From contig JAUZPB010000017.1 in assembly GCA_030706145.1 (NCBI GenBank), positions 1-60,595 on the forward strand: 60,595 bases of DNA, written 5' to 3'. A program made the position numbers and the translations under genes. The notes under the pieces were generated by a model, which was not told the origin of the DNA, made no database searches, and was given only the letters and a program-made list of their open reading frames with translations. The stretch's first letter is position 1. Each line of letters begins with the position of its first letter. Shown piece by piece: positions 1 to 60,595 of this stretch. This stretch comes from Bacteroidota bacterium. Its GTDB lineage: Bacteria > Bacteroidota > Ignavibacteria > Ignavibacteriales > SURF-24.

Positions 1-866
1 ACTCTTAAATCCCCAGTAATATGTGAGCGGCGTATCTCACTGTCTTTAATTAGGGCCAACATATTCTCAGCTGTTTCAATCTGTCCAGGATATGGGCGCA
101 ATTTATGCAATTTTAAGTCATAAGCCTTATCAGTAGCCCTAAGGGCCTCATGAGTAAGAGCAGCGCTTATATCAGCAATTTTATTAAGTTTTTGAGCCTC
201 TAGTGAAACAAATGCAGCAAAGGATGTCATCATTTGTGTACCATTAATAAGAGCCAGACCCTCTTTTGCCCCCAGAGTCACGGGGTCCAGGGAAAATCTT
301 CTTAATCCTTCAATAGCAGATATAATCGGCTGAGATGAAGCATTTTCAGCCATTACATCCTCTAATATTTGGACTCTTCCCTTTCCAATCATTGCAAGTA
401 CAAGGTGAGAAAGTTGTACAAGATCGCCGCTTGAACCAACTGATCCCTGTGAAGGAACAACTGGAATAATATTATTATTTATCATTTCAAGAAGCAATTG
501 TAATGTAGAAAGCTTAATACCTGAATATCCTTTTGCAAGAGCATTTACACGCAGGAGCATCATTATTTTTACAATAAAAGGAGGCAGGTTTTCGCCTGTT
601 CCAACTGAATGGCTTAGTATGAGATTTTCCTGTAATTTCAATAAATCTTCTTTAGAGATCTTAACATTTGAGAATTCACCAAAGCCTGTAGTCACACCAT
701 AGATGATCTCATCATTTTCGATCCAGTTTTCGACCAAATTACGGGCTTTTAATATTTTCTCGGCAGCCAGAGCTGATAGAAAGACAACAGGATTTTCCTT
801 CAGGAAGAAATCAATTTTTTCAAGACTAAGTGAATTACCGTCAAGTTCCAGTTTGTACCTGTCCAT
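1..866 (-). CDS. hutH: Histidine ammonia-lyase (MIO-dependent), 5' part only
   Basis: This gene runs off the left edge, so about the first 288 residues of a usual ~500 are visible. The family removes ammonia from L-histidine to give urocanate, the first step of histidine degradation in the cytoplasm. Visible marks are YGVTTGFGEFSNV near residue 56, a Tyr and Gly stretch conserved in the family, and GSVGSSGDLVQLSHL at 141-155, where the electrophilic MIO group forms. The MIO triad reads Ser145-Ser146-Gly147 instead of the usual Ala-Ser-Gly, and the following DLVQL replaces the usual DLAPL. The ATG at 866-864 lies inside the end of hflX (26-bp overlap), so the two are probably translationally coupled. 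Because of the odd triad it could be another MIO ammonia-lyase or aminomutase; the family is certain, the substrate less so. Confidence 0.85.
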   Translation of the reverse strand, partial: MDRYKLELDGNSLSLEKIDFFLKENPVVFLSALAAEKILKARNLVENWIENDEIIYGVTTGFGEFSNVKISKEDLLKLQENLILSHSVGTGENLPPFIVKIMMLLRVNALAKGYSGIKLSTLQLLLEMINNNIIPVVPSQGSVGSSGDLVQLSHLVLAMIGKGRVQILEDVMAENASSQPIISAIEGLRRFSLDPVTLGAKEGLALINGTQMMTSFAAFVSLEAQKLNKIADISAALTHEALRATDKAYDLKLHKLRPYPGQIETAENMLALIKDSEIRRSHITGDLR

Positions 867-2121
867 GAATCATTCTCTTTATTTTGTTTGAGGATATGTT
901 ATTGGCTCTATATTGGATTAAGATTTTATCGTCTTCATAAACTGTCTTAATAACCTCGGCAAGAGAATATATCTTAGGGACCATAGCAGCATCAACAATA
1001 TCTAACTCCAAGGTCTCCTCCATAAAAGATTCGCGTATGCACGAAGCAATCATTTCCTTTAGTCTACCAATATTAATACCTCTGGCTGCAGAGATAAAAA
1101 TGCTATTTTCATATTTTCTAAGTATCAAGTCAATTCTGCTCCTATCTTCCAAAGCATCAACTTTATTGAAAATTCTAATCTGAATTTTCTTATCTGCACC
1201 TAAATCCTTTAAGGTTTGGTCAACTACGGCCATATGTTCCTCAAAAAAAGGATGGGATACATCGATAACATGCAGTATAAGATCAGCCTCGCGGACCTCG
1301 TTTAATGTACTTTTAAATGAAGCCACGAGGTGATGAGGTAATTTGCGTATAAAGCCGACCGTATCACTTAGAAGCACAGTTTGGTTATTATCTATCTGTA
1401 GTGATCTTGTTGTTGAATCGAGAGTAGCAAAGAGTTTATTTTCAGCAAGTACTCCCGCATCAGTCAAAAGATTTAGGAGTGTAGATTTACCTGCATTAGT
1501 ATAACCCACAAGTGATGCTTTAATAAAGTTCTTACGATTTGCGCTTTTAGTCTGCCTTTGAGATTCAATTTTCTCAAGTTTTCCTTTTAGCATACTTATT
1601 CTTGTCCGAATCAAGCGTCGATCAGTTTCGATCTGAGTTTCGCCTGGTCCCTTAGTACCAATACCGCCATATTGTTTGGATAAATGTGTCCAGGCTCTAG
1701 TAAGTCTCGGTAATAAGTATTGTAGCTGAGCAAGCTCGACCTGAGTTTTTGCTTCCCTTGTTTTTGCTCTGGTTGCAAAAATATCAAGTATCAGTCCACT
1801 TCTGTCAAGAATCTTTTTATTAATCAAATTCTCAAGATTTCTAACCTGAACAGGTGTGAGGTCATCATCAAAGATCAAAATATCTATTTCATTCTGTTCA
1901 GCAAGTTGGGCCAGTTCTTCTGCTTTTCCTTTCCCCAGATAATAAGCAGAGTCAGTCCTATCCTTATCCTGAATAACTTTCATAATTGTTTCTGCGCCAG
2001 CTGTAAAGGCCAGCATTTCAAGTTCGTCCAAATGTTCTTCAACAGTTTCCTTAGATAGTTCTCTTGTATTAAGTGCGACCAGTATAGCCTTTTCGTTTGT
2101 CTTATTTTTAATTTCTATCAT
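841..2121 (-). CDS. hflX: Ribosome-associated GTPase HflX
   Basis: This is a 426-residue protein, the usual length for HflX. The N-terminal nucleotide-binding HflX domain (about 1-190) includes the family's glycine-rich YGGIGTKGPGETQIETDRR segment near 151-169. The G domain follows: P-loop GYTNAGKST near 206-214, DTVGFIRKLPHH near 254 (G3 and switch II), FNKVDAL (G4) and SAARG (G5). HflX binds the 50S subunit and splits stalled 70S ribosomes, mainly under stress. In this organism it sits directly upstream of hutH and its last 26 bp contain the hutH start, an unusual neighbour since hflX often follows hfq or miaA in other bacteria. The ATG at 2121 gives the standard N-terminus. Confidence 0.96.
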   Translation of the reverse strand: MIEIKNKTNEKAILVALNTRELSKETVEEHLDELEMLAFTAGAETIMKVIQDKDRTDSAYYLGKGKAEELAQLAEQNEIDILIFDDDLTPVQVRNLENLINKKILDRSGLILDIFATRAKTREAKTQVELAQLQYLLPRLTRAWTHLSKQYGGIGTKGPGETQIETDRRLIRTRISMLKGKLEKIESQRQTKSANRKNFIKASLVGYTNAGKSTLLNLLTDAGVLAENKLFATLDSTTRSLQIDNNQTVLLSDTVGFIRKLPHHLVASFKSTLNEVREADLILHVIDVSHPFFEEHMAVVDQTLKDLGADKKIQIRIFNKVDALEDRSRIDLILRKYENSIFISAARGINIGRLKEMIASCIRESFMEETLELDIVDAAMVPKIYSLAEVIKTVYEDDKILIQYRANNISSNKIKRMIHGQVQTGT

Positions 2122-2228
2122 TTTGCCCTTTCAATTTTCTAACTTAACCAGCAGTTAAAACAGATAAAGTTAACTAACATGCAAATACAATCTATCAATT
2201 AATAATAATGCCAGATTTTTTTTATTTT

Positions 2229-4337
2229 TCATGCCATGTCTTTTTTTGCGCTACGGGAAATCAGCATTTCAGCCAACGCAAGAAAGAATGCCAAAAGAAG
2301 GAAATGCCTCCAAAGTTCAGAACCAAATCTTGCCTGTTGAATTTTTTGCGTATAGTTTTCATTTACGTCAAGAGGATATTCCTTACCCTTAAAGCTTATT
2401 TTTTTCAGATAATCATCGAATTCACCTTTAGTCAATTTTCTTGTGTCAGATTCAGATGGATTAGAATTAACGGAAAAAGCATCAATAATCTTATCACCTG
2501 AAAAGACCTTATAATTACCAGTTAAAGATGTATTATGGTAAGATAAAAAGCCTTGGTTAGTTTTATCCAGGCTAATAAATTCTTCGGTCTTATCCGGGTG
2601 AACAACCTTAACCTGTGGGAGAGTATTGTTTTGAAGATTTAGCAGTACATCTTCTCCTGCAAAATGATCAGTCTGATTATTATCCTTTGATGAAAGATAA
2701 TAGACAGATTTATTGATCAAAGGAGCAAACAAACCTTTTAAGGGAAAGTTACTCCAGGTTAATGCAGGAGCAGAATACATAACCAAGACTTTCCCTTTAC
2801 CGACAGAATATTCGCTTAGAAATGGAGAATTGTCAATCAGACTTATTATTGTTTTTCCCCCTTGTTTAGGACTAGCCTTGAAATAGTAATATATTTCGGG
2901 AGATTCGACCTGTTTTTTGGCTTCTTTAGCAAAGAGATTTAAGAAGACCGGATGGTCAAAATCTACTTTATCAAAAACTGCAGCAGTTTGATAATTATTC
3001 ATTGATCCGGCAGCTGATTCGGGGCTAGGCAATTGGAGTCTTTGAGTCAAGTTTCTGAAATTTAAAAGATTTGATCCTGAGCCTGGCATCAGGAAGATAC
3101 TTCCACCTTTTAACAAATAATCTGTAAGCCTATCAGTAAAACCTATTGTTTCCGAGCCAACTATTAAGGCGACATTATAATTATTCAGATCAACAGAAGA
3201 GATTTGGTTTAAGTTTCTTTTAGTAATACTAATAACATTGGAATTATTACCCTGTTCAGTTGCAAGAAGAGCCAGTTCAACAAAATGTGCATCTGATTCG
3301 TTTTCTGCGAACAGGACCACCGAAATTTTTTCAGGGACCAAAAAAATAAGACTCCTTTTGTTATCCTGCAGTAAATCATCGTCTTCCAGTTCTGCAGTTG
3401 CATCAATAAGGCCAGCGGATTTAAGGATTGTCTCAAATACTATTTTTTTTGTCTCTCCAGGCTGAAGGCTAACACTCTGCTGAGCACTACGTTCTCCATT
3501 AATAAATAGTGAGACGGCAGAGTTATTTGCACTCTGAGTCTTGGAGTAGTTAGTAATCTGAGCCGTAAAACTAATTGGCCTATCTTTCAGGAGTATCTGG
3601 TTATTAAGTTCCAGTTTGCCAATTCCAAGGTTAAAAATGTCCTTACCAGAAAAATCAAAGCTATAGAGTTTAACCTTATCATTAAGCAGTTCGCTTAAGT
3701 TTGAAGGGCTCTGATTTGCTTCAATAAGGCCATTTTTTTGGAAGTCAGTAAGCAGGTAAATTTCTTTATTGAAGTTTTTTGAATTTCCTAAAAGCTCTGC
3801 TGCCTTCACAAGGGCATTATTAATTGTACCTGTCTGTGAAGAAATATCCAGGTCGTTTAATTTCATCTTAAAATCCTGGAAATTTGTAGTTGCCTTAATT
3901 TCGGAATTAGAAGCATCAGCAATAGGTATTAAGGCCACCTCATCTCCTTGTTGAAGCTCATTACACAAAGATTTTATGACCTGTTTAGCCCGGTTGAAGT
4001 TTGATCCCTTTTCATTCAATATGGACATACTAAAAGTATTGTCAATAATAAAAACAGCTGTAGTTTTTGCTGAGGAAGTTGCCCCCCCGATAGAAATGCC
4101 CTGCAGAGCCGGGCGGGCAAAAGAGCCCACAACGAGTAAAATGATCAAACACCGAATTGCAAGCAGCAGCCATTGTTTTAGTTTAACTTTTCGAATCTTA
4201 TTCTTCTGGAGCTCTTTCAGGAATGTAAGAGTACTGAACTCAATACGTTTTAATTTCCGTAAGTTCAGCAAATGTAATAATACCGGAATAGCTGTTGCAA
4301 TTAATCCTATTAAGACTGCGGGATTAAGAAATGTCAT
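2229..4337 (-). CDS. BatA-like membrane protein with vWA domain
   Basis: A 702-residue membrane protein. The N-terminus (FLNPAVLIGLIATAIPVLLHLL) is a BatA-type first transmembrane segment followed by a positively charged stretch, then a second segment near 57-77. A von Willebrand A domain starts near residue 93 (FIIDNTFSMS). The MIDAS motif is normally DxSxS; here the first Ser is Thr (D-N-T-F-S), still able to bind a metal. A long periplasmic beta-rich region follows, with a glutamine-amidotransferase-like segment around 340-540, and a last transmembrane helix sits near 680-695. Homologues are common in Bacteroidota, often near MoxR/Bat genes; none of those partners is in view here. The molecular role is not known; cell-envelope integrity or aerotolerance has been suggested for the wider Bat group. 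Confidence 0.85.
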   Translation of the reverse strand: MTFLNPAVLIGLIATAIPVLLHLLNLRKLKRIEFSTLTFLKELQKNKIRKVKLKQWLLLAIRCLIILLVVGSFARPALQGISIGGATSSAKTTAVFIIDNTFSMSILNEKGSNFNRAKQVIKSLCNELQQGDEVALIPIADASNSEIKATTNFQDFKMKLNDLDISSQTGTINNALVKAAELLGNSKNFNKEIYLLTDFQKNGLIEANQSPSNLSELLNDKVKLYSFDFSGKDIFNLGIGKLELNNQILLKDRPISFTAQITNYSKTQSANNSAVSLFINGERSAQQSVSLQPGETKKIVFETILKSAGLIDATAELEDDDLLQDNKRSLIFLVPEKISVVLFAENESDAHFVELALLATEQGNNSNVISITKRNLNQISSVDLNNYNVALIVGSETIGFTDRLTDYLLKGGSIFLMPGSGSNLLNFRNLTQRLQLPSPESAAGSMNNYQTAAVFDKVDFDHPVFLNLFAKEAKKQVESPEIYYYFKASPKQGGKTIISLIDNSPFLSEYSVGKGKVLVMYSAPALTWSNFPLKGLFAPLINKSVYYLSSKDNNQTDHFAGEDVLLNLQNNTLPQVKVVHPDKTEEFISLDKTNQGFLSYHNTSLTGNYKVFSGDKIIDAFSVNSNPSESDTRKLTKGEFDDYLKKISFKGKEYPLDVNENYTQKIQQARFGSELWRHFLLLAFFLALAEMLISRSAKKDMA

Positions 4338-4375
4338 CTATAAAGTTTAATCTTCCTTATATATTTTCTTTCTTT

Positions 4376-4406
4376 TGCAGTGCCTATTTTTATTGTAGGC
4401 ACTGCA
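4376..4406 (-). terminator. Strong hairpin between SpoIID-like and BatA-like genes
   Basis: Perfect 11-bp inverted repeat TGCAGTGCCTA / TAGGCACTGCA with a 9-nt loop, in the 207-bp gap between two minus-strand genes. The only T-run, CTTTTT, is on the plus side, so on the minus strand it is a stable hairpin without a clear U-tract. It could end transcription from the SpoIID-like gene or protect an mRNA end. Confidence 0.5.
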
Positions 4407-4544
4407 CTTTTTAATGCTTATTTAATTACTAAAATAGGGACTTAAATGTTCAACATCAACACAAAACCTGATATTCTTTCTGATGGTTAATCTTAAAGAA
4501 GAGCAGATAAATAGTTGAGATTTTCAATTTAGTAAATCATCTTT

Positions 4545-5885
4545 TTAGTAAATTTTCTTTAATTTTGAGCCCTTGAAATAATGCAGAAGGATCTCATCAA
4601 AGCTATACCCAAGCTCACCCATTACAGCTGCACCAATCTGACACAAACCAACGCCGTGTCCCCATCCAGCACCAGTAAGGACAAATTTGCCCGGAATTCC
4701 ATTTACGATATCATATTTATCAACGACAAAAGCAGAGCTATAAAGATGCGAGGTAGAAAGTATTCTTCTTATTTCGAGTTCTTTACCAATAGTAAGAGTC
4801 TTTTTTGAGCCGACTATCTTAAGTTTAATCAGCCTTGCCGAATACCCTCTTTCAATTGGAATCAGGTCGATAATTTCGCCAAAATCTATACCGCTTTTTT
4901 CCATAATCAGTTTAGATATTTCATCCTGGCTATACTCCACCTTCCAACGATAAAAGTCCACAGTCTTTTGATCATAGTCAAGAAGCACCTGTGAGAGGAC
5001 CTTTTGATCCTGAGTGTTACAGAAAGCAGGAGGATTTGATCTTATCCATTTATCTGCGTTCTTTTCCTCTGAGAAATCAGTTTGCATATTTTCAGGAGAG
5101 AACTTATAATCGATTATATTTGACAGATAAGGATGTTTAACTGGTTCCCAAACATTTTCAAAAGCCTCAGAAATTCCGCCGCAAGATTTTGAATAGCGGG
5201 TATCGCATATTTTGTCATCATAAGTAAGGACAATTCCCTTAGTATCTTCAATAGCCTGTTTAACCTTATCAGTATAAGCCTTAGTAACCCCCTGGTACCT
5301 TTGACAATGGTCATCGGCGCAGACATCAAATTCAGTATGGTCTACCTTATCATACCACTTAATCAGTTCATCTTCAGTACTGAAAGTTGATTGGAACTTT
5401 ACCTTTTCAGTATCCATCTGGTTAGTCTTTTCAATCTGAGCTAAAAGCCAGCTTCTGGAAATTATTGAATGAGCCTTTAGAAGTTCGAGTGAACTTTTTG
5501 CGCTCATCTCCGAAGAAATTACGCTGGTCAAGTAAGATTCCACAGGAAGGACATTAATAGCTGTGATTTTATCACCTTCTTTTATAAGTTTCAAGTTACC
5601 TGCAAATCTCTGATTTTCCTTCTGTTCCCAGTGAAATTTCACACCAATAACGACTTCCCTGATCAGGAAAGATTCTGATTTGAAATCAGAGGGGGCAAAA
5701 ATGATCTCATTTGATACCTTAATGGTTTGCTTGTCGCATTCAAGGACAATAAAATCCTCTTCTACCTTAGCTGTATACCTACCGCTGAAAAAGTCCTTAA
5801 AACCAAAGGAAGCAAAATCGCCATAAAGGTCAAAATTAATCTGTTCAGCTGTTAATATTCCTACACTTACTGTTGGTTCGGTCAT
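4545..5885 (-). CDS. SpoIID/LytB-domain protein
   Basis: A 446-residue protein of the SpoIID/LytB family, whose members are peptidoglycan lytic transglycosylases or amidase enhancers. The signature begins near residue 128 with SSEMSAKSSLELLKAHSIIS, where the Glu is the expected catalytic acid. The conserved end motif GAGWGHGVGLCQIGA lies near 403-417. There is no signal peptide at the annotated start, unlike many homologues, and the N-terminus (SVGILTAEQINFDLYG) already resembles the family's beta-strand region. Cysteines at CADDHCQ and the KSCGG motif suggest a metal site or disulphides. There are no sporulation genes nearby; in Bacteroidota this family acts in wall remodelling outside sporulation. 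The exact substrate is unknown. Confidence 0.85.
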   Translation of the reverse strand: MTEPTVSVGILTAEQINFDLYGDFASFGFKDFFSGRYTAKVEEDFIVLECDKQTIKVSNEIIFAPSDFKSESFLIREVVIGVKFHWEQKENQRFAGNLKLIKEGDKITAINVLPVESYLTSVISSEMSAKSSLELLKAHSIISRSWLLAQIEKTNQMDTEKVKFQSTFSTEDELIKWYDKVDHTEFDVCADDHCQRYQGVTKAYTDKVKQAIEDTKGIVLTYDDKICDTRYSKSCGGISEAFENVWEPVKHPYLSNIIDYKFSPENMQTDFSEEKNADKWIRSNPPAFCNTQDQKVLSQVLLDYDQKTVDFYRWKVEYSQDEISKLIMEKSGIDFGEIIDLIPIERGYSARLIKLKIVGSKKTLTIGKELEIRRILSTSHLYSSAFVVDKYDIVNGIPGKFVLTGAGWGHGVGLCQIGAAVMGELGYSFDEILLHYFKGSKLKKIY

Positions 5886-5939
5886 TTTTATTACTCTTTT
5901 TGTTTCTGATAATCTAACTACTGAAAAATCTAAAAATTT

Positions 5940-6236
5940 TTATTCTTCAATCCACGATTTGAGAAAATCCTGGAAATTTTTAGGACTAAATTCGATAAAT
6001 TTATATTCTGCAAGACCCTTTTTCTGATAAGGGTCACCACTAAAGAACTCAGATATAGACTCCATTGACTCCCCTTTTGCAATTACAATTCCACCAATTC
6101 GTGGGACTTGGGGTCCTGAGAATAAAATAAAGCCTTTTTTGTATCCCTGGCCCAGAAAATTTCTATGCTCAGCTGTGGTCTCTTCAATCTTTTCAAGCGG
6201 TGCTTTATAAATAATTTCACATACAAAATGCTTCAA
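5940..6236 (-). CDS. YciI family protein
   Basis: A 98-residue protein spanning a single YciI/YCII ferredoxin-like alpha-beta domain. The conserved acidic site is visible in FFSGDPYQKKGLAEYKFIEF, and the conserved His in HRNFLGQ near residue 24. The fold is shared with muconolactone isomerase, and members are small dimeric enzymes or ligand-binding proteins, mostly uncharacterised. It lies 54 bp upstream of the SpoIID-like gene on the same strand and could be its operon partner, but no functional link is evident. Confidence 0.85.
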   Translation of the reverse strand: MKHFVCEIIYKAPLEKIEETTAEHRNFLGQGYKKGFILFSGPQVPRIGGIVIAKGESMESISEFFSGDPYQKKGLAEYKFIEFSPKNFQDFLKSWIEE

Positions 6237-6295
6237 TTAACGCTCCTAAATTAGTCCTGTAAATTTAAAAAGTTTAATATCCTATAACAAGAAAA

Positions 6296-6487
6296 ATGGC
6301 GAATAAATTCTGATTTATTTTCTATGCTAAAATAGCCTCCAAAGCAGCTGCAGCTAAAAAGCCACAAAGAAAGGACGATTGTGATAGAATAATTGTTTCA
6401 TGCCACAAGTGTAAAATAGGGAACGAATATTGCTGCTCAGAACAGTGCCGAAAGTCAACGAATAAAAGAAAGAAAATCCATGGCTGA
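6296..6487 (+). pseudogene. Small Cys-rich frame with in-frame TGA at codon 6
   Basis: From the ATG at 6296 the frame reads MANKF, then TGA at 6311-6313, then stays open for 57 codons to a TGA at 6485-6487. The part after the TGA is Ala/Lys-rich, then Cys-rich: SCHKCKIGNEYCCSEQCRK, i.e. C-x2-C, then C-C-x3-C, followed by a basic tail NKRKKIHG. That pattern resembles small zinc-ribbon or treble-clef proteins, and the peptide looks coding rather than random. There is no ATG between the first TGA and the Cys region. The simplest reading is a gene broken by one nonsense change; readthrough, recoding or a non-ATG start are alternatives. I do not recognise a family. Confidence 0.35.
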
Positions 6488-6555
6488 GCAATTAAGTATT
6501 ACTGCAAATGACTCCATTTATAATGAATATTGGCTTTAGACATGCATGGCTTTAA

Positions 6556-6582
6556 GAACCGGTTTGTAAACAGGACCGGTTC
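6556..6582 (+). terminator. Hairpin after the cryptic small frame
   Basis: 8-bp perfect stem GAACCGGT / ACCGGTTC with an 11-nt loop. A T-rich stretch (ATAATTTTTGTTTTTTAA) begins about 9 nt further on, too far for a textbook intrinsic terminator. It is a possible end for transcription from the small frame at 6296-6487. Confidence 0.35.
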
Positions 6583-6703
6583 AAGGCGGCGCATAATTTT
6601 TGTTTTTTAATTTTAAAGGTTTATCTTTTAAGGAAAAATGAGGGCAGAAAGTTTTCTCTCCCAATTACAAAACAACTAGATTTTTGCACGCTTGGGAAAA
6701 CAA

Positions 6704-9700
6704 ATGAAGGCATACTGGATTCTGTTCCTTTTTATAATTCCTTCTATCTGTGTACATCCACAGGCAAAATTTGCTAAGGATATTACATTTTCTGAAGTAA
6801 TGTTCAATCCTTCATCTGCAAATAGTGAATTTGTGGAAATATACAATCTAAGCGAAACCGATACTATAGACCTTTCTAATTTTAAGATCAAATATCAGTC
6901 TTCTTCTCCCGATACAATCCTTAGTGCAGGCAAAGGAACTCTATTGCCCCCAAGGACCTATGGGATAATTTTTGAATCGGATTATGATTTTTCATCTGGC
7001 ATATATAGTGGGATTATTTCTGCCTCTGCCATTATATTACGAATCCATGATAATGCTTTTGGTTCGTCCGGTATGTCCAACACTGCAGACAGGACCTTGT
7101 ATTTGCAAAATTCACATAATGACACAATAGATGTTTACACTTATTCGGCTAATAATGCAGTTGGAATTTCAGATGAAAAGATTATTCTAAACAAAGATAA
7201 TACTGCCTTAAACTGGACAAATTCCACGAAAATAAATGGGACTCCAGGCTCTTCTTATCAAGCAATCCCAGAGGGCAACGCTCTAGAGATCAGCGAAATA
7301 AATATTTCACCACTCATGCCAGTTCAAGGAGAAGAGTTCACCTATTCCTTTACAATTAAAAACAGGGCAAGATATAAAACCGGGCCATTGAAAATTGAAA
7401 TATATAAGGATTTGAATTTTGATTCACTGGGATCTTCAAATGAAAATCTTCTCACCTTTACCACATCAGCACTTAATCCAGGAGATTCGGTAATAGTAGA
7501 AAAGCGTCTCTCTGATATTGCAGATGGAATCTTTCAGTTACTGGTTGTTGCAAGCTGCAAAATGGAGGAAGACAGCTTATCTTTTCGCAAAGTTGTAAAA
7601 TTTCAGGTAAGGCCTGTTCCTTTGCAATATAATGCAATTGTAATAAATGAAATAATGTATGCCCCTGCTTCAGATGAACCAGAATGGGTGGAGATTTATA
7701 ACCGGTCCGAAAGAGTAATAAATCTCAAAAAGTGGAAATTTTCTGATAACTCCTCCTCAGTTGTAATTACAAACAAGGATCAAATAATTTCCCCAGGCGA
7801 ATATGTTGTTCTTTGCAGGGATACATCGATAGTTGAATGCTTTCAAATCTTTGGGAAGCTAATTACCTTTTCAATGCCAACTCTTAATAATTCAGGGGAT
7901 AAAGTTGCGCTAAGAGATTCTACAGGAGTAACCATTGATAGTCTAATCTATTTCCCTTCCTGGGGGGGCAGCAATGGGAGCTCTCTTGAGAGAGTAGATA
8001 TATCACAGCCTACAACTATTCCACTTAACTGGAAAACTTCCCTGTCCAGCAAAAAAGCAACACCTTGGCAAATAAATAGTGTAACACAAAAAGACTATGA
8101 CCTTGCAGTAAAAGAGGTGTGCATTCTTCCAAATCGACCTTTAATAGGCGATAGCATTGATGTAAATATAAAAATTGTAAATGAGGGAAAAAAGGATGCA
8201 AAGGAAGCATCTATTCAGCTTTTCTTAAGCGAAGCTGGTTCAAAAGAAAGGCGAACTATTTCAGAATTTACAAATATTATTTTGCGCAGCTGTGATTCAG
8301 CCATATTCTACCAAACAAAAGCCTGCTGTCTTGAAAAAGATATCCTTTTATATGTCAAAGTTGTCTTCCCATTGGATGAAGACACGACAAACAACTCTTT
8401 AGAATATATAGTTACACCAGGATACAAAGAGAGTGCAATACAAATAAATGAGCTAATGTATTCTCCTGAGGGAAATGAACCAGAATGGTTTGAAATTATA
8501 AATACTTCAAAAGACATAATTAATCTTAAGAATTGGTCATTTTCAACTTTATCTTCCAAGATAAAGTATAAGCTTAGTGCAAATGACCTCTTAATACTTC
8601 CTGGAAAATACAAGATAGTAACAAAGGATTCATCAATTGCTGGCTACTACCCTGGTAATACTCTTGACCTAATAGCAATGAGCTTCAAGGCCCTTAGTAA
8701 CTCTTCTGATGAGATCGTATTATATGATTCATGGGGAAATGCAGTTGACAGCCTTAAATTTAGATCATCCTGGGGAGGTAAAAAAGGCAGGTCCCTAGAA
8801 AGATTTTCCCTTAAAGCCCCTACCTGCGACAGTACAAACTGGACGACCTCAATAGATAAGATGCATGCAACACCTTGTCAAGATAATTCAGCAACTGATT
8901 TGCAGTATTATTTCAGAAATTCAGTTGTAGTTAATGAGATAATGTATGAGCCATCGGCAGGTAATTGTGAATTCATTGAACTTTTCAACAGTAGTAATGA
9001 TCAGGTTGACTTAGCCAACTGGCAGATAATAACAAAAAATGGCGGAGGAAATATTATAGCAAACGCACACAAAGTCCTTTCCAAAGGCGAATATTTTGTT
9101 GTAGCATCAGATTCGAATCTAATAAGGAACTATTCCTATTTAGCCGAGAGCCAGTTTAGTTCTCTTACGGGCTATTCTCCGTTTAATCTGCATAATACTG
9201 AAGACATGGTAGAAATAAAGGATGCTTTTGGAAACATAATAGATTCGGTATTATATTCATCGAAATGGCACAATAAGAATATTCTTGAAAGGAAAGACAA
9301 ATCCCTTGAGAGAGTAAATCCATATTTAAGTTCGAATGCCCCTTCAAATTGGAGCACTTCAGTAAGCTCAGAAAATGCAACTCCAGGAAAGGTAAATAGT
9401 ATTTATGTCCTAAATCAAAAAGCTGATAAAAAATTTTCAATATTGCCCAATCCATTTTCACCGGACAACGATGGACACGAAGATTTTACAATAATAAACT
9501 ACAATCTTGACCAGAATGTCACCAGTGTGAGAATAAAGATTTTTGACAGTCGCGGCAGGTTAGTTCGCATCTTATACAGTCAGGTCTCAGGCTCACATGG
9601 TTCGATTATTTTTGATGGCCTGGATGATCATGGAAACCCATTAGGGATTGGCATTTATATTCTTTTACTTGAAGAGTTAGGTACAGATTCTATCACGCTT

Positions 9701-9742
9701 GAAACAATAAAATCTGTTGTAGTTGTCGCAAGAAAACTTTAA
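6704..9742 (+). CDS. Secreted lamin-tail-domain repeat protein
   Basis: A 1012-residue secreted protein. I prefer the ATG at 6704 (GGGAAA 4-9 nt upstream) over a TTG 12 bp earlier. The N-terminus (MKAYWILFLFIIPSICVHPQA) is a signal peptide. Four lamin-tail domains are recognisable by related openings: SEVMFNPSSANSEFVEIYN (~30), NEIMYAPASDEPEWVEIYN (~313), NELMYSPEGNEPEWFEI (~582) and NEIMYEPSAGNCEFIELFN (~745). CARDB-like beta domains sit between them (around 205 and 475). The C-terminal ~95 residues (NPFSPDNDGHEDF ... GIGIYILLLE) form a FlgD-Ig-like domain, common at the end of exported surface proteins in this group. The likely role is cell-surface or extracellular adhesion or scaffolding; no catalytic motif is visible. 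Confidence 0.85.
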   Translation: MKAYWILFLFIIPSICVHPQAKFAKDITFSEVMFNPSSANSEFVEIYNLSETDTIDLSNFKIKYQSSSPDTILSAGKGTLLPPRTYGIIFESDYDFSSGIYSGIISASAIILRIHDNAFGSSGMSNTADRTLYLQNSHNDTIDVYTYSANNAVGISDEKIILNKDNTALNWTNSTKINGTPGSSYQAIPEGNALEISEINISPLMPVQGEEFTYSFTIKNRARYKTGPLKIEIYKDLNFDSLGSSNENLLTFTTSALNPGDSVIVEKRLSDIADGIFQLLVVASCKMEEDSLSFRKVVKFQVRPVPLQYNAIVINEIMYAPASDEPEWVEIYNRSERVINLKKWKFSDNSSSVVITNKDQIISPGEYVVLCRDTSIVECFQIFGKLITFSMPTLNNSGDKVALRDSTGVTIDSLIYFPSWGGSNGSSLERVDISQPTTIPLNWKTSLSSKKATPWQINSVTQKDYDLAVKEVCILPNRPLIGDSIDVNIKIVNEGKKDAKEASIQLFLSEAGSKERRTISEFTNIILRSCDSAIFYQTKACCLEKDILLYVKVVFPLDEDTTNNSLEYIVTPGYKESAIQINELMYSPEGNEPEWFEIINTSKDIINLKNWSFSTLSSKIKYKLSANDLLILPGKYKIVTKDSSIAGYYPGNTLDLIAMSFKALSNSSDEIVLYDSWGNAVDSLKFRSSWGGKKGRSLERFSLKAPTCDSTNWTTSIDKMHATPCQDNSATDLQYYFRNSVVVNEIMYEPSAGNCEFIELFNSSNDQVDLANWQIITKNGGGNIIANAHKVLSKGEYFVVASDSNLIRNYSYLAESQFSSLTGYSPFNLHNTEDMVEIKDAFGNIIDSVLYSSKWHNKNILERKDKSLERVNPYLSSNAPSNWSTSVSSENATPGKVNSIYVLNQKADKKFSILPNPFSPDNDGHEDFTIINYNLDQNVTSVRIKIFDSRGRLVRILYSQVSGSHGSIIFDGLDDHGNPLGIGIYILLLEELGTDSITLETIKSVVVVARKL

Positions 9743-9815
9743 TTTCCAACCTGAATATGTTCATCTTATAGAGCCAGATTCCCAAAAGTAATATAACCTA
9801 ATGAAAGGTGCTTTG

Positions 9816-10835
9816 ATGAAACATGTCATTCATTTTTCAATAATCTTTCTAGTTTTTTTCAAGATTACTTTTGCCCAAAGCAGTACTAAATACAGGCTTA
9901 TCATACATGGAGGAGCAGGGCAAATAGTAAAGGGAAGTATGAGTATAGATGAAGAGGCTGCATACAGGTCGAAGCTTAAAGAAGCCTTGATGAAAGGGAA
10001 TGAAATACTTAAAAGTGGAGGTAGCAGTCTAGATGCTGTTATTGCTGCTATAAACGTTCTTGAGGACTCACCACTTTTTAATGCAGGCAAAGGAGCAGTA
10101 TTTAATAGTAAAGGGAAAAACGAGCTTGACGCTGCGATTATGGATGGCAATACATTAAAGGCAGGAGCCGTAGCAGGAGTTCATCACATAAAAAATCCAA
10201 TAAATCTAGCAAGGCTAGTTATGGATAAATCGCCACATGTAATGATGGTTGGTGATGGGGCTGAAGAATTTGCAGTCGAGCAGGGAATGCAATTAGTCCC
10301 CGAGGAGTATTTTTTCTCAAAGAATCGTTATGAACAATATTTAAGGGTAAAGGAAAAAGAGAAGAAAGATACATTAAAAAATATAAATCAGAATGACAAA
10401 GGATCAATTGATTCGAAATTTGGCACTGTTGGTGCTGTTGCTTTAGACAAAGCAGGCAACCTAGCTGCTGGAACCTCAACCGGCGGTATGACAAATAAAA
10501 AATATGGCCGAATTGGAGACTCCCCAATTATTGGAGCCGGGACATATGCAAACGACAAGACATGTGCTGTATCTGCAACCGGATACGGAGAATTTTTTAT
10601 TCGCAACGTAGCGGCCTATGATATATCGGCACTTGTTGAATACAAAAAAATTTCTTTAAAGGATGCTGCAGTTGAAGTAATTTTCAATAAACTTCTCCCT
10701 CAAGGGGGTACTGGCGGTATTATCGCAATAGATAAAGATGGAAATTTTACAATGCCATTTAGTACTGAAGGAATGTTCCGTGGGTATATTCTTGAGGATG
10801 GGTCCTGGAGAGTTGAGATGTATAAAGATAATTAG
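9816..10835 (+). CDS. Isoaspartyl peptidase / L-asparaginase (Ntn hydrolase)
   Basis: A 339-residue member of the T2 Ntn-hydrolase family (plant-type asparaginase / IaaA), which cleaves isoaspartyl dipeptides and asparagine. I chose the ATG at 9816 over the one at 9801 because AAAGGTG lies 5 nt upstream of it; it yields a clean signal peptide (MKHVIHFSIIFLVFFKITFAQ), so the enzyme is probably periplasmic. LIIHGGAG near residue 29 is the family opening. GTVGAVALD contains Thr204, the expected nucleophile exposed by autocleavage, and the substrate-binding GRIGDSPIIGAGTYA follows. The linker before Thr204 is lysine-rich, as expected for the alpha-subunit tail. Confidence 0.92.
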   Translation: MKHVIHFSIIFLVFFKITFAQSSTKYRLIIHGGAGQIVKGSMSIDEEAAYRSKLKEALMKGNEILKSGGSSLDAVIAAINVLEDSPLFNAGKGAVFNSKGKNELDAAIMDGNTLKAGAVAGVHHIKNPINLARLVMDKSPHVMMVGDGAEEFAVEQGMQLVPEEYFFSKNRYEQYLRVKEKEKKDTLKNINQNDKGSIDSKFGTVGAVALDKAGNLAAGTSTGGMTNKKYGRIGDSPIIGAGTYANDKTCAVSATGYGEFFIRNVAAYDISALVEYKKISLKDAAVEVIFNKLLPQGGTGGIIAIDKDGNFTMPFSTEGMFRGYILEDGSWRVEMYKDN

Positions 10836-10898
10836 GTTCAGACAGAGAAATATCAGAATTTATAATTAACAGTTCATAAACAATTTGATTTTAGGAAA

Positions 10899-11339
10899 AT
10901 GGAAGCAGAATTAAAAGAAAAAGGATTTTCAGTCCATACGGATAAAACGAAATTCGACTATGAAGTCATTCATGGATTTCTAAAGCATTCATACTGGGCT
11001 AAGGACGTGCCGATAGAAATAATTAAAAAATCGATTGACAATTCTTTGTGTTTTGGAGTATTTCACAAAGAAAAGCAAATAGGATTTGCGCGCATTGTTA
11101 CAGATTATACCACGTTTGCTTATGTTGCAGATGTGTTTATACTAGAAGCTTTTAGAAAAATGGGTTTATCAAAGTTACTGATGAAAACAATTTTAGAATA
11201 CCCGGAACTAAAAAAGCTAAGAAGGTGGATGTTAGCAACAAAAGATGCTCATGGGCTATATTCGCAATTTGGATTTAGACCTTTGAAGAATCCGGAAAGA
11301 TTCATGGAAATACACGATCCTGAATTTTTTAAGAGATAA
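10899..11339 (+). CDS. GNAT family N-acetyltransferase
   Basis: A 146-residue single-domain GNAT protein, which transfers an acetyl group from acetyl-CoA to an amine. The core motif VADVFILEAFRKMGLSKLLMKTIL (about 84-107) holds the acetyl-CoA pyrophosphate loop in the form RKMGLS, a variant of the usual R/QxxGxG/A. The end LYSQFGFRPL is the classic final strand-turn. TAGGAAA precedes the ATG. It stands between two peptidase genes with a 63-bp gap to the first; its substrate cannot be told from sequence. Confidence 0.85.
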   Translation: MEAELKEKGFSVHTDKTKFDYEVIHGFLKHSYWAKDVPIEIIKKSIDNSLCFGVFHKEKQIGFARIVTDYTTFAYVADVFILEAFRKMGLSKLLMKTILEYPELKKLRRWMLATKDAHGLYSQFGFRPLKNPERFMEIHDPEFFKR

Positions 11340-11470
11340 ATTCAATTGTCAGCATTGAAGTTGGTTTTCCATTTACTTTTAATTGATCATTAAGAAAGTT
11401 ATTGTCCCCATCTAACTTATTTACTCTTTTTAATTTGTTCAGCAATTCTTTAAGTTATCAGGAAACAGAA

Positions 11471-13576
11471 ATGAAAACAAGCATTTTATTAATACTGGCA
11501 TCATGCCTTTCATTTTTTGCATTTATGGAAAAAGAAGATAATCCGTTTTTAAAAGAATTTTCGGTTTCAAATGGAGTTCCACCCTTTGACCAGATAAAGG
11601 TCGAACATTATTTACCGGCATTCAAAGAAGGCATAAAACAACAGCAGGCGGAGATTGAATTAATAGTAAACAGCTCAGAGGCTCCAGATTTCGAAAAAAC
11701 AATTGCTGCTATGGAAAGTAGCGGCGCTTTGCTTGACAGGGTAAGTAGCGTTTTCTATAACATGATGTCTTCAAATACAAGTGAAGAGTTGCAAAAAATT
11801 GCAAAGGATATATCCCCTCTTCTATCTAAGCATAATGACGATATATTGCTAAATGAAAAGCTCTTCAAAAAAGTAAAATCAATTTATGAGCAAAAAGACA
11901 AGCTGCTTCTTACCGAAGAGCAAAAGATGCTACTTGAGAAAACGTACAAAGAATTTGTAAGAGGTGGTGCAAATCTTGATGAACAAAAGAAAAACCAGTT
12001 AAGGGAAATAAACAAAGAGCTCTCTTTGCTTTCTTTACAATTTGGTGAAAATCTCTTAAAAGAGACAAATGCATTTGAACTTGTAATTGAAAAAGAAAGT
12101 GACCTTTCAGGCTTGCCACAGACACTGATAAATAGTGCTTCAGAAACAGCAAAAGGAAGGGGTTATAAAAACAAATGGGTATTTACACTACAAAACCCTA
12201 GTATTATGCCATTTCTGCAGTATGCTGATAACCGTCTTTTAAGAGAAAAAATCTTTAAGGCATATATAAACCGGGGTAATAATAGCAACAAGAATGATAA
12301 TAAAGTCATAATTACGAAAATAGCTTCCCTTAGAGTAAAGCGGGCAAATCTTTTGGGATACAAGACACACGCAGACTTTGTTCTTGATGAAAACATGGCA
12401 AAGACCTCAGAAAACGTATATAAGCTTTTAAGGCAACTCTGGACTCCTGCTCTAAAAGTTGCAAAAAAAGAAACTGAGGAACTTCAACAGATGATACATA
12501 AAGAAGGCAACACCTTTAAGCTTGAGGCATGGGATTGGCGGTATTATGCAGAGAAACTAAGAAAAGAGAAATATGATTTAGATGATGAACAATTAAGGCC
12601 TTATTTTAAGTTAGAAAATGTAAGAGAAGGAGCATTTTTAGTCGCAAATAAACTTTACGGGGTTACTTTCAGTGAGCGGACAGATCTTCCTAAATATCAT
12701 AACGAAGCCAAGGCTTTTGAAGTAAGAGAAGCCGACGGTAAGTTTCTAGGGATACTATATACAGATTACTTTCCAAGAGAAAGTAAACGTGGTGGAGCAT
12801 GGTGCAGTTCTTTTAGAAAGCAATCAATAAAAGATGGGAAAGAAATAACTCCTGTTATGGTAAATGTTTGTAACTTTTCAAAATCAACCGGGGATAAGCC
12901 TGCACTGCTAACATTTGAAGAAGTAACTACATTATTTCATGAGTTTGGGCATGCCTTACATGGGCTTCTTTCACACACGACATACGATAAGCTTTCAGGT
13001 TCAGCTGTTCCAAGAGATTTTGTTGAACTCCCTTCGCAGATCATGGAAAACTGGGCTGGAGAACCTGAAGTGCTAAAGACCTTTGCAAAGCATTATAAAA
13101 CAGGAGAAACAATTCCGCAAGAATTAGTAGATAAGATAAAGAATTCTGAGCATTATGGGCAAGGTTTTGCAACTGTAGAATATCTTGCGGCTTCATTTTT
13201 GGACTTAGACTGGCACACCTTAGCAGACACTAATAAAGTCGATGCAGAAAAGTTTGAAACAAATTCTCTTAACAAAATAGGTCTAATGCCAGAGATAGTA
13301 GTAAGATATAGAAGTACTTATTTTAATCATATTTTTAATGGAGGCTATTCATCAGGCTACTATAGCTATATTTGGGCTGAAGTACTTGATGCCGATGCCT
13401 TTGAAGCTTTTAAAGAGACTAGCCTTTTTGACCAGAAGACAGCCAGATCCTTTAGAGATAATATTCTCTCAAAAGGGGGGACTGAAGAAGCGATGACCTT
13501 ATACAAGCGCTTCAGAGGAAGTGATCCAAAGATAGAGCCTTTATTAAAAAGAAGAGGGCTTGAAAGCGGGATTTAG
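11471..13576 (+). CDS. M3 family metallopeptidase (Dcp/oligopeptidase A type)
   Basis: A 701-residue zinc peptidase. The start at 11471 (AGGAAA upstream) gives an export signal MKTSILLILASC; LASC matches a lipobox, so it may be a periplasmic lipoprotein, although the hydrophobic run after the Cys leaves ordinary cleavage possible. The zinc site HEFGHALH is at 490-497, with the third ligand expected in the following helix (VELPSQIMENWA). M3 enzymes of this subfamily cut short peptides or remove dipeptides from C-termini. Together with the neighbouring isoaspartyl peptidase it suggests periplasmic peptide use. An upstream in-frame TTG (11402) lacks a ribosome-binding site. Confidence 0.93.
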   Translation: MKTSILLILASCLSFFAFMEKEDNPFLKEFSVSNGVPPFDQIKVEHYLPAFKEGIKQQQAEIELIVNSSEAPDFEKTIAAMESSGALLDRVSSVFYNMMSSNTSEELQKIAKDISPLLSKHNDDILLNEKLFKKVKSIYEQKDKLLLTEEQKMLLEKTYKEFVRGGANLDEQKKNQLREINKELSLLSLQFGENLLKETNAFELVIEKESDLSGLPQTLINSASETAKGRGYKNKWVFTLQNPSIMPFLQYADNRLLREKIFKAYINRGNNSNKNDNKVIITKIASLRVKRANLLGYKTHADFVLDENMAKTSENVYKLLRQLWTPALKVAKKETEELQQMIHKEGNTFKLEAWDWRYYAEKLRKEKYDLDDEQLRPYFKLENVREGAFLVANKLYGVTFSERTDLPKYHNEAKAFEVREADGKFLGILYTDYFPRESKRGGAWCSSFRKQSIKDGKEITPVMVNVCNFSKSTGDKPALLTFEEVTTLFHEFGHALHGLLSHTTYDKLSGSAVPRDFVELPSQIMENWAGEPEVLKTFAKHYKTGETIPQELVDKIKNSEHYGQGFATVEYLAASFLDLDWHTLADTNKVDAEKFETNSLNKIGLMPEIVVRYRSTYFNHIFNGGYSSGYYSYIWAEVLDADAFEAFKETSLFDQKTARSFRDNILSKGGTEEAMTLYKRFRGSDPKIEPLLKRRGLESGI

Positions 13577-13626
13577 ATACCTATTTTGCTTAGTAAAACA
13601 ATTTTTAACTTAAAAATGGAACTTCA

Positions 13627-14460
13627 ATGGATCTAAAATCAAAGTGTGCCGTTGTTACAGGCGGCGCTATGGGCATTGGTTTAGCTACTACAAAAAGACT
13701 TCTTAAAGAAGGATGCACTGTTACTGTTTGGGACATTAATGAAAAAGCCTTATGCAGTGCAGAAGAAGAGCTAAAGGATTTTTCCGGAAAAATATTCTTT
13801 CACACGTGTGATGTTACCAATAAAGAAAAGGTATATGAGCTAGCCAAATTAGATATAGAGCAAATGGGGAAGGTCGATATACTAGTCAACAATGCGGGCT
13901 TTGTAAAAGGTGGAGATCTTCTTGAAAGAAGTGATGAGCAGTGGGAAAAGACAATAAACATAAACCTAACCTCTCTAGTCTATACAATACGTGCATTTCT
14001 TCCTCAGATGTATGAAAGGAATTCCGGGCACATAGTAAATTTATCCTCTGCAAGCAGCACGCTTGGAGTTCCAGGATTAGCTGTATACACAGCAACAAAA
14101 TGGGCCGTATGGGGTCTAACTGAATCCTTAAGGATGGAAGCATATGACAATAAAAAATATGGAGTGAAGTATTCCACAATTCATCCAAGCTATATAGCAC
14201 ATGGTCTTTTTCAGGGAGCAAAGCTAGGATTTCCAGGGAATTTGCTAGTACCTCTGGTTAAGGACCATGATATTATTGCAAAGGCTATTGTAGAATCGGC
14301 AATAAAAAAGGGGAGATTCTCACCGAAAAGGCCACGAACCGTAAATCTAAATGTAAGGCTTCGCGGCCTACTGCCAGATTCATGGTTTCAAAGGATCATG
14401 ATATTTTTTGGTGTCTCAGGCAGTATGAAAGCCTGGACAGGACACAAACTTGAATCTTAA
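13627..14460 (+). CDS. Short-chain dehydrogenase/reductase
   Basis: A 277-residue classical SDR, an NAD(P)-dependent oxidoreductase. The cofactor motif VTGGAMGIG sits at about 9-17, the structural NNAG near residue 90, and the catalytic triad is visible as the Ser in LSSASS, Tyr154 and Lys158 (VYTATK). An acidic Asp after strand 2 (TVWDINEKA) suggests a preference for NAD. The gene lies 18 bp upstream of an aldehyde dehydrogenase on the same strand, so the two may oxidise an alcohol to an acid in sequence (inference). The C-terminus (RLRGLLPDSWFQRIM) is like SDRs acting on lipophilic substrates. Confidence 0.9.
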   Translation: MDLKSKCAVVTGGAMGIGLATTKRLLKEGCTVTVWDINEKALCSAEEELKDFSGKIFFHTCDVTNKEKVYELAKLDIEQMGKVDILVNNAGFVKGGDLLERSDEQWEKTININLTSLVYTIRAFLPQMYERNSGHIVNLSSASSTLGVPGLAVYTATKWAVWGLTESLRMEAYDNKKYGVKYSTIHPSYIAHGLFQGAKLGFPGNLLVPLVKDHDIIAKAIVESAIKKGRFSPKRPRTVNLNVRLRGLLPDSWFQRIMIFFGVSGSMKAWTGHKLES

Positions 14461-14478
14461 AGGAAATAGGCAAAGACA

Positions 14479-16080
14479 ATGGAAAGCGGACTTAAAAATG
14501 CTCTTGAGGAAAAAGCAGTTAAAGAAAAATTGACTACTTCGGTTAACCCTGCAACTGGTGAAGTTATCGGATATACAAAAGAAGACGCTGCTGAGGATGT
14601 AATAAATGCTGTAAAACTTGCAAGAATAGCGCAGGTGAGTTGGGGTAAAAAAACTTTTGAGGAAAGAGCCGAATATATCTTCCGAATTCGAGATTATATT
14701 GTAAAAAATTCTGATATGATCGCAGAAGTTATTTCACGAGACAACGGGAAAACAAGGATGGATGCCCTTAGCACAGAGGTTTTTCCAATTACAATGGCAA
14801 TAACCTATTATGCTAAAAATGCAAAAAAGTTGCTAAAAAGGAAGTATCTTAAAGCGGGAAACATTCTAACCTTAAACAAAAGGTCCTATATAGATCATGT
14901 TCCAATGGGAGTAGTTGGCATAATAAGTCCATGGAATTATCCCTTTGCAATTCCCTTTCATGAAATTGTCATGGCTCTTATTACAGGCAATGCTGTAATA
15001 CTCAAAGTAGCTACTCAGACACTTGAAGTAGGGAAAGTAATAAAACAATGCATTGATGCGGGCAAATTACCCGAAAACCTGTTTAGTTTTTTTAATATTC
15101 CAGGATATTTAGCAGGAGATGCCTTTATTGATTCTGGTATTGATAAGCTTTTTTTCACAGGTTCAGTTCCAGTCGGGAAAAAACTTATGGCAAAAGCAGC
15201 AGAAAGGCTTATGCCCGTTTCATTGGAATTAGGGGGCAATGATGCAATGATAGTTTGTAAAGATGCCGATATAAGCCGAGCCGTTAGCGGTGCAATATGG
15301 GCCGGATATTCCAATGCAGGACAATCATGCGCTGCAGTTGAAAGGATATATGTTGAAAAAGAGATCTATGAAAATTTTATTTCTAAATTGAAAGAAGGAT
15401 TAAAGGCACTCAGAGTCGGCATTGACAATGATTTCAATGTTGATATGGGGTCTATGACAACAGAAAATCAGCTAAAGACAGTAAAGCTTCATATAAAAGA
15501 TGCACTTGAGAAAGGGGCTACTGCATTTGTGGCTAATCCTACAGATGAAGTTCAGAGAGGTTTATTTCATCCTGCTGTTATTTTAGAAGGAGTAAATGAC
15601 ACAATGCTTGTCATGCAGCAAGAGACATTTGGGCCTGTAGTCGGAGTTGAAAAAGTCGAGAGCATTGATGAAGCAATTCAGAAGGCAAATAACAGTACTT
15701 TAGGGCTGACTGCTTCTGTCTGGACAAACGATAGGAAAAAAGCCCATATGATTGCATCAAGACTTGAAGCTGGGGCAGTAATGATAAACGACCACCTTAT
15801 GAGTCATGGGCTAGCCGAGACACCATGGGGAGGCTTTAAGGAATCAGGTCTTGGGAGGACACACAGTTATATAGGTCTAGAAGAAATGACACAGCCCAGA
15901 GTAGTTGTTGATGATATAATGCCTGGGGTAAAAAAGAACATGTGGTGGCATCCCCATGACAAAAATGTATATGATGGGTTAAAAGGAGCTATTAATTTCC
16001 TTTATTCAAAAGACCTTTCAGAAAAAGTCTCAGGCCTAATAAAACTTTCGAAAGTCTTTATGAGAACATTCAGAAACTAA
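14479..16080 (+). CDS. NAD(P)-dependent aldehyde dehydrogenase
   Basis: A 533-residue aldehyde dehydrogenase, slightly longer than the ~480-500 of the family because of a C-terminal extension. It oxidises an aldehyde to a carboxylate with NAD(P)+. The motifs are IISPWNYPFAIP for the cofactor site, LELGGNDAMIV with Glu250 as general base, and GQSCAAVERIYV with the nucleophile Cys284. AGGAAAT is present upstream of the ATG. It is probably co-transcribed with the SDR at 13627. The C-terminal tail after about residue 480 is rich in Trp and His (NMWWHPHDKN) and could be a membrane-contact segment. The physiological substrate is unknown; long-chain or aromatic aldehydes are possible. Confidence 0.92.
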   Translation: MESGLKNALEEKAVKEKLTTSVNPATGEVIGYTKEDAAEDVINAVKLARIAQVSWGKKTFEERAEYIFRIRDYIVKNSDMIAEVISRDNGKTRMDALSTEVFPITMAITYYAKNAKKLLKRKYLKAGNILTLNKRSYIDHVPMGVVGIISPWNYPFAIPFHEIVMALITGNAVILKVATQTLEVGKVIKQCIDAGKLPENLFSFFNIPGYLAGDAFIDSGIDKLFFTGSVPVGKKLMAKAAERLMPVSLELGGNDAMIVCKDADISRAVSGAIWAGYSNAGQSCAAVERIYVEKEIYENFISKLKEGLKALRVGIDNDFNVDMGSMTTENQLKTVKLHIKDALEKGATAFVANPTDEVQRGLFHPAVILEGVNDTMLVMQQETFGPVVGVEKVESIDEAIQKANNSTLGLTASVWTNDRKKAHMIASRLEAGAVMINDHLMSHGLAETPWGGFKESGLGRTHSYIGLEEMTQPRVVVDDIMPGVKKNMWWHPHDKNVYDGLKGAINFLYSKDLSEKVSGLIKLSKVFMRTFRN

Positions 16081-16086
16081 AAGGCG

Positions 16087-16881
16087 TTATTTATTTTTTA
16101 TTTTCCCGAATATTTCGCTATAAAAAGCTTTCATTGCTTCCCAGGAGCGTTTATCGGCTTTTTCGTTATATGCAACTCCCTTAGAAGGATCATTGCCACT
16201 GGCAGGATTTGTAAAGCTATGAACAGCACCGCTGTAGATGTTCATCTCCCAATCAACTCCTGCCGCATCCATTTCTTTTTGGAAAGCCTGGCGCTGCTCA
16301 GGAGGAACTGCTTTGTCATCTGCACCTGTACAAACTAATATTTTAGCTTTAATGTTTTTTGCATCCTCTGGTGCCTTTGTATCGAGAGTAGCGTGAAAAG
16401 TGCAGACTCCTTTAATGTCGGCTCCACTTCTAGCTAGTTCAAGAGCAACTGTTCCTCCAAAACAGTACCCCATAGCAGCAACATTAGAAGGGTCCACCTT
16501 TGGATTTTCTTTTAATAGCTGTAAGGCAGCATTAATCAATTTTCGCATTTGAGACGGATCTTTTCTTACAGTTCCAGCTAGCTTTCCTGCTTCATCCGGG
16601 CTTTTAGCAACAATTCCTTTACCATACATATCTGCAGCAAAAGCAATGTAACCAAGCTGAGCAATCTGTTCGGCACGTTTTTTAGGATAATCATTTACTC
16701 CCCACCATTCATGGACAATAAGAATTCCTGGTCTTTTTTCCTTTATTGCGTCGTCGTAGGCAAGATAACCCTGATAAGTTTTACCATCTACATTATAGTC
16801 GACGTTTTGTGTGTGAATCTTTGCCTCTGAGACTGAAGACATTGTGGCCCCCATTAAAATGAATAAAAATATCAAATACAT
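16087..16881 (-). CDS. Dienelactone hydrolase family protein, exported
   Basis: A 264-residue alpha/beta hydrolase of the dienelactone hydrolase family. I place the start at the ATG at 16881, 14 codons inside the longest frame, because GTGAGG lies just upstream and the product then opens with a signal peptide (MYLIFLFILMGATMSSVSEA). The catalytic triad is Cys in GYCFGGTVAL, Asp in TGADDKAVPP and His in GAVHSFTNP; HEWWGVNDY is the family oxyanion region. It ends 6 bp from the convergent aldehyde dehydrogenase. The substrate is probably an ester or lactone in the periplasm and cannot be named. Confidence 0.9.
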   Translation of the reverse strand: MYLIFLFILMGATMSSVSEAKIHTQNVDYNVDGKTYQGYLAYDDAIKEKRPGILIVHEWWGVNDYPKKRAEQIAQLGYIAFAADMYGKGIVAKSPDEAGKLAGTVRKDPSQMRKLINAALQLLKENPKVDPSNVAAMGYCFGGTVALELARSGADIKGVCTFHATLDTKAPEDAKNIKAKILVCTGADDKAVPPEQRQAFQKEMDAAGVDWEMNIYSGAVHSFTNPASGNDPSKGVAYNEKADKRSWEAMKAFYSEIFGKIKNK

Positions 16882-16933
16882 GTAATCCTCACCATTTCTT
16901 TGATTTATTAAAAAATCAATCATTAAAGCCTAG

Positions 16934-16967
16934 GTTATCATGATAGGTTATAATGTCATGTTATAAT
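16934..16967. repeat. Three 8-bp direct repeats at 13-bp spacing (candidate operator)
   Basis: GTTATCAT (16934), GTTATAAT (16947) and GTTATAAT (16960) recur at exactly 13 bp in the 251-bp divergent region between the hydrolase and the RND efflux operon. The first copy overlaps the palindrome TATCATGATA. Regularly spaced copies suggest cooperative regulator binding; the repeats sit 53 bp from the hydrolase start and 166 bp from the adaptor gene. No adjacent regulator gene is present. Confidence 0.45.
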
Positions 16968-17132
16968 CTAATCCTTGTCTTACTATAATATATATGATTA
17001 GTACTTCAATCAAGGCCTTTGTAAGTAGCTTTTCCTAATAATTTTTATTGACTGCAATTAAAAAATATTCCAATTAAATAAACTTTTTAGGGCATATCAA
17101 CTGTTAATAGATAAATACAAAATAAGCGAGAA

Positions 17133-18194
17133 ATGAAAAAACACACGAAGATATTAGTCCTCATAGTTATAATACTTACAATTGGATTTGTTGCCTTCAG
17201 AGCTTTTCAGAGCAAATCCTCGCAGGAAGCTGCAGCAGCGCCAAGGCAAAACATACCACTTGTTAAAGTGGAGAAGCCACTAAGGCAGAATGTTTCCTAT
17301 ATGCTCAAGTATACAGGAGATATTAGTCCTATTCAGCAGGCAAACATATTTTCTAAGGTAAGCGGGAATGTTGAAAGAATATATGTAGATCTGGGCTCTG
17401 CCGTAAGGCGCAATCAGCTTCTAGCAGTTATAGATTCGACAGAACTATATCAAACCTATCAGCAAACAGCAGCTACTTATACTAATGCAAAAGTATCTTA
17501 TCAGAGGACAAGGCAGTTATTTGAACAGAATCTTGTTGCCAGACAGGATTTAGATAATGCAGAAGCCGCCATGAAAGTTGCCGAGGCCAACTTTGCTACA
17601 GCCAAGACACGACTTGGGTATGCAAAGATAACAGCTCCTTTTTCAGGTTTTATAACTAAGCGTTTCCTTGACAGAGGAGCACTTGTACAGATAGGAAGTT
17701 CAACACTCTTTACACTTATGAAAAATGACAGTGTAAAAATAATCGCCAATATTCTTGAGAAGGATATTCCAACTGTTACAAGAAATAAAAAAGCCATAAT
17801 AAAAGTTGACGCCTATCCAGATAAAGAATTTGAGGGAGTAATAACAAATCTTAACCAGGCAATTGATATGACGACACGTACTATGGCAGCCGAGATTGAT
17901 ATTCCCAACCGGGGAAACATGTTAAAGCCTGGTATGTTTGCAGAAGTATCCATATTAATTGAAAATCATCCTCAGGCAATAACAATTCCAACCCAGGCCA
18001 TATTAAATGATCAGAATGGGGACTATGTATTTCTATATGAAAATGGGAAAGCCAAAAGAGTAAACATTAAAAGGGGCATTGAACAGGAAGGGCGCACAGA
18101 GATACTTAAAGGGCTTTTTGGAGATGAAGATGTAATTTCAACCGGTCAGAATTTTGCCCGAAACAATGCCCAGGTAAGGTTAGCAAATACATAA
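17133..18194 (+). CDS. RND efflux periplasmic adaptor (membrane fusion protein)
   Basis: A 353-residue adaptor that links an inner-membrane RND pump to an outer-membrane channel. It has an uncleaved N-terminal anchor (ILVLIVIILTIGFVAFRAF), a lipoyl half-motif near 75-100 (ANIFSKVSGNVERIYVDLGS), a short coiled hairpin around 105-160, the second lipoyl half (TAPFSGFITKRFLDRGALV) near 168, then beta-barrel and membrane-proximal domains with TRTMAAEIDIPN. It is the first gene of a three-gene operon with the pump 67 bp downstream. The short helical hairpin fits the AcrA/MexA class from Bacteroidota. The exported compound is unknown. Confidence 0.93.
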   Translation: MKKHTKILVLIVIILTIGFVAFRAFQSKSSQEAAAAPRQNIPLVKVEKPLRQNVSYMLKYTGDISPIQQANIFSKVSGNVERIYVDLGSAVRRNQLLAVIDSTELYQTYQQTAATYTNAKVSYQRTRQLFEQNLVARQDLDNAEAAMKVAEANFATAKTRLGYAKITAPFSGFITKRFLDRGALVQIGSSTLFTLMKNDSVKIIANILEKDIPTVTRNKKAIIKVDAYPDKEFEGVITNLNQAIDMTTRTMAAEIDIPNRGNMLKPGMFAEVSILIENHPQAITIPTQAILNDQNGDYVFLYENGKAKRVNIKRGIEQEGRTEILKGLFGDEDVISTGQNFARNNAQVRLANT

Positions 18195-18261
18195 GACAAA
18201 TTATACTCTTTTATAAGGTGACGAAATTAATAAAATTAATAATTGAATTGATGAAAGAATT

Positions 18262-21200
18262 ATGTGGTTAACCAGATTAGCATTAAAGTATCCGATTTCG
18301 ACTTTCCTTTTTGCAGTAACAATAATGATTTTTGGATATGTCTCCTTTTCGCAGCTTCCCGTTGATTTACTACCAAATATAACAATACCAGTTATTACAA
18401 CTGTAACTTTTTATTCTGGGGCAGGTCCATTGGACATGGAGCAGTCTGTTACAACACTGATAGAGCGAAACGTAAGCTCGGTCAGTGATGTTGATTATGT
18501 ACAATCTTCAACAAAAGAAGGCATTTCACAAGTAAGAATAAACTTTAATTGGGATGCAAATGTAGATGTAGGTTTAGTTGATGTTGTACAAAGGGTAAAT
18601 AGAATAATCAATCAGTTACCCACAGGTGTTCAGCAGCCAACAGTACTAAGGTTTGATATTACAAACCTCCCTGTTTGTAACATTGCAGTTTCCGGTGATA
18701 TGGATGAAAGAGATCTATATGATCTAGCCTACAATAATATTGAACCGCAGATTGAGCACCTTCCTGGAGTAGCTTCTGCTCAGGTTCTAGGAGGCAAGAT
18801 TCGGGAAATTCACATTACAATAGACCGGGACCGACTACAGGCTCTGCAGATCCCGGTAACGCAGGTTTTAACGGCCATTGCAAGTTCGAACCTTATACTT
18901 CCATCGGGTGATTTGAAGACAGGTAATTTTGACTATTCATTAAAAACTGAAAGCCGTTTTAATGTAATCAGACCAATGGAAGATATAGTAGTCAGAGTAG
19001 TAAATGGTGTTCCTGTCAGAATAAAAGATATTGCAAAGGTTGAAGACAGCTATCAGGAACAAACAGAAATTATTAGAATCAACGGCAAGCCGGGCTTAAC
19101 TCTAAGAGTACAGAAGCTTGCAAGTGCCAATACTGTTGATGTAGTAAATGCCGTTCTTAAGGCTTTACCTAAACTTAATGGTATACCGGAAAACGTAAAG
19201 CTTACACTCTCATTTGATCAGTCACTTTACATTAAGCAGACAATCTCAGGGCTGCAGAGAGAAGCAGTCCTTGGAGCCGTGCTAGCAATGCTAGTAATAA
19301 TGTTATTCCTTAGAAATCTGAGGGGAACTTTAATTATTTTAGTTGCCATTCCACTTTCAATACTAATTACTTTTATTTGGTTCCGATTTGGTAACGTCAC
19401 ACTTAATATAATGACTTTTGGGGGGCTAGCTTTAGCAGTAGGGCGACTTGTTGATGATTCCATTGTTGAGCTTGAAGCTATTTCGCGCCACTATAATGAA
19501 AGAAAAGAAGGTCAGTCAAAGATTCAGGCCACACTAGATGCAGCAAAAGAAGTTGCCTCTCCAATTTTTGTATCGACACTTACAACTGTTATTGTATTTC
19601 TACCGATCGTCTTTTTGACAGGCATTGCAAAGATGCTCTTTATTCCTCTTACAATTACAATTGCTGTAGCGCTGTTTGGATCCTTTTTTATATCAAGAAC
19701 CGTAACACCTCTTATGTGTTTAAAGTATCTTCCACCTGAAAAACTTCTAGACAGACAGTCTACAAGACTCTCTGACAGAATAAGAGTAATAGCTCATGAT
19801 ACATTAGATAAGATCGATGATATTTATGTTAGGCTACTAAGCTCAGTCTTAAAAAGGAAGAAAGTTTTAATTCTTAGTATTATAGGGGTTGCGGCCTTAT
19901 CGCTTATACTATTTAAGTTCATTGGTACTGAATTTTTCCCAGATCAGGATGAAGGGCAGTTCACTATGTCGATTAAATTGCCAGTTGGTACAAGAGCCGA
20001 AGTTACAGATAAAACAGTAAGGGAAATTGAAAGTATAATATTAAAGAATGTCCCAGAAGTACAAGCAATGATTTCTGACATTGGGGTACCTGCAACAAGA
20101 AGCGGAAATTTTTTCTCAAGAAATGCAGGCAGTCATGCTGCAAATGTTCAGGTCGCATTAGTTCCAGTTGAAGAAAGAAATCGATCAGTCTTTGAAATTG
20201 TCAAACAATTGAGGCCAAAACTAACAAAGATTCCAGGTGCTGCAATCTTCATTAATACTGGGGGTTTTCTAAAGTTCTTGATGAATTTTGGTTCCTCAGC
20301 TCCTATTGATGTTGAGATTCGTGGATTCGACCTTGATGCAGGCTCACAGCTTGCAAAAGACATTGTTGCCATCGTGCGGGCTACTCCGGGAGCAACTGAT
20401 GTACAGATAAGCCGGGAGGACAATCTTCCTGAGCTAAGGGTTAGAATCGACAGAGATAAGGCTGGCGTTTTGGGCATTAATGTTGCTGAGATCTCAAATA
20501 CGATCAACACAATGATCAATGGTTCGGTAGCATCTCTTTACACAGATCCTGTAACTGGAAATCAGTATAATATACTAGTAAGGCTAAATGAAGATTACCG
20601 CTCACAGATTGGTGACCTGCAGAAAATAAATATTACAACTCCAAGTGGAGAGCAAGTACTTCTTGGGAACATTGCCACAATTGAGAGAGCTAATGCGCCA
20701 GTTCAGATCGATAGGAAGTATCAGCAAAGATTAGTTGAAGTTACGGCAAACGTAACAGGACGTGACCTAGGTAGTGTAGCAAATGATATACGTGATAGAT
20801 TACAAAATGTAACTATTCCCCCAGGTTTTGAAGTAAAATTAACTGGAAATGTAGAACAGCAGCAGAAAACCTTCAGAGATTTACTACTAGCCTTCGGGCT
20901 TGCGATACTTTTAGTTTATGTTGTAATGGCCTCGCAATTCCAGTCATTCTTAGATCCATTTATTATAATGTTTACAGTTCCACTTGGAATAGTTGGAGTT
21001 CTCTGGGCTTTATTCCTTACAGATACAACTCTTTCTGTTACTTCTTTCCAGGGCATAATTGTTATGGTGGGGATAGTTGTAAGCAATGGAATTCTTTTAG
21101 TTGATTATACAAATCATCTAAGGATGAAAGGAGTCACCTTAACAGAGTCAATACTACAGGCAGGAAGGACAAGATTAAAACCTATTTTGATGACTTCCCT

Positions 21201-21396
21201 TGCAACTGTACTTGGCTTGATCCCCATGGCAGCAGGTATAGGAGGCGAAGCCACTCAGGCTCCTCTTGCAATTGCAGTTATCGGCGGTCTTACGGTTTCG
21301 ACAATACTTACGTTATTCTATGTGCCAGCACTATATATGGTATTTGAACAGAGGATTAAGCGCGATGTAAAACCTGAGGAGGCAAATTCTGAATGA
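18262..21396 (+). CDS. RND (AcrB/HAE1-like) efflux pump
   Basis: A 1044-residue inner-membrane drug/proton antiporter of the hydrophobe/amphiphile efflux family, full length. It has the first helix near 10-30, a large periplasmic porter loop, and the helix-4 acidic pair in GRLVDDSIVELEA that carries protons in AcrB. The second half repeats the topology (FQSFLDPFIIMFTVPLGIVG, then GIVVSNGILLVDY). The loop after the first helix (SQLPVDLLPNITIPV) is the family signature. The downstream outer-membrane channel gene overlaps by ATGA. As such pumps often do, it may export bile salts, dyes or antibiotics; the substrate is not predictable here. Confidence 0.95.
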   Translation: MWLTRLALKYPISTFLFAVTIMIFGYVSFSQLPVDLLPNITIPVITTVTFYSGAGPLDMEQSVTTLIERNVSSVSDVDYVQSSTKEGISQVRINFNWDANVDVGLVDVVQRVNRIINQLPTGVQQPTVLRFDITNLPVCNIAVSGDMDERDLYDLAYNNIEPQIEHLPGVASAQVLGGKIREIHITIDRDRLQALQIPVTQVLTAIASSNLILPSGDLKTGNFDYSLKTESRFNVIRPMEDIVVRVVNGVPVRIKDIAKVEDSYQEQTEIIRINGKPGLTLRVQKLASANTVDVVNAVLKALPKLNGIPENVKLTLSFDQSLYIKQTISGLQREAVLGAVLAMLVIMLFLRNLRGTLIILVAIPLSILITFIWFRFGNVTLNIMTFGGLALAVGRLVDDSIVELEAISRHYNERKEGQSKIQATLDAAKEVASPIFVSTLTTVIVFLPIVFLTGIAKMLFIPLTITIAVALFGSFFISRTVTPLMCLKYLPPEKLLDRQSTRLSDRIRVIAHDTLDKIDDIYVRLLSSVLKRKKVLILSIIGVAALSLILFKFIGTEFFPDQDEGQFTMSIKLPVGTRAEVTDKTVREIESIILKNVPEVQAMISDIGVPATRSGNFFSRNAGSHAANVQVALVPVEERNRSVFEIVKQLRPKLTKIPGAAIFINTGGFLKFLMNFGSSAPIDVEIRGFDLDAGSQLAKDIVAIVRATPGATDVQISREDNLPELRVRIDRDKAGVLGINVAEISNTINTMINGSVASLYTDPVTGNQYNILVRLNEDYRSQIGDLQKINITTPSGEQVLLGNIATIERANAPVQIDRKYQQRLVEVTANVTGRDLGSVANDIRDRLQNVTIPPGFEVKLTGNVEQQQKTFRDLLLAFGLAILLVYVVMASQFQSFLDPFIIMFTVPLGIVGVLWALFLTDTTLSVTSFQGIIVMVGIVVSNGILLVDYTNHLRMKGVTLTESILQAGRTRLKPILMTSLATVLGLIPMAAGIGGEATQAPLAIAVIGGLTVSTILTLFYVPALYMVFEQRIKRDVKPEEANSE

Positions 21397-22751
21397 TACA
21401 AGACAAATTGTTTTATTATGGTTTCAGAGCAGCTAATATTCCTCGTAAAGGGATGGTCTATATTTCACTAATAGTATTGTATATGTTATTTTCCTTCAAG
21501 GTTATAGCTCAAACGAAAGTTGTGTCTTTTAATAAACTATCTCTGCATGAGGCCACATCATTAGCTCTAGAGAACAATCCATCAATAAGGCTTGCAAATT
21601 CGGCATACAACGTCAATGTTGCAGGGCTAAGGCAAAGCAGATCGGGCCTATTCCCAAATATAAACTTCTCTGCTCAGGGCTCGCGTACTGAAGGAGCTTT
21701 TATTTTTAATCCAGATTTTCCTGCACGTGAGCAGAAATACAATAATTATACAACGGGGATTTCAATTAACCAGTTAATATATGATTTTGGAAGGACAACA
21801 AGCCGTATTGAGGCTAGTGAAGATTTAGTTGATGCTTCAAACTATGATTATATTTCTGCAAAGGAAAATGTAATAGTAAATGTGCAGGTTGCATATTTCT
21901 CATATCTTCAGGCTCAGTACGTGGCCAAAGTGAATGAAGATCTCCTTAGGCAAGCAGAAGAACACCTAAAGATTGCAAAGGCTTTTTATTCAGCTGGCCA
22001 GCGCCCACAGTACGATGTTACAAAGGCTGATGTAGATGTTGCAAATGCAAATGTAAATTTGCTTGGCGCAAGAAATCAGGTTCAGATAACGAGATTGCAG
22101 CTTGAAAATGCGATGGGAATTCAAAATCCGGAATTATATACTGTTACCGACTCACTTGCGATTGTACCATTTAATATTTCTATTGATTCAGCGCGTGCAA
22201 TATCATTTAATAGCAGATCTGAATTAAAGGCCCTTAATTTCAGGTTGCAGGCAAATGAAAATTTGGTCTCATCTGCGTGGTCTCAAAATCTCCCAGCCCT
22301 AACTGCATTTGGTACATATAACTGGAATGGATTTGAGCCAACAAGTTTAAAGAGCAGGTGGAATGCCGGAGTTACTTTTAACTTTCCAATATTTCAGGGT
22401 TTTGCTGTCAGTGCACAAGTTGAGCAGAATCAGGCAAATGTTCAGCAAGTTCAGGCCAATATTGAATCAACCAGGCAAGCTATACTACTTGAAGTATCTC
22501 AGTATTATCTTTCAATGAAAGAAGCATTAAATAGAATTGACGCTGCCAATAAACTGATACAATCAACTGTTGAAAATCTTAGACTTGCCGAGGGCAGATA
22601 TAATTCAGGTGTAGGTTCTGCTACTGAAATAACAGATGCACAACTTCTTCTTTCAAACGCAAGAATTACATATATACAAGGCTTATATGATTACAACACC
22701 TCTGTAATCAGGTTAAAGAAATCAATGGGAATAATATCAAATGGAAGCTGA
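21393..22751 (+). CDS. TolC-like outer-membrane efflux channel
   Basis: A 452-residue outer-membrane efflux protein with two tandem OEP repeats (about 55-240 and 265-445), each opening with a similar SLHEATSLALENNPSI or SRSELKALNFRL pattern. These form the alpha-barrel tunnel that docks with the adaptor. The start overlaps the pump's stop (ATGA) and GAGGAGG lies about 10 nt upstream, supporting coupled translation. A signal peptide follows at about 21-41 (MVYISLIVLYMLFSFKVIAQ), so an internal start there is possible. It completes the tripartite pump. Confidence 0.93.
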   Translation: MIQDKLFYYGFRAANIPRKGMVYISLIVLYMLFSFKVIAQTKVVSFNKLSLHEATSLALENNPSIRLANSAYNVNVAGLRQSRSGLFPNINFSAQGSRTEGAFIFNPDFPAREQKYNNYTTGISINQLIYDFGRTTSRIEASEDLVDASNYDYISAKENVIVNVQVAYFSYLQAQYVAKVNEDLLRQAEEHLKIAKAFYSAGQRPQYDVTKADVDVANANVNLLGARNQVQITRLQLENAMGIQNPELYTVTDSLAIVPFNISIDSARAISFNSRSELKALNFRLQANENLVSSAWSQNLPALTAFGTYNWNGFEPTSLKSRWNAGVTFNFPIFQGFAVSAQVEQNQANVQQVQANIESTRQAILLEVSQYYLSMKEALNRIDAANKLIQSTVENLRLAEGRYNSGVGSATEITDAQLLLSNARITYIQGLYDYNTSVIRLKKSMGIISNGS

Positions 22752-22792
22752 GGCAAGGGACACTGAAGCTAAAACAAGGTACACATACACAC

Positions 22793-23380
22793 TTAAAGAG
22801 TTATTCTTTCCATTGCCATATCGTCAATATCTTTAAATGGAGTGCATTTTTCAAGGTTCACTGTGAGATCATCACATTTAAGGAAATCAATAGCATCATC
22901 TTTTCTTAATATAACAGGCATGCGGTGATGAATTTTCTTAATAAACTCATTAGGCGGGGTTGTAATAAATGATGCGAAAAGTTCATTCTCATGTTCAATA
23001 TATACAGCCGGGACAAAAAATATTTTTTCATCTTTTAGAAATATTCTAAACGGGATTTTTTTATCTCCTTCTGTTTTCCATTCATAGAAAGCAGTCATTG
23101 GCACAATACAGCGGTTTGCTTTGAATATATTCATCCAATAGGGCTTTTCCTTAATTGTTTCAATTCTTGAATTAAATATTAGAGAGGATTCCCTTGAAAA
23201 TTTAATTCCCCATTTCATTGGTAAATATTTAAGAGAATCTTCTTTAAGGATAAGAGTCATGATCTTCTGTGTAGGAGAAATATTAGTTTTTGATACCTCT
23301 GGTTCTGGAACAAGATCCTTCAGTTCAAGATGGCTGAATAAATCTTCAGTCGAAATAATATTTTCAAATCTTCCACACAT
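22793..23380 (-). CDS. SRAP-domain protein (HMCES/YedK-like abasic-site protein)
   Basis: A 195-residue protein made of one SRAP domain, which covalently captures abasic sites in single-stranded DNA through its second residue and so shields them until repair. The opening MCGRF gives the catalytic Cys2, free after Met removal, which fixes the start. Further site residues are Asn in FNSRIET near 73, Glu in TAFYEWK near 102 and the His in HHRMPVIL near 152. It stands alone between the efflux operon and a GrpB gene and is a little shorter than the ~220 of many homologues. Confidence 0.93.
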   Translation of the reverse strand: MCGRFENIISTEDLFSHLELKDLVPEPEVSKTNISPTQKIMTLILKEDSLKYLPMKWGIKFSRESSLIFNSRIETIKEKPYWMNIFKANRCIVPMTAFYEWKTEGDKKIPFRIFLKDEKIFFVPAVYIEHENELFASFITTPPNEFIKKIHHRMPVILRKDDAIDFLKCDDLTVNLEKCTPFKDIDDMAMERITL

Positions 23381-23598
23381 GCTTTTACACCTTAATAATT
23401 TTTAGATCATGTTTTACAAAATGCTCTGCCAAATACTGAGCGATATCATAATATGTATAAATATTACTAATCCTTTTGTGCAAAAGCAACAATAATTACC
23501 AGGGATGGTCTTTTTACTTTGGTAATTTTTGCATTATAAAAAGTGGGTATCAAACTATGTGGGGAAATTGCATGCAATATTAAAAGCTTAGCATCAGC

Positions 23599-24111
23599 TT
23601 AGCATTTCAAGGCGGCGATTTTTTCAATTTTTCTAATGAATTCTGATTTAGCTTCTGCATATTCATTTGTATCATTCCATTCACGTTTAGCAAGATCCTT
23701 TTTTAATGCTGCATACTGGTTTGCTATATCAGAATTCATTCTAAGATAGTCTCTAAATAAAAGGTGACGCCGCCAGAATTCACTTCCTTCAGATACCATG
23801 TGTATATGGTGTGTTACTTTCCCATCCATTATTTTCTTAAAGAAGCGTCTATAGGGCATTACATCTTCATATTCAGGAATATACTCATATCCCAGAGCTT
23901 TAATTTCTACAATAAGAGAATCGGCCTCAGAAAAATCAAACAGTCCAATCATAATATCAATAATAGGTTTTGCAGCAAGTCCTTTTACGGATGTACTACC
24001 AATATGTTCAATAATACTGGTTTTTGAGCCTAAGGCTTCTTGCAGCAAATGTTTTTCCTTTTTAAACAAGCTGATCCATTCTTCTGAATACTCATATAAA
24101 ACTATCTTCAA
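23599..24111 (-). CDS. GrpB family protein (UPF0157)
   Basis: A 170-residue GrpB/UPF0157 protein, a relative of nucleotidyltransferases. The motif IEHIGSTSVKGLAAKPIIDIMIG (34-56) carries the GS and the D-x-D-like acidic pattern of that fold. The later HHIHMVSEGSEFW and the conserved FRDYLR are typical of the family. Some members are fused to dephospho-CoA kinase; here it stands alone. Its activity is not established. A 10-bp tandem repeat (AGCTTAGCAT twice, 23585-23605) spans the stop codon. Confidence 0.85.
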   Translation of the reverse strand: MKIVLYEYSEEWISLFKKEKHLLQEALGSKTSIIEHIGSTSVKGLAAKPIIDIMIGLFDFSEADSLIVEIKALGYEYIPEYEDVMPYRRFFKKIMDGKVTHHIHMVSEGSEFWRRHLLFRDYLRMNSDIANQYAALKKDLAKREWNDTNEYAEAKSEFIRKIEKIAALKC

Positions 24112-24137
24112 ATAAATTATCCTATTTTTTCATTTCC

Positions 24138-24157
24138 ACCGGGCTTTGTAGCCCGGT
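24138..24157 (-). terminator. GC-rich hairpin after the M16 operon
   Basis: Perfect 8-bp stem ACCGGGCT / AGCCCGGT with a TTGT loop just beyond the stop of the M16 peptidase at 24174. No U-tract follows on the minus strand. Position and strength favour a terminator or mRNA end. Confidence 0.5.
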
Positions 24158-24173
24158 AGAAATTTTGTTTTAC

Positions 24174-25628
24174 TTATTGTTGTTTTTTAGCTTCCGGCAT
24201 ATTTTCAGTTGGGATTGCAATATCAATTTCATTTACTTGACCAAGACTTGAAAGCGGTTTATCAAAGTCGTTTTTATTGCCAACAACCAAGATCTGCATT
24301 TTGTCTGGTTGTAAATGTTTTTTTGCAGCAAGCAGGATATCAGCTTTTGTCACTTTTTCAACACCATTTCTTGTCTTTTCAATAAAATCCAGGGGATAAT
24401 TAAAATAGGCGTAATTCATAAGGCGCTCGACAATCTTACCTTTTGAGTCAAAATTAAAGACAAAACTGTTCATATAGCTGTCCTTTGCCTTTGCAAGTTC
24501 TTCATCAGTAACTTCCTCTTCTGTAATACGTTTTACTTCCTTCAACAATAGTTCTACGGCGTAAACAGTTGAAGAGGACTTTGTCTGAGTTCCGCAATTA
24601 AAAATGCCAAGATGATCATAATCAGCGCCAAAATATCCCCAAGGAGCATATGTCAGTCCTTCTTTTGTACGCAGTACTTTGAACATTCTATCAAAAGAAA
24701 GGATCTGATTCATAATGAGTAAGGCGGGGTAATCGGGATCATCTAGCTTTCCTCCAATGTGACCAAGCTGAATATGCGACTGATTAACATCGTTCTTCTG
24801 TATAAAATTAACAGTGTATTTATGCTGATAGTTAACCTGCGGTTTTGCAGGGAAATCAATTTTCTCTTCTGGCCATGCAGAAAATGCATCTTCAAGTTTT
24901 TTCTTTAGTTCTTTCACATCAAAATCACCCCAGGCAGCTAATATAGTATTGTTAGGATGGTAATATTTTTTATAAAATGCAACAATATCATCTCTTGTAA
25001 TAGAGTTAATGGTCGAATATTCAGCATATCGGGAAAATGCATGGTCCTTTCCGTAGATAAGGTTTCTAAATTCCCTGTCAGTAATAGACCAGATATTATC
25101 ATTGCGTCTGGAAATCCAAGTTTTTTGTTCAATCTTTGCCAGAGCAATTTTATCTTCTGGCAAAGCAGGATGCATAAGTAAATCAGAGAAAATGCTGATT
25201 CCTTTATCAATATCTTCTTTCAGTAAAGATACATAAGCATATGTTGCATTTGTTTCCCCATAGGTTTCAATATCGGCTCCCAAGCCTTCAAGGAGTTTAT
25301 CCATCTTATCACCTGGTATATTTTCTGTCCCACCTGTACGCAGCACAGTTCCAGTAATAGATGCTAAACCTATTTTGTCATTTGTTTCATATATTGATCC
25401 AGCACCAATCATGGCTCTTAGGTCAACGGTTGGATATTGGTGGTCCTCAATCAAGAATAATCTCATTCCATTTTTAAGAGTAACATTTTCAATCTTAGGC
25501 ATTTCAATCTTATGTAATTGAGGATAAACTAATTTTTCTTTTGGACTCTTTTGTGCAAAAGACAAAATTGAAGAGATTAAAATGCACAGCAGAATAAGAT
25601 TGGCATTTATAAGTTTAAGCAGTTTCAT
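24174..25628 (-). CDS. M16 family peptidase-like protein, non-catalytic partner
   Basis: A 484-residue exported protein with a signal peptide (LINANLILLCILISSILSFAQ). It has the two M16 half-domains (about 50-260 and 260-470), but where an active M16 enzyme carries HxxEH this one has GLASITGTVLRTGG near 86, so zinc binding is lost. Such proteins pair with an active M16 subunit to form the closed chamber, as in mitochondrial processing peptidase and bacterial heterodimers. Its start overlaps the stop of the active partner (25625-25628, ATGA), so equal synthesis is likely. Confidence 0.9.
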   Translation of the reverse strand: MKLLKLINANLILLCILISSILSFAQKSPKEKLVYPQLHKIEMPKIENVTLKNGMRLFLIEDHQYPTVDLRAMIGAGSIYETNDKIGLASITGTVLRTGGTENIPGDKMDKLLEGLGADIETYGETNATYAYVSLLKEDIDKGISIFSDLLMHPALPEDKIALAKIEQKTWISRRNDNIWSITDREFRNLIYGKDHAFSRYAEYSTINSITRDDIVAFYKKYYHPNNTILAAWGDFDVKELKKKLEDAFSAWPEEKIDFPAKPQVNYQHKYTVNFIQKNDVNQSHIQLGHIGGKLDDPDYPALLIMNQILSFDRMFKVLRTKEGLTYAPWGYFGADYDHLGIFNCGTQTKSSSTVYAVELLLKEVKRITEEEVTDEELAKAKDSYMNSFVFNFDSKGKIVERLMNYAYFNYPLDFIEKTRNGVEKVTKADILLAAKKHLQPDKMQILVVGNKNDFDKPLSSLGQVNEIDIAIPTENMPEAKKQQ

Positions 25629-27145
25629 AAAGCACCTCCTTTTCCTTCAGGAATAATCTCTCCAATAGTTCTGTTTTTGTTGACCAGATATTTCCTTGCA
25701 ACTGCTTTTACATCTTCTATTGTGATTGCATCTACTGCTTTTATAATATCGAAAGTCAGGCGCCAATCTCCACGGACAACATCATTGAAAGTCAGGCTAG
25801 CTGCCATACGCGAATTTTCTTTCATCCCATCATACATCCATTTTTTTGTCTGGTGCTTATATTTCGAAAGTTCTTCTTCGGTAATTGATTCATTAATAAG
25901 TTTTGAAATTTCGTTATCAATTACTTTCAAGCATTCATCGGATGAATGGTCTTTTGCAGGATAACAATAAACTGCAAAAAGGTTAGGATATTTTGTTCCA
26001 GGCCAACCATTAAATGAGCCGGAATATACGGCAATTTTTTTCTCCTTAACAAGTACGCTAAAAAGTCTGGAAGATCTTCCCTGGCCAAAAATGTTTGCCA
26101 TTGCATCGAAGGCAATATCATCACTACTATTTATTCCTGGGCGATGGTAACCCACAATTATGAGCGGTTGCGCCTGTGCTTCCACAGTCACGTGTCTTTC
26201 TCCCCACTGCTCAGGTTCTTCTGTACGAAGTGGTTCAGGTTTAGGTCCAGATGGAATACGCGCGAAGTACAGATCAGCAAGTCTAAAAACCTCTTCAGCT
26301 TTTACATCACCTACAATTGCGACAGTTAAATTGCTGGGGCTGTAATACTTTTTGAAATATTTTTTTACATCATTTCGTGTAATTTGCTTTAGATCGGACA
26401 TATGGCCAACTACTTCATGATGATAAGGATGTGATTTAAATGCGACGCTGAAAAAGTCCTCAAATAGTTTTCCCGTAGGTTGAGTTTCAACGCCAAGGCG
26501 GCGCTCTTCCATGATTACGTCTCTTTCTTCAAAAAACTCACGGAACAAAGGATTCATGAACCTATCGGATTCCATTGCCATCCAGAATTCCAGGCGGTTT
26601 GAAGGCAGGCTTACGATATATTGTGTAGCATCAGTACTAGTATAGGCGTTAAGTCCACTACCTCCCTGCTCGTCGTACATATCCCAATATTCACCGACTT
26701 TTATAAACTCTCTGGCTTCTTTCTTTAACTCTTGAAACTCATTTTGAAGAGTACTGATCTTTTGACTGTCAGGATGGACAGCTTTTTTCTCTAAGCTAAG
26801 CTGATCGTAGACTTTGTCGAGTTTATCAAGCACTTTACTTTCAGCTTCAAAATCTTTTGTACCAACTGTCTTTGTTCCCTTGAAGGCCATATGTTCAAGT
26901 ATATGAGAAATACCAGTTATTCCGTATGATTCCTGGGCGGAACCTACATCGGCATAAATATGAAAAGATACGACAGGAGCTTCGTTGCGTTCTAATACAA
27001 TGAACTTCATCCCATTGTTCAAGGTATGTTCTTTGACCTTTTCTTTAATTTTTTCAAAGGTTTGAGCATTAAGTAAAGACAGAAATAGAGGGAAGAACAG
27101 GAAAGAAAGAATTACGCCTGTTCGCTTTTGCTTTCTCAGGTGCAT
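25625..27145 (-). CDS. M16 zinc metallopeptidase, catalytic subunit
   Basis: A 506-residue M16 (pitrilysin-like) peptidase with a signal peptide (VILSFLFFPLFLSLLNAQ). The inverted zinc motif H81-I-L-E84-H85 is intact, and a further Glu in FFEERDVI near 206 is the expected third zinc ligand. Compared with the family there is an inserted, highly charged helical stretch at about 100-150 (LEKKAVHPDSQKISTLQNEF), which lengthens the distance between the motifs. With its inactive partner at 24174 it forms a probable periplasmic heterodimer that degrades peptides inside a clam-shell chamber. Confidence 0.94.
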   Translation of the reverse strand: MHLRKQKRTGVILSFLFFPLFLSLLNAQTFEKIKEKVKEHTLNNGMKFIVLERNEAPVVSFHIYADVGSAQESYGITGISHILEHMAFKGTKTVGTKDFEAESKVLDKLDKVYDQLSLEKKAVHPDSQKISTLQNEFQELKKEAREFIKVGEYWDMYDEQGGSGLNAYTSTDATQYIVSLPSNRLEFWMAMESDRFMNPLFREFFEERDVIMEERRLGVETQPTGKLFEDFFSVAFKSHPYHHEVVGHMSDLKQITRNDVKKYFKKYYSPSNLTVAIVGDVKAEEVFRLADLYFARIPSGPKPEPLRTEEPEQWGERHVTVEAQAQPLIIVGYHRPGINSSDDIAFDAMANIFGQGRSSRLFSVLVKEKKIAVYSGSFNGWPGTKYPNLFAVYCYPAKDHSSDECLKVIDNEISKLINESITEEELSKYKHQTKKWMYDGMKENSRMAASLTFNDVVRGDWRLTFDIIKAVDAITIEDVKAVARKYLVNKNRTIGEIIPEGKGGAL

Positions 27146-27158
27146 TACTCCTCCTAAT

Positions 27159-27500
27159 TTAGGTTAATAATGAAATGTGAAAGATTAGTAAAAACGATCC
27201 TATAAAAATGGTTATTACAGCCAATACCTTAAAAGCTTTATTTACAGTCTTAAATCTTAGAAGACTGAAGATGATAGCTAAGATCAAAGTAAATGCAGCA
27301 AAATAAAATATAAGAGATGTATTGCGGAAAAATTCCGGAAAATATTTAAGATATTCCTGTATCCTCTCTTCAGGAGGAGATACTTGAGTCTTAACTGATT
27401 GAAGAATGGCCCATAATGCCCAGAAACAAAAGGAAGGCATGAGCAAAAGAAATCCAACAGCTTGAAAATAACCAATTGATAATTTATCCTTTGATTCCAT
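27159..27500 (-). CDS. Small three-helix membrane protein of unknown function
   Basis: I do not recognise a family. The ATG at 27500 is preceded by GGAGGAAGGT, the best ribosome-binding site in the area, and gives 113 residues; a longer frame to 27575 lacks one. The product has a short charged N-terminus (MESKDKLS), a first helix near 10-33 (FLLLMPSFCFWALWAIL), a polar loop with EERIQEYLKYFPEFF, and two further helices (about 60-82 and 91-112). It lies 13 bp from the M16 catalytic gene, so it could be co-transcribed and membrane-linked to that system, but this is inference. Confidence 0.7.
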   Translation of the reverse strand: MESKDKLSIGYFQAVGFLLLMPSFCFWALWAILQSVKTQVSPPEERIQEYLKYFPEFFRNTSLIFYFAAFTLILAIIFSLLRFKTVNKAFKVLAVITIFIGSFLLIFHISLLT

Positions 27501-27590
27501 TTGACCTTCCTCCATTAAATAAATTGTTAATTGAAGGTAAAAATACACCAAGTGGATAACACACATTATAAGCAAGTTCTGCTTATCTCA

Positions 27591-27623
27591 GGTACCTTTT
27601 CTCTTGAAAAATAATAAGGTACC
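27591..27623 (-). terminator. Hairpin downstream of the ABC operon
   Basis: GGTACCTT / AAGGTACC, 8-bp perfect stem with a 17-nt AT-rich loop, in the 323-bp gap after the ABC ATPase (ends 27824). The flanks also carry a direct CTCAGG repeat. The rest of the gap is AT-rich with no recognisable gene. The U-tract is poor, so termination is only likely, not sure. Confidence 0.4.
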
Positions 27624-27823
27624 CTCAGGTTACAAATACACACAAAAATGATAAAACAACACGACTATCTTTTTATTATACAAAAGTGGAGGTTTATATC
27701 CTTTTTATACGAAAGTAAATATAAAAAGAAATTCAAAGAAAATCGCAGCCAATTTTGGTCACATATAATTGGGGTAATTTATACTTCAAGCTAAAACTAT
27801 TTGTCTTTTTCTTATTTGTACTT

Positions 27824-28534
27824 TCAGTTATGCAGTACTTGATCTTTATCAATCCTACCATCAAGAAGATGAAGTATCCTGTCAGTTTTGGAAGCAAAAT
27901 GTTCATCGTGCGTTACAATAATTATTGATTGTCCATTTTCCTCATTTAGTCTTTTAAAAAGGTCATAGATCAAAGCGGAATTATGCGAATCGAGGTTACC
28001 GGTAGGTTCATCAGCAAGGAGGACAACAGGTTCATTTGCTAGTGACCTTGCAATTGCAACTCTTTGTTGCTGTCCACCTGAGAGCTGATTTGGTTTACTA
28101 CTTAATTTCTCATAAAGGCCTACTTGACTGAGCAAGGCTTTTGCCCTTTCTTTTGCTTGCTTTTGGCCAAATTTTCCCCGTGCAAGCATGGGTATCATTA
28201 CATTTTCAAGGGCGGAAAATTCAGGCAGCAAAAAGTGGAACTGGTAAACAAAACCAAGTTTATCATTACGAATTACGGCGAGTTCGTCTTCATTCATTTG
28301 AGATATTTCCCAGTCATTAAGAAATATTTTCCCGGAAGAAGGTTTATCCAGCCCACCCATAAGATAAAGCAGTGTAGTTTTTCCCGAGCCGCTTGGACCC
28401 GTAATTGCAGTAAACTCGCCTTGTTCAATATTAAAACTAAGATCAGGAAGGATCGTGTTTTCAATTATCCCCTCATTGCTCTTTGAAATTAAGGTTTTAC
28501 AGACATGTTCCAAGCGAATTATTGGCTTTTGCAT
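27824..28534 (-). CDS. ABC transporter ATP-binding protein (LolD/MacB-like)
   Basis: A 236-residue ATPase. Walker [18 protein letters not shown]-loop [20 protein letters not shown], signature [15 protein letters not shown], Walker [14 protein letters not shown] and the H-loop VTHDEHFA are all intact. The [12 protein letters not shown] spacing is typical of the LolD/FtsE/MacB class, which powers mechanotransmission rather than substrate passage. I use the ATG at 28534; a TTG six bases earlier is the only alternative. It is the last gene of a minus-strand operon with two FtsX-like permeases and an adaptor. Confidence 0.94.
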
Positions 28535-28604
28535 AGGCAATTTGCATTATATATAATTAAGAATTTTTTCTAAGTTAATTTATAAAAGAAATCCATAAAG
28601 CGAT

Positions 28605-29879
28605 TTATCTTTCACCTCTTAATATTTCAACAGGATTTAATTTTGAAGCCCCCCTTGACGGACCTATAGAAGCCACCAAACTAATAATTATGGCAAAAGA
28701 TGAAGCAAAAATAAAATACCAAATACTCATTCCCATCTGCAGCCTGTCAGAGCGTATAGAACCTGTTTTTGATGGAGTAATTTTTATTGTGCCCAGTACC
28801 TTAATCATAACTAATGCCAATAAGCACCCTAAAACAGCTCCGATGATTGCGACAAAGAGTCCTTGTATTAAATAGATCCAGGTAATTTCATTTCTCTGGA
28901 ATCCTAAAGATTTCAGTATAGCGATATCTCGATATTTTTCAAGTACGTTAGTAATAAGGACATTGGCAACGCCGAAGCCAGCAACAAGTATAACAAAAAA
29001 GACAAGGAAATATACCATTACTGATATCATTTTATACAAAGAAATGACACTTGCAGCTGTTTCTTCCCAGGTTTTTGCATGATAATTTATCATTTTTTCA
29101 ATTGAACGAGCAACGGCAGCATCTTTTGATAGATCAGTAACGCGAAGATACAAATTAGTTAACTCGTCTGATGAATAGCCAGCCAGGTTCTGAGCAAGGC
29201 GTAGGTTAACATATGCATTATTATCAATATCATTTATTCCTGTAGAAAAAACGCCAATTATTCTGACCGTAACTACTCCTCCCGAATTTGATACGATCTG
29301 AAGTTTATCTCCCATTTTTACAGACAGATCACTAGCGCTTGTTGTTCCAATTATTAAACCGTCCGGAGTTCTTTCAAGTTCAGAAAACTTACCACTAATC
29401 ATATTATCGCTGAATTTTACAATCTTGTCATGCAATTCAGGGCTTATTCCCAATAATTCCAGTGGTTGTGAAAGCGTACCAAATTTGGCTATTAGATTAA
29501 CGCTAACAACAGGTGCAATTACATTTACAGTTTTTTCTTTTTGAATGAGGTAGATAACTCTTGAGTAATTTTTGATTATTTCCTCATCTTTACGCTCAAC
29601 GTTCTTTATAAAGTTTATATATGTTTTGCCAGATGCTTGATAAAGTGTGTCTTTTACCGTTGTTTTTATTTTTTCACCGCTAATGACTATATGTGGGGCA
29701 ATATTGACAATCTTATCAATAAAACTCTGAAGAAGTCCATCCATTAGTGATATTGCAGAGATAAGGACCATAACGCCTAGACTTATCCCAGAAATAGTAA
29801 GTATAGTCTGTCTTTTTCTATAAGTCAGTTGTCTTAGAGAGATATTTCCAATAGTATAGTTAAATTTCACTTTTACCAT
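28605..29879 (-). CDS. ABC permease with FtsX and MacB_PCD domains (1)
   Basis: A 424-residue permease. It has an N-terminal helix (ILTISGISLGVMVLISAISL), a periplasmic core domain of about 210 residues, and a C-terminal trio of helices starting at VYFLVFFVILVAGFGVANVL, followed by DIAILKSLGFQRNEI, the family's cytosolic coupling helix, ending in LNPVEILRGER. The topology matches LolC/LolE and MacB. The ATG at 29879 directly follows the upstream permease's TAG (29881-29883), so the genes are tightly coupled; a TTG at 29900 is an alternative start. It probably pairs with the next permease as a heterodimer. Confidence 0.9.
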   Translation of the reverse strand: MVKVKFNYTIGNISLRQLTYRKRQTILTISGISLGVMVLISAISLMDGLLQSFIDKIVNIAPHIVISGEKIKTTVKDTLYQASGKTYINFIKNVERKDEEIIKNYSRVIYLIQKEKTVNVIAPVVSVNLIAKFGTLSQPLELLGISPELHDKIVKFSDNMISGKFSELERTPDGLIIGTTSASDLSVKMGDKLQIVSNSGGVVTVRIIGVFSTGINDIDNNAYVNLRLAQNLAGYSSDELTNLYLRVTDLSKDAAVARSIEKMINYHAKTWEETAASVISLYKMISVMVYFLVFFVILVAGFGVANVLITNVLEKYRDIAILKSLGFQRNEITWIYLIQGLFVAIIGAVLGCLLALVMIKVLGTIKITPSKTGSIRSDRLQMGMSIWYFIFASSFAIIISLVASIGPSRGASKLNPVEILRGER

Positions 29880-29880
29880 C

Positions 29881-31161
29881 CTAGGCTCTAAGTATCTCAA
29901 CAGGTTTTAACTTTGCTGCCCTTCTAGCAGGAATGTAACTTGAGATAGCACTTATTAGTATTGAAAAAACAGCTACAATAATATAGGACTTAACTGTTTG
30001 AGTCATTGCAATATGTTCACTTCTTATTACTGCACTCTCGCCATATGAGAAAGGGAGTGAGGCAATAAAGTTTGTAAGTAAATAACCAGCAATCATTCCT
30101 ATTACTGCGCCAATAATACCAAGAATCATCCCATCTGATAGAAAGATAAGCTTAATGGAATTATTACTCACCCCCATTGATTTCATAATTGCAATATCTT
30201 TCTGTTTTTGCAGAACGATAGTAATTAAGACATTAGCTATTCCAAAGCCTGCAACAATAAATACAAAGATGACAAAGAAAATTGTAATATTATTATTTCT
30301 CTTAAATAATGTTATCAAGTTTTCATTTGCTTCTTCCCAAGTCTGGGCCTTATAACCTGTCAGATTTTCAATTACAGGAGAGACCTGATTGACTACTTCA
30401 AGTGATACAGTATGAATACCAATGCCAGAGACGACATTGTTAGCAAAGTCATTTATCCTCTGAGCAAGCGAAATATTGACATAACACAGGTTTTCATCAG
30501 TTGCCGTAAAGCCACTGGAAAAAATTCCCACGACTTTCAGATTATAGATTTCCCCATTTTCTCCTGTAAGCTGCACAAGATTATGATATCCACATTTAAG
30601 TTTTTTTGCCAGAACCGAGCCCAGAATTATTCCATCTTTGGTGTAGTTTAATTCCTCAAGATTACCTTTTACAATATTTGTCTCAAGCTTTGCAATTTTT
30701 CTTTCACGCTGAGCAATGATGCCCTTGACAACAACAGGGCGGTACAAGGTTCTATATCTTAAGACACCTTGAGTTTGTACGAAAGGAGCAACTGCATCTA
30801 TTTCTTTTATGGCATCAAGAATTGATATAACCTTTGTATAAGGTTTAATCTCTTTTTTTTCATCAGGAATTATTCTTGAAGAAATATAAAAATGCTCAGA
30901 AGAATTAGGAGAGGACTTCAAAAGTAAGCGCTCCTTGCCATGAACTTTCTCTCCTTTAATAGAAATAAGGGGAGATACCTCAATGATCTTATTTTGTATT
31001 TCATCTATTATGCCTTGAGTCAAAGCAAAAGTAAGAATCATTACCATAGAGCCTACAGCCACACCGGTAATAACTAAAATAGTCTGCTTCTTTTTTGATA
31101 AAAGATGATGAAAAGAAACTGAGATAACAAATATTAAATTTGAAATCATTTCAGTTGGCAT
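29881..31161 (-). CDS. ABC permease with FtsX and MacB_PCD domains (2)
   Basis: A 426-residue paralogue of the permease at 28605: TILVITGVAVGSMVMILTFA as first helix, a periplasmic core, IFFVIFVFIVAGFGIANVL, the coupling helix DIAIMKSMGVSNNSI and the end KPVEILRA. Two different subunits rather than one repeated copy argue for a LolCE-like heterodimer. The first 11 bp overlap the adaptor's stop (31151-31161). The presence of an HlyD-type adaptor beside it sets it apart from LolCDE and closer to MacAB. A lipoprotein, peptide or antibiotic export role is possible. Confidence 0.9.
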   Translation of the reverse strand: MPTEMISNLIFVISVSFHHLLSKKKQTILVITGVAVGSMVMILTFALTQGIIDEIQNKIIEVSPLISIKGEKVHGKERLLLKSSPNSSEHFYISSRIIPDEKKEIKPYTKVISILDAIKEIDAVAPFVQTQGVLRYRTLYRPVVVKGIIAQRERKIAKLETNIVKGNLEELNYTKDGIILGSVLAKKLKCGYHNLVQLTGENGEIYNLKVVGIFSSGFTATDENLCYVNISLAQRINDFANNVVSGIGIHTVSLEVVNQVSPVIENLTGYKAQTWEEANENLITLFKRNNNITIFFVIFVFIVAGFGIANVLITIVLQKQKDIAIMKSMGVSNNSIKLIFLSDGMILGIIGAVIGMIAGYLLTNFIASLPFSYGESAVIRSEHIAMTQTVKSYIIVAVFSILISAISSYIPARRAAKLKPVEILRA

Positions 31162-32209
31162 CCACTTTCATATTATCTTTTAAAGAACTTTTGGGCAAAT
31201 CTACGACCTTTGTCCCTTCAGATAATTTATCTGCCGGTATCTCGGTAAACTGTCCATCAGATTGGGTTGATGCAGAGAGTAAAACTTTTTTGAGGTAGTT
31301 GTTTTGAACTACAAAAACATAGCTTTGGGAGTTTTCATCAACTATTGCAGTTTTAGGTAAAAGAAGAACATTATTTTTTTCATCTGCTTTAATATTAATT
31401 GTTGCAGTCATTCCCAAGTTTAACTTTTCTGGTCTATTATTTAGCTTTATATAGATTTTTGAAGTCTTAGTAGTTTCATCAGTCCTTGGTGTAATTCTAA
31501 CGATACGGCCTTCATATCTTTCTTCAGGATAGGCATCGAAGGCAACAATAGATTGCATCTGTTTATTGATTTTCCCCAGATCCTGCTCATCGACTTCTCC
31601 CTCAATGAGAATTGAACTTGGAGCAAGAAGTTCGAAGCATTCTGCATTTGGAGGAAGATAATCGCCAAGATTAGCTTTTACATTTACAAGCAGTCCAGAA
31701 AACGGAGCAATAACTTTTGTATTAGTCAGGCTTACCTTTGCAACATCTAACGATAACATTTTTTGTTGAAGAGTAATTCTTGCAAGGTCAAGCGTCTGTA
31801 TAGCATCTTCATATTCTTTTTTGGTGATTGAATTGACTTTGAAAAGATTTTCTTTTCTTTCAAAGTCCTTTTCTTTAGCTGAAAGATCAATCCGGGCCAA
31901 GCGGATCTGATTTTCAACATCCTGCAACTTTAGTAACTCATCTTTTTGATCAGTTCGAAGTATTTCATCTCCTTTGCTAACATATGTTCCCTCCTTTCCT
32001 GCAACGGAAATAACAATGCCCCCCGATTCTGAGCGCAGTAAAGCTATCGAATCAGCAGTAACTGTCCCAGTAGCATAGATCAGAGTAACTAGCTTACCTC
32101 TTTTTACAGGAACAATCTTAACCTTCTCGTGGACAAATAGTATGCGGTAGAAATAAAAAAGAAGAAAAATCATGATCAAGGCAAGTATGGCTATAAATTT
32201 CTTTTTCAT
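31151..32209 (-). CDS. HlyD/MacA-like periplasmic adaptor
   Basis: A 352-residue adaptor with an uncleaved anchor (IAILALIMIFLLFYFYRILF), lipoyl half-motifs (LRSESGGIVISVAGKEGTYV near 63 and IAPFSGLLVNVKANLGDYL near 165) and an intervening coiled coil about 90-155, then beta-barrel and membrane-proximal domains (TPRTDETTKTSKIYIKL). It is the first gene of the ABC operon. MacA-type adaptors form a hexameric tube between permease and outer-membrane channel; no dedicated TolC gene is in this operon, so it might share one encoded elsewhere, such as 21393-22751. Confidence 0.9.
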   Translation of the reverse strand: MKKKFIAILALIMIFLLFYFYRILFVHEKVKIVPVKRGKLVTLIYATGTVTADSIALLRSESGGIVISVAGKEGTYVSKGDEILRTDQKDELLKLQDVENQIRLARIDLSAKEKDFERKENLFKVNSITKKEYEDAIQTLDLARITLQQKMLSLDVAKVSLTNTKVIAPFSGLLVNVKANLGDYLPPNAECFELLAPSSILIEGEVDEQDLGKINKQMQSIVAFDAYPEERYEGRIVRITPRTDETTKTSKIYIKLNNRPEKLNLGMTATINIKADEKNNVLLLPKTAIVDENSQSYVFVVQNNYLKKVLLSASTQSDGQFTEIPADKLSEGTKVVDLPKSSLKDNMKVDAN

Positions 32210-32290
32210 TTAATTTAGCCTTTTGATAATTAAAGAAGTTGCACATAGGCTAAATCTAATAATTGTACATAAAAGTTTCCAAATAAAAAT

Positions 32291-32344
32291 AAAAAAGGGA
32301 ATTCCAAAGATTCTTTGATTTCAAAGAACCTTTTACGAATTCCC
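32291..32344 (-). terminator. Rho-independent terminator of trpB2
   Basis: On the minus strand, beyond the trpB2 stop, an outer stem GAATTCCC/GGGAATTC encloses an inner stem TTCTTTG/CAAAGAA, followed by TTTTTT-A-TTTTT. This complete intrinsic terminator separates trpB2 from the ABC operon that starts at 32209. Confidence 0.85.
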
Positions 32345-32370
32345 CTTTAAAAGATAGTATATAAAAAATT

Positions 32371-33735
32371 CTATACGTTTACTTCAGGTAACTGCCCAAG
32401 ATACTCATTTATATGTTCTTCAGGAAGCTCATATTCATCGAGTGTATTTTTTAGATAAGCATCATATGCTCCAAGGTCCAAAAATCCATGGCCAGAAAGA
32501 TTAAACAGAATAGTTTTTTTCTCACCTGACTCCTTGCATTTCAGGGCATTTTCAATAGCTGATTTTATTGCATGAGAACTCTCAGGAGCTGGCAAAATAC
32601 CTTCAGTTTGAGCAAAGGTACGTGCAGCGTCAAAGACTTCGACCTGATTGTAAGCCTCGGCTTCGATTAATCCCAAATTATAAAGGTGAGATACAATTGG
32701 TGACATTCCATGGTATCGTAAACCGCCTGCATGAATTTTTGGGGGGACATATTTGTGTCCAAGAGTATACATTTTCATCAAAGGTGTAAATCCAGACATA
32801 TCGCCGAAATCATAAGCAAATTGTCCTTTAGTTAGTGAAGGGCATGAAGCAGGTTCAACGGCAATTACCTCGAGATTTTTTTTCAGACCACTAAATTTAT
32901 CTTTCAAGAAGCTATGGCTAATACCGCCGAAGTTACTTCCACCGCCCGCACAAGCAATAACGATATCGGGGTAATCACCAACTTTTTCCAGCTGTAGCTT
33001 TGCTTCTTCGCCAATAATTGTCTGGTGTAAAAGGACATGATTAAGAACACTACCCAAAGCATAGTTTGTATCATCTCTTTGCGCTGCAATTTCAACAGCC
33101 TCACTAATTGCAATTCCAAGAGAGCCAGGAGAATTTGGATCTTCCTTTAATACATTACGTCCAGATTCTGTAACTAAAGAAGGACTAGCAACAACTTCTG
33201 CACCAAAGAGTTGCATAAGAGATTTCCTGTATGGTTTTTGTTCATAACTTACTTTCACCATAAATACCTGACATTCCATTCCAAAGTGGCGGCAAGCCAT
33301 TGACAAGGCGCTACCCCACTGCCCTGCACCTGTCTCAGTTACTAACTTTTTAATTCCAGCTTTTTTATTATAATAGGCCTGTGCAACAGAAGTGTTCAGT
33401 TTATGGCTACCTGAAGAATTAGTGCCTTCATACTTAAAGTATATTTTTGCGGGTGTATCTAAGAATTTCTCTAATCTATAGGCTCTAATAAGTGGAGTTG
33501 GCCGGTTTAGAGAATAAATATCCAAGACCTCATCAGGTATTTCAATATAACGCTCTGGGCTCATTTCCTGTTTTATAAGTTCCAAGGGGAATATCTGCAT
33601 GAGGTCCTCAGGTACGACTGGCTTTTTCGTAGCAGGATGAAGAGGAGCAGCCAAAGGTTCTGGAAGATCTGCAAGAATATTATACCACTTCGTGGGCATT
33701 TCATTAACATCAAGAGTAATTTTGTTTGATTTCAT
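32371..33735 (-). CDS. trpB: Tryptophan synthase beta-like protein TrpB2
   Basis: A 454-residue PLP enzyme of the TrpB2 group, longer than the classical TrpB (~400) and lacking a trpA neighbour. TrpB condenses indole and serine to tryptophan. Lys112 in SGSHKLNTS is the PLP lysine; GAGQWG near 135 and the phosphate loop AGGGSNFGG follow, and [10 protein letters not shown] near the end is group-typical. TrpB2 enzymes usually do not bind TrpA and are thought to salvage free indole. I chose the ATG at 33735 because GGAGAA lies 8 nt upstream; the longer frame starts in a terminator's U-tract. Expression appears to be under Trp-dependent attenuation (33779-33966). Confidence 0.94.
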
Positions 33736-33778
33736 TTCAAGTTCTCCATTTATTTTGTTTGCGAAAATTTTTTCACAC

Positions 33779-33810
33779 AAAAAAAGCCGTGCTTTGAAAA
33801 GTCACGGCTT
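33779..33810 (-). terminator. Attenuator terminator 2 (proximal to trpB2)
   Basis: RNA arms AAGCCGTG and CACGGCTT with an inner CTTT/AAAG extension, followed on the minus strand by seven T (33785-33779). It lies 43 nt before the trpB2 start. Its 5' arm (GCCGTGA, 33808-33802) is perfectly complementary to the 3' arm of terminator 1 (TCACGGC, 33830-33824). Confidence 0.8.
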
Positions 33811-33818
33811 ATAAAGAC

Positions 33819-33854
33819 AAAAAGCCGTGAATAGCTTGTTTCACTATCCACGGC
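33819..33854 (-). terminator. Attenuator terminator 1
   Basis: RNA arms GCCGTGGATAG (33854-33844) and CTATTCACGGC (33834-33824) form an 11-bp stem with one G-U pair and a 9-nt loop, then five T (33823-33819). It is placed 32 nt after the leader-peptide stop, as in classical amino-acid attenuators (arms 3 and 4). Confidence 0.88.
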
Positions 33855-33885
33855 TTTTATTTAATATCTATAAATTATAATAGCG

Positions 33886-33966
33886 TCAGGAGAGCGAAAC
33901 GTAATTGTTCCACCACCAACGCCAGGTGCAATTAACTTTGTTTAATATATTAATTTGTTTTTTCAT
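33886..33966 (-). CDS. trpL: Trp leader peptide
   Basis: A 26-codon ORF starting with ATG at 33966 and ending with TGA at 33886. Its core reads NCTWRWWWNNY: Trp at positions 15, 17, 18 and 19, far above chance in an AT-rich genome. The final codons (V-S-L-S) are the antiterminator arm itself. No Shine-Dalgarno is visible, and the predicted promoter places transcription start close to the ATG, so it may be translated leaderless. Its only role would be to sense charged tRNA-Trp through ribosome movement. Confidence 0.85.
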   Translation of the reverse strand: MKKQINILNKVNCTWRWWWNNYVSLS

Positions 33967-33973
33967 TATTGAT

Positions 33974-34002
33974 AATATAATCAGTAATAATGATATTTTC
34001 AA
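33974..34002 (-). promoter_or_regulatory. Sigma-70-like promoter for trpL-trpB2
   Basis: TTGAAA (34002-33997), a 17-bp spacer, then TATATT (33979-33974) on the minus strand. Only 7 bases separate the -10 box from the leader ATG, so the transcript should start at or very near that ATG. Confidence 0.65.
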
Positions 34003-34022
34003 AAAAAAGTTAATAAAATTGT

Positions 34023-34048
34023 AAATTTTTCTTCAGGAAGAAAAATTT
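34023..34048. repeat. 12-bp AT-rich inverted repeat
   Basis: AAATTTTTCTTC and GAAGAAAAATTT separated by AG, in the gap between the divergent trpL and sigma-factor promoters. It could be a weak bidirectional hairpin or a protein-binding site upstream of the trpL promoter. Confidence 0.4.
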
Positions 34049-34158
34049 TCTTTAATTTATTACCTCTAGAACAAATCTTGACAAATTCTATAAAGTGCTA
34101 AAAACCTACCCCCTGGCCAAAATAATCGTACTTCGGGAGAATCTTTTCTCAAAATCCG

Positions 34159-34205
34159 TTGTTATTAAATTAACATATAACTATATGTTAGCATATAACT
34201 ATATG
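34159..34205 (+). promoter_or_regulatory. Candidate sigma-factor promoter with two 14-bp palindromes
   Basis: CATATAACTATATG occurs twice (34174-34187 and 34192-34205), 18 bp apart; each copy is itself a palindrome (CATATA-AC-TATATG). The first overlaps a possible -10 box TATATG (34182) that lies 17 bp from TTGTTA (34159). The layout suits an autoregulated or repressed promoter for the downstream sigma gene. Confidence 0.45.
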
Positions 34206-34245
34206 ACCCCTAGTGTCTTCTTAAATAAAGAGTGACAAAAATAAA

Positions 34246-34815
34246 TTGAGCGCCAATAATAAACTAAATTACGTTAATTTCTCTCAAAGGGAGTTAACTG
34301 ACCTATTCACTTCCTCAAAAGAAGGAAATTCAGCTTCCTTCGAAAGACTTTCACTATATATTCGAGAAATATCCTTTAGCTATTTTTTATCCAAGTACCA
34401 CAGTGGAAAGCTCCATGACAGGCTTGATGTAGATGACCTTACAAATAACGTTTATTTAGCTTTCGCTGGACAATATCAAAATATTGATAATCTGGAATTC
34501 TGGTTAAGAAGAGTGCTATTTATAACATTTATCAACTTTTACAAGCATAACAGAATAAATAAGACTTATGAGTTTGACGAAACATATTACAGAAACAATG
34601 ACCAATTAGAGCAGAATATATCTGAAAAACAAGTAGATGCTGAAAAGATTCTGAAGATTCTTGAGACACTAAGTGTTGATAAACAGCGGATTCTTAAGAT
34701 GAGATTCTGGAAGGATTTAAAGTTTGCTGATATAGCAAAAGAATTGAATAAATCAGAAGTAGCCATTAAAAAAATGTTTTACAGAACCATTGAAGAACTT
34801 AAAAAAAAGATATAA
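34246..34815 (+). CDS. RNA polymerase sigma-70 family factor (ECF-like)
   Basis: A 189-residue two-domain sigma factor. Region 2 (about 25-105) contains LHDRLDVDDLTNNVYLAF and the -10-reading stretch FWLRRVLFITFINFYKHNR. Region 4 (about 135-189) contains VDKQRILKMRFWKDLKFADI followed by an HTH ending EVAIKKMFYRTIEELKKK. No region 3 is present. The only start in frame is TTG at 34246, which may keep its level low. The gene 144 bp downstream encodes a membrane protein with a zinc-finger-like cytosolic segment, the expected anti-sigma partner. Confidence 0.88.
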   Translation: MSANNKLNYVNFSQRELTDLFTSSKEGNSASFERLSLYIREISFSYFLSKYHSGKLHDRLDVDDLTNNVYLAFAGQYQNIDNLEFWLRRVLFITFINFYKHNRINKTYEFDETYYRNNDQLEQNISEKQVDAEKILKILETLSVDKQRILKMRFWKDLKFADIAKELNKSEVAIKKMFYRTIEELKKKI

Positions 34816-34959
34816 GCCTTTATATATAATCACAATTGTGCGGCAAATATTATGACATTCCAAATATAAGTTTAATTTATCATTTTTTAGTCTTAGTAAG
34901 AGATGTCACAATCTAATAATGAAATGGCACTAATTATCTATAGCTAAAAATCATCTAAA

Positions 34960-35937
34960 ATGAACAATTGTGAACGGATCATTGATTTATTAGATAAGAA
35001 TTCTCTTTCAGATGAGGAACAAAGGGTTCTATCAGAACTAATTGAAAACGATGTTAATGCGAAAGAGTTTTATGATACATATAATAAACTAAAAGACTTA
35101 TTTTACTCCTCAGGGCACATTCCTGATGATGTTCTAATGCAGTTTGTTGTTGATAAGAATGAAAAAAAAGGACTAAATAGCCCAACCTGCGCAAAAGCAC
35201 CTTTTATTGAAAAGCACTTAAAGGAATGTCCTAATTGCAAGAGAGAATTCCTTATTTATTGTAATGAATATTCTTCAATTAATCTCTTCCTGGAAGATAC
35301 TCTTTCTGTTAAAGGCGATGGAATCACTTCAAATTTATCCCAAAGCAAAAATAGGTTTACACGAAAAGACAGGCAAAAATACTATGGACTAATAATAAGT
35401 CTTCTTGGCGGACTTATTATACTGTATTTTGTTCTATTTCAAGCTTTTTCTTCATTTATACCCAAATATAAAAAGTATGCTTCATTGGACAAATCAGTTG
35501 ATTTCTATCTTACAGGAGAAAGAGCATCAAACGAATTTCAAAAAAGTATGCTCGCAATTCAAAACAGGGATTATGAGTCGGCAATAAATTTCCTAAAGCG
35601 CGATATACAAAACAACAATGAAGATGAAGATATTTTCTATTCATACTTTATTCTTGGTACAATATATCTAGAAAGTGCAAAAACCAGTTTTCTTGGCTTG
35701 TTCCCAAGATACAATAAAAATGCTATAGAGTCTGGAATCAGCAACCTTAAGATGAGTATCCGGAAGAACAAAACAATGAGGGCTAAGGAGATTAACTTTG
35801 ATTCATATTACCTAATTGGCAAAGCATATCTAATGCTAGATAATATTTCAGAGGCAAGGAAATACTTCCTTTTTGTAGTTGACTCCAATAGTAGCAAGGC
35901 AGAAGAGGCAAAAGAAATTCTCAGTCATCTGCATTAA
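34960..35937 (+). CDS. Probable anti-sigma factor with periplasmic TPR domain
   Basis: A 325-residue membrane protein. The cytosolic part (1-140) ends in a zinc-finger-like H86-x3-C90-x2-C93 (KHLKECPNCKREF), the signature of ZAS anti-sigma factors. A single helix lies at 141-165 (YYGLIISLLGGLIILYFVLF). The periplasmic part (about 185-320) is made of TPR-like repeats (AIQNRDYESAINFLKRDIQN, YYLIGKAYLMLDNISEARKY). The layout suggests that a periplasmic protein interaction releases the neighbouring sigma factor. The assignment as anti-sigma rests on position and the HxxxCxxC motif. Confidence 0.75.
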   Translation: MNNCERIIDLLDKNSLSDEEQRVLSELIENDVNAKEFYDTYNKLKDLFYSSGHIPDDVLMQFVVDKNEKKGLNSPTCAKAPFIEKHLKECPNCKREFLIYCNEYSSINLFLEDTLSVKGDGITSNLSQSKNRFTRKDRQKYYGLIISLLGGLIILYFVLFQAFSSFIPKYKKYASLDKSVDFYLTGERASNEFQKSMLAIQNRDYESAINFLKRDIQNNNEDEDIFYSYFILGTIYLESAKTSFLGLFPRYNKNAIESGISNLKMSIRKNKTMRAKEINFDSYYLIGKAYLMLDNISEARKYFLFVVDSNSSKAEEAKEILSHLH

Positions 35938-36145
35938 TCCTTCGTTTTCACTCTGCAAGACAATTGATCTATTTATAAATCAGATCTTCTATAAACACGT
36001 ATAGGAAACTATTCATAATTGTTTCATTTATTATACACATCATTCATAAAACACATTAAAATCGCACAATTCATCTATTCTTTATTTTGGCATGCGCTTT
36101 GGATAATTATCATAAGAAATGGAAAACAGAAGGAAATAAGAGAAA

Positions 36146-36772
36146 ATGAGGATGAGGATATTTTTGTTTTTGATGATTTTTCCAGCTATTGTAAATGCCC
36201 AGTGGAATTTATTATCCTTTAAGGCTGGTGTATACACACCATATGATCTAAAGACAGGGGCAATTTACGGTATAGACTACGGGACTGTATTTGATAATAA
36301 TATATCACTAATGTTAAGCGGGGATCTATACTACAAGAGTATAATCAATGAAAACTATTTAGACAATTCAGAAAGGCTTGGCATTAATATTCGCACAGGT
36401 CAACGTTTAAGCGAATGGATAGGCTGGCACTTACCAATTACAGCCAAGATAAGATTCGAAATTCCACTTGAAAGGTCCCTGCTTCGTCCATATGCAGTTG
36501 CAGCTATAGGTTATGGTGTAACACATGTTTCTTATACTGCTTTTGATAACAACAATCAGGATAATGAGGGAAACTCATTTACTTATAATGGAGTGGTCTG
36601 GCAGCTTGGGGCAGGGCTTCTATACAGGATAGGGCGAAATACGGATCTTTTATTTGAGATCATACAAAATTCGGCTGAATTTACAGAGCACGAGGATTTT
36701 AACAGGTTTACCACATTAAACTCCTCTGGATTAATTTTCCGCTTAGGTGTAAGTCTAGAATTTTTAAGATAG
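36146..36772 (+). CDS. Outer-membrane beta-barrel protein
   Basis: A 208-residue secreted protein with signal peptide MRMRIFLFLMIFPAIVNAQ followed by alternating amphipathic strands typical of 8-stranded barrels (FKAGVYTPYDLKTG, VVWQLGAGLLYRIGRNTDLL). It ends in an aromatic-rich strand (IFRLGVSLEFLR). It follows the sigma/anti-sigma pair by 208 bp on the same strand and could be a target of that sigma factor or part of its sensing circuit; this is inference. No enzymatic motif is seen. Confidence 0.75.
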   Translation: MRMRIFLFLMIFPAIVNAQWNLLSFKAGVYTPYDLKTGAIYGIDYGTVFDNNISLMLSGDLYYKSIINENYLDNSERLGINIRTGQRLSEWIGWHLPITAKIRFEIPLERSLLRPYAVAAIGYGVTHVSYTAFDNNNQDNEGNSFTYNGVVWQLGAGLLYRIGRNTDLLFEIIQNSAEFTEHEDFNRFTTLNSSGLIFRLGVSLEFLR

Positions 36773-36816
36773 CTCATTTAAATAAAGGCAAGTTTTTCTT
36801 GTGAGGGGCCGTTACA

Positions 36817-36851
36817 ATCCAAAGCGCACTATTTTAATGTGCGCTTTGGAT
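36817..36851. terminator. Bidirectional terminator between two barrel genes
   Basis: Perfect 13-bp stem ATCCAAAGCGCAC / GTGCGCTTTGGAT with a 9-nt loop, lying between convergent genes ending at 36772 and 36923. It is one of the strongest hairpins in the window and should stop transcription from either side. Confidence 0.75.
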
Positions 36852-36922
36852 GAATTTTCATCACTTGGGGAAAAAATATTACGCAAATATTAAAAAACAA
36901 TCATGCTTTTTTATCTTTTATT

Positions 36923-37612
36923 TTAGAAATAAAAGGCTAACGTAATAAATCCCTGGCTATCAATTCCGACTTTAGTTAAGCTACCACCTGTAGTCTTTTG
37001 TGTGACGCTGCCAGTAGTAATTTCCTGATCTGACTGAGAGGTGGAAGAAAACCCAAGGCGGTATTCAGCAGCAAGACTCAGCTCTTTATAGAGGAAGAAT
37101 TCGGCACCAACTAGAGCAAAAACACTTACTGTAGTTCCTGCCTGATATGCTGTTCCACCAATATTTTCACCGCCCAGATTATTTTTGACTGTTGTCTGCT
37201 GCTGTATAGCAGAAACTGCATTTTTTGATTCTGTAGAGAGTGTATTAAGGCTAAGACCACCACCGATATAAGGGCTAACCCTTGCTGGGCTCAGATGATA
37301 TTCAATAGCTCCGTTTATACCAAAGCCTGTGGCAGATTGTTTGCCTTCCTGTCCAGGACCATTCTGATAAGGGATTGATTCACTGGCAGAAACAAAAGAC
37401 AAGCCAGCCCTTAAAGCCAGGTTCGGGGAAAAGAACAATTTTCCACCAATTCCACCTTGAAAATCCCCGGCTCCAATGTTTCCCAAACCACTAAATGTAA
37501 AAATGAGTGCAGTTCTACGGTTCGAAAAATCTGGTTTAATTTCATCTTGTGAAAAAATCATACTACTGGAAAACAGAGAAAATGCACAAAGCATTATCCA
37601 AAGTTTTTTCAT
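36923..37612 (-). CDS. Porin-family outer-membrane beta-barrel protein
   Basis: A 229-residue secreted protein with a signal peptide (LWIMLCAFSLFSSSMIFSQ) and an OmpA-like/OmpW-like barrel: LIFTFSGLGNIGAGDFQGG, AIEYHLSPARVSPYIGGGLS, VSVFALVGAEFFLYKELSLA and the C-terminal strand QGFITLAFYF ending in Phe, as expected for BAM recognition. No peptidoglycan-binding domain is present. Its role is structural or unknown. Confidence 0.8.
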   Translation of the reverse strand: MKKLWIMLCAFSLFSSSMIFSQDEIKPDFSNRRTALIFTFSGLGNIGAGDFQGGIGGKLFFSPNLALRAGLSFVSASESIPYQNGPGQEGKQSATGFGINGAIEYHLSPARVSPYIGGGLSLNTLSTESKNAVSAIQQQTTVKNNLGGENIGGTAYQAGTTVSVFALVGAEFFLYKELSLAAEYRLGFSSTSQSDQEITTGSVTQKTTGGSLTKVGIDSQGFITLAFYF

Positions 37613-37731
37613 TTACATCCTCCCTTTTTAATGGAAATTTTACAATAATTTTAGATGATTTTCTCAATTATAACTACTGCAAATCCAAATGTCAATAAAA
37701 CGCAAAAAAAACGGGAGGCAACTTACAGACA

Positions 37732-38604
37732 TTAAAGTCTAAGAGAAAAAACTGCTTCTGTAAAGAGGTCTTTATAATCATTAATGAATTTATCGAGATT
37801 CTCCACTGAATTAAAATGAAGGATGTCTATTATTTCCATATCAAGCTCTATCCCCTGGTCCCAATAAACACTTGCAACATTTAGTTTCTGTGTCATATAA
37901 TCAGCCAGATGAACAATAGAGGTAAGGATTTTATTCTCGTTAGTTTTACTTGGAGTATGATGAAAAAGAAGAGCATCACAAAGCAACACAGGCAAGTTCC
38001 ACTTTTCAGCCAAAAACTTTCCAATTTCCTGGTGTGTCAAGCCAAGAATCTCTTTTTCTTGAGAGAAAAATGAAGAAGTACCATTTTTTGCATTCTGATA
38101 AATGCTTAAGAACTGTGGGTGCAAGAACTTATGTAGTAATTGAATTCCTAGTTCATGAAGTGTACCTGCGACAAAAGCATCGCTGCCAATGTCCAAATAG
38201 CCCAAATTTTGAGAAATGCCTTTAGCAGCAGAGCCTACAACCATCGAGTGGATCCAGAATTCAGTCTGGTCAAAATCTTTATCAGATGCGACCTGGATCG
38301 TATTGGCAAGTGAAATGGCAGTAACGATATCTGCTATCTCCTTAAAGCCTAAGACAATAATTGCAAATTCAAGGGAAGTCACTTTTCTTTGTAGTCCAAA
38401 AAGTGGAGAATTTGCAATAGAAAGAATTTTTGTAGTAAGTCCCTGATCTTTTCCAATAAGTTTTGCTAGGCCACTTGTAGTCACTTCAGAAGTCTGGAGG
38501 AATTTAGTAACCTCGAACATCACTTTAGGGATCATGGGAATATTTTTAATTCCAGATAAAACAGATTCGGTTTTTTCTTTTTTTATTAAATCTTTTTGGT
38601 CCAT
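37732..38604 (-). CDS. HDOD domain signalling protein
   Basis: A 290-residue protein filled by an HDOD domain (about 20-225), a relative of HD phosphohydrolases that usually lacks catalytic metal residues. Typical marks are LSGIKNIPMIPKVMFEV near 16, LIGKDQGLTTKILSIANSPL near 45 and the VAGTLHELG motif near 145. HDOD proteins act as signalling partners in motility and stress circuits. It is transcribed away from the large histidine kinase gene at 39308 across a 703-bp gap, a placement that suggests a shared signalling theme. Confidence 0.9.
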   Translation of the reverse strand: MDQKDLIKKEKTESVLSGIKNIPMIPKVMFEVTKFLQTSEVTTSGLAKLIGKDQGLTTKILSIANSPLFGLQRKVTSLEFAIIVLGFKEIADIVTAISLANTIQVASDKDFDQTEFWIHSMVVGSAAKGISQNLGYLDIGSDAFVAGTLHELGIQLLHKFLHPQFLSIYQNAKNGTSSFFSQEKEILGLTHQEIGKFLAEKWNLPVLLCDALLFHHTPSKTNENKILTSIVHLADYMTQKLNVASVYWDQGIELDMEIIDILHFNSVENLDKFINDYKDLFTEAVFSLRL

Positions 38605-39307
38605 ATTCTTCAGATGAAATTCTCTTCTTGAAAAAGTTTTTGTGCTCAGAAAAGTTTTATACTCAGGCTGCTATATCATCGGAAATTTCTTTAGAAAAGT
38701 TAGAGAAAAATAGCAGTACAAAGTGTAATAAGATAATTTTGCTCATTTAATCCATAAAAACAGCAAAATCGGCTCCAATTTTGACCTGTTTTTACTATTA
38801 TCTTCTTCATCTATTGTGCTTAGAGCTTTTTTTTGAGCTTCGGATCTTCGGTTCATTACATTCCTATACTAATGTAGTTGATTCAATCACTCTAATATTG
38901 AATGATAAAAATAAATCACAGAGGAGAAAAGGAAGTTAACTTTGAACTATCCGGCCTATACATTTTGAGTATTGTAATATCCTGAAATTATTTTCAGAAG
39001 AATCACATAAATAAACCAAATGTATTTTACTATGCCAATAATCGATTTTATAAAATATTTGGTTACCATATACATTTTGATTTCTATCCTGCAATCTCAA
39101 AGGGGAAAAACTGACAAGGTAAATTTATTGCATTATAAGTGGCCAAAAAATTGGCAAAAAACCGATTTTTATGTAGGTTTATAGCTCAAACTTTGTAGTC
39201 CTGGGACTATAAGGAAATTTCAAGTGGTAAATTGAACATCTAGCTTTTCTAATTCACCTTGCAGTATTTTAACAAATAAAGTATTTTTCGAAAAAATATC
39301 TACATAT
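38605..39307. other. 703-bp divergent regulatory gap
   Basis: No convincing gene. It contains a hairpin AAAAACAG / CTGTTTTT (38756-38793), a smaller inverted repeat ATTCAAT/ATTGAAT near 38884-38905, and a palindromic GGACTA motif at 39196-39219. The large size suggests complex control or an unrecognised small RNA. Confidence 0.5.
39196..39219 (+). promoter_or_regulatory. GGACTA palindrome upstream of the kinase gene
   Basis: TAGTCC-TG-GGACTA continues into GGACTATAAGGAAATT. The same sequence minus one A recurs inverted at 42745-42760, upstream of the receiver gene. It lies 89-112 bp from the kinase start. GGAC/GTCC palindromes are bound by some NarL/DosR-type regulators, and such a regulator is encoded at 42078. 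Confidence 0.45.
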
Positions 39308-42064
39308 ATGATAGACCAAATAAAAAATGAAGACCTTAGACGGTTATTTTCTCTTTCTCCTGAGATGTTTTCAATTTCTGGATATGACGGTTTTTTCAGG
39401 GCTTTAAGCCCCGCATGGGAGACCATCTCGGGATTTGCGATAGAGGAATTATTATCAAAACCATTTATTGATCTTGTTCATCCTGAAGATCTTGAGCAGA
39501 CGAAAGCCGAAATTTTAAAGATCACAGAAGGTGGGAAAATTACTTCATTTGTAAACAGGTGTCTATGCAAAGATGGCTCATACAAATGGTTTCTCTGGAG
39601 TGCTGTATCTTACCCTGAAGAAGGAATCATCTATTCTGCTGCACGTGATGTAACCAATTACAAAACAATTGAACATTCACTGCGTGAAAGTGAAGCCAAA
39701 TTCCGTCTAATAGTTGAAGGGAGTGAAGATATTTTCTTCTATAAAACAAATACAGATAGAATTCTTGAATATATCTCTCCATCGATAAAAAATGTAACCG
39801 GATATAGTCCTTTTGATCTATTAAATAAGACATACAAGGATTTTCTTTATAAAGATGAATCAGGCAATATTGTTGATTCAGACATAATTCCAGAGATAAG
39901 TCTGGAAAGGAAATCAAAGAACAGATATAACATGCATTTTCGTCACAAAGACGGGAGGCCGATAATATTAGAGATGACAGAATCGCCAAGCATTGATTCA
40001 CAAGGCGGTTGTCACATAATGGGCTTTGCAAATGACATCACCGACCGGATTCAGGCAGAGGAAGCATTAAGTGAAAATCAGCGCAGAATGACTACGCTTA
40101 TGAATAGTTTTCCAGGAATGGCTTATCGAATCAGGATGAGTACAGATTGGATAATGGAATATGTAAGCGAGGGCTGCTATCAGTTAACAGGTTATTTTCC
40201 AGATGAACTAATACAGATATACAATATTTCCTTTGGAAGTCTTACATATTATGAGGATCGCTCATTAGTTTATGATGCCGTAAAGAATGCCTTAGAGAAG
40301 AGAGAGCCATTTAAGGTTTCCTATAGAATAAACACAGCAAAAGGAATAGTAAAATGGGTCTGGGAGCAAGGGCAAGGAATATATAATGAAGATGGTACAC
40401 TTCAGGCCATTGAAGGCTTTATAACAGATATAACAGAGTATAAGAAAGCCGAAGCAGAGCAAGGGAGATTAAATCGAGCCTTAAAAGCAATTTCTCAGGT
40501 AAATCAGATAATTATCAGATCTTCAGATGAAATGTCTCTTCTTGAGGAAGTTTGTCAGATAATCTGTAATATTGATGGTTACCAGATGGCATGGGTTGGT
40601 ATGATGCAGTACGATTCGGATAAGACAATACTGCCAGTAGCATGGAAAGGTAAAGAAGATGGTTATTTAAAGCATGTCAAGCTTTCCTGGGGGAATAATT
40701 ATCTGGGTCAAGGGCCTACAGGAGTATGCATTCGTTCAAAGAAGCCCTCAATCATGCATGATATTGAAAAAGACATGCCAACTCAGATGTTAAAGCAGGC
40801 TGCAAAAGAGCGTGGTTATGCCTCAATTTTCTGTGCTCCTTTGATGCAAAACGATGTAGCATTTGGAGTACTTGCAATTTATGCAAACAGAAAAGACATT
40901 TTTACAGCAGCTGAGCAAGAACTATTAGAACAACTAACAAATGATCTTTCCTTTGGAATATGCTCACTCAGGTCCCAGGTTGCAAGAAAGAAAGCTGAAG
41001 ACTCCTTGCGGGAAAGCGAAAACAGGTATAGAGTGCTCGTAGAATCTTCACCAATAGGCATTGGAATTCAGCGCAACTACAAGTGGGTATACGTAAATCC
41101 AGCTGCAGTCAGGATCTTTAATGCAAGTTCTGCAGAAGAAGTAAAAGATAAACCTGTAAATTCCTTTGGAAACTTGCCAGAAGAAGAAAAGAGACTAATC
41201 CTTCAGAGAATTGACAGAATAAAAGCAGGACAAATACTGCAGCCATATGAATTTAATGCAGTTTTTCCAGATGGAAGAGAAGAAACCGTTCAGGTATACT
41301 CCGTTAGGATAATCTATGAGGGAGAGCCAGCAATTCTTACATTACTAAAGGATGTAACAGAACAAAAACTTGCTGAGCGAAAGCTTGAAAAATCCAGAGA
41401 AGAATTACGAAATCTTGCAGCACACTTGCAGGCTGCACGTGAAGAAGAAAGGGCTTGTATTGCCCGGGAGATACATGATGAACTTGGGCAGTTTCTGACA
41501 GGACTTAAAATAGATGCTTCTTTTCTTGAAGACATTGTTAATGAACAGATCGAGGAGTCTGCACGCTTAGCTCTACTTGAAAAAATACATTCTATGTCAG
41601 AGCTAATAGATACTACTGTCAAATCAGTCAGAAGGATTGCCTCAGAATTAAGGCCCGTTATTTTGGACAGCATGGGACTTTTGGCTGCAATTGAATGGTT
41701 GGCAGATGACTTCCAGAGCAGGACCGGCACCTCATGTCAGTGCTTTCTTACAGTACAGGAAATAAATCTTTCAAAGGAAACATCGACAGCAGTTTTCCGT
41801 ATTCTGCAGGAAGCTCTTACAAATGTAATGCGGCATGCAGGAGCTTCAAAAGTCACTATTTCTCTAATAGAGGAAGGAGCTGGTTACTGTTTAGAAATAA
41901 AGGATAATGGTAAGGGAATAAAAGAAGAAGATCAAAAAAAGGCGAAATCATTTGGTTTAATAGGTATGAAAGAACGGGCCCATCTTTTCGGAGGAAATAC
42001 AGAAATAGAGAGTCTTCCTGGAAAAGGGGCCACAATAATCGTAACTATTCCATTAAATAATTAG
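39308..42064 (+). CDS. Multi-PAS/GAF histidine kinase (NarX/HisKA_3 type)
   Basis: A 918-residue soluble kinase with no membrane helix. Domain order: PAS (about 10-125), PAS (125-245), PAS (260-380), GAF (395-560), PAS (570-690), HisKA_3 and ATPase. The phosphorylated His723 is in AREIHDELGQ; the N-box reads EALTNVMRHAGAS and the G-box DNGKGIKEEDQ ... GLIGMKERA. This is the type that pairs with NarL/LuxR regulators, and one follows 13 bp downstream. PAS domains without visible haem or flavin motifs give no clue to the ligand; the GAF has a Cys-rich edge (CQIICNI, CIRSKKPS). A cytosolic redox, gas or metabolite signal is likely. Confidence 0.92.
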   Translation: MIDQIKNEDLRRLFSLSPEMFSISGYDGFFRALSPAWETISGFAIEELLSKPFIDLVHPEDLEQTKAEILKITEGGKITSFVNRCLCKDGSYKWFLWSAVSYPEEGIIYSAARDVTNYKTIEHSLRESEAKFRLIVEGSEDIFFYKTNTDRILEYISPSIKNVTGYSPFDLLNKTYKDFLYKDESGNIVDSDIIPEISLERKSKNRYNMHFRHKDGRPIILEMTESPSIDSQGGCHIMGFANDITDRIQAEEALSENQRRMTTLMNSFPGMAYRIRMSTDWIMEYVSEGCYQLTGYFPDELIQIYNISFGSLTYYEDRSLVYDAVKNALEKREPFKVSYRINTAKGIVKWVWEQGQGIYNEDGTLQAIEGFITDITEYKKAEAEQGRLNRALKAISQVNQIIIRSSDEMSLLEEVCQIICNIDGYQMAWVGMMQYDSDKTILPVAWKGKEDGYLKHVKLSWGNNYLGQGPTGVCIRSKKPSIMHDIEKDMPTQMLKQAAKERGYASIFCAPLMQNDVAFGVLAIYANRKDIFTAAEQELLEQLTNDLSFGICSLRSQVARKKAEDSLRESENRYRVLVESSPIGIGIQRNYKWVYVNPAAVRIFNASSAEEVKDKPVNSFGNLPEEEKRLILQRIDRIKAGQILQPYEFNAVFPDGREETVQVYSVRIIYEGEPAILTLLKDVTEQKLAERKLEKSREELRNLAAHLQAAREEERACIAREIHDELGQFLTGLKIDASFLEDIVNEQIEESARLALLEKIHSMSELIDTTVKSVRRIASELRPVILDSMGLLAAIEWLADDFQSRTGTSCQCFLTVQEINLSKETSTAVFRILQEALTNVMRHAGASKVTISLIEEGAGYCLEIKDNGKGIKEEDQKKAKSFGLIGMKERAHLFGGNTEIESLPGKGATIIVTIPLNN

Positions 42065-42077
42065 AGACTAAAGAAAA

Positions 42078-42710
42078 ATGATAAAGATAATAATAGCAGA
42101 TGACCATCCTGTTGTGCGCGAAGGACTTAAACAGATAATCTCGCAATCGAAAGAAATGATAGTCGTAGATGAAGCCTTTGATGGTAGCGAAGTTTTGGAA
42201 AAGCTAGACAAAATTGAATGTGACGTATTAATGTTAGACTTTGAAATGCCTGGAAGAGATGGATTTGATGTCTTAAAGGATATTCAGAGATTAAGGCCTG
42301 AGTTACCTGTGCTAATGCTAAGTGTTCATCCAGAAGATCAAATTGCACTTAGAGCTCTTAGAATGGGAGCTGCTGGTTATCTAAATAAAGTTGCTGCGCC
42401 AAAGGAATTGGTCAACGCAATTAAAAAGATCTATAGTGGCGGTAAGTATGTAAGTTCTTCCTTAGCTGAAAAGCTGGTTATTGGATTGACATCAAAGGAG
42501 CCGGAAGCTCCTCACGAAAAACTCTCAGATAGAGAATTTCAGACACTAAGACTTATTGTTTCGGGAAAAGATGTCGAAGAGATAGCCGAAGAAATGTTTA
42601 TTAGTGTAAAAACAGTTCGTACATATAGGGACCGTATACTTGAAAAGCTTAACATGAAAAACAATGTTGAACTGACACATTATGCTATAAAGCATAAACT
42701 ATTTGATTAA
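42078..42710 (+). CDS. NarL/LuxR family response regulator
   Basis: A 210-residue regulator with a receiver domain (1-120; phosphoacceptor Asp54 in LMLDFEMPG, conserved Thr/Ser and Lys in MLSVHPED and YLNKVAAPK) and a LuxR-type HTH (about 145-205; LSDREFQTLRLIVSGKDVEE, then the recognition helix VKTVRTYRDRILEKL). It lies 13 bp after its probable kinase. It is a plausible binder of the GGACTATA motif that flanks this pair. Confidence 0.95.
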   Translation: MIKIIIADDHPVVREGLKQIISQSKEMIVVDEAFDGSEVLEKLDKIECDVLMLDFEMPGRDGFDVLKDIQRLRPELPVLMLSVHPEDQIALRALRMGAAGYLNKVAAPKELVNAIKKIYSGGKYVSSSLAEKLVIGLTSKEPEAPHEKLSDREFQTLRLIVSGKDVEEIAEEMFISVKTVRTYRDRILEKLNMKNNVELTHYAIKHKLFD

Positions 42711-42737
42711 GATTACTCCATAGATTTTCGATATAAT

Positions 42738-42763
42738 TGTGGACTAATTTCCTATAGTCCACA
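42738..42763 (-). promoter_or_regulatory. Second copy of the GGACTATA motif, in an inverted repeat
   Basis: TGTGGACTA and TAGTCCACA form a 9-bp inverted repeat with an 8-bp spacer. On the minus strand it reads GGACTATAGGAAATT, nearly identical to 39204-39219. It lies about 100 bp upstream of the receiver gene at 42865. It could also fold as a hairpin ending the kinase-regulator transcript, but has no U-tract. Confidence 0.45.
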
Positions 42764-42864
42764 GACTACAAATTAATCCGCCTTTTGCCAATTTTTTCCT
42801 CCTAATAACCAATTTAATTTTATACTGTCAGAATTTTAAAACACTATCAGGCTAGTCACGCTAT

Positions 42865-43290
42865 ATGGATACAGAAACCAAAAGAGCATTAAGAATTGCA
42901 GTAGCAGATGATTCAGAATTGGTAAGGGATAAGATAGCGCAGAAGATGCAGAAGATGCAGGATATTGATGTAATCTGGGAAGCAAAAGATGCACAAAAGG
43001 CTATTGAAAATTATGAAAAGAATAAGCCCGATATACTAATTATTGATGTGCAACTGCCAGGAATTTCAGGTATTGAAATGTTAAAGAGAATAAAAGCATG
43101 GGAAGAGAGACTTACTTTCTTTATTGTTCTTACAAATTATCCTCATCCCATTCTTAAAAATAAATCAATAGAAGTTGGTGCAGACTACTTTTTTGATAAG
43201 ACGACGGAATTTGGAAAAGTAATTGATGTGATTAAAAGCATTAAGTTAAATGGTACTAAAGAAAATAATAGAACCTTTAACAAAACCTAA
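42865..43290 (+). CDS. Single-domain response regulator (receiver only)
   Basis: A 141-residue receiver without an output domain. It has the acidic pair in VADDSE, phosphoacceptor Asp61 in LIIDVQLPGISG, the switch residue T in VLTNYPHP and Lys in FFDKTTEF. Receivers alone act by protein contact, as CheY or Spo0F do. It is followed 28 bp later by the DUF116 gene. It may relay or buffer phosphoryl groups from the kinase at 39308. Confidence 0.9.
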   Translation: MDTETKRALRIAVADDSELVRDKIAQKMQKMQDIDVIWEAKDAQKAIENYEKNKPDILIIDVQLPGISGIEMLKRIKAWEERLTFFIVLTNYPHPILKNKSIEVGADYFFDKTTEFGKVIDVIKSIKLNGTKENNRTFNKT

Positions 43291-43318
43291 TTTAGTTGTT
43301 AATTAGATCGAATTAAAA

Positions 43319-44605
43319 ATGGGAACGTCTAAACAAACAAGAAGAAGCAAAAGCATTAGAGACAGGCAAGGATTAAGTAATATGGAACAATTTAATAATG
43401 AGACTTCAATAAAGACAATTACATATAATTTGATGAGAAATGAGGAAAACTCGGATTTCTATTACAACGAAATTTCCAATTTTACTGATGCAGTTCTCCT
43501 TAAGGCAGACGATAGATTCAGGCCTTTGGTAAAACTCTACATGGAATATATCCGTCAGAACTCATTAGAGAATCTCCGCAGTGAGCATGAGTATTTATTT
43601 GAATTTATTTCACTAGGGGTCTACTGGAAGATATATGGTCTTAGGTCACTTGCAGTAAATCCATATATTGCAAAATTCCTGGCAAAGCTTTATGAATTAA
43701 GGAGGAATCATAGACATCTAAAACCTTCTATTGATTATATAAGGGGAATTCTTGGAACAATATTTCTTGTAAAAGAGGATTTAGAAGAAAATACTAATAA
43801 TATCAATTCTAATATCCCCAGTTTGAACAATCTTAAAAGCCTAGTGCTTTGGTTAGAAGCAACAGGTGAATTTAAGGAAGAAGTAAAAAGATTTAAGCAA
43901 TGGTTAGGATACTTATCTATTAGAAGTGTAATAGATATTAATAAATACCTTAAAAGGCTTGCCGAATTTGCATCCTGGTTTGAACTTAAAAGTGAATTTT
44001 TGCTATCAAATTATACATATAATATAGAAGAGTTTCAGAGGACAAAATTAGATGGACATAAATTCAAGGAGGACTACATTTTCTGCAGCAGAAAAAAAGT
44101 AGAATATCACCTGAGCATGTTTGGGGCAGAAGTCATGAATCGTGAATTTCGTGATGAATTCAGCAAAACTGTTCGCAAAGCAGTATTGCTTCCAGCATGT
44201 ATGAGAATCAACAACGGTATGAATTGTAAAGCCAGGAAAAACTCCTTGGACCTAGTATGCACAGGATGCAACAGTCAATGCAGGATTAATCAGATAACAA
44301 ATTTAGGAAAAAACAGCGGTTTTGCGGTCCATATTATCCCCCATTCATCAAGTTTTACAAAATGGCTTGAATCATGGGGAGTAGACCAAGGTATTGGAGT
44401 AGTTGGAGTAGCCTGTCCGCTAAACTTAATAACGGGTGGTTTGGAGATGAAGGCTCTTGATATTGCTGCACAATGTGTTCTTCTTGATTATTGCGGATGT
44501 AAGAATCATTGGGATAATGGTGGTATTTCAACTGCACTTAATATAAATGAGCTAATGCGAATAATAAATAGCCAGGAGGTAAATTATGCCGCTCTTGCAG
44601 TTTAG
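43319..44605 (+). CDS. DUF116 family Cys-rich protein
   Basis: A 428-residue protein. The C-terminal ~190 residues are a DUF116 domain: LPACMRINNGMNCKA, LVCTGCNSQCRINQI, then GVVGVACPLNLITGGLEM and LLDYCGCKNHW. The many conserved Cys in CxxC-like spacing suggest an iron-sulphur cluster or zinc (inference). The N-terminal ~230 residues are helical and unrecognised. DUF116 is found mainly in anaerobes and has no assigned reaction. An internal ATG at 43382 with AAGGA upstream could be the true start, removing 21 basic residues. It lies between two-component genes and the hydrogenase region. Confidence 0.8.
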   Translation: MGTSKQTRRSKSIRDRQGLSNMEQFNNETSIKTITYNLMRNEENSDFYYNEISNFTDAVLLKADDRFRPLVKLYMEYIRQNSLENLRSEHEYLFEFISLGVYWKIYGLRSLAVNPYIAKFLAKLYELRRNHRHLKPSIDYIRGILGTIFLVKEDLEENTNNINSNIPSLNNLKSLVLWLEATGEFKEEVKRFKQWLGYLSIRSVIDINKYLKRLAEFASWFELKSEFLLSNYTYNIEEFQRTKLDGHKFKEDYIFCSRKKVEYHLSMFGAEVMNREFRDEFSKTVRKAVLLPACMRINNGMNCKARKNSLDLVCTGCNSQCRINQITNLGKNSGFAVHIIPHSSSFTKWLESWGVDQGIGVVGVACPLNLITGGLEMKALDIAAQCVLLDYCGCKNHWDNGGISTALNINELMRIINSQEVNYAALAV

Positions 44606-44925
44606 ATAATCTGTGAGCTGGAGTCGGTGCACAGAGGAATATATGCTTTATATCACAGGTTTATTCTCTCCTAAATTAAGGTCAAAGTTTTTTATTTTCT
44701 TCACCTTGCATTTCATGTTTTATATCTATAGATTATTCTGAAGCAGGTTACAAAAGACAACCAAAGAGAAACTATAAGTAATTTCCAAAAGCATGAAATA
44801 TTTCCCCCGCATATAATGGCTAAGAACTGATAGCTTTTCGGGCAAATTTTCTAAGGACAAAAAAAATAGTATCCCATAATCTATTAATTCACATACTTAT
44901 CAAATCATTTAAAGGAGTACTCTCA
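44606..44925. other. 320-bp gap and long leader of the RRM gene
   Basis: No gene seen. Distant arms ATTTCATG and CATGAAAT (near 44709 and 44794) could pair in a 5' leader. AAAGGAG lies 8 nt before the RRM start, the strongest ribosome-binding site here. Long structured leaders are known from cold-regulated RNA-binding protein genes. Confidence 0.4.
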
Positions 44926-45258
44926 ATGAATATTTACGTTGGCAATTTATCAAAAGAAGTCACCGATCAGGATCTTCAGAATGCATTTTCAGCATACGGG
45001 ATGGTAAAAAGTGTAAAAGTTATCCGCGACCATGACAGCGGAGAATCAAAAGGATTTGGTTTCGTTGATATGCCTCAGAATAATGAAGCACAAACTGCTA
45101 TTCAGGAATTAAATGAAAGAATGATAAAGGGTAAAAAAATAAATGTAAACGAAGCACGCCCGAAAAATAATGATAACAGGCGCAGCAATAGTAGTGGGAA
45201 TTTTAACCGGTCAAGGAATGCCTCTGGGAATAGTGATCGTCCATTTAAAAGGTGGTAG
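44926..45258 (+). CDS. RRM-domain RNA-binding protein
   Basis: A 110-residue protein: one RNA recognition motif (1-80) with RNP2 IYVGNL at 3-8 and RNP1 KGFGFVDM at 42-49, then a flexible tail rich in Asn, Arg, Ser and Gly (SSGNFNRSRNASGNSDRP). The arrangement resembles small glycine-rich cold-induced RNA-binding proteins of cyanobacteria and Bacteroidota. It likely binds single-stranded RNA and acts as an RNA chaperone. Confidence 0.93.
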   Translation: MNIYVGNLSKEVTDQDLQNAFSAYGMVKSVKVIRDHDSGESKGFGFVDMPQNNEAQTAIQELNERMIKGKKINVNEARPKNNDNRRSNSSGNFNRSRNASGNSDRPFKRW

Positions 45259-45376
45259 ATCTAAAAGGTAGTAGGAATTTGCCCACTTCTTTTTGACTTT
45301 TACACTTAGTCTATTTTTCCACTGGCCTTCTTTATCAAAAAAGATGCATTTTCAAAAGGGGAAATAAGATATTACT

Positions 45377-45407
45377 ACAGGAACGTGCTTAACTGATACG
45401 TTCCTGT
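45377..45407 (+). terminator. Hairpin after the RRM gene
   Basis: Perfect 10-bp stem ACAGGAACGT / ACGTTCCTGT with an 11-nt loop, 119 bp after the RRM stop and before rex. There is no U-run, so it may be an mRNA 3' stabiliser or terminator. Confidence 0.45.
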
Positions 45408-45549
45408 TCTAGAGCCGCGTGCCCATCCAGGATTTTCAAGCCTAAATAGTGTAAAAATAATATTTTAAATTATTTTCCACGAAATCTCTTGCTATCTTAT
45501 TATCAATTCGCTAAGTTAATAGAGAAAAATTTCTCGATATAATAATTCA

Positions 45550-46188
45550 ATGATAAACGAGTTAAAATCAGTGCCTGAACCGACACTAAGAAGGCTGCCA
45601 GTATATCTTCATTACTTAAAAGATATTTACAAGGCCGGTAAGTCAGAAGTTTCTACGACTAATATAGCTGGGGAGCTAAAATTAGATCCTACTCAGGTCC
45701 GAAAGGATCTAGCCTATACCGGAATAGCTGGAAAGCCAAAGGTTGGATATGATGTTGAGGTTTTGATAAGCACGATAGAAGATTTCCTGAACTGGAATAA
45801 CCTTACAGATGCCTTCTTAGTTGGAGTAGGTAATCTTGGTATGGCTATACTAGGTTATAACGGATTTAAGAAATATGGGTTAAATATAATAGCTGCTTTC
45901 GACAATGACCCCGCAAAGATCGGAAGAGAGATACACAACGTACCAGTACTTCCAATAGAAAAGCTTTCCGATTTAATTAAACGTATGCACATTCATATCG
46001 GCATCTTAACAGTCCCTGCAACAGAGGCACAGAAAATAACTGCACTTATGATTCAAGGAGGAATAGAAGCGATCTGGAATTTCGCTCCGGCTTCATTGAA
46101 AGTCCCGGAGGAAATAGTAGTTGAAAATGCTGGCTTTACTACGAGCCTAGCTGTTCTGACCAGGAAACTAGCCGAGAAACTCAAGTAA
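45550..46188 (+). CDS. rex: Redox-sensing transcriptional repressor Rex
   Basis: A 212-residue protein, usual for Rex. The winged helix (about 8-75) contains TTNIAGELKLDPTQVRKDLA and GKPKVGYDV. The Rossmann domain (78-180) has the NADH site VGVGNLGMAI, and the C-terminal swap helix ends in LAVLTRKLAEKL. Rex leaves DNA when the NADH/NAD+ ratio rises and so derepresses fermentation and hydrogenase genes. The next gene, 181 bp away on the same strand, starts a hydrogenase operon, an obvious target. The palindrome GAGAAA-AA-TTTCTC at 45522 upstream does not match the known Rex operator. Confidence 0.96.
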   Translation: MINELKSVPEPTLRRLPVYLHYLKDIYKAGKSEVSTTNIAGELKLDPTQVRKDLAYTGIAGKPKVGYDVEVLISTIEDFLNWNNLTDAFLVGVGNLGMAILGYNGFKKYGLNIIAAFDNDPAKIGREIHNVPVLPIEKLSDLIKRMHIHIGILTVPATEAQKITALMIQGGIEAIWNFAPASLKVPEEIVVENAGFTTSLAVLTRKLAEKLK

Positions 46189-46368
46189 AACAATATCATT
46201 TTTTAGATTGATTTTTGAACACAAAAAAAAACGATTTTGATGTTCGGGGGATTTTTTTGTCATTTTGAAAAAGAAGACAAGAAGGTCTCCGAAAAAGACC
46301 AGGGAAAATAAATAGAATTAAAAACTTCAACTATTTAGACTTAAAATCTTAGGAGAAAACAGAAAGTA

Positions 46369-46890
46369 ATGATGACTGATACTCAAACGATGAGCAGATC
46401 GAGGCAGTTTAGTAAGGTCTGCGAAATTCTAGAACGTTACTCATATGACTCAACAAAACTAATACCCATTCTGCAGGCTGTTCAGGAAGAATACCGTTAT
46501 CTGCCAGAAGAGGTACTAACATTTGTTGCGACATCTCTAAATCTATCACCTGCACGTGTTTATGGAGTAGCTACATTTTATTCTCATTTTGCTCTACAAG
46601 CGAAAGGGAAATATTTGATACGTGTCTGTGACGGTACTGCCTGTCACGTAAAAGGCTCAGTATCTCTTATAGAGGTCATTCAGGAAAAACTCGGTTTAGA
46701 TGAAAAGAAAAGAACGACTCCCGATATGCTCTTTACTCTTGAGACTGTCTCCTGCTTAGGTGCATGCGGTCTGGCTCCTGTTGTTGTAATAAATGATGAG
46801 ATTCATGGCCAGATGACCAAAGAAAAAACAAATGCTTTAATTGATGAAATAATTTCTATGGAGAAGAGCTATGTACCGAGAAACAATTGA
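46369..46890 (+). CDS. hydC: Bifurcating [FeFe] hydrogenase subunit HydC (NuoE-like)
   Basis: A 173-residue NuoE-like protein with one [2Fe-2S] cluster in a thioredoxin fold: VCDGTACHVKG (C-x4-C) and SCLGACGLAP (C-x3-C). In HydABC hydrogenases this subunit helps pass electrons to and from the flavin subunit. The helical N-terminus (ILQAVQEEYRYLPEEVL) is typical. It overlaps hydB by 20 bp, so the subunits are translationally coupled. Rex is encoded just upstream. Confidence 0.94.
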   Translation: MMTDTQTMSRSRQFSKVCEILERYSYDSTKLIPILQAVQEEYRYLPEEVLTFVATSLNLSPARVYGVATFYSHFALQAKGKYLIRVCDGTACHVKGSVSLIEVIQEKLGLDEKKRTTPDMLFTLETVSCLGACGLAPVVVINDEIHGQMTKEKTNALIDEIISMEKSYVPRNN

Positions 46891-48763
46891 TCTCAAAGAG
46901 ACAGCAGAACAATACAAAGAGAGCATAAAATCTGTAAGCAGACGTATTATTGTTTGCGCCGGAACAGGTTGTATGGCAAATGGTGCAGAAAGAGTTTACA
47001 AAGCTTTTATTAGCCAGATAAGTTTATCAGGACTAGATGTTGTTGTTGAATTAAAAGAAGAAAATCATGGGATATTTGTTTCCCAGTCAGGTTGTCAGGG
47101 TTTTTGTCAGATGGGACCTTTAGTGTCAATCGAGCCAGAGAATCTTCTCTATGTCAAAGTAAAACCAGAAGATGTCAAGGAGATTGTCAAGGAAACAATA
47201 ATCGAAGGCAAGGCAATAGAGCGCTTGCTCTATACAATTGCTTCAACAGGAGAGCATTGCAAAGGTCCGGATGAAATTCCATTTTATACAAGACAGTCAC
47301 GTTTTGTACTTAAAAGATGTGGATATGTCGATCCAGAAAATATTAAAGAATATATATCCTTAGGTGGTTATAGCGCTGCAGAGAAAGCATACAAACTAAT
47401 GGAGCCCAAAGAGATTTGTGATGAAATCCTGAAATCCGGTCTAAGAGGCCGTGGGGGAGGCGGCTTTCCAACCGGAAGGAAATGGGATCTTACAAGGATT
47501 CAGCAAGAGAAAAAGAAATATGTAATATGTAACGCAGATGAAGGAGATCCTGGAGCTTTTATGGATAGAAGCGTTATGGAAGGAAATCCTCACAGTGTGC
47601 TTGAAGGAATGATGATTGCTTCTCGTGCCATAGGTGCCGATGAAGCATATGTTTATGTAAGAGCTGAATATCCGCTTGCAGTAAAAAGAATTAGAAAAGC
47701 TGTTCATGATGCAGAACAGGCAGGTATATTAGGGGATAATATTTTTGGTACAGGAAAAAGTTTCCATGTAAATGTAATGGAAGGAGCCGGAGCTTTCGTC
47801 TGTGGAGAAGAAACAGCGATGATTGCATCAATTGAAGGAAAGCGAGGCATGCCTTCACCCAAACCACCTTATCCTGCTGTTAACGGCTTATGGGGAAAGC
47901 CCACTGTAATAAACAATGTTGAGACTCTGGCTACAGTTCCATTAATAATGACAATGGGGGCCGATGAATATAGAAAAAGAGGCACAGAGAAATCCTCAGG
48001 GACAAAGACCTTTGCTCTTACAGGTCATGTTGTCAATACAGGTTTAATAGAAGTACCTTTTGGCACTACTCTAAGGGAGATTGTTTACAACATTGGCGGT
48101 GGTGTATTAAATAATGACGGAACACTCTCAGAAGATGGTTTTAAGTCTGTACAAATTGGTGGTCCTTCTGGTGGTTGTCTTACCGAAGAACATCTTGATA
48201 TGCCTTTAGACTTCGATTCGCTGCGAGGTATTGGAGCTATGGTAGGGTCTGGTGGACTAGTAGTAATGAACAAAGAGACCTGCATGGTAAAAATTGCCAG
48301 GTACTTTATGCAATTTACACAAAATGAATCATGCGGCAAGTGTGTTTTATGCCGTGAGGGGACAAAACAAATGCTAGCTCTGCTTGATGATATAATTGAA
48401 GGCAGAGCGACAGTAGAGACAATTGATCTGCTTGAAAAGTTAGCAAAAGCCGTTGCCCAGGGCTCACTTTGTGGATTAGGGAAAACAGCTCCAAATCCAA
48501 TACTTTCTACGCTTAAACATTTCCGTAAGGAATATAACGAACATGTAATAAACAAATTCTGCGCTACGAAGAACTGCAAGAGCTTAAGAGCCCCGGAAAT
48601 AGATCCCGTTTTGTGCAAAGGATGCACAGTTTGCAAGAAGAAATGTCCAGTTGGAGCAATTTCGGGTGAAAGGAAAATGGTTCACAAGATCGATGTTTCA
48701 ATTTGTATCAGATGCGGAGCCTGTGTTGAGGCCTGCAAACTTAATGCTATTACAGGAGTTTAA
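46871..48763 (+). CDS. hydB: Bifurcating [FeFe] hydrogenase subunit HydB (NuoF-like)
   Basis: A 630-residue flavoprotein subunit. In order: an N-terminal [2Fe-2S] thioredoxin-like domain (VCAGTGCMANG, GCQGFCQMGP), the NuoF core with NADH/FMN motifs (GLRGRGGGGFPTGRKWD near 191, NADEGDPGAFMDRSVMEGN near 220), the [4Fe-4S] motif SCGKCVLCREGT near 489, and a C-terminal 2x[4Fe-4S] ferredoxin (LCKGCTVCKKKCP, CIRCGACVEAC). The subunit binds NAD(H) and FMN. With HydA and HydC it allows H2 formation from NADH and reduced ferredoxin together. The whole domain set matches Thermotoga-type HydB. Confidence 0.95.
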   Translation: MYRETIDLKETAEQYKESIKSVSRRIIVCAGTGCMANGAERVYKAFISQISLSGLDVVVELKEENHGIFVSQSGCQGFCQMGPLVSIEPENLLYVKVKPEDVKEIVKETIIEGKAIERLLYTIASTGEHCKGPDEIPFYTRQSRFVLKRCGYVDPENIKEYISLGGYSAAEKAYKLMEPKEICDEILKSGLRGRGGGGFPTGRKWDLTRIQQEKKKYVICNADEGDPGAFMDRSVMEGNPHSVLEGMMIASRAIGADEAYVYVRAEYPLAVKRIRKAVHDAEQAGILGDNIFGTGKSFHVNVMEGAGAFVCGEETAMIASIEGKRGMPSPKPPYPAVNGLWGKPTVINNVETLATVPLIMTMGADEYRKRGTEKSSGTKTFALTGHVVNTGLIEVPFGTTLREIVYNIGGGVLNNDGTLSEDGFKSVQIGGPSGGCLTEEHLDMPLDFDSLRGIGAMVGSGGLVVMNKETCMVKIARYFMQFTQNESCGKCVLCREGTKQMLALLDDIIEGRATVETIDLLEKLAKAVAQGSLCGLGKTAPNPILSTLKHFRKEYNEHVINKFCATKNCKSLRAPEIDPVLCKGCTVCKKKCPVGAISGERKMVHKIDVSICIRCGACVEACKLNAITGV

Positions 48764-48765
48764 AA

Positions 48766-50769
48766 ATGGACGAAAAGAAAAGTTTATATATAAATGGGAA
48801 AAAAGTTCTCATCGAAGGTGAAAAGAATCTTCTTGAGATAATCCGCAAAGCAGGAGTTGATCTGCCGACATTCTGCTATCATTCTGAACTGAGTATTTAT
48901 GGAGCATGCAGGTTATGCCTTGTAGATGTTGAAGGCAGAGGTATAATGGCAGCATGTTCTACAGAACCGCAGGAAGGCATGAAGATCAAGACAACTACTG
49001 ATGAGATCCGTCAGATAAGAAAGATCTCACTTGAGCTTCTTTTAGCAAATCATGCCCATAACTGTCCAACCTGCTCAAAGAGTTCATTTTGTAAGCTTCA
49101 GGAAGTTGCAAGGAAACATGGTGTTGAAGAGGTCAGATTTAAGAAGATTCAGAAATCCTCAGCTCTTGACTACTCAACCTATTCATTAGTGCGTGATCCA
49201 AATAAATGCATACTCTGTGGTGATTGCGTCAGGGCCTGCAATGAGATTCAAGGTATAGGAGCAATTGATTTTGCATTCCGTGGATCAGATGCGACAGTAT
49301 TACCTGCCTTTGGTAAGGACCTTTCAATGGTAGAGTGCGTCGATTGCGGGCAATGTGCAAGGGTTTGTCCGACAGCAGCAATAACACCAAAGTCTGAAAT
49401 AAGTGAAGTATGGAAAGCAATAAGTGATCCTACTAAAACTGTAATTGCTCAGGTTGCTCCTGCAGTAAGAGTAGCTCTTGGGGAAGTCTATGGTTATGCT
49501 TCAGGAGAGGACACAACGGGGCAGATTGTATCGGCCTTAAGAATAATTGGTTTTGACAAAGTTTTCGATACTGCTTATTCAGCTGACCTTACGATAGTCG
49601 AAGAGGCGACAGAATTTCTTGAGAGAAAGACAAAAGGAGAAAAGCTGCCAATATTCACTTCATGCTGTCCAGCATGGGTAAAATTTGCGGAACAGTACTA
49701 TCCTGATCTTCTACCAAATCTTTCTTCTTGCCGTTCTCCCCAGCAGATGTTTGGTTCAGTAGCTAAAGAGATCCTTTCGAAGGAGATTAAAAAAGACAAA
49801 AAAGATATAGTAATTGTATCAATTATGCCTTGTACTGCGAAGAAATTTGAAGCAAAAAGAGAAGAATTCATAAAGGAAGGTATAGCTGAAGTCGATCATG
49901 TTCTTACTACACAAGAACTTGCAAGAATGATAGACCAAGCCGGAATAGTCTTCAAGCAGCTTGAGACTGAGTCGCTTGATATGCCATTAGGCTTTAAGAC
50001 AGGAGCAGGTTTAATCTTTGGGAATTCTGGTGGTGTAACCGAAGCAGCACTCCGCTATCTCTATGAAAAAGTAAGTGGTGAAAAACTTGAGCAGTTCGAG
50101 TTTCAGGAAGTTCGTGGGAATGAATCTATAAGAGAAGCAACAATAAACATAGCTGGGAATGATGTAAAAGTCGCTATAGTCCATGGTCTTGCAAATGCAA
50201 GAAAAGTTGCAGATAAAGTAAAGAAAGGATTGTGTGATTATGACTTTATTGAAGTTATGTCATGCCCCAATGGATGTATTGGCGGGGCTGGTCAACCTGT
50301 AACATTTGATGTAAAGACAAAGAAAGACAGGACAAGAGGTCTATATGAAGCAGACAAGAAGCTGCAACTTCATAAGTCACAGGAAAATCATTTTGTTACA
50401 GATCTTTATAGAAGCACACTAGAAGAACCCGGCAGTCATTTAGCTCATGAGATGCTGCATACTAATTATAGTGCAAGGCGCAGGGTATCAGACACAGAGA
50501 TTCAGATATTAAATGGTTCGGCAAAGGAAAAGCTAGAGATCAGTGTTTGTGTAGGGACGAGTTGCTATCTAAGAGGTTCACAGGATCTACTTTACAAAAT
50601 GATAGATCACATTGAATCAAATAACCTTCAGGACAGAGTAGATGTTAAAGCTACATTTTGTTTTGAACAATGTGACCGTGGTCCATCGGTTAGTATAGGT
50701 GGAAAAGTAATTGAAGGTTGTACATTAAAAAAAGCATGCGATGAAATGCAGAATGCATTAAAAAAATAA
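48766..50769 (+). CDS. hydA: [FeFe] hydrogenase catalytic subunit HydA
   Basis: A 667-residue group A hydrogenase. N-terminal [2Fe-2S] ferredoxin (FCYHSELSIYGACRLC), a His-ligated [4Fe-4S] (HAHNCPTCSKSSFC), two [4Fe-4S] motifs (CILCGDCVRAC, CVDCGQCARVC), then the H-cluster domain: L1 FTSCCPAWVKF near 298 with both Cys, including the proton-relay Cys; L2 MPCTAKKFEAKREE near 354; L3 MSCPNGCIGGAGQP near 498. A C-terminal [2Fe-2S] thioredoxin-like domain (585-667) has CVGTSC and CFEQCDRGP. It makes or oxidises H2 in the cytoplasm. Two bases separate it from hydB. Maturation genes hydEFG are not in view. Confidence 0.97.
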   Translation: MDEKKSLYINGKKVLIEGEKNLLEIIRKAGVDLPTFCYHSELSIYGACRLCLVDVEGRGIMAACSTEPQEGMKIKTTTDEIRQIRKISLELLLANHAHNCPTCSKSSFCKLQEVARKHGVEEVRFKKIQKSSALDYSTYSLVRDPNKCILCGDCVRACNEIQGIGAIDFAFRGSDATVLPAFGKDLSMVECVDCGQCARVCPTAAITPKSEISEVWKAISDPTKTVIAQVAPAVRVALGEVYGYASGEDTTGQIVSALRIIGFDKVFDTAYSADLTIVEEATEFLERKTKGEKLPIFTSCCPAWVKFAEQYYPDLLPNLSSCRSPQQMFGSVAKEILSKEIKKDKKDIVIVSIMPCTAKKFEAKREEFIKEGIAEVDHVLTTQELARMIDQAGIVFKQLETESLDMPLGFKTGAGLIFGNSGGVTEAALRYLYEKVSGEKLEQFEFQEVRGNESIREATINIAGNDVKVAIVHGLANARKVADKVKKGLCDYDFIEVMSCPNGCIGGAGQPVTFDVKTKKDRTRGLYEADKKLQLHKSQENHFVTDLYRSTLEEPGSHLAHEMLHTNYSARRRVSDTEIQILNGSAKEKLEISVCVGTSCYLRGSQDLLYKMIDHIESNNLQDRVDVKATFCFEQCDRGPSVSIGGKVIEGCTLKKACDEMQNALKK

Positions 50770-50786
50770 ATAAAGCATGGTTCCAG

Positions 50787-50811
50787 GGGGCATTGAAAAA
50801 TGCCCCTTTTT
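50787..50811 (+). terminator. Rho-independent terminator after hydA
   Basis: GGGGCATT-GAAA-AATGCCCC followed by TTTTT: an 8-bp GC-rich stem with a GAAA tetraloop and U-tract. It closes the hydCBA operon, so the sensory module downstream has its own promoter. Confidence 0.92.
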
Positions 50812-51121
50812 GTATTTGCTAAAATATTTCAGGTATGATATTTGAGAAATTATAAACTGGAGATTAATTTCGGTCTGCTATAGGATTATATAAAGAGCCT
50901 GGAGACTTCCCTATTCTGGGCTAAAAGAAAGACTAACTGGCAGAGAAATGCTAAGGATTCTGATAGAAAACAGGATAATTTCGAGAGATAATTCATACTT
51001 TATTTGTTTTTACTTATCACTGTACGTCTAAAAAGTTTGTTATTCATAAAGTTGTATTTCTCATAATAAAGAAAATTGCATTCCCGGAATTTATTTTCCA
51101 AATCGTGGAGTATAAGGTTGA
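50812..51121 (+). other. 310-bp gap: expected promoter region of the sensory-hydrogenase module
   Basis: No gene is supported. A 46-codon open frame (about 50900-51030) lacks a good start. A promoter must lie here because a terminator precedes it, but no convincing -35/-10 pair or operator was recognised. Confidence 0.5.
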
Positions 51122-51379
51122 ATGTCTGATAATGCTCAATATAACAAGATTGTAATATGCATGGGGAGCTCATGCTTCTCTCGTGGCAATAATAAAAATA
51201 TAGAAGTCATAAAGGAATTTGCAAAGAACAACAAAACGAAAATTGATATAGAAATAATTGGTAATCTTTGTGAAGACAAATGCAACAGGGGTCCTAATAT
51301 CAGAATAAACGATAAGCTATACGACAATATTGACCCTAATTCGTTAGTTGAACTACTAAATAGGCTGCTTATAAAGTAA
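51122..51379 (+). CDS. [2Fe-2S] thioredoxin-like ferredoxin of the sensory module
   Basis: An 85-residue stand-alone carrier with CMGSSC (C-x4-C) and CEDKCNRGP (C-x3-C), the signature of the NuoE/thioredoxin-like [2Fe-2S] fold. It is visibly similar to the C-terminal domain of HydA (shared C-x-G-x-S-C-x2-RG and RGP). Such a small protein commonly precedes the sensory hydrogenase gene in anaerobes. It probably passes electrons to or from the H-cluster protein encoded 15 bp downstream. Confidence 0.88.
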   Translation: MSDNAQYNKIVICMGSSCFSRGNNKNIEVIKEFAKNNKTKIDIEIIGNLCEDKCNRGPNIRINDKLYDNIDPNSLVELLNRLLIK

Positions 51380-51394
51380 GGGCAAGAGATTAAA

Positions 51395-53122
51395 ATGAAC
51401 TACTTAAAACCGATATATACCGAAAAAGCAAATTGTCAGGATTGCTATAAATGTGTCAGAGCATGCCCTGTAAAGGCAATAAAGGTTGAAAATGGGAGTG
51501 CAACGGTTATTTATGAACTCTGTATTACTTGTGGAACATGTGTTGATGTCTGCCCGGCCGGTGCAAAGAAAGTCAGAGATGATCTTGGGAGGGCAAAACA
51601 ACTCCTGAACTTAAAGGAAAAGGTTATAGCCTCAATTGCTCCATCATTTATAAGCGAGTTTCCTAATACTGATCCAAAACTAATTATTGCTGCACTTAAA
51701 AAGCTTGGTTTCTATGGTGTATCGGAGACTGCGCTGGGGGCACAGGAGGTTTCAGCTAATGTAGCCGAGCTTTTAAGGGCGGAGAATCCGAAACTTTTAA
51801 TATCCTCTGCTTGTCCTTCAGTTGTCGAGTATATAAAGAAATATCATCCAGATAATTCTGATAATGTTACTGGGTTTCTTTCGCCATTACTATCACAGTG
51901 TAAGCTTCTTAAGAAACAATATGGCGATGAAGTTGGAATTGTTTTCATCGGTCCGTGTATTGCAAAGAAAAAAGAAGCAGAAGCACACCCAGAATTACTA
52001 GATGTAGTAATTACCTTTGAAGACTTTGAGCGCTGGATGGATGAATCAAATGTTAGCTTTGATGAATTATCTGCAAGTGAAGGTGATAAATTTATACCCG
52101 AAGATTCAAAAGAAGGAGCACTTTATCCAATTGACGGAGGGATGTGTTCGGGTATAAAAGCAAATCTTACACTGACGGACAACCAGTTCATGTCTTTTTC
52201 AGGCATCTCGAATATTTCAAATGCTTTGATGTTTTCGGAGCAGTTAAACTTAAAGAATAATCTTTTTTTAGAATTATTAGCCTGTGAGGGCGGATGCATA
52301 AATGGCCCCAAGGCCTCTAGACGATGTGCAACAGTATTAAAGAAATACAATATTTTGAACTATGCACAATATCCGGAAAATGAGATCCCAAGAAGGCCAA
52401 CAATATCAATTAAGGAAAATCTTGAAATTGAGCCAATCCAGCATAAAGAGCACATAGAGGCTGCAATAAAGGATGTATTAAGGGAGATTGGGAAAGTCAG
52501 TCTAAAAGATGAGCTAAACTGTGCAGGGTGCGGATATAATACGTGTCGTGACTTTGCAATATCAATGCTTGAAAACAAGTCAGAAAAAACCATGTGTGTT
52601 TCCTATATGCGTCAGCTAGCACAGAAAAAAGCTAATGCTTTGATTCAAACCATGCCATCAGGAATTGTCATAGTTGATGATAAACTTAAGATTGTTGAGA
52701 GTAATCTGAACTGGGCAAAGCTAATGGGAGAAGAAGTTGAGCTTCTTTATGAAGTAAAGCCTGGTTTAGAAGGGGCATATCTCTATAAAATTGTTCCATT
52801 TTACAAATTATTTCAGAATGTACTCGATTCGGGCAATGACATAGTAGGGAAAGAGATCAACTTTAACAATAATGTCCTGCTTTTTTCAATCTTTACAATC
52901 GAGAAAAACCGCTTTGTTGGTGGAATATTCAGAGACATAACCGAGCCATGGGTAAGAAAGGAGCAGATAATAAACAAAGCCAAGCAGGTAATAAAGAAAA
53001 ACCTGTCGACTGTTCAAAAAATAGCTTATCTGCTTGGAGAAAATGCAGCTGAAACTGAAGTAATTCTAAATGGAATTATTGAATCATTCTCTACGGATCA
53101 AATAGATGATATCGACGAATGA
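51395..53122 (+). CDS. hydS: Sensory-type [FeFe] hydrogenase with PAS domain
   Basis: A 575-residue protein. Two [4Fe-4S] motifs open it (CQDCYKCVRACP, CITCGTCVDVCP). The H-cluster domain has L1 ISSACPSVVEYI near 137, L2 IGPCIAKKKEAE near 186 and L3 LACEGGCINGP near 296. The proton-relay Cys of catalytic enzymes (TSCCP) is Ala here (SSACP), a known mark of group C sensory hydrogenases with low turnover. A further cluster motif CAGCGYNTC ... C (near 376) and a PAS domain (about 405-525) follow. It likely senses H2 and signals to the phosphatase whose gene overlaps by 17 bp. No transmembrane helix is present. Confidence 0.93.
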   Translation: MNYLKPIYTEKANCQDCYKCVRACPVKAIKVENGSATVIYELCITCGTCVDVCPAGAKKVRDDLGRAKQLLNLKEKVIASIAPSFISEFPNTDPKLIIAALKKLGFYGVSETALGAQEVSANVAELLRAENPKLLISSACPSVVEYIKKYHPDNSDNVTGFLSPLLSQCKLLKKQYGDEVGIVFIGPCIAKKKEAEAHPELLDVVITFEDFERWMDESNVSFDELSASEGDKFIPEDSKEGALYPIDGGMCSGIKANLTLTDNQFMSFSGISNISNALMFSEQLNLKNNLFLELLACEGGCINGPKASRRCATVLKKYNILNYAQYPENEIPRRPTISIKENLEIEPIQHKEHIEAAIKDVLREIGKVSLKDELNCAGCGYNTCRDFAISMLENKSEKTMCVSYMRQLAQKKANALIQTMPSGIVIVDDKLKIVESNLNWAKLMGEEVELLYEVKPGLEGAYLYKIVPFYKLFQNVLDSGNDIVGKEINFNNNVLLFSIFTIEKNRFVGGIFRDITEPWVRKEQIINKAKQVIKKNLSTVQKIAYLLGENAAETEVILNGIIESFSTDQIDDIDE

Positions 53123-54311
53123 AATGAAATCTAACTGTTTTATTGAAGTTGATTACCACCAGGGGTTCAAAAACAAACAAATTGTTGGAGGTGATGTATT
53201 CCTGCATCATAAGATCAAGGAAGAGAACAGGATTATTGCAGTTCTTTCTGATGGTCTCGGCAGTGGAATAAAAGCTAATGTACTAGCGACGCTTACCTCA
53301 ACGATGGCCATAAATTTCATTTCCAATTCAAAAGATATATGTGATACGGCAGAAACAATAATGAAGACTCTGCCAGTATGCAAGGTAAGGAAAATAAGTT
53401 ATTCGACATTTACAATTGTTGATGTTGACAACATTGGCAACACGAGGATAATAGAGTATGATAACCCGCCCTTTATTTTAATAAGAAATAATAGAATTGT
53501 GAAGGTTGAGACAAAATTATTAAAGCTCAGATATAATAGGTATAAAGAAAATGTCTTAAAATACTCTGAGTTTTCCTCTCAGATGGGTGACAGGATAATT
53601 TTCTTTTCAGACGGAGTAAGCCAGTCGGGTATGGGGACAAAGGTCATGCCTTTAGGATGGGGAACAGAAAAGGTAGAAGAATATGCACTTTCACTAATAA
53701 AGAACAACCCCGAGATATCGGCCCGTGACTTAGCCCATAATATAGTAAGTAAAGCTTACGCCAACGATAGCTATAAGCCTAAAGATGACATTACATGCGG
53801 AGTAATTTATTTTAGGAAGCCCAGAAAGCTTATGGTACTTTCAGGCCCGCCAATATCAAAAGAAAAGGACAAGGAAATCGCTGAGATGATTAATAACTTT
53901 GATGGAAAGAAAATCATCTGCGGCGGTACAACTGCAAAGATCATTGCCAGAGAGTTAAACAAAACGATATCAGTCGATCTAAACGACTATGACCCTGAAA
54001 TACCTCCATGCTCAACAATAGAGGGAATTGATCTTGTAACCGAAGGAACTATAACGATAGGGAAACTCCTGGAAGCTTTAGAAAGTGACATAAGACAAAT
54101 TGATTATAATAGAAAAAATGCTGTACTCAGTTTGATCAACTACCTTCATGATAGCGATATTATTTACTTTGTTGTAGGAACAAAGATCAACGAAGCCCAT
54201 CAGGATCCTAACATTCCGGTTGAGCTTGGTCTAAGACGAAATCTGATAAAAAATATAGTAAAGATACTCGAAGAAAAATTTTTAAAAGAAACAAAGCTGC
54301 AGTTTTTATAA
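53106..54311 (+). CDS. SpoIIE-type PP2C serine phosphatase of the H2-sensing module
   Basis: A 401-residue protein with an SpoIIE/PP2C phosphatase domain (about 5-240): LSDGLGSGIKANVLA near 46, FFSDGVSQSG near 168 and KPKDDITCGVIYF near 225 supply the metal-binding aspartates. The C-terminal ~160 residues (SGPPISKEKDKEIAEMI, IICGGTTAKIIARELNK) are conserved in H2-sensor operons but have no known function. It overlaps the sensory hydrogenase gene by 17 bp; an ATG at 53124 is an alternative start. The target phosphoprotein is not encoded nearby (no STAS or anti-sigma kinase gene). Confidence 0.9.
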   Translation: MISTNEMKSNCFIEVDYHQGFKNKQIVGGDVFLHHKIKEENRIIAVLSDGLGSGIKANVLATLTSTMAINFISNSKDICDTAETIMKTLPVCKVRKISYSTFTIVDVDNIGNTRIIEYDNPPFILIRNNRIVKVETKLLKLRYNRYKENVLKYSEFSSQMGDRIIFFSDGVSQSGMGTKVMPLGWGTEKVEEYALSLIKNNPEISARDLAHNIVSKAYANDSYKPKDDITCGVIYFRKPRKLMVLSGPPISKEKDKEIAEMINNFDGKKIICGGTTAKIIARELNKTISVDLNDYDPEIPPCSTIEGIDLVTEGTITIGKLLEALESDIRQIDYNRKNAVLSLINYLHDSDIIYFVVGTKINEAHQDPNIPVELGLRRNLIKNIVKILEEKFLKETKLQFL

Positions 54312-54325
54312 TTGATACTGTTTTC

Positions 54326-56110
54326 TTATTCCTCAGAATAGCTGCTTAGAAGTTGACTGCGGTATTTGGAAAAAATGCTGGATTTAGAGACAAAACCTAT
54401 ATACTTATTGTCCTTGACAACCGGCAGATTCCAGGCTCCTGTTTCGTCAAACTTTTTCATAACAATGTTCATTTCTTCTTCAAGATCTATGACTGCCTGT
54501 GGCCTGTTCATAAGATCAATTGCAGGCATATCTTTATAGTTTTCCAGTTCAAAGAGTAGTTCCCTAATATTTTCAAGCACAATAATTCCAAGAAGAGAAC
54601 CATTTTTATCCAGGACAGGAAAGAGATTTCTTTTTGAATGAGCAATTATCTCGGTAAGCTGCATAATAGTAGCATCGCTTTGAACGCAGACGAAATCCTT
54701 TTCAATTATTTCCTTTACATTCAGTAATGTTAAAATTGTTTTGTCACGGTTTCCTCTTAACAAATAGCCTTTTTGGGCTAATTCCTTAGTATCCATTGAA
54801 TATGGTTCAAAGTGTTTTACAATGATATAGGAAGTTGCCGAGACAATCATAAGTGGAATCATAAGTTCATAGCCGCCAGTAATTTCGGCTATTAGAAATA
54901 TTCCAGTTAAAGGTGCATACATTACACCACTGAGTATTCCAGCCATTCCAACGAGAGTGAAGTTTTCTTGTGGAAGGTATGTTATTATATCGAAAGAGTT
55001 AAGGAAGCTTGAAAAGAAGTAACCCAAAAAAGCCCCCACAAATAGTGATGGAGCAAAGCTTCCTCCATTACCTCCCCCCCCTAATGTAACAGAAGTAGCA
55101 ATAACCTTCACAAGGGCAATTGCTCCTGTAAAGGCAATTATAAAGTTCTGATTATAACTAAACTGAGAAAACACACTATTTTCAAGAAGTTTATTTATCT
55201 TGCCATTAGCAAGAAATTTAATACTTTCATATCCTTCACCAAAAAGCGGTGGAAAAATAAAGACTAATATGGCGAGGATCAAACCTCCTGTGATTGATTT
55301 CAAATAATTTCTCTGTTCAAGAGGTTTAAACAAATTTTCAACTTTATTATACATTCGGGCATAATAAAGAGAGACAAGACCAGAGAGGATCCCTAAAGCA
55401 ATATAATAAGGTACGTTCAAGTAATTAAAAGGATGTCTTAAACTAAAGAATAGCAATATTTTTTCCTGCAGAATAACCCTAGAACAAAGCGCCCCCGTTG
55501 CAGCAGCAATTATCAATGGAATAAAGGCTGAAATAGTAGCTTCAGAAATAAGTACTTCTAAAGCAAACATAACGCCTGCAATCGGAGCATTAAATACTGC
55601 AGCTATTCCAGCAGCAGAACCGCAGGCAAGAAGTAAAGTTCTATCTTTATAGCTAACCATATTTATTCTTCCGAAATTTGATCCAATAGCAGCACCTGTT
55701 ACGACAATTGGAGCTTCAAGTCCGGCTGATCCACCAAAACCAATAGTTAGAGCACTGGTAATAATATGTGAGTACATTGTAACGCGTTCCATAAGACTAG
55801 ATTTTCTTGAGATGTAAAGCAATATATGAGAGGCACCTCTGCCAAACTTCCCTTTTAGAAAGAGCTTAATATATGTTACTGTCAAAACTATACCTATAGC
55901 CGGAAATATCAGATAAAAATAATCTTTATATTTAAAATGAAAGTCATGCGTTAGAATAGATTGTATATGATGCGTAAAGGTCTTTAGAAGTACTGCAGCT
56001 ATCCCTGCCGACAGTCCAACAAGTATGCTAGAAAGAATAAGAAACTGCCTGTTACTTACGTTCTTTCTTATAAATTGTATAAAATTATAGTAATTTCTTA
56101 TTAACCACAT
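54326..56110 (-). CDS. CLC-type chloride channel/transporter with CBS pair
   Basis: A 594-residue CLC protein: about 11 membrane helices (20-435) and two CBS domains (about 455-515 and 525-590). Conserved ion-path motifs are GFGGSAGLEAPIV near 123 (the gating Glu, GREGP in E. coli, here GLEAP), LFALEVLISEA for the inner proton Glu region, and GGGNGGSFAPSLFVG near 347 (GxFxP). The gating Glu suggests a Cl-/H+ exchanger. CBS pairs often bind adenine nucleotides. It converges on the phosphatase gene with only 14 bp between. Confidence 0.93.
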   Translation of the reverse strand: MWLIRNYYNFIQFIRKNVSNRQFLILSSILVGLSAGIAAVLLKTFTHHIQSILTHDFHFKYKDYFYLIFPAIGIVLTVTYIKLFLKGKFGRGASHILLYISRKSSLMERVTMYSHIITSALTIGFGGSAGLEAPIVVTGAAIGSNFGRINMVSYKDRTLLLACGSAAGIAAVFNAPIAGVMFALEVLISEATISAFIPLIIAAATGALCSRVILQEKILLFFSLRHPFNYLNVPYYIALGILSGLVSLYYARMYNKVENLFKPLEQRNYLKSITGGLILAILVFIFPPLFGEGYESIKFLANGKINKLLENSVFSQFSYNQNFIIAFTGAIALVKVIATSVTLGGGGNGGSFAPSLFVGAFLGYFFSSFLNSFDIITYLPQENFTLVGMAGILSGVMYAPLTGIFLIAEITGGYELMIPLMIVSATSYIIVKHFEPYSMDTKELAQKGYLLRGNRDKTILTLLNVKEIIEKDFVCVQSDATIMQLTEIIAHSKRNLFPVLDKNGSLLGIIVLENIRELLFELENYKDMPAIDLMNRPQAVIDLEEEMNIVMKKFDETGAWNLPVVKDNKYIGFVSKSSIFSKYRSQLLSSYSEE

Positions 56111-56457
56111 TTTCCTTAAGCATTCAAATCAAGTAATCTTTCTCACGTAATCTTTCAGGAATTTTATTACTGCGAAATTTTATGGCTTTATTGTAATGCC
56201 ATAATATCTTTAAATTTTATTACATAAGGGAGATAATTAAAAGGGACATATTATACTCTTTTTTTTGCTCATAGATGTTTCTCTGATAGACCCATCTACA
56301 TTATTCTGAATGTTGATTTTTTGAACAAAATGCAAATAATAACCTTTTTTAGGACATTGGCTTAAAAAAACGACCAGCTAGAACAATAGTACATAAAGAG
56401 CAATATCTTAAAAAAAGCATCTGCAAAAAATTCCATTGAAAAGGAATAAAAGACAAT
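56111..56457. other. 347-bp divergent gap between clc and the ETR1-like kinase
   Basis: No gene seen. A 7-bp inverted repeat TTATGGC / GCCATAA (56180-56204) is the only clear structure. The sequence is highly AT-rich and probably holds both promoters, which I could not fix. Confidence 0.45.
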
Positions 56458-58287
56458 ATGGCAAGATATTTAAGAACTTTTCTTTTCCGCTATGAATCAG
56501 GCCTTTTAATTGCAACGCTTGCCCTGATTTATTTTTGGCCTCAGTTAATTTCAAATTTGTTTAATTCGAATTATTTACCACATGGACATTGCTACTTTTG
56601 GGCGCCCGATCTTGTATGGCTACATGTAGTTTCGGATACGACAATTGGGCTTTCATACTGGGCGATTACATATACTCTTGTATATTTGATCTATAAGACA
56701 AGAAAAGATATTCCTTTTGCAAAAATGTTTCTATCCTTTGGAATTTTCATAATTACCTGTGGAACGACACATCTTATGGAAGTCCTCACACTCTGGGATG
56801 CACTTTACTGGTTTTCAGGGGGAATTAAGCTTATAACTGCAGTAGCTTCTGTAGCTACTGCAGTTGCACTTCCACCCTTAATACCACGAATAATAGAACT
56901 AATAAAAGCTGCAAATTTGGCTGAGGAAAGGAAATATCAGCTTGAGCAAAAGAATAAAGAGTTGAATGAGGAAATTGCTGAAAGGCAAAAGGCACAGGAA
57001 GAGATTACAAAATTAAATCAAAATCTAGAAAAAAGGGTTATGCAGAGAACATCTCAGCTAGAAGAAGCAAATAGAAAACTCAGGAATGAAATTAACATAA
57101 GAAAAAGAATCGAAGTAGAAAGAGAGAAACTATTTTTAGCTACCCGGCAGAGAGCTGCAGAACTTGATGCGGTTATTGAAAGTTTGCCCGATGGAATCAT
57201 CATTGGAGATGAAAGCGGTATAAAGAAGGTCAATTCAGTAATACTAAACATAATAGGTCTTGATAAGATTGAAGAAGTAAATAAAGACATATTTACGTTA
57301 TATAAGATGACTTCCCCACGATTTGCCGAAAATTCAGATCTTCTTACAGGAGAAGATTTCCCATTTATTCGTGCTTTAAAAGGAGAATCTGTTGTATCTG
57401 AAATAATTATCGATAACCTCAAGACAAATAAAAAAATAGTGTTAAGGAGTGCAGCTGCGCCAATAATTTTGGACAAAACCATTATTGGAGCTGTATCAGT
57501 ATCTACGGATATAACAGAAGCAAAAAGATCAGAGGAAGAGATAAAGAAGTTAAACGAAAAGCTTGAGCAAAGAGTAATCGAAAGGACAGAGCAATTGCAG
57601 GCAGCCAATTATGAGCTAGAAGCTTTCAGTTATTCTGTTTCTCATGATCTAAGAGCACCTTTACGTGGTATTGATGGTTTTAGTAAAGCTCTAATGGATG
57701 AATATTATGATAAACTTGACGAGAAGGCAAAACATAGACTCGAACGTATTCGCCTAGCCAGTCAGAAAATGGGAGTCTTGATTGACAATATGCTAAATCT
57801 ATCAAGACTAACAAGGGCAGAAATAAAGCCAAAGGAAATAAACATGAGTGAAATTGCATATTCTATTGCAGATGCACTACAAAAGTCATCGCCCAGAAGA
57901 TTTGCGGAATTCAATATTACTCAGAATCTTTTTTCATATGGCGATGAAAATCTTGTAGGAATAATGCTTGATAACCTCTTTGCAAATGCATGGAAATTTA
58001 CGTCGAAGAAAGAAGTGACAAAAATTGAGTTTGGATCAGTAATACAAAATGAAAAGGAAATTTTTTATATTCAAGATAATGGGGCTGGCTTCGATGCAGC
58101 ATACGCCGATAAGCTTTTTGCACCTTTTCAGAGATTACATTCCCCAAAAGAATTTGAAGGTACAGGAATCGGATTAGCAATAGTACAGCGAATAGTACAC
58201 AAGCATGGTGGGCAGATATGGGCAGAGGGTGAAATCCAAAGAGGAGCGAAATTTTACTTTTATTTATCACAGAAAAAAGATGAATGA
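56458..58287 (+). CDS. Histidine kinase with ETR1-like ethylene-binding domain
   Basis: A 609-residue membrane kinase. The N-terminal ~150 residues match the ethylene-receptor sensor domain: a first helix (11-34), then [18 protein letters not shown] with Asp60 and Tyr67, [20 protein letters not shown] with Cys101 and His105, and [19 protein letters not shown]. In plant ETR1 the equivalents Asp25, Tyr32, Cys65 and His69 hold the Cu(I) cofactor that binds ethylene; spacing is kept (7 and 41 versus 7 and 40). Coiled coil, one PAS (about 235-350), a second coil, HisKA with His396 ([10 protein letters not shown]) and ATPase ([22 protein letters not shown]) follow. It is the first gene of a three-gene operon. 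Ethylene is the best guess for the ligand. Confidence 0.9.
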
Positions 58288-58729
58288 TAAGACAATCTGG
58301 TTAATTGAGGATAATGAAGATGATGTTGAGCTAACGCTTCTTGCTTTTAAGAAAAATAGCTTTAATAATACTTTTGTAATACTTCGAGATGGAGCAGAAG
58401 CAATAGAGTATTTTTCCAAAAGCTCAAGAAGAGAGCAAATTAAAGAAGTTAATTTGCCTTCTTTGATTCTTTTAGATCTCAACTTACCAAAAGTAAATGG
58501 ACTAGAAGTATTAAAACGCCTAAGGTCAAACGAATCTACAAAGTATACTCCTGTAATAGTACTTAGTACATCAAAAGATAAAAGAGATATCATAAAGAGT
58601 TACATAAATGGCGCCAACAGCTATATTATTAAACCAGTGGATTTTTCGGAATTTTTAGAATCTGTTAAAGTTTTAGGAAAGTATTGGTTATCCTTAAATG
58701 AATTGCCTTATGAGAATGGAGTTAATTAA
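58280..58729 (+). CDS. Rcp1-like single-domain response regulator
   Basis: A 149-residue receiver of the type paired with phytochrome-like kinases (Rcp1). It has acidic IEDNEDD near 9-15, phosphoacceptor Asp66 in [23 protein letters not shown] and Lys in [11 protein letters not shown]. The ATG at 58280 lies inside the kinase's last codons (8-bp overlap), showing tight coupling. No DNA-binding output domain is present, so it relays by protein contact, perhaps to the hybrid protein 2 bp downstream. Confidence 0.94.
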
Positions 58730-58731
58730 TT

Positions 58732-60246
58732 ATGGATAAAGAGCTAAGGATATTAATTGTTGAAGATTATGAAGATGATGCAGAACTAATAATCCTTGAG
58801 TTAAGTAAAAGCTATAATAAAATTACACATGAAGTTGTTGATAATGAAAATTCTCTAAGATCAGCACTTAACAGTAAAAACTGGGATGCAATAATTTCTG
58901 ATTACAAACTTCCAGGGTTTAATGCACTTGCTGCCTTAAAAGTAATGCAGCAAATGAATCTTGATCTTCCATTCTTAATTGTATCAGGGACAATAGGGGA
59001 AGAATTAGCAGTTGAGGCAATGAAAGCAGGTGCACATGATTATATAATGAAAGGGAACCTAACGCGACTTGCTCCGGCTCTTGAGAGAGAAATAAGAGAA
59101 TCAGAGGTTCGCCACCAAAGGAAGCAATCGGCAAAGAGGCTTATGGAGCAAGAACTTTTGCTTAGAAGTGTAGTTGACTTCCTCCCTGTAGGAATAGTCC
59201 TCATCGATAGAAACATGAATATAATAATGGCCAATAAGGAATTTCGTAACACTTGGGGAGAGTTCGATTCATTTAATAAGCTTCCGGAATTGTATATAAA
59301 AATAGGCGATTATGAGTCAAAGAAAGAGCTTTCTCGAAAGGATTGGGCAATAATAAAAGCAATTGAAGAATCCACCAGTATAATAAATGAAATCATACAA
59401 ATTAAAACCAGCGATGACAATGCGAAAGTAATACTTAACTCAGTTGTGCCAATAATTGAGCAAAATAGTTCATCTGCAACATATGCTATTATGGTAAACC
59501 AGGACATAACTAAGTTAAAGCAGGACGAAACCAAGTTAAAGCAAACTCTAATGGAGTTAGAACGTTCTAACAAGGAGCTCGAACAGTTTGCATATGTTGC
59601 ATCTCATGACCTTCAAGAGCCATTAAGAATGGTAGCTAGTTTCACACAGCTTCTGGCAAAAAGATATAAGGGAAAATTAGATTCTGATGCTGATGAATAC
59701 ATAGATTTTGCTGTCAATGGTGCAAAGAGAATGCAGCAGCTAATAAATGACCTTTTAAATTACTCCAGAGCCACATCCTATAAAAAAGGGTCAGAGTACC
59801 TAGATCTAAATATTTTGCTACAATCAATTATTGAGTCTATGAATAGCTTAGTTGCAGAGAGCTGTGCAGAGATCAGTATTTCACAGCTCCCACAAATATA
59901 TGCAAGCCAAATACAAATGCAGCAATTATTCCAGAATCTCATTTCAAATGCTATTAAGTTCAGGAGAAACGATATTAGCCCAATAATACAGATTGACTGC
60001 CAGAGACAAATAAATTATTGGCTGTTTTCAGTAAAGGACAACGGAATCGGTATACCAGCGGCATACAAAGACAAGATATTTACTATATTTCAGAGGCTTC
60101 ATGACAAGGATGAATATCCGGGAACGGGAGTAGGACTTGCGCTCTGCAAGAAAATTGTTGAGCAATTAGGAGGGCAAATATGGGTAGAATCAGTTCAGCA
60201 CGAGGGTTCAACTTTCTTGTTTACTCTGCCCATAGAGAATTTTTAA
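58732..60246 (+). CDS. Receiver-PAS-histidine kinase hybrid
   Basis: A 504-residue protein: receiver (1-125; Asp57 in IISDYKLPGF), PAS (about 145-265), coiled linker with a short QDETKLKQTLMELERSNKEL repeat, HisKA with His292 in YVASHDLQEP, and ATPase (QNLISNAIKFRR, DNGIGIPAAYK, GTGVGLALCKKI). The N-terminal receiver suggests the kinase is itself controlled by the upstream kinase at 56458. The kinase region resembles the phytochrome-class enzymes. No output regulator follows, so the final target lies outside the window. Confidence 0.92.
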   Translation: MDKELRILIVEDYEDDAELIILELSKSYNKITHEVVDNENSLRSALNSKNWDAIISDYKLPGFNALAALKVMQQMNLDLPFLIVSGTIGEELAVEAMKAGAHDYIMKGNLTRLAPALEREIRESEVRHQRKQSAKRLMEQELLLRSVVDFLPVGIVLIDRNMNIIMANKEFRNTWGEFDSFNKLPELYIKIGDYESKKELSRKDWAIIKAIEESTSIINEIIQIKTSDDNAKVILNSVVPIIEQNSSSATYAIMVNQDITKLKQDETKLKQTLMELERSNKELEQFAYVASHDLQEPLRMVASFTQLLAKRYKGKLDSDADEYIDFAVNGAKRMQQLINDLLNYSRATSYKKGSEYLDLNILLQSIIESMNSLVAESCAEISISQLPQIYASQIQMQQLFQNLISNAIKFRRNDISPIIQIDCQRQINYWLFSVKDNGIGIPAAYKDKIFTIFQRLHDKDEYPGTGVGLALCKKIVEQLGGQIWVESVQHEGSTFLFTLPIENF

Positions 60247-60304
60247 TTTTATAGGACCCTGATTTTTTGTTTTTTTATAGACTCCAGGTTTTACAACTAG
60301 TCAT

Positions 60305-60415
60305 AAGGCTTAATCTTTTATAGGATTTAACAATTTTTTTCTGAGTCCAAACTATTCGTAGAGGCATAATTTTAACAAAAAAAATTGAGATATTCTTTAG
60401 ATTAAGCCTTTTTTC
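60305..60415. repeat. Nested long inverted repeat after the kinase operon
   Basis: Outer arms AAGGCTTAATCT (60305-60316) and AGATTAAGCCTT (60399-60410) enclose inner arms CAATTTTTTT and AAAAAAATTG; TTTT follows. The long hairpin sits between the convergent kinase and exbD genes. It may be a terminator, a structured RNA or a remnant of a small element. Confidence 0.45.
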
Positions 60416-60451
60416 AGCAATTATTATTTCTTTATAAAGCTAATGCTATTA

Positions 60452-60595
60452 TTAATCTTTCTTAGCAGTAGCAATCAAGAACTTAGTAGCACCAGCACTT
60501 TTTAAGGCATCTAAGAGCTGAACAAAGCTTCCATGAAGAGCATTTTTATCAGCTTTGATTATTACCTCTTTGTTTTGTTTACTTAAGAACTGAAC
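60452..60595 (-). CDS. exbD: ExbD/TolR family protein, C-terminal part
   Basis: 47 C-terminal residues are visible, ending KFLIATAKKD at TAA (60452); the rest lies beyond the right edge. The segment KEVIIKADKNALHGSFVQLL and the following LDALKSAGATKFLIAT match the periplasmic domain end of ExbD/TolR. These proteins, with ExbB/TolQ, use the proton gradient to power TonB or Tol transport across the envelope. Confidence 0.85.
   Translation of the reverse strand, partial: VQFLSKQNKEVIIKADKNALHGSFVQLLDALKSAGATKFLIATAKKD

Follow-up and report, generated by a model that had tools for sequence, protein, structure and literature searches.

Predicted Trp attenuator upstream of trpB2

Sequence comparison and folding models argue, at a probability of about 0.9, for a ribosome-mediated Trp attenuator that controls the stand-alone gene trpB2 in this genome. 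In the window, i.e., the whole stretch of 60,595 nt analyzed here, the region upstream of trpB2 revealed the features of an attenuator, namely clustered Trp codons in a short leader ORF, an intrinsic terminator (T1), an antiterminator (helix 2:3), and a protector (helix 1:2) over the control codons (Table 1). The first-pass annotation had described a leader ORF of 26 codons with its four Trp codons, and this ORF was recovered exactly as described. Likewise, arm 2 can pair with arm 3 at 11 of 12 positions or, instead, with the arm over the Trp codons, and the product of the downstream gene was identified as stand-alone TrpB2 with 671.3 bits against TIGR01415 (cut-off 518.85). While the core mechanism of a Trp attenuator on trpB2 had thus been captured, the annotation was incomplete, since it had missed a second terminator-like hairpin (T2), the complementarity of segment R1 to the 3' arm of T1, and a further attenuator at trpE. 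The core mechanism is of a known kind, and what appears to be new is a relay from arm 4 to R1.

Among the ATG-start ORFs of 8–45 aa on both strands of the 60.6-kb window, the leader ORF was the only one containing WWW. Folding of the leader region compared with dinucleotide shuffles resulted in a z of -6.4, none of the 200 shuffles being as good.

Table 1. Features of the trpB2 locus in the window
Feature	Position	Strand	Evidence
Putative promoter, Bacteroidota type: TTG, 20 nt, -7 box TATATTAT	33972..34002 (TTG 34002-34000, box 33979-33972)	-	motif only
Leader ORF MKKQINILNKVNCTWRWWWNNYVSLS*, 26 codons	33886..33966	-	Trp at codons 15, 17, 18, 19
Arm 1 GGTGGTGGAAC, over the last Trp codons	33907..33917	-	1:2 helix covariation
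Arm 2 GTTTCGCTCTCC, last leader codons	33889..33900	-	covariation of 2:3 and 1:2, prefix folding
Arm 3 GGATAGTGAAAC, inside the terminator 5' half, antiterminator partner of arm 2	33838..33849	-	2:3 covariation
T1, intrinsic terminator (arms 3:4 and U tract)	33818..33856	-	3:4 covariation
Arm 4 CTATTCACGGCTT, T1 3' arm, also complementary to R1	33822..33834	-	arm pairing, R1 complementarity test
T2, second terminator-like hairpin	33779..33810	-	folding
R1, T2 5' arm AAGCCGTGA	33810-33802	-	complementarity to arm 4
trpB2 Shine-Dalgarno region GGAGAACTTGAA	33736..33747	-	
trpB2, stand-alone TrpB-like PLP enzyme, 454 aa, controlled gene	32371..33735	-	TIGR01415 671 bits, NF009057 740 bits

What follows is a prediction as regards the promoter, leader translation, and the Trp response. 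RNA polymerase would start at the leader AUG or a few bases upstream of it. With ample charged tRNA-Trp, the ribosome would pass the Trp codons, reach the stop codon, and cover arm 2, or alternatively depart and leave helix 1:2 to form; 3:4 (T1) would then form and transcription would end. With charged tRNA-Trp scarce, a ribosome stalled on the Trp codons would mask arm 1, arm 2 would pair with arm 3 ahead of the synthesis of arm 4, and trpB2 would be transcribed in the absence of T1. As TrpB2 would make Trp from indole, the switch is expected to raise indole capture under Trp starvation.

Promoter and start of the leader RNA

The -7 box in the window lies 5 nt upstream of the leader ATG. Motif inspection revealed a TTG and a TAnnTTTG-like box at a spacing of 19–20 nt before nearly all orthologous leaders, the box usually being located 4–8 nt ahead of the leader start codon. 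Since the same promoter box is found at -12 to -5 in Flavobacterium psychrophilum (PMC9723704), a leader 5' UTR of 0–4 nt is predicted (about 1 nt in the window), so that the leader ORF seems to be leaderless or near-leaderless. Genus g39 departs from this pattern in that the end of a tRNA-Lys(UUU) gene lies only a few nt ahead of the ATG of the trpB2 leader (L040:2992-3064 (-); L051:1571-1643 (-)) and the usual promoter box is absent before the ATG; the attenuator of this genus may form the tail of the tRNA transcript.

Conservation in Ignavibacteriales and beyond

A Trp leader followed by T1 was found upstream of trpB2 in 37 of 38 readable orthologues from Ignavibacteriales, one per genome, counting only orthologues with enough upstream DNA (L033, cut by a contig end, was left out). 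Among the carriers is a putative Melioribacter roseus genome, and one orthologue, L041, had lost the leader. All 37 leaders harbored at least two Trp codons and 36 at least three, while the surrounding residues were not kept. This comparison of homologous leaders had been set beforehand as the test on which the attenuator could fail; it revealed that all 37 keep the Trp codons together with both alternative pairings, including compensatory changes. Four leaders (L046, L050, L052, and L053) stop directly after the Trp codons and carry arm 2 beyond the stop codon, indicating selection on the Trp codons and the RNA arm rather than on the peptide tail.

Further Trp leaders in the genome were sought with a covariance model of the leader and at trpE. 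Strong matches of the model (E <= 4.2e-8) occurred once per genome and were all located upstream of trpB2, with the exception of G090, where the gene is missing at a contig edge; since all matches except G090 served to build the model, this result is informative in that no genome revealed a second copy. Matches in the class at E 3e-5 to 8e-5 away from trpB2 turned out to be ordinary terminators beside unrelated genes.

In the tree, the leader-bearing TrpB2 clade was set apart at 100/100 support from a second, leaderless clade of TrpB2 within the order, and inspection of the upstream regions of this clade, which is about 60% identical, revealed no such leader. Its genus g14 (L059, L060, L062) harbors a TTG-start ORF ending in HTWPWRR about 100–160 nt before trpB2, with no evident terminator, which is possibly another type of Trp leader. 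Several other families of the class possess a Trp leader and terminator with different arm sequences before trpB2, as do single contigs of Caldithrix, Neomarinimicrobiota, and Bacteroidales (L099, L118, and L145); based on these three cases, attenuation of trpB2 could be common across the FCB group.

Covariation and folding of the competing helices

All three helices were supported by the aligned leaders. For the 2:3 helix, 86.6% of cells were paired compared to 30–51% when the arms were slid, and 6 pairs were changed on both sides. The 3:4 helix (T1) was paired in 97.1% of cells, with 4 pairs changed on both sides, and T1 and its U tract were present in 37/37 leaders. For the 1:2 helix over the Trp codons, 88.7% of cells were paired and the covariation score exceeded that of all 500 shuffles. 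Cognate arms showed better pairing than arms swapped between species, with a z of -9.3 for 2:3 and -6.9 for 1:2 (control 0.1), bearing in mind that the arm-swap permutation leaves relatedness in, while the slid controls remove it.

Equilibrium folding of the full leader with ribosome masking was uninformative and was replaced by folding of the prefix before arm 4 emerges. In transcripts cut at this point, a ribosome stalled at the Trp codons resulted in a mean P(2:3) of 0.95 with all 37 leaders above 0.5, while a ribosome at the stop codon lowered P(2:3) to 0.03. Folding with and without a stalled ribosome, as had been proposed along with the attenuator, thus yielded the antiterminator in 37/37 stalled leaders. 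Without a ribosome, the prefix favored 2:3 over 1:2 in 23/37 leaders (0.84 vs. 0.04 in the window), so that default read-through without translation may be high. T1, when complete, is the equilibrium structure of nearly all leaders despite a stalled ribosome; antitermination must therefore be kinetic, as is likewise assumed for classical attenuators.

A putative second stage downstream of T1

Downstream of T1, we identified a segment, R1, that is complementary to arm 4. Compared with shuffled intervening DNA, this complementarity reached p <= 0.05 in most R1-bearing loci of the order (exception L036, p 0.12), while it was mixed among class-level relatives. R1 coincides with the 5' arm of T2 in the family of the window as well as in others. 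In folds ending ahead of the 3' arm of T2, P(4:5) was 0.98–1.00 in the first 13 T2-type leaders folded; at equilibrium, it was 0.08 in the window, where T2 wins, and 0.62 and 0.66 in two relatives.

GGUUCAC at the start of trpB2 is a further pairing partner of R1 (of the GCCGUGAACC type) in 15 of the 37 leaders (p <= 0.035 each), and R1 as an anti-Shine-Dalgarno segment characterizes a large clade dominated by Melioribacteraceae. R1 of these 15 leaders pairs with arm 4 as long as the latter is free (P 0.74–1.00), while occupation of arm 4 shifts R1 to the ribosome-binding site in most cases (P about 0.6–0.8); in L032 and L038, this second pairing meets competition from a local hairpin. The predicted accessibility of the ribosome-binding site differs only modestly between the two states. 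According to the tree, the R1 segment and its ribosome-binding-site partner were lost together at least twice. Several relatives from f5, whose arm sequences are unrelated, likewise carry a segment matching the ribosome-binding site (p <= 0.045 in L203, L204, L205, L210, and L215) and, in part of them (L199, L204, L214, and L215), arm 4. The window itself (L008) was searched for a segment pairing with the Shine-Dalgarno sequence and none was found (p 0.98), so that the 5:6 pairing seen in the 15 relatives was rejected here.

Since R1 is complementary to the 3' arm of the terminator, a second checkpoint probably receives the outcome of the same ribosome decision. Once released from T1, arm 4 would pair with R1 and disarm this checkpoint. 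In this genome and its family, the checkpoint would be T2; in the clade dominated by Melioribacteraceae and, with other sequences, in class-level relatives, it would be sequestration of the Shine-Dalgarno sequence. Thus, we favor, with appreciably less confidence than the attenuator itself, a relay 1:2/2:3/3:4/4:5/5:6, in which one decision at the Trp codons would set T1 and then, via arm 4:R1, the second checkpoint, governing transcription and translation of an indole-salvage TrpB. From alignments and folding models, this relay is well supported as a pattern and inferred as a mechanism, the window showing the T2 version only.

Alternative explanations

T1 and T2 are both good intrinsic-terminator-like hairpins, and the dominance of T1 at equilibrium would also suit constitutive tandem terminators that shield trpB2 from an upstream transcript, with the short ORF being incidental. 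We regard this as very improbable, since the upstream gene is divergent (34246, plus strand), leaving nothing to terminate, a promoter motif directly precedes the leader ORF, and the Trp codons, arm 2, and the 2:3 pairing are kept with compensatory changes. Equally small is the chance we give to a leader acting mainly on translation, where the ribosome position would set sequestration of the trpB2 Shine-Dalgarno sequence and T1 would be secondary. The double pairing of R1 in the 15 leaders speaks for such control, as does the retention of R1-type pairing with other sequences in f5; T1 with its U tract, however, is kept in every leader, and the lack of an anti-Shine-Dalgarno segment means that this cannot be the main mode in the window.

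Control of T1 by a protein or by a small-molecule-binding RNA (T-box, riboswitch, or TRAP-like), with the Trp codons being coincidental, appears the most remote of these readings, though trp genes of other phyla are known to be regulated in this way (for TRAP, see PMC4027176). A search of positions 32000–36000 against Rfam resulted in no family at gathering score, including T-box and riboswitch families, and the Trp codons are kept in all leaders while their surroundings are not. In matches up to E 10, Trp_leader (RF00513) was absent and the T-box model likewise had no match; relaxed E-values gave only implausible matches at the locus.

The trpE attenuator and indole salvage

In this genome, the trpEGDCFBA operon possesses its own Trp leader and terminator (L066:7723-7890, G000 C223), so that trpB2 is not the sole Trp-attenuated locus. 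A Trp leader and terminator at the trpE operon were detected in 29 of 30 genomes examined. The trpE leaders (L066, L216-L245) often share two motifs, a conserved GTYY close to their start and a terminal MTQ. Cross-tabulation by hand, in which absence means a score below the cut-offs used, revealed both trpA and trpE in 23 of the genomes with a leader-bearing trpB2 and neither in 15, one being ambiguous (G148). Genomes without detectable trpA and trpE include G112, G114, and G161, which are rated 100% complete. In these 15 genomes, the attenuated TrpB2 would be limited to indole made otherwise or taken up, pointing to a use of TrpB2 for indole salvage. According to reports cited in PMC11917138, TrpB2 enzymes have a high indole affinity and use phosphoserine.

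Comparison with known attenuators

The locus shares with trpL-type attenuators (E. coli trp, Sinorhizobium meliloti trpLE(G), and Corynebacterium and Streptomyces trp) the leader ORF with tandem Trp codons, the 1:2/2:3/3:4 helices, the U tract, and a gene for Trp synthesis, and the start of S. meliloti trpL likewise coincides with the RNA 5' end, as predicted here (PMC7298713). It differs from them in the stand-alone TrpB2 gene, the Bacteroidota-type promoter, and the complementarity of R1 to arm 4, and no sequence similarity was found (no Rfam match). Corynebacterium diphtheriae likewise harbors a second trpB locus, trpB2A, with its own predicted Trp attenuator beside the main trp operon (PMC1262725); on comparison of gene context, its trpB2 is next to trpA, whereas trpB2 stands alone here. 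At Salmonella speF/orf34, a leader ORF similarly acts on two levels, in that the position of the ribosome on it determines premature termination as well as access to the ribosome-binding site further downstream (PMC6386406), but speF uses Rho and long-range pairing and responds to ornithine and arginine, compared with the intrinsic-terminator-arm relay and Trp codons proposed here. The amino-acid operons of F. psychrophilum are candidates for leader-peptide attenuation and have the superphylum, the class of mechanism, and the -7 box in common with our locus, while the text contains no Trp or trpB2 case and the word tryptophan is absent from it (PMC9723704).

Trp attenuation had been introduced as best known from Enterobacterales, a view to be qualified in that leader-peptide attenuation in general also occurs in Actinobacteria (PMC1262725) and in the Flavobacterium operons (PMC9723704). 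A search of open-access full texts for Ignavibacteria together with leader peptide and attenuation resulted in no report, though subscription papers may hold an earlier mention. For Ignavibacteriota, in which few genetic studies have been performed, the two loci would represent a clear case of Trp attenuation, with Melioribacter roseus as a cultured species for testing, and would tie a stand-alone TrpB2 to Trp limitation. Moreover, the 4:5 and 5:6 pairings suggest that one ribosome decision may be passed without protein to a second terminator or ribosome-binding site.

Other genes of the window

The intergenic region containing the trpB2 leader is shared with a divergent gene for an ECF sigma factor, followed by a TPR/anti-sigma-like gene (34246-35937 (+)). 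Further along the window, at 45550-54311, translations judged by eye revealed a likely cluster encoding a Rex-like regulator, NADH-linked iron hydrogenase subunits, a PAS-linked iron-sulfur protein, and a SpoIIE-like phosphatase.
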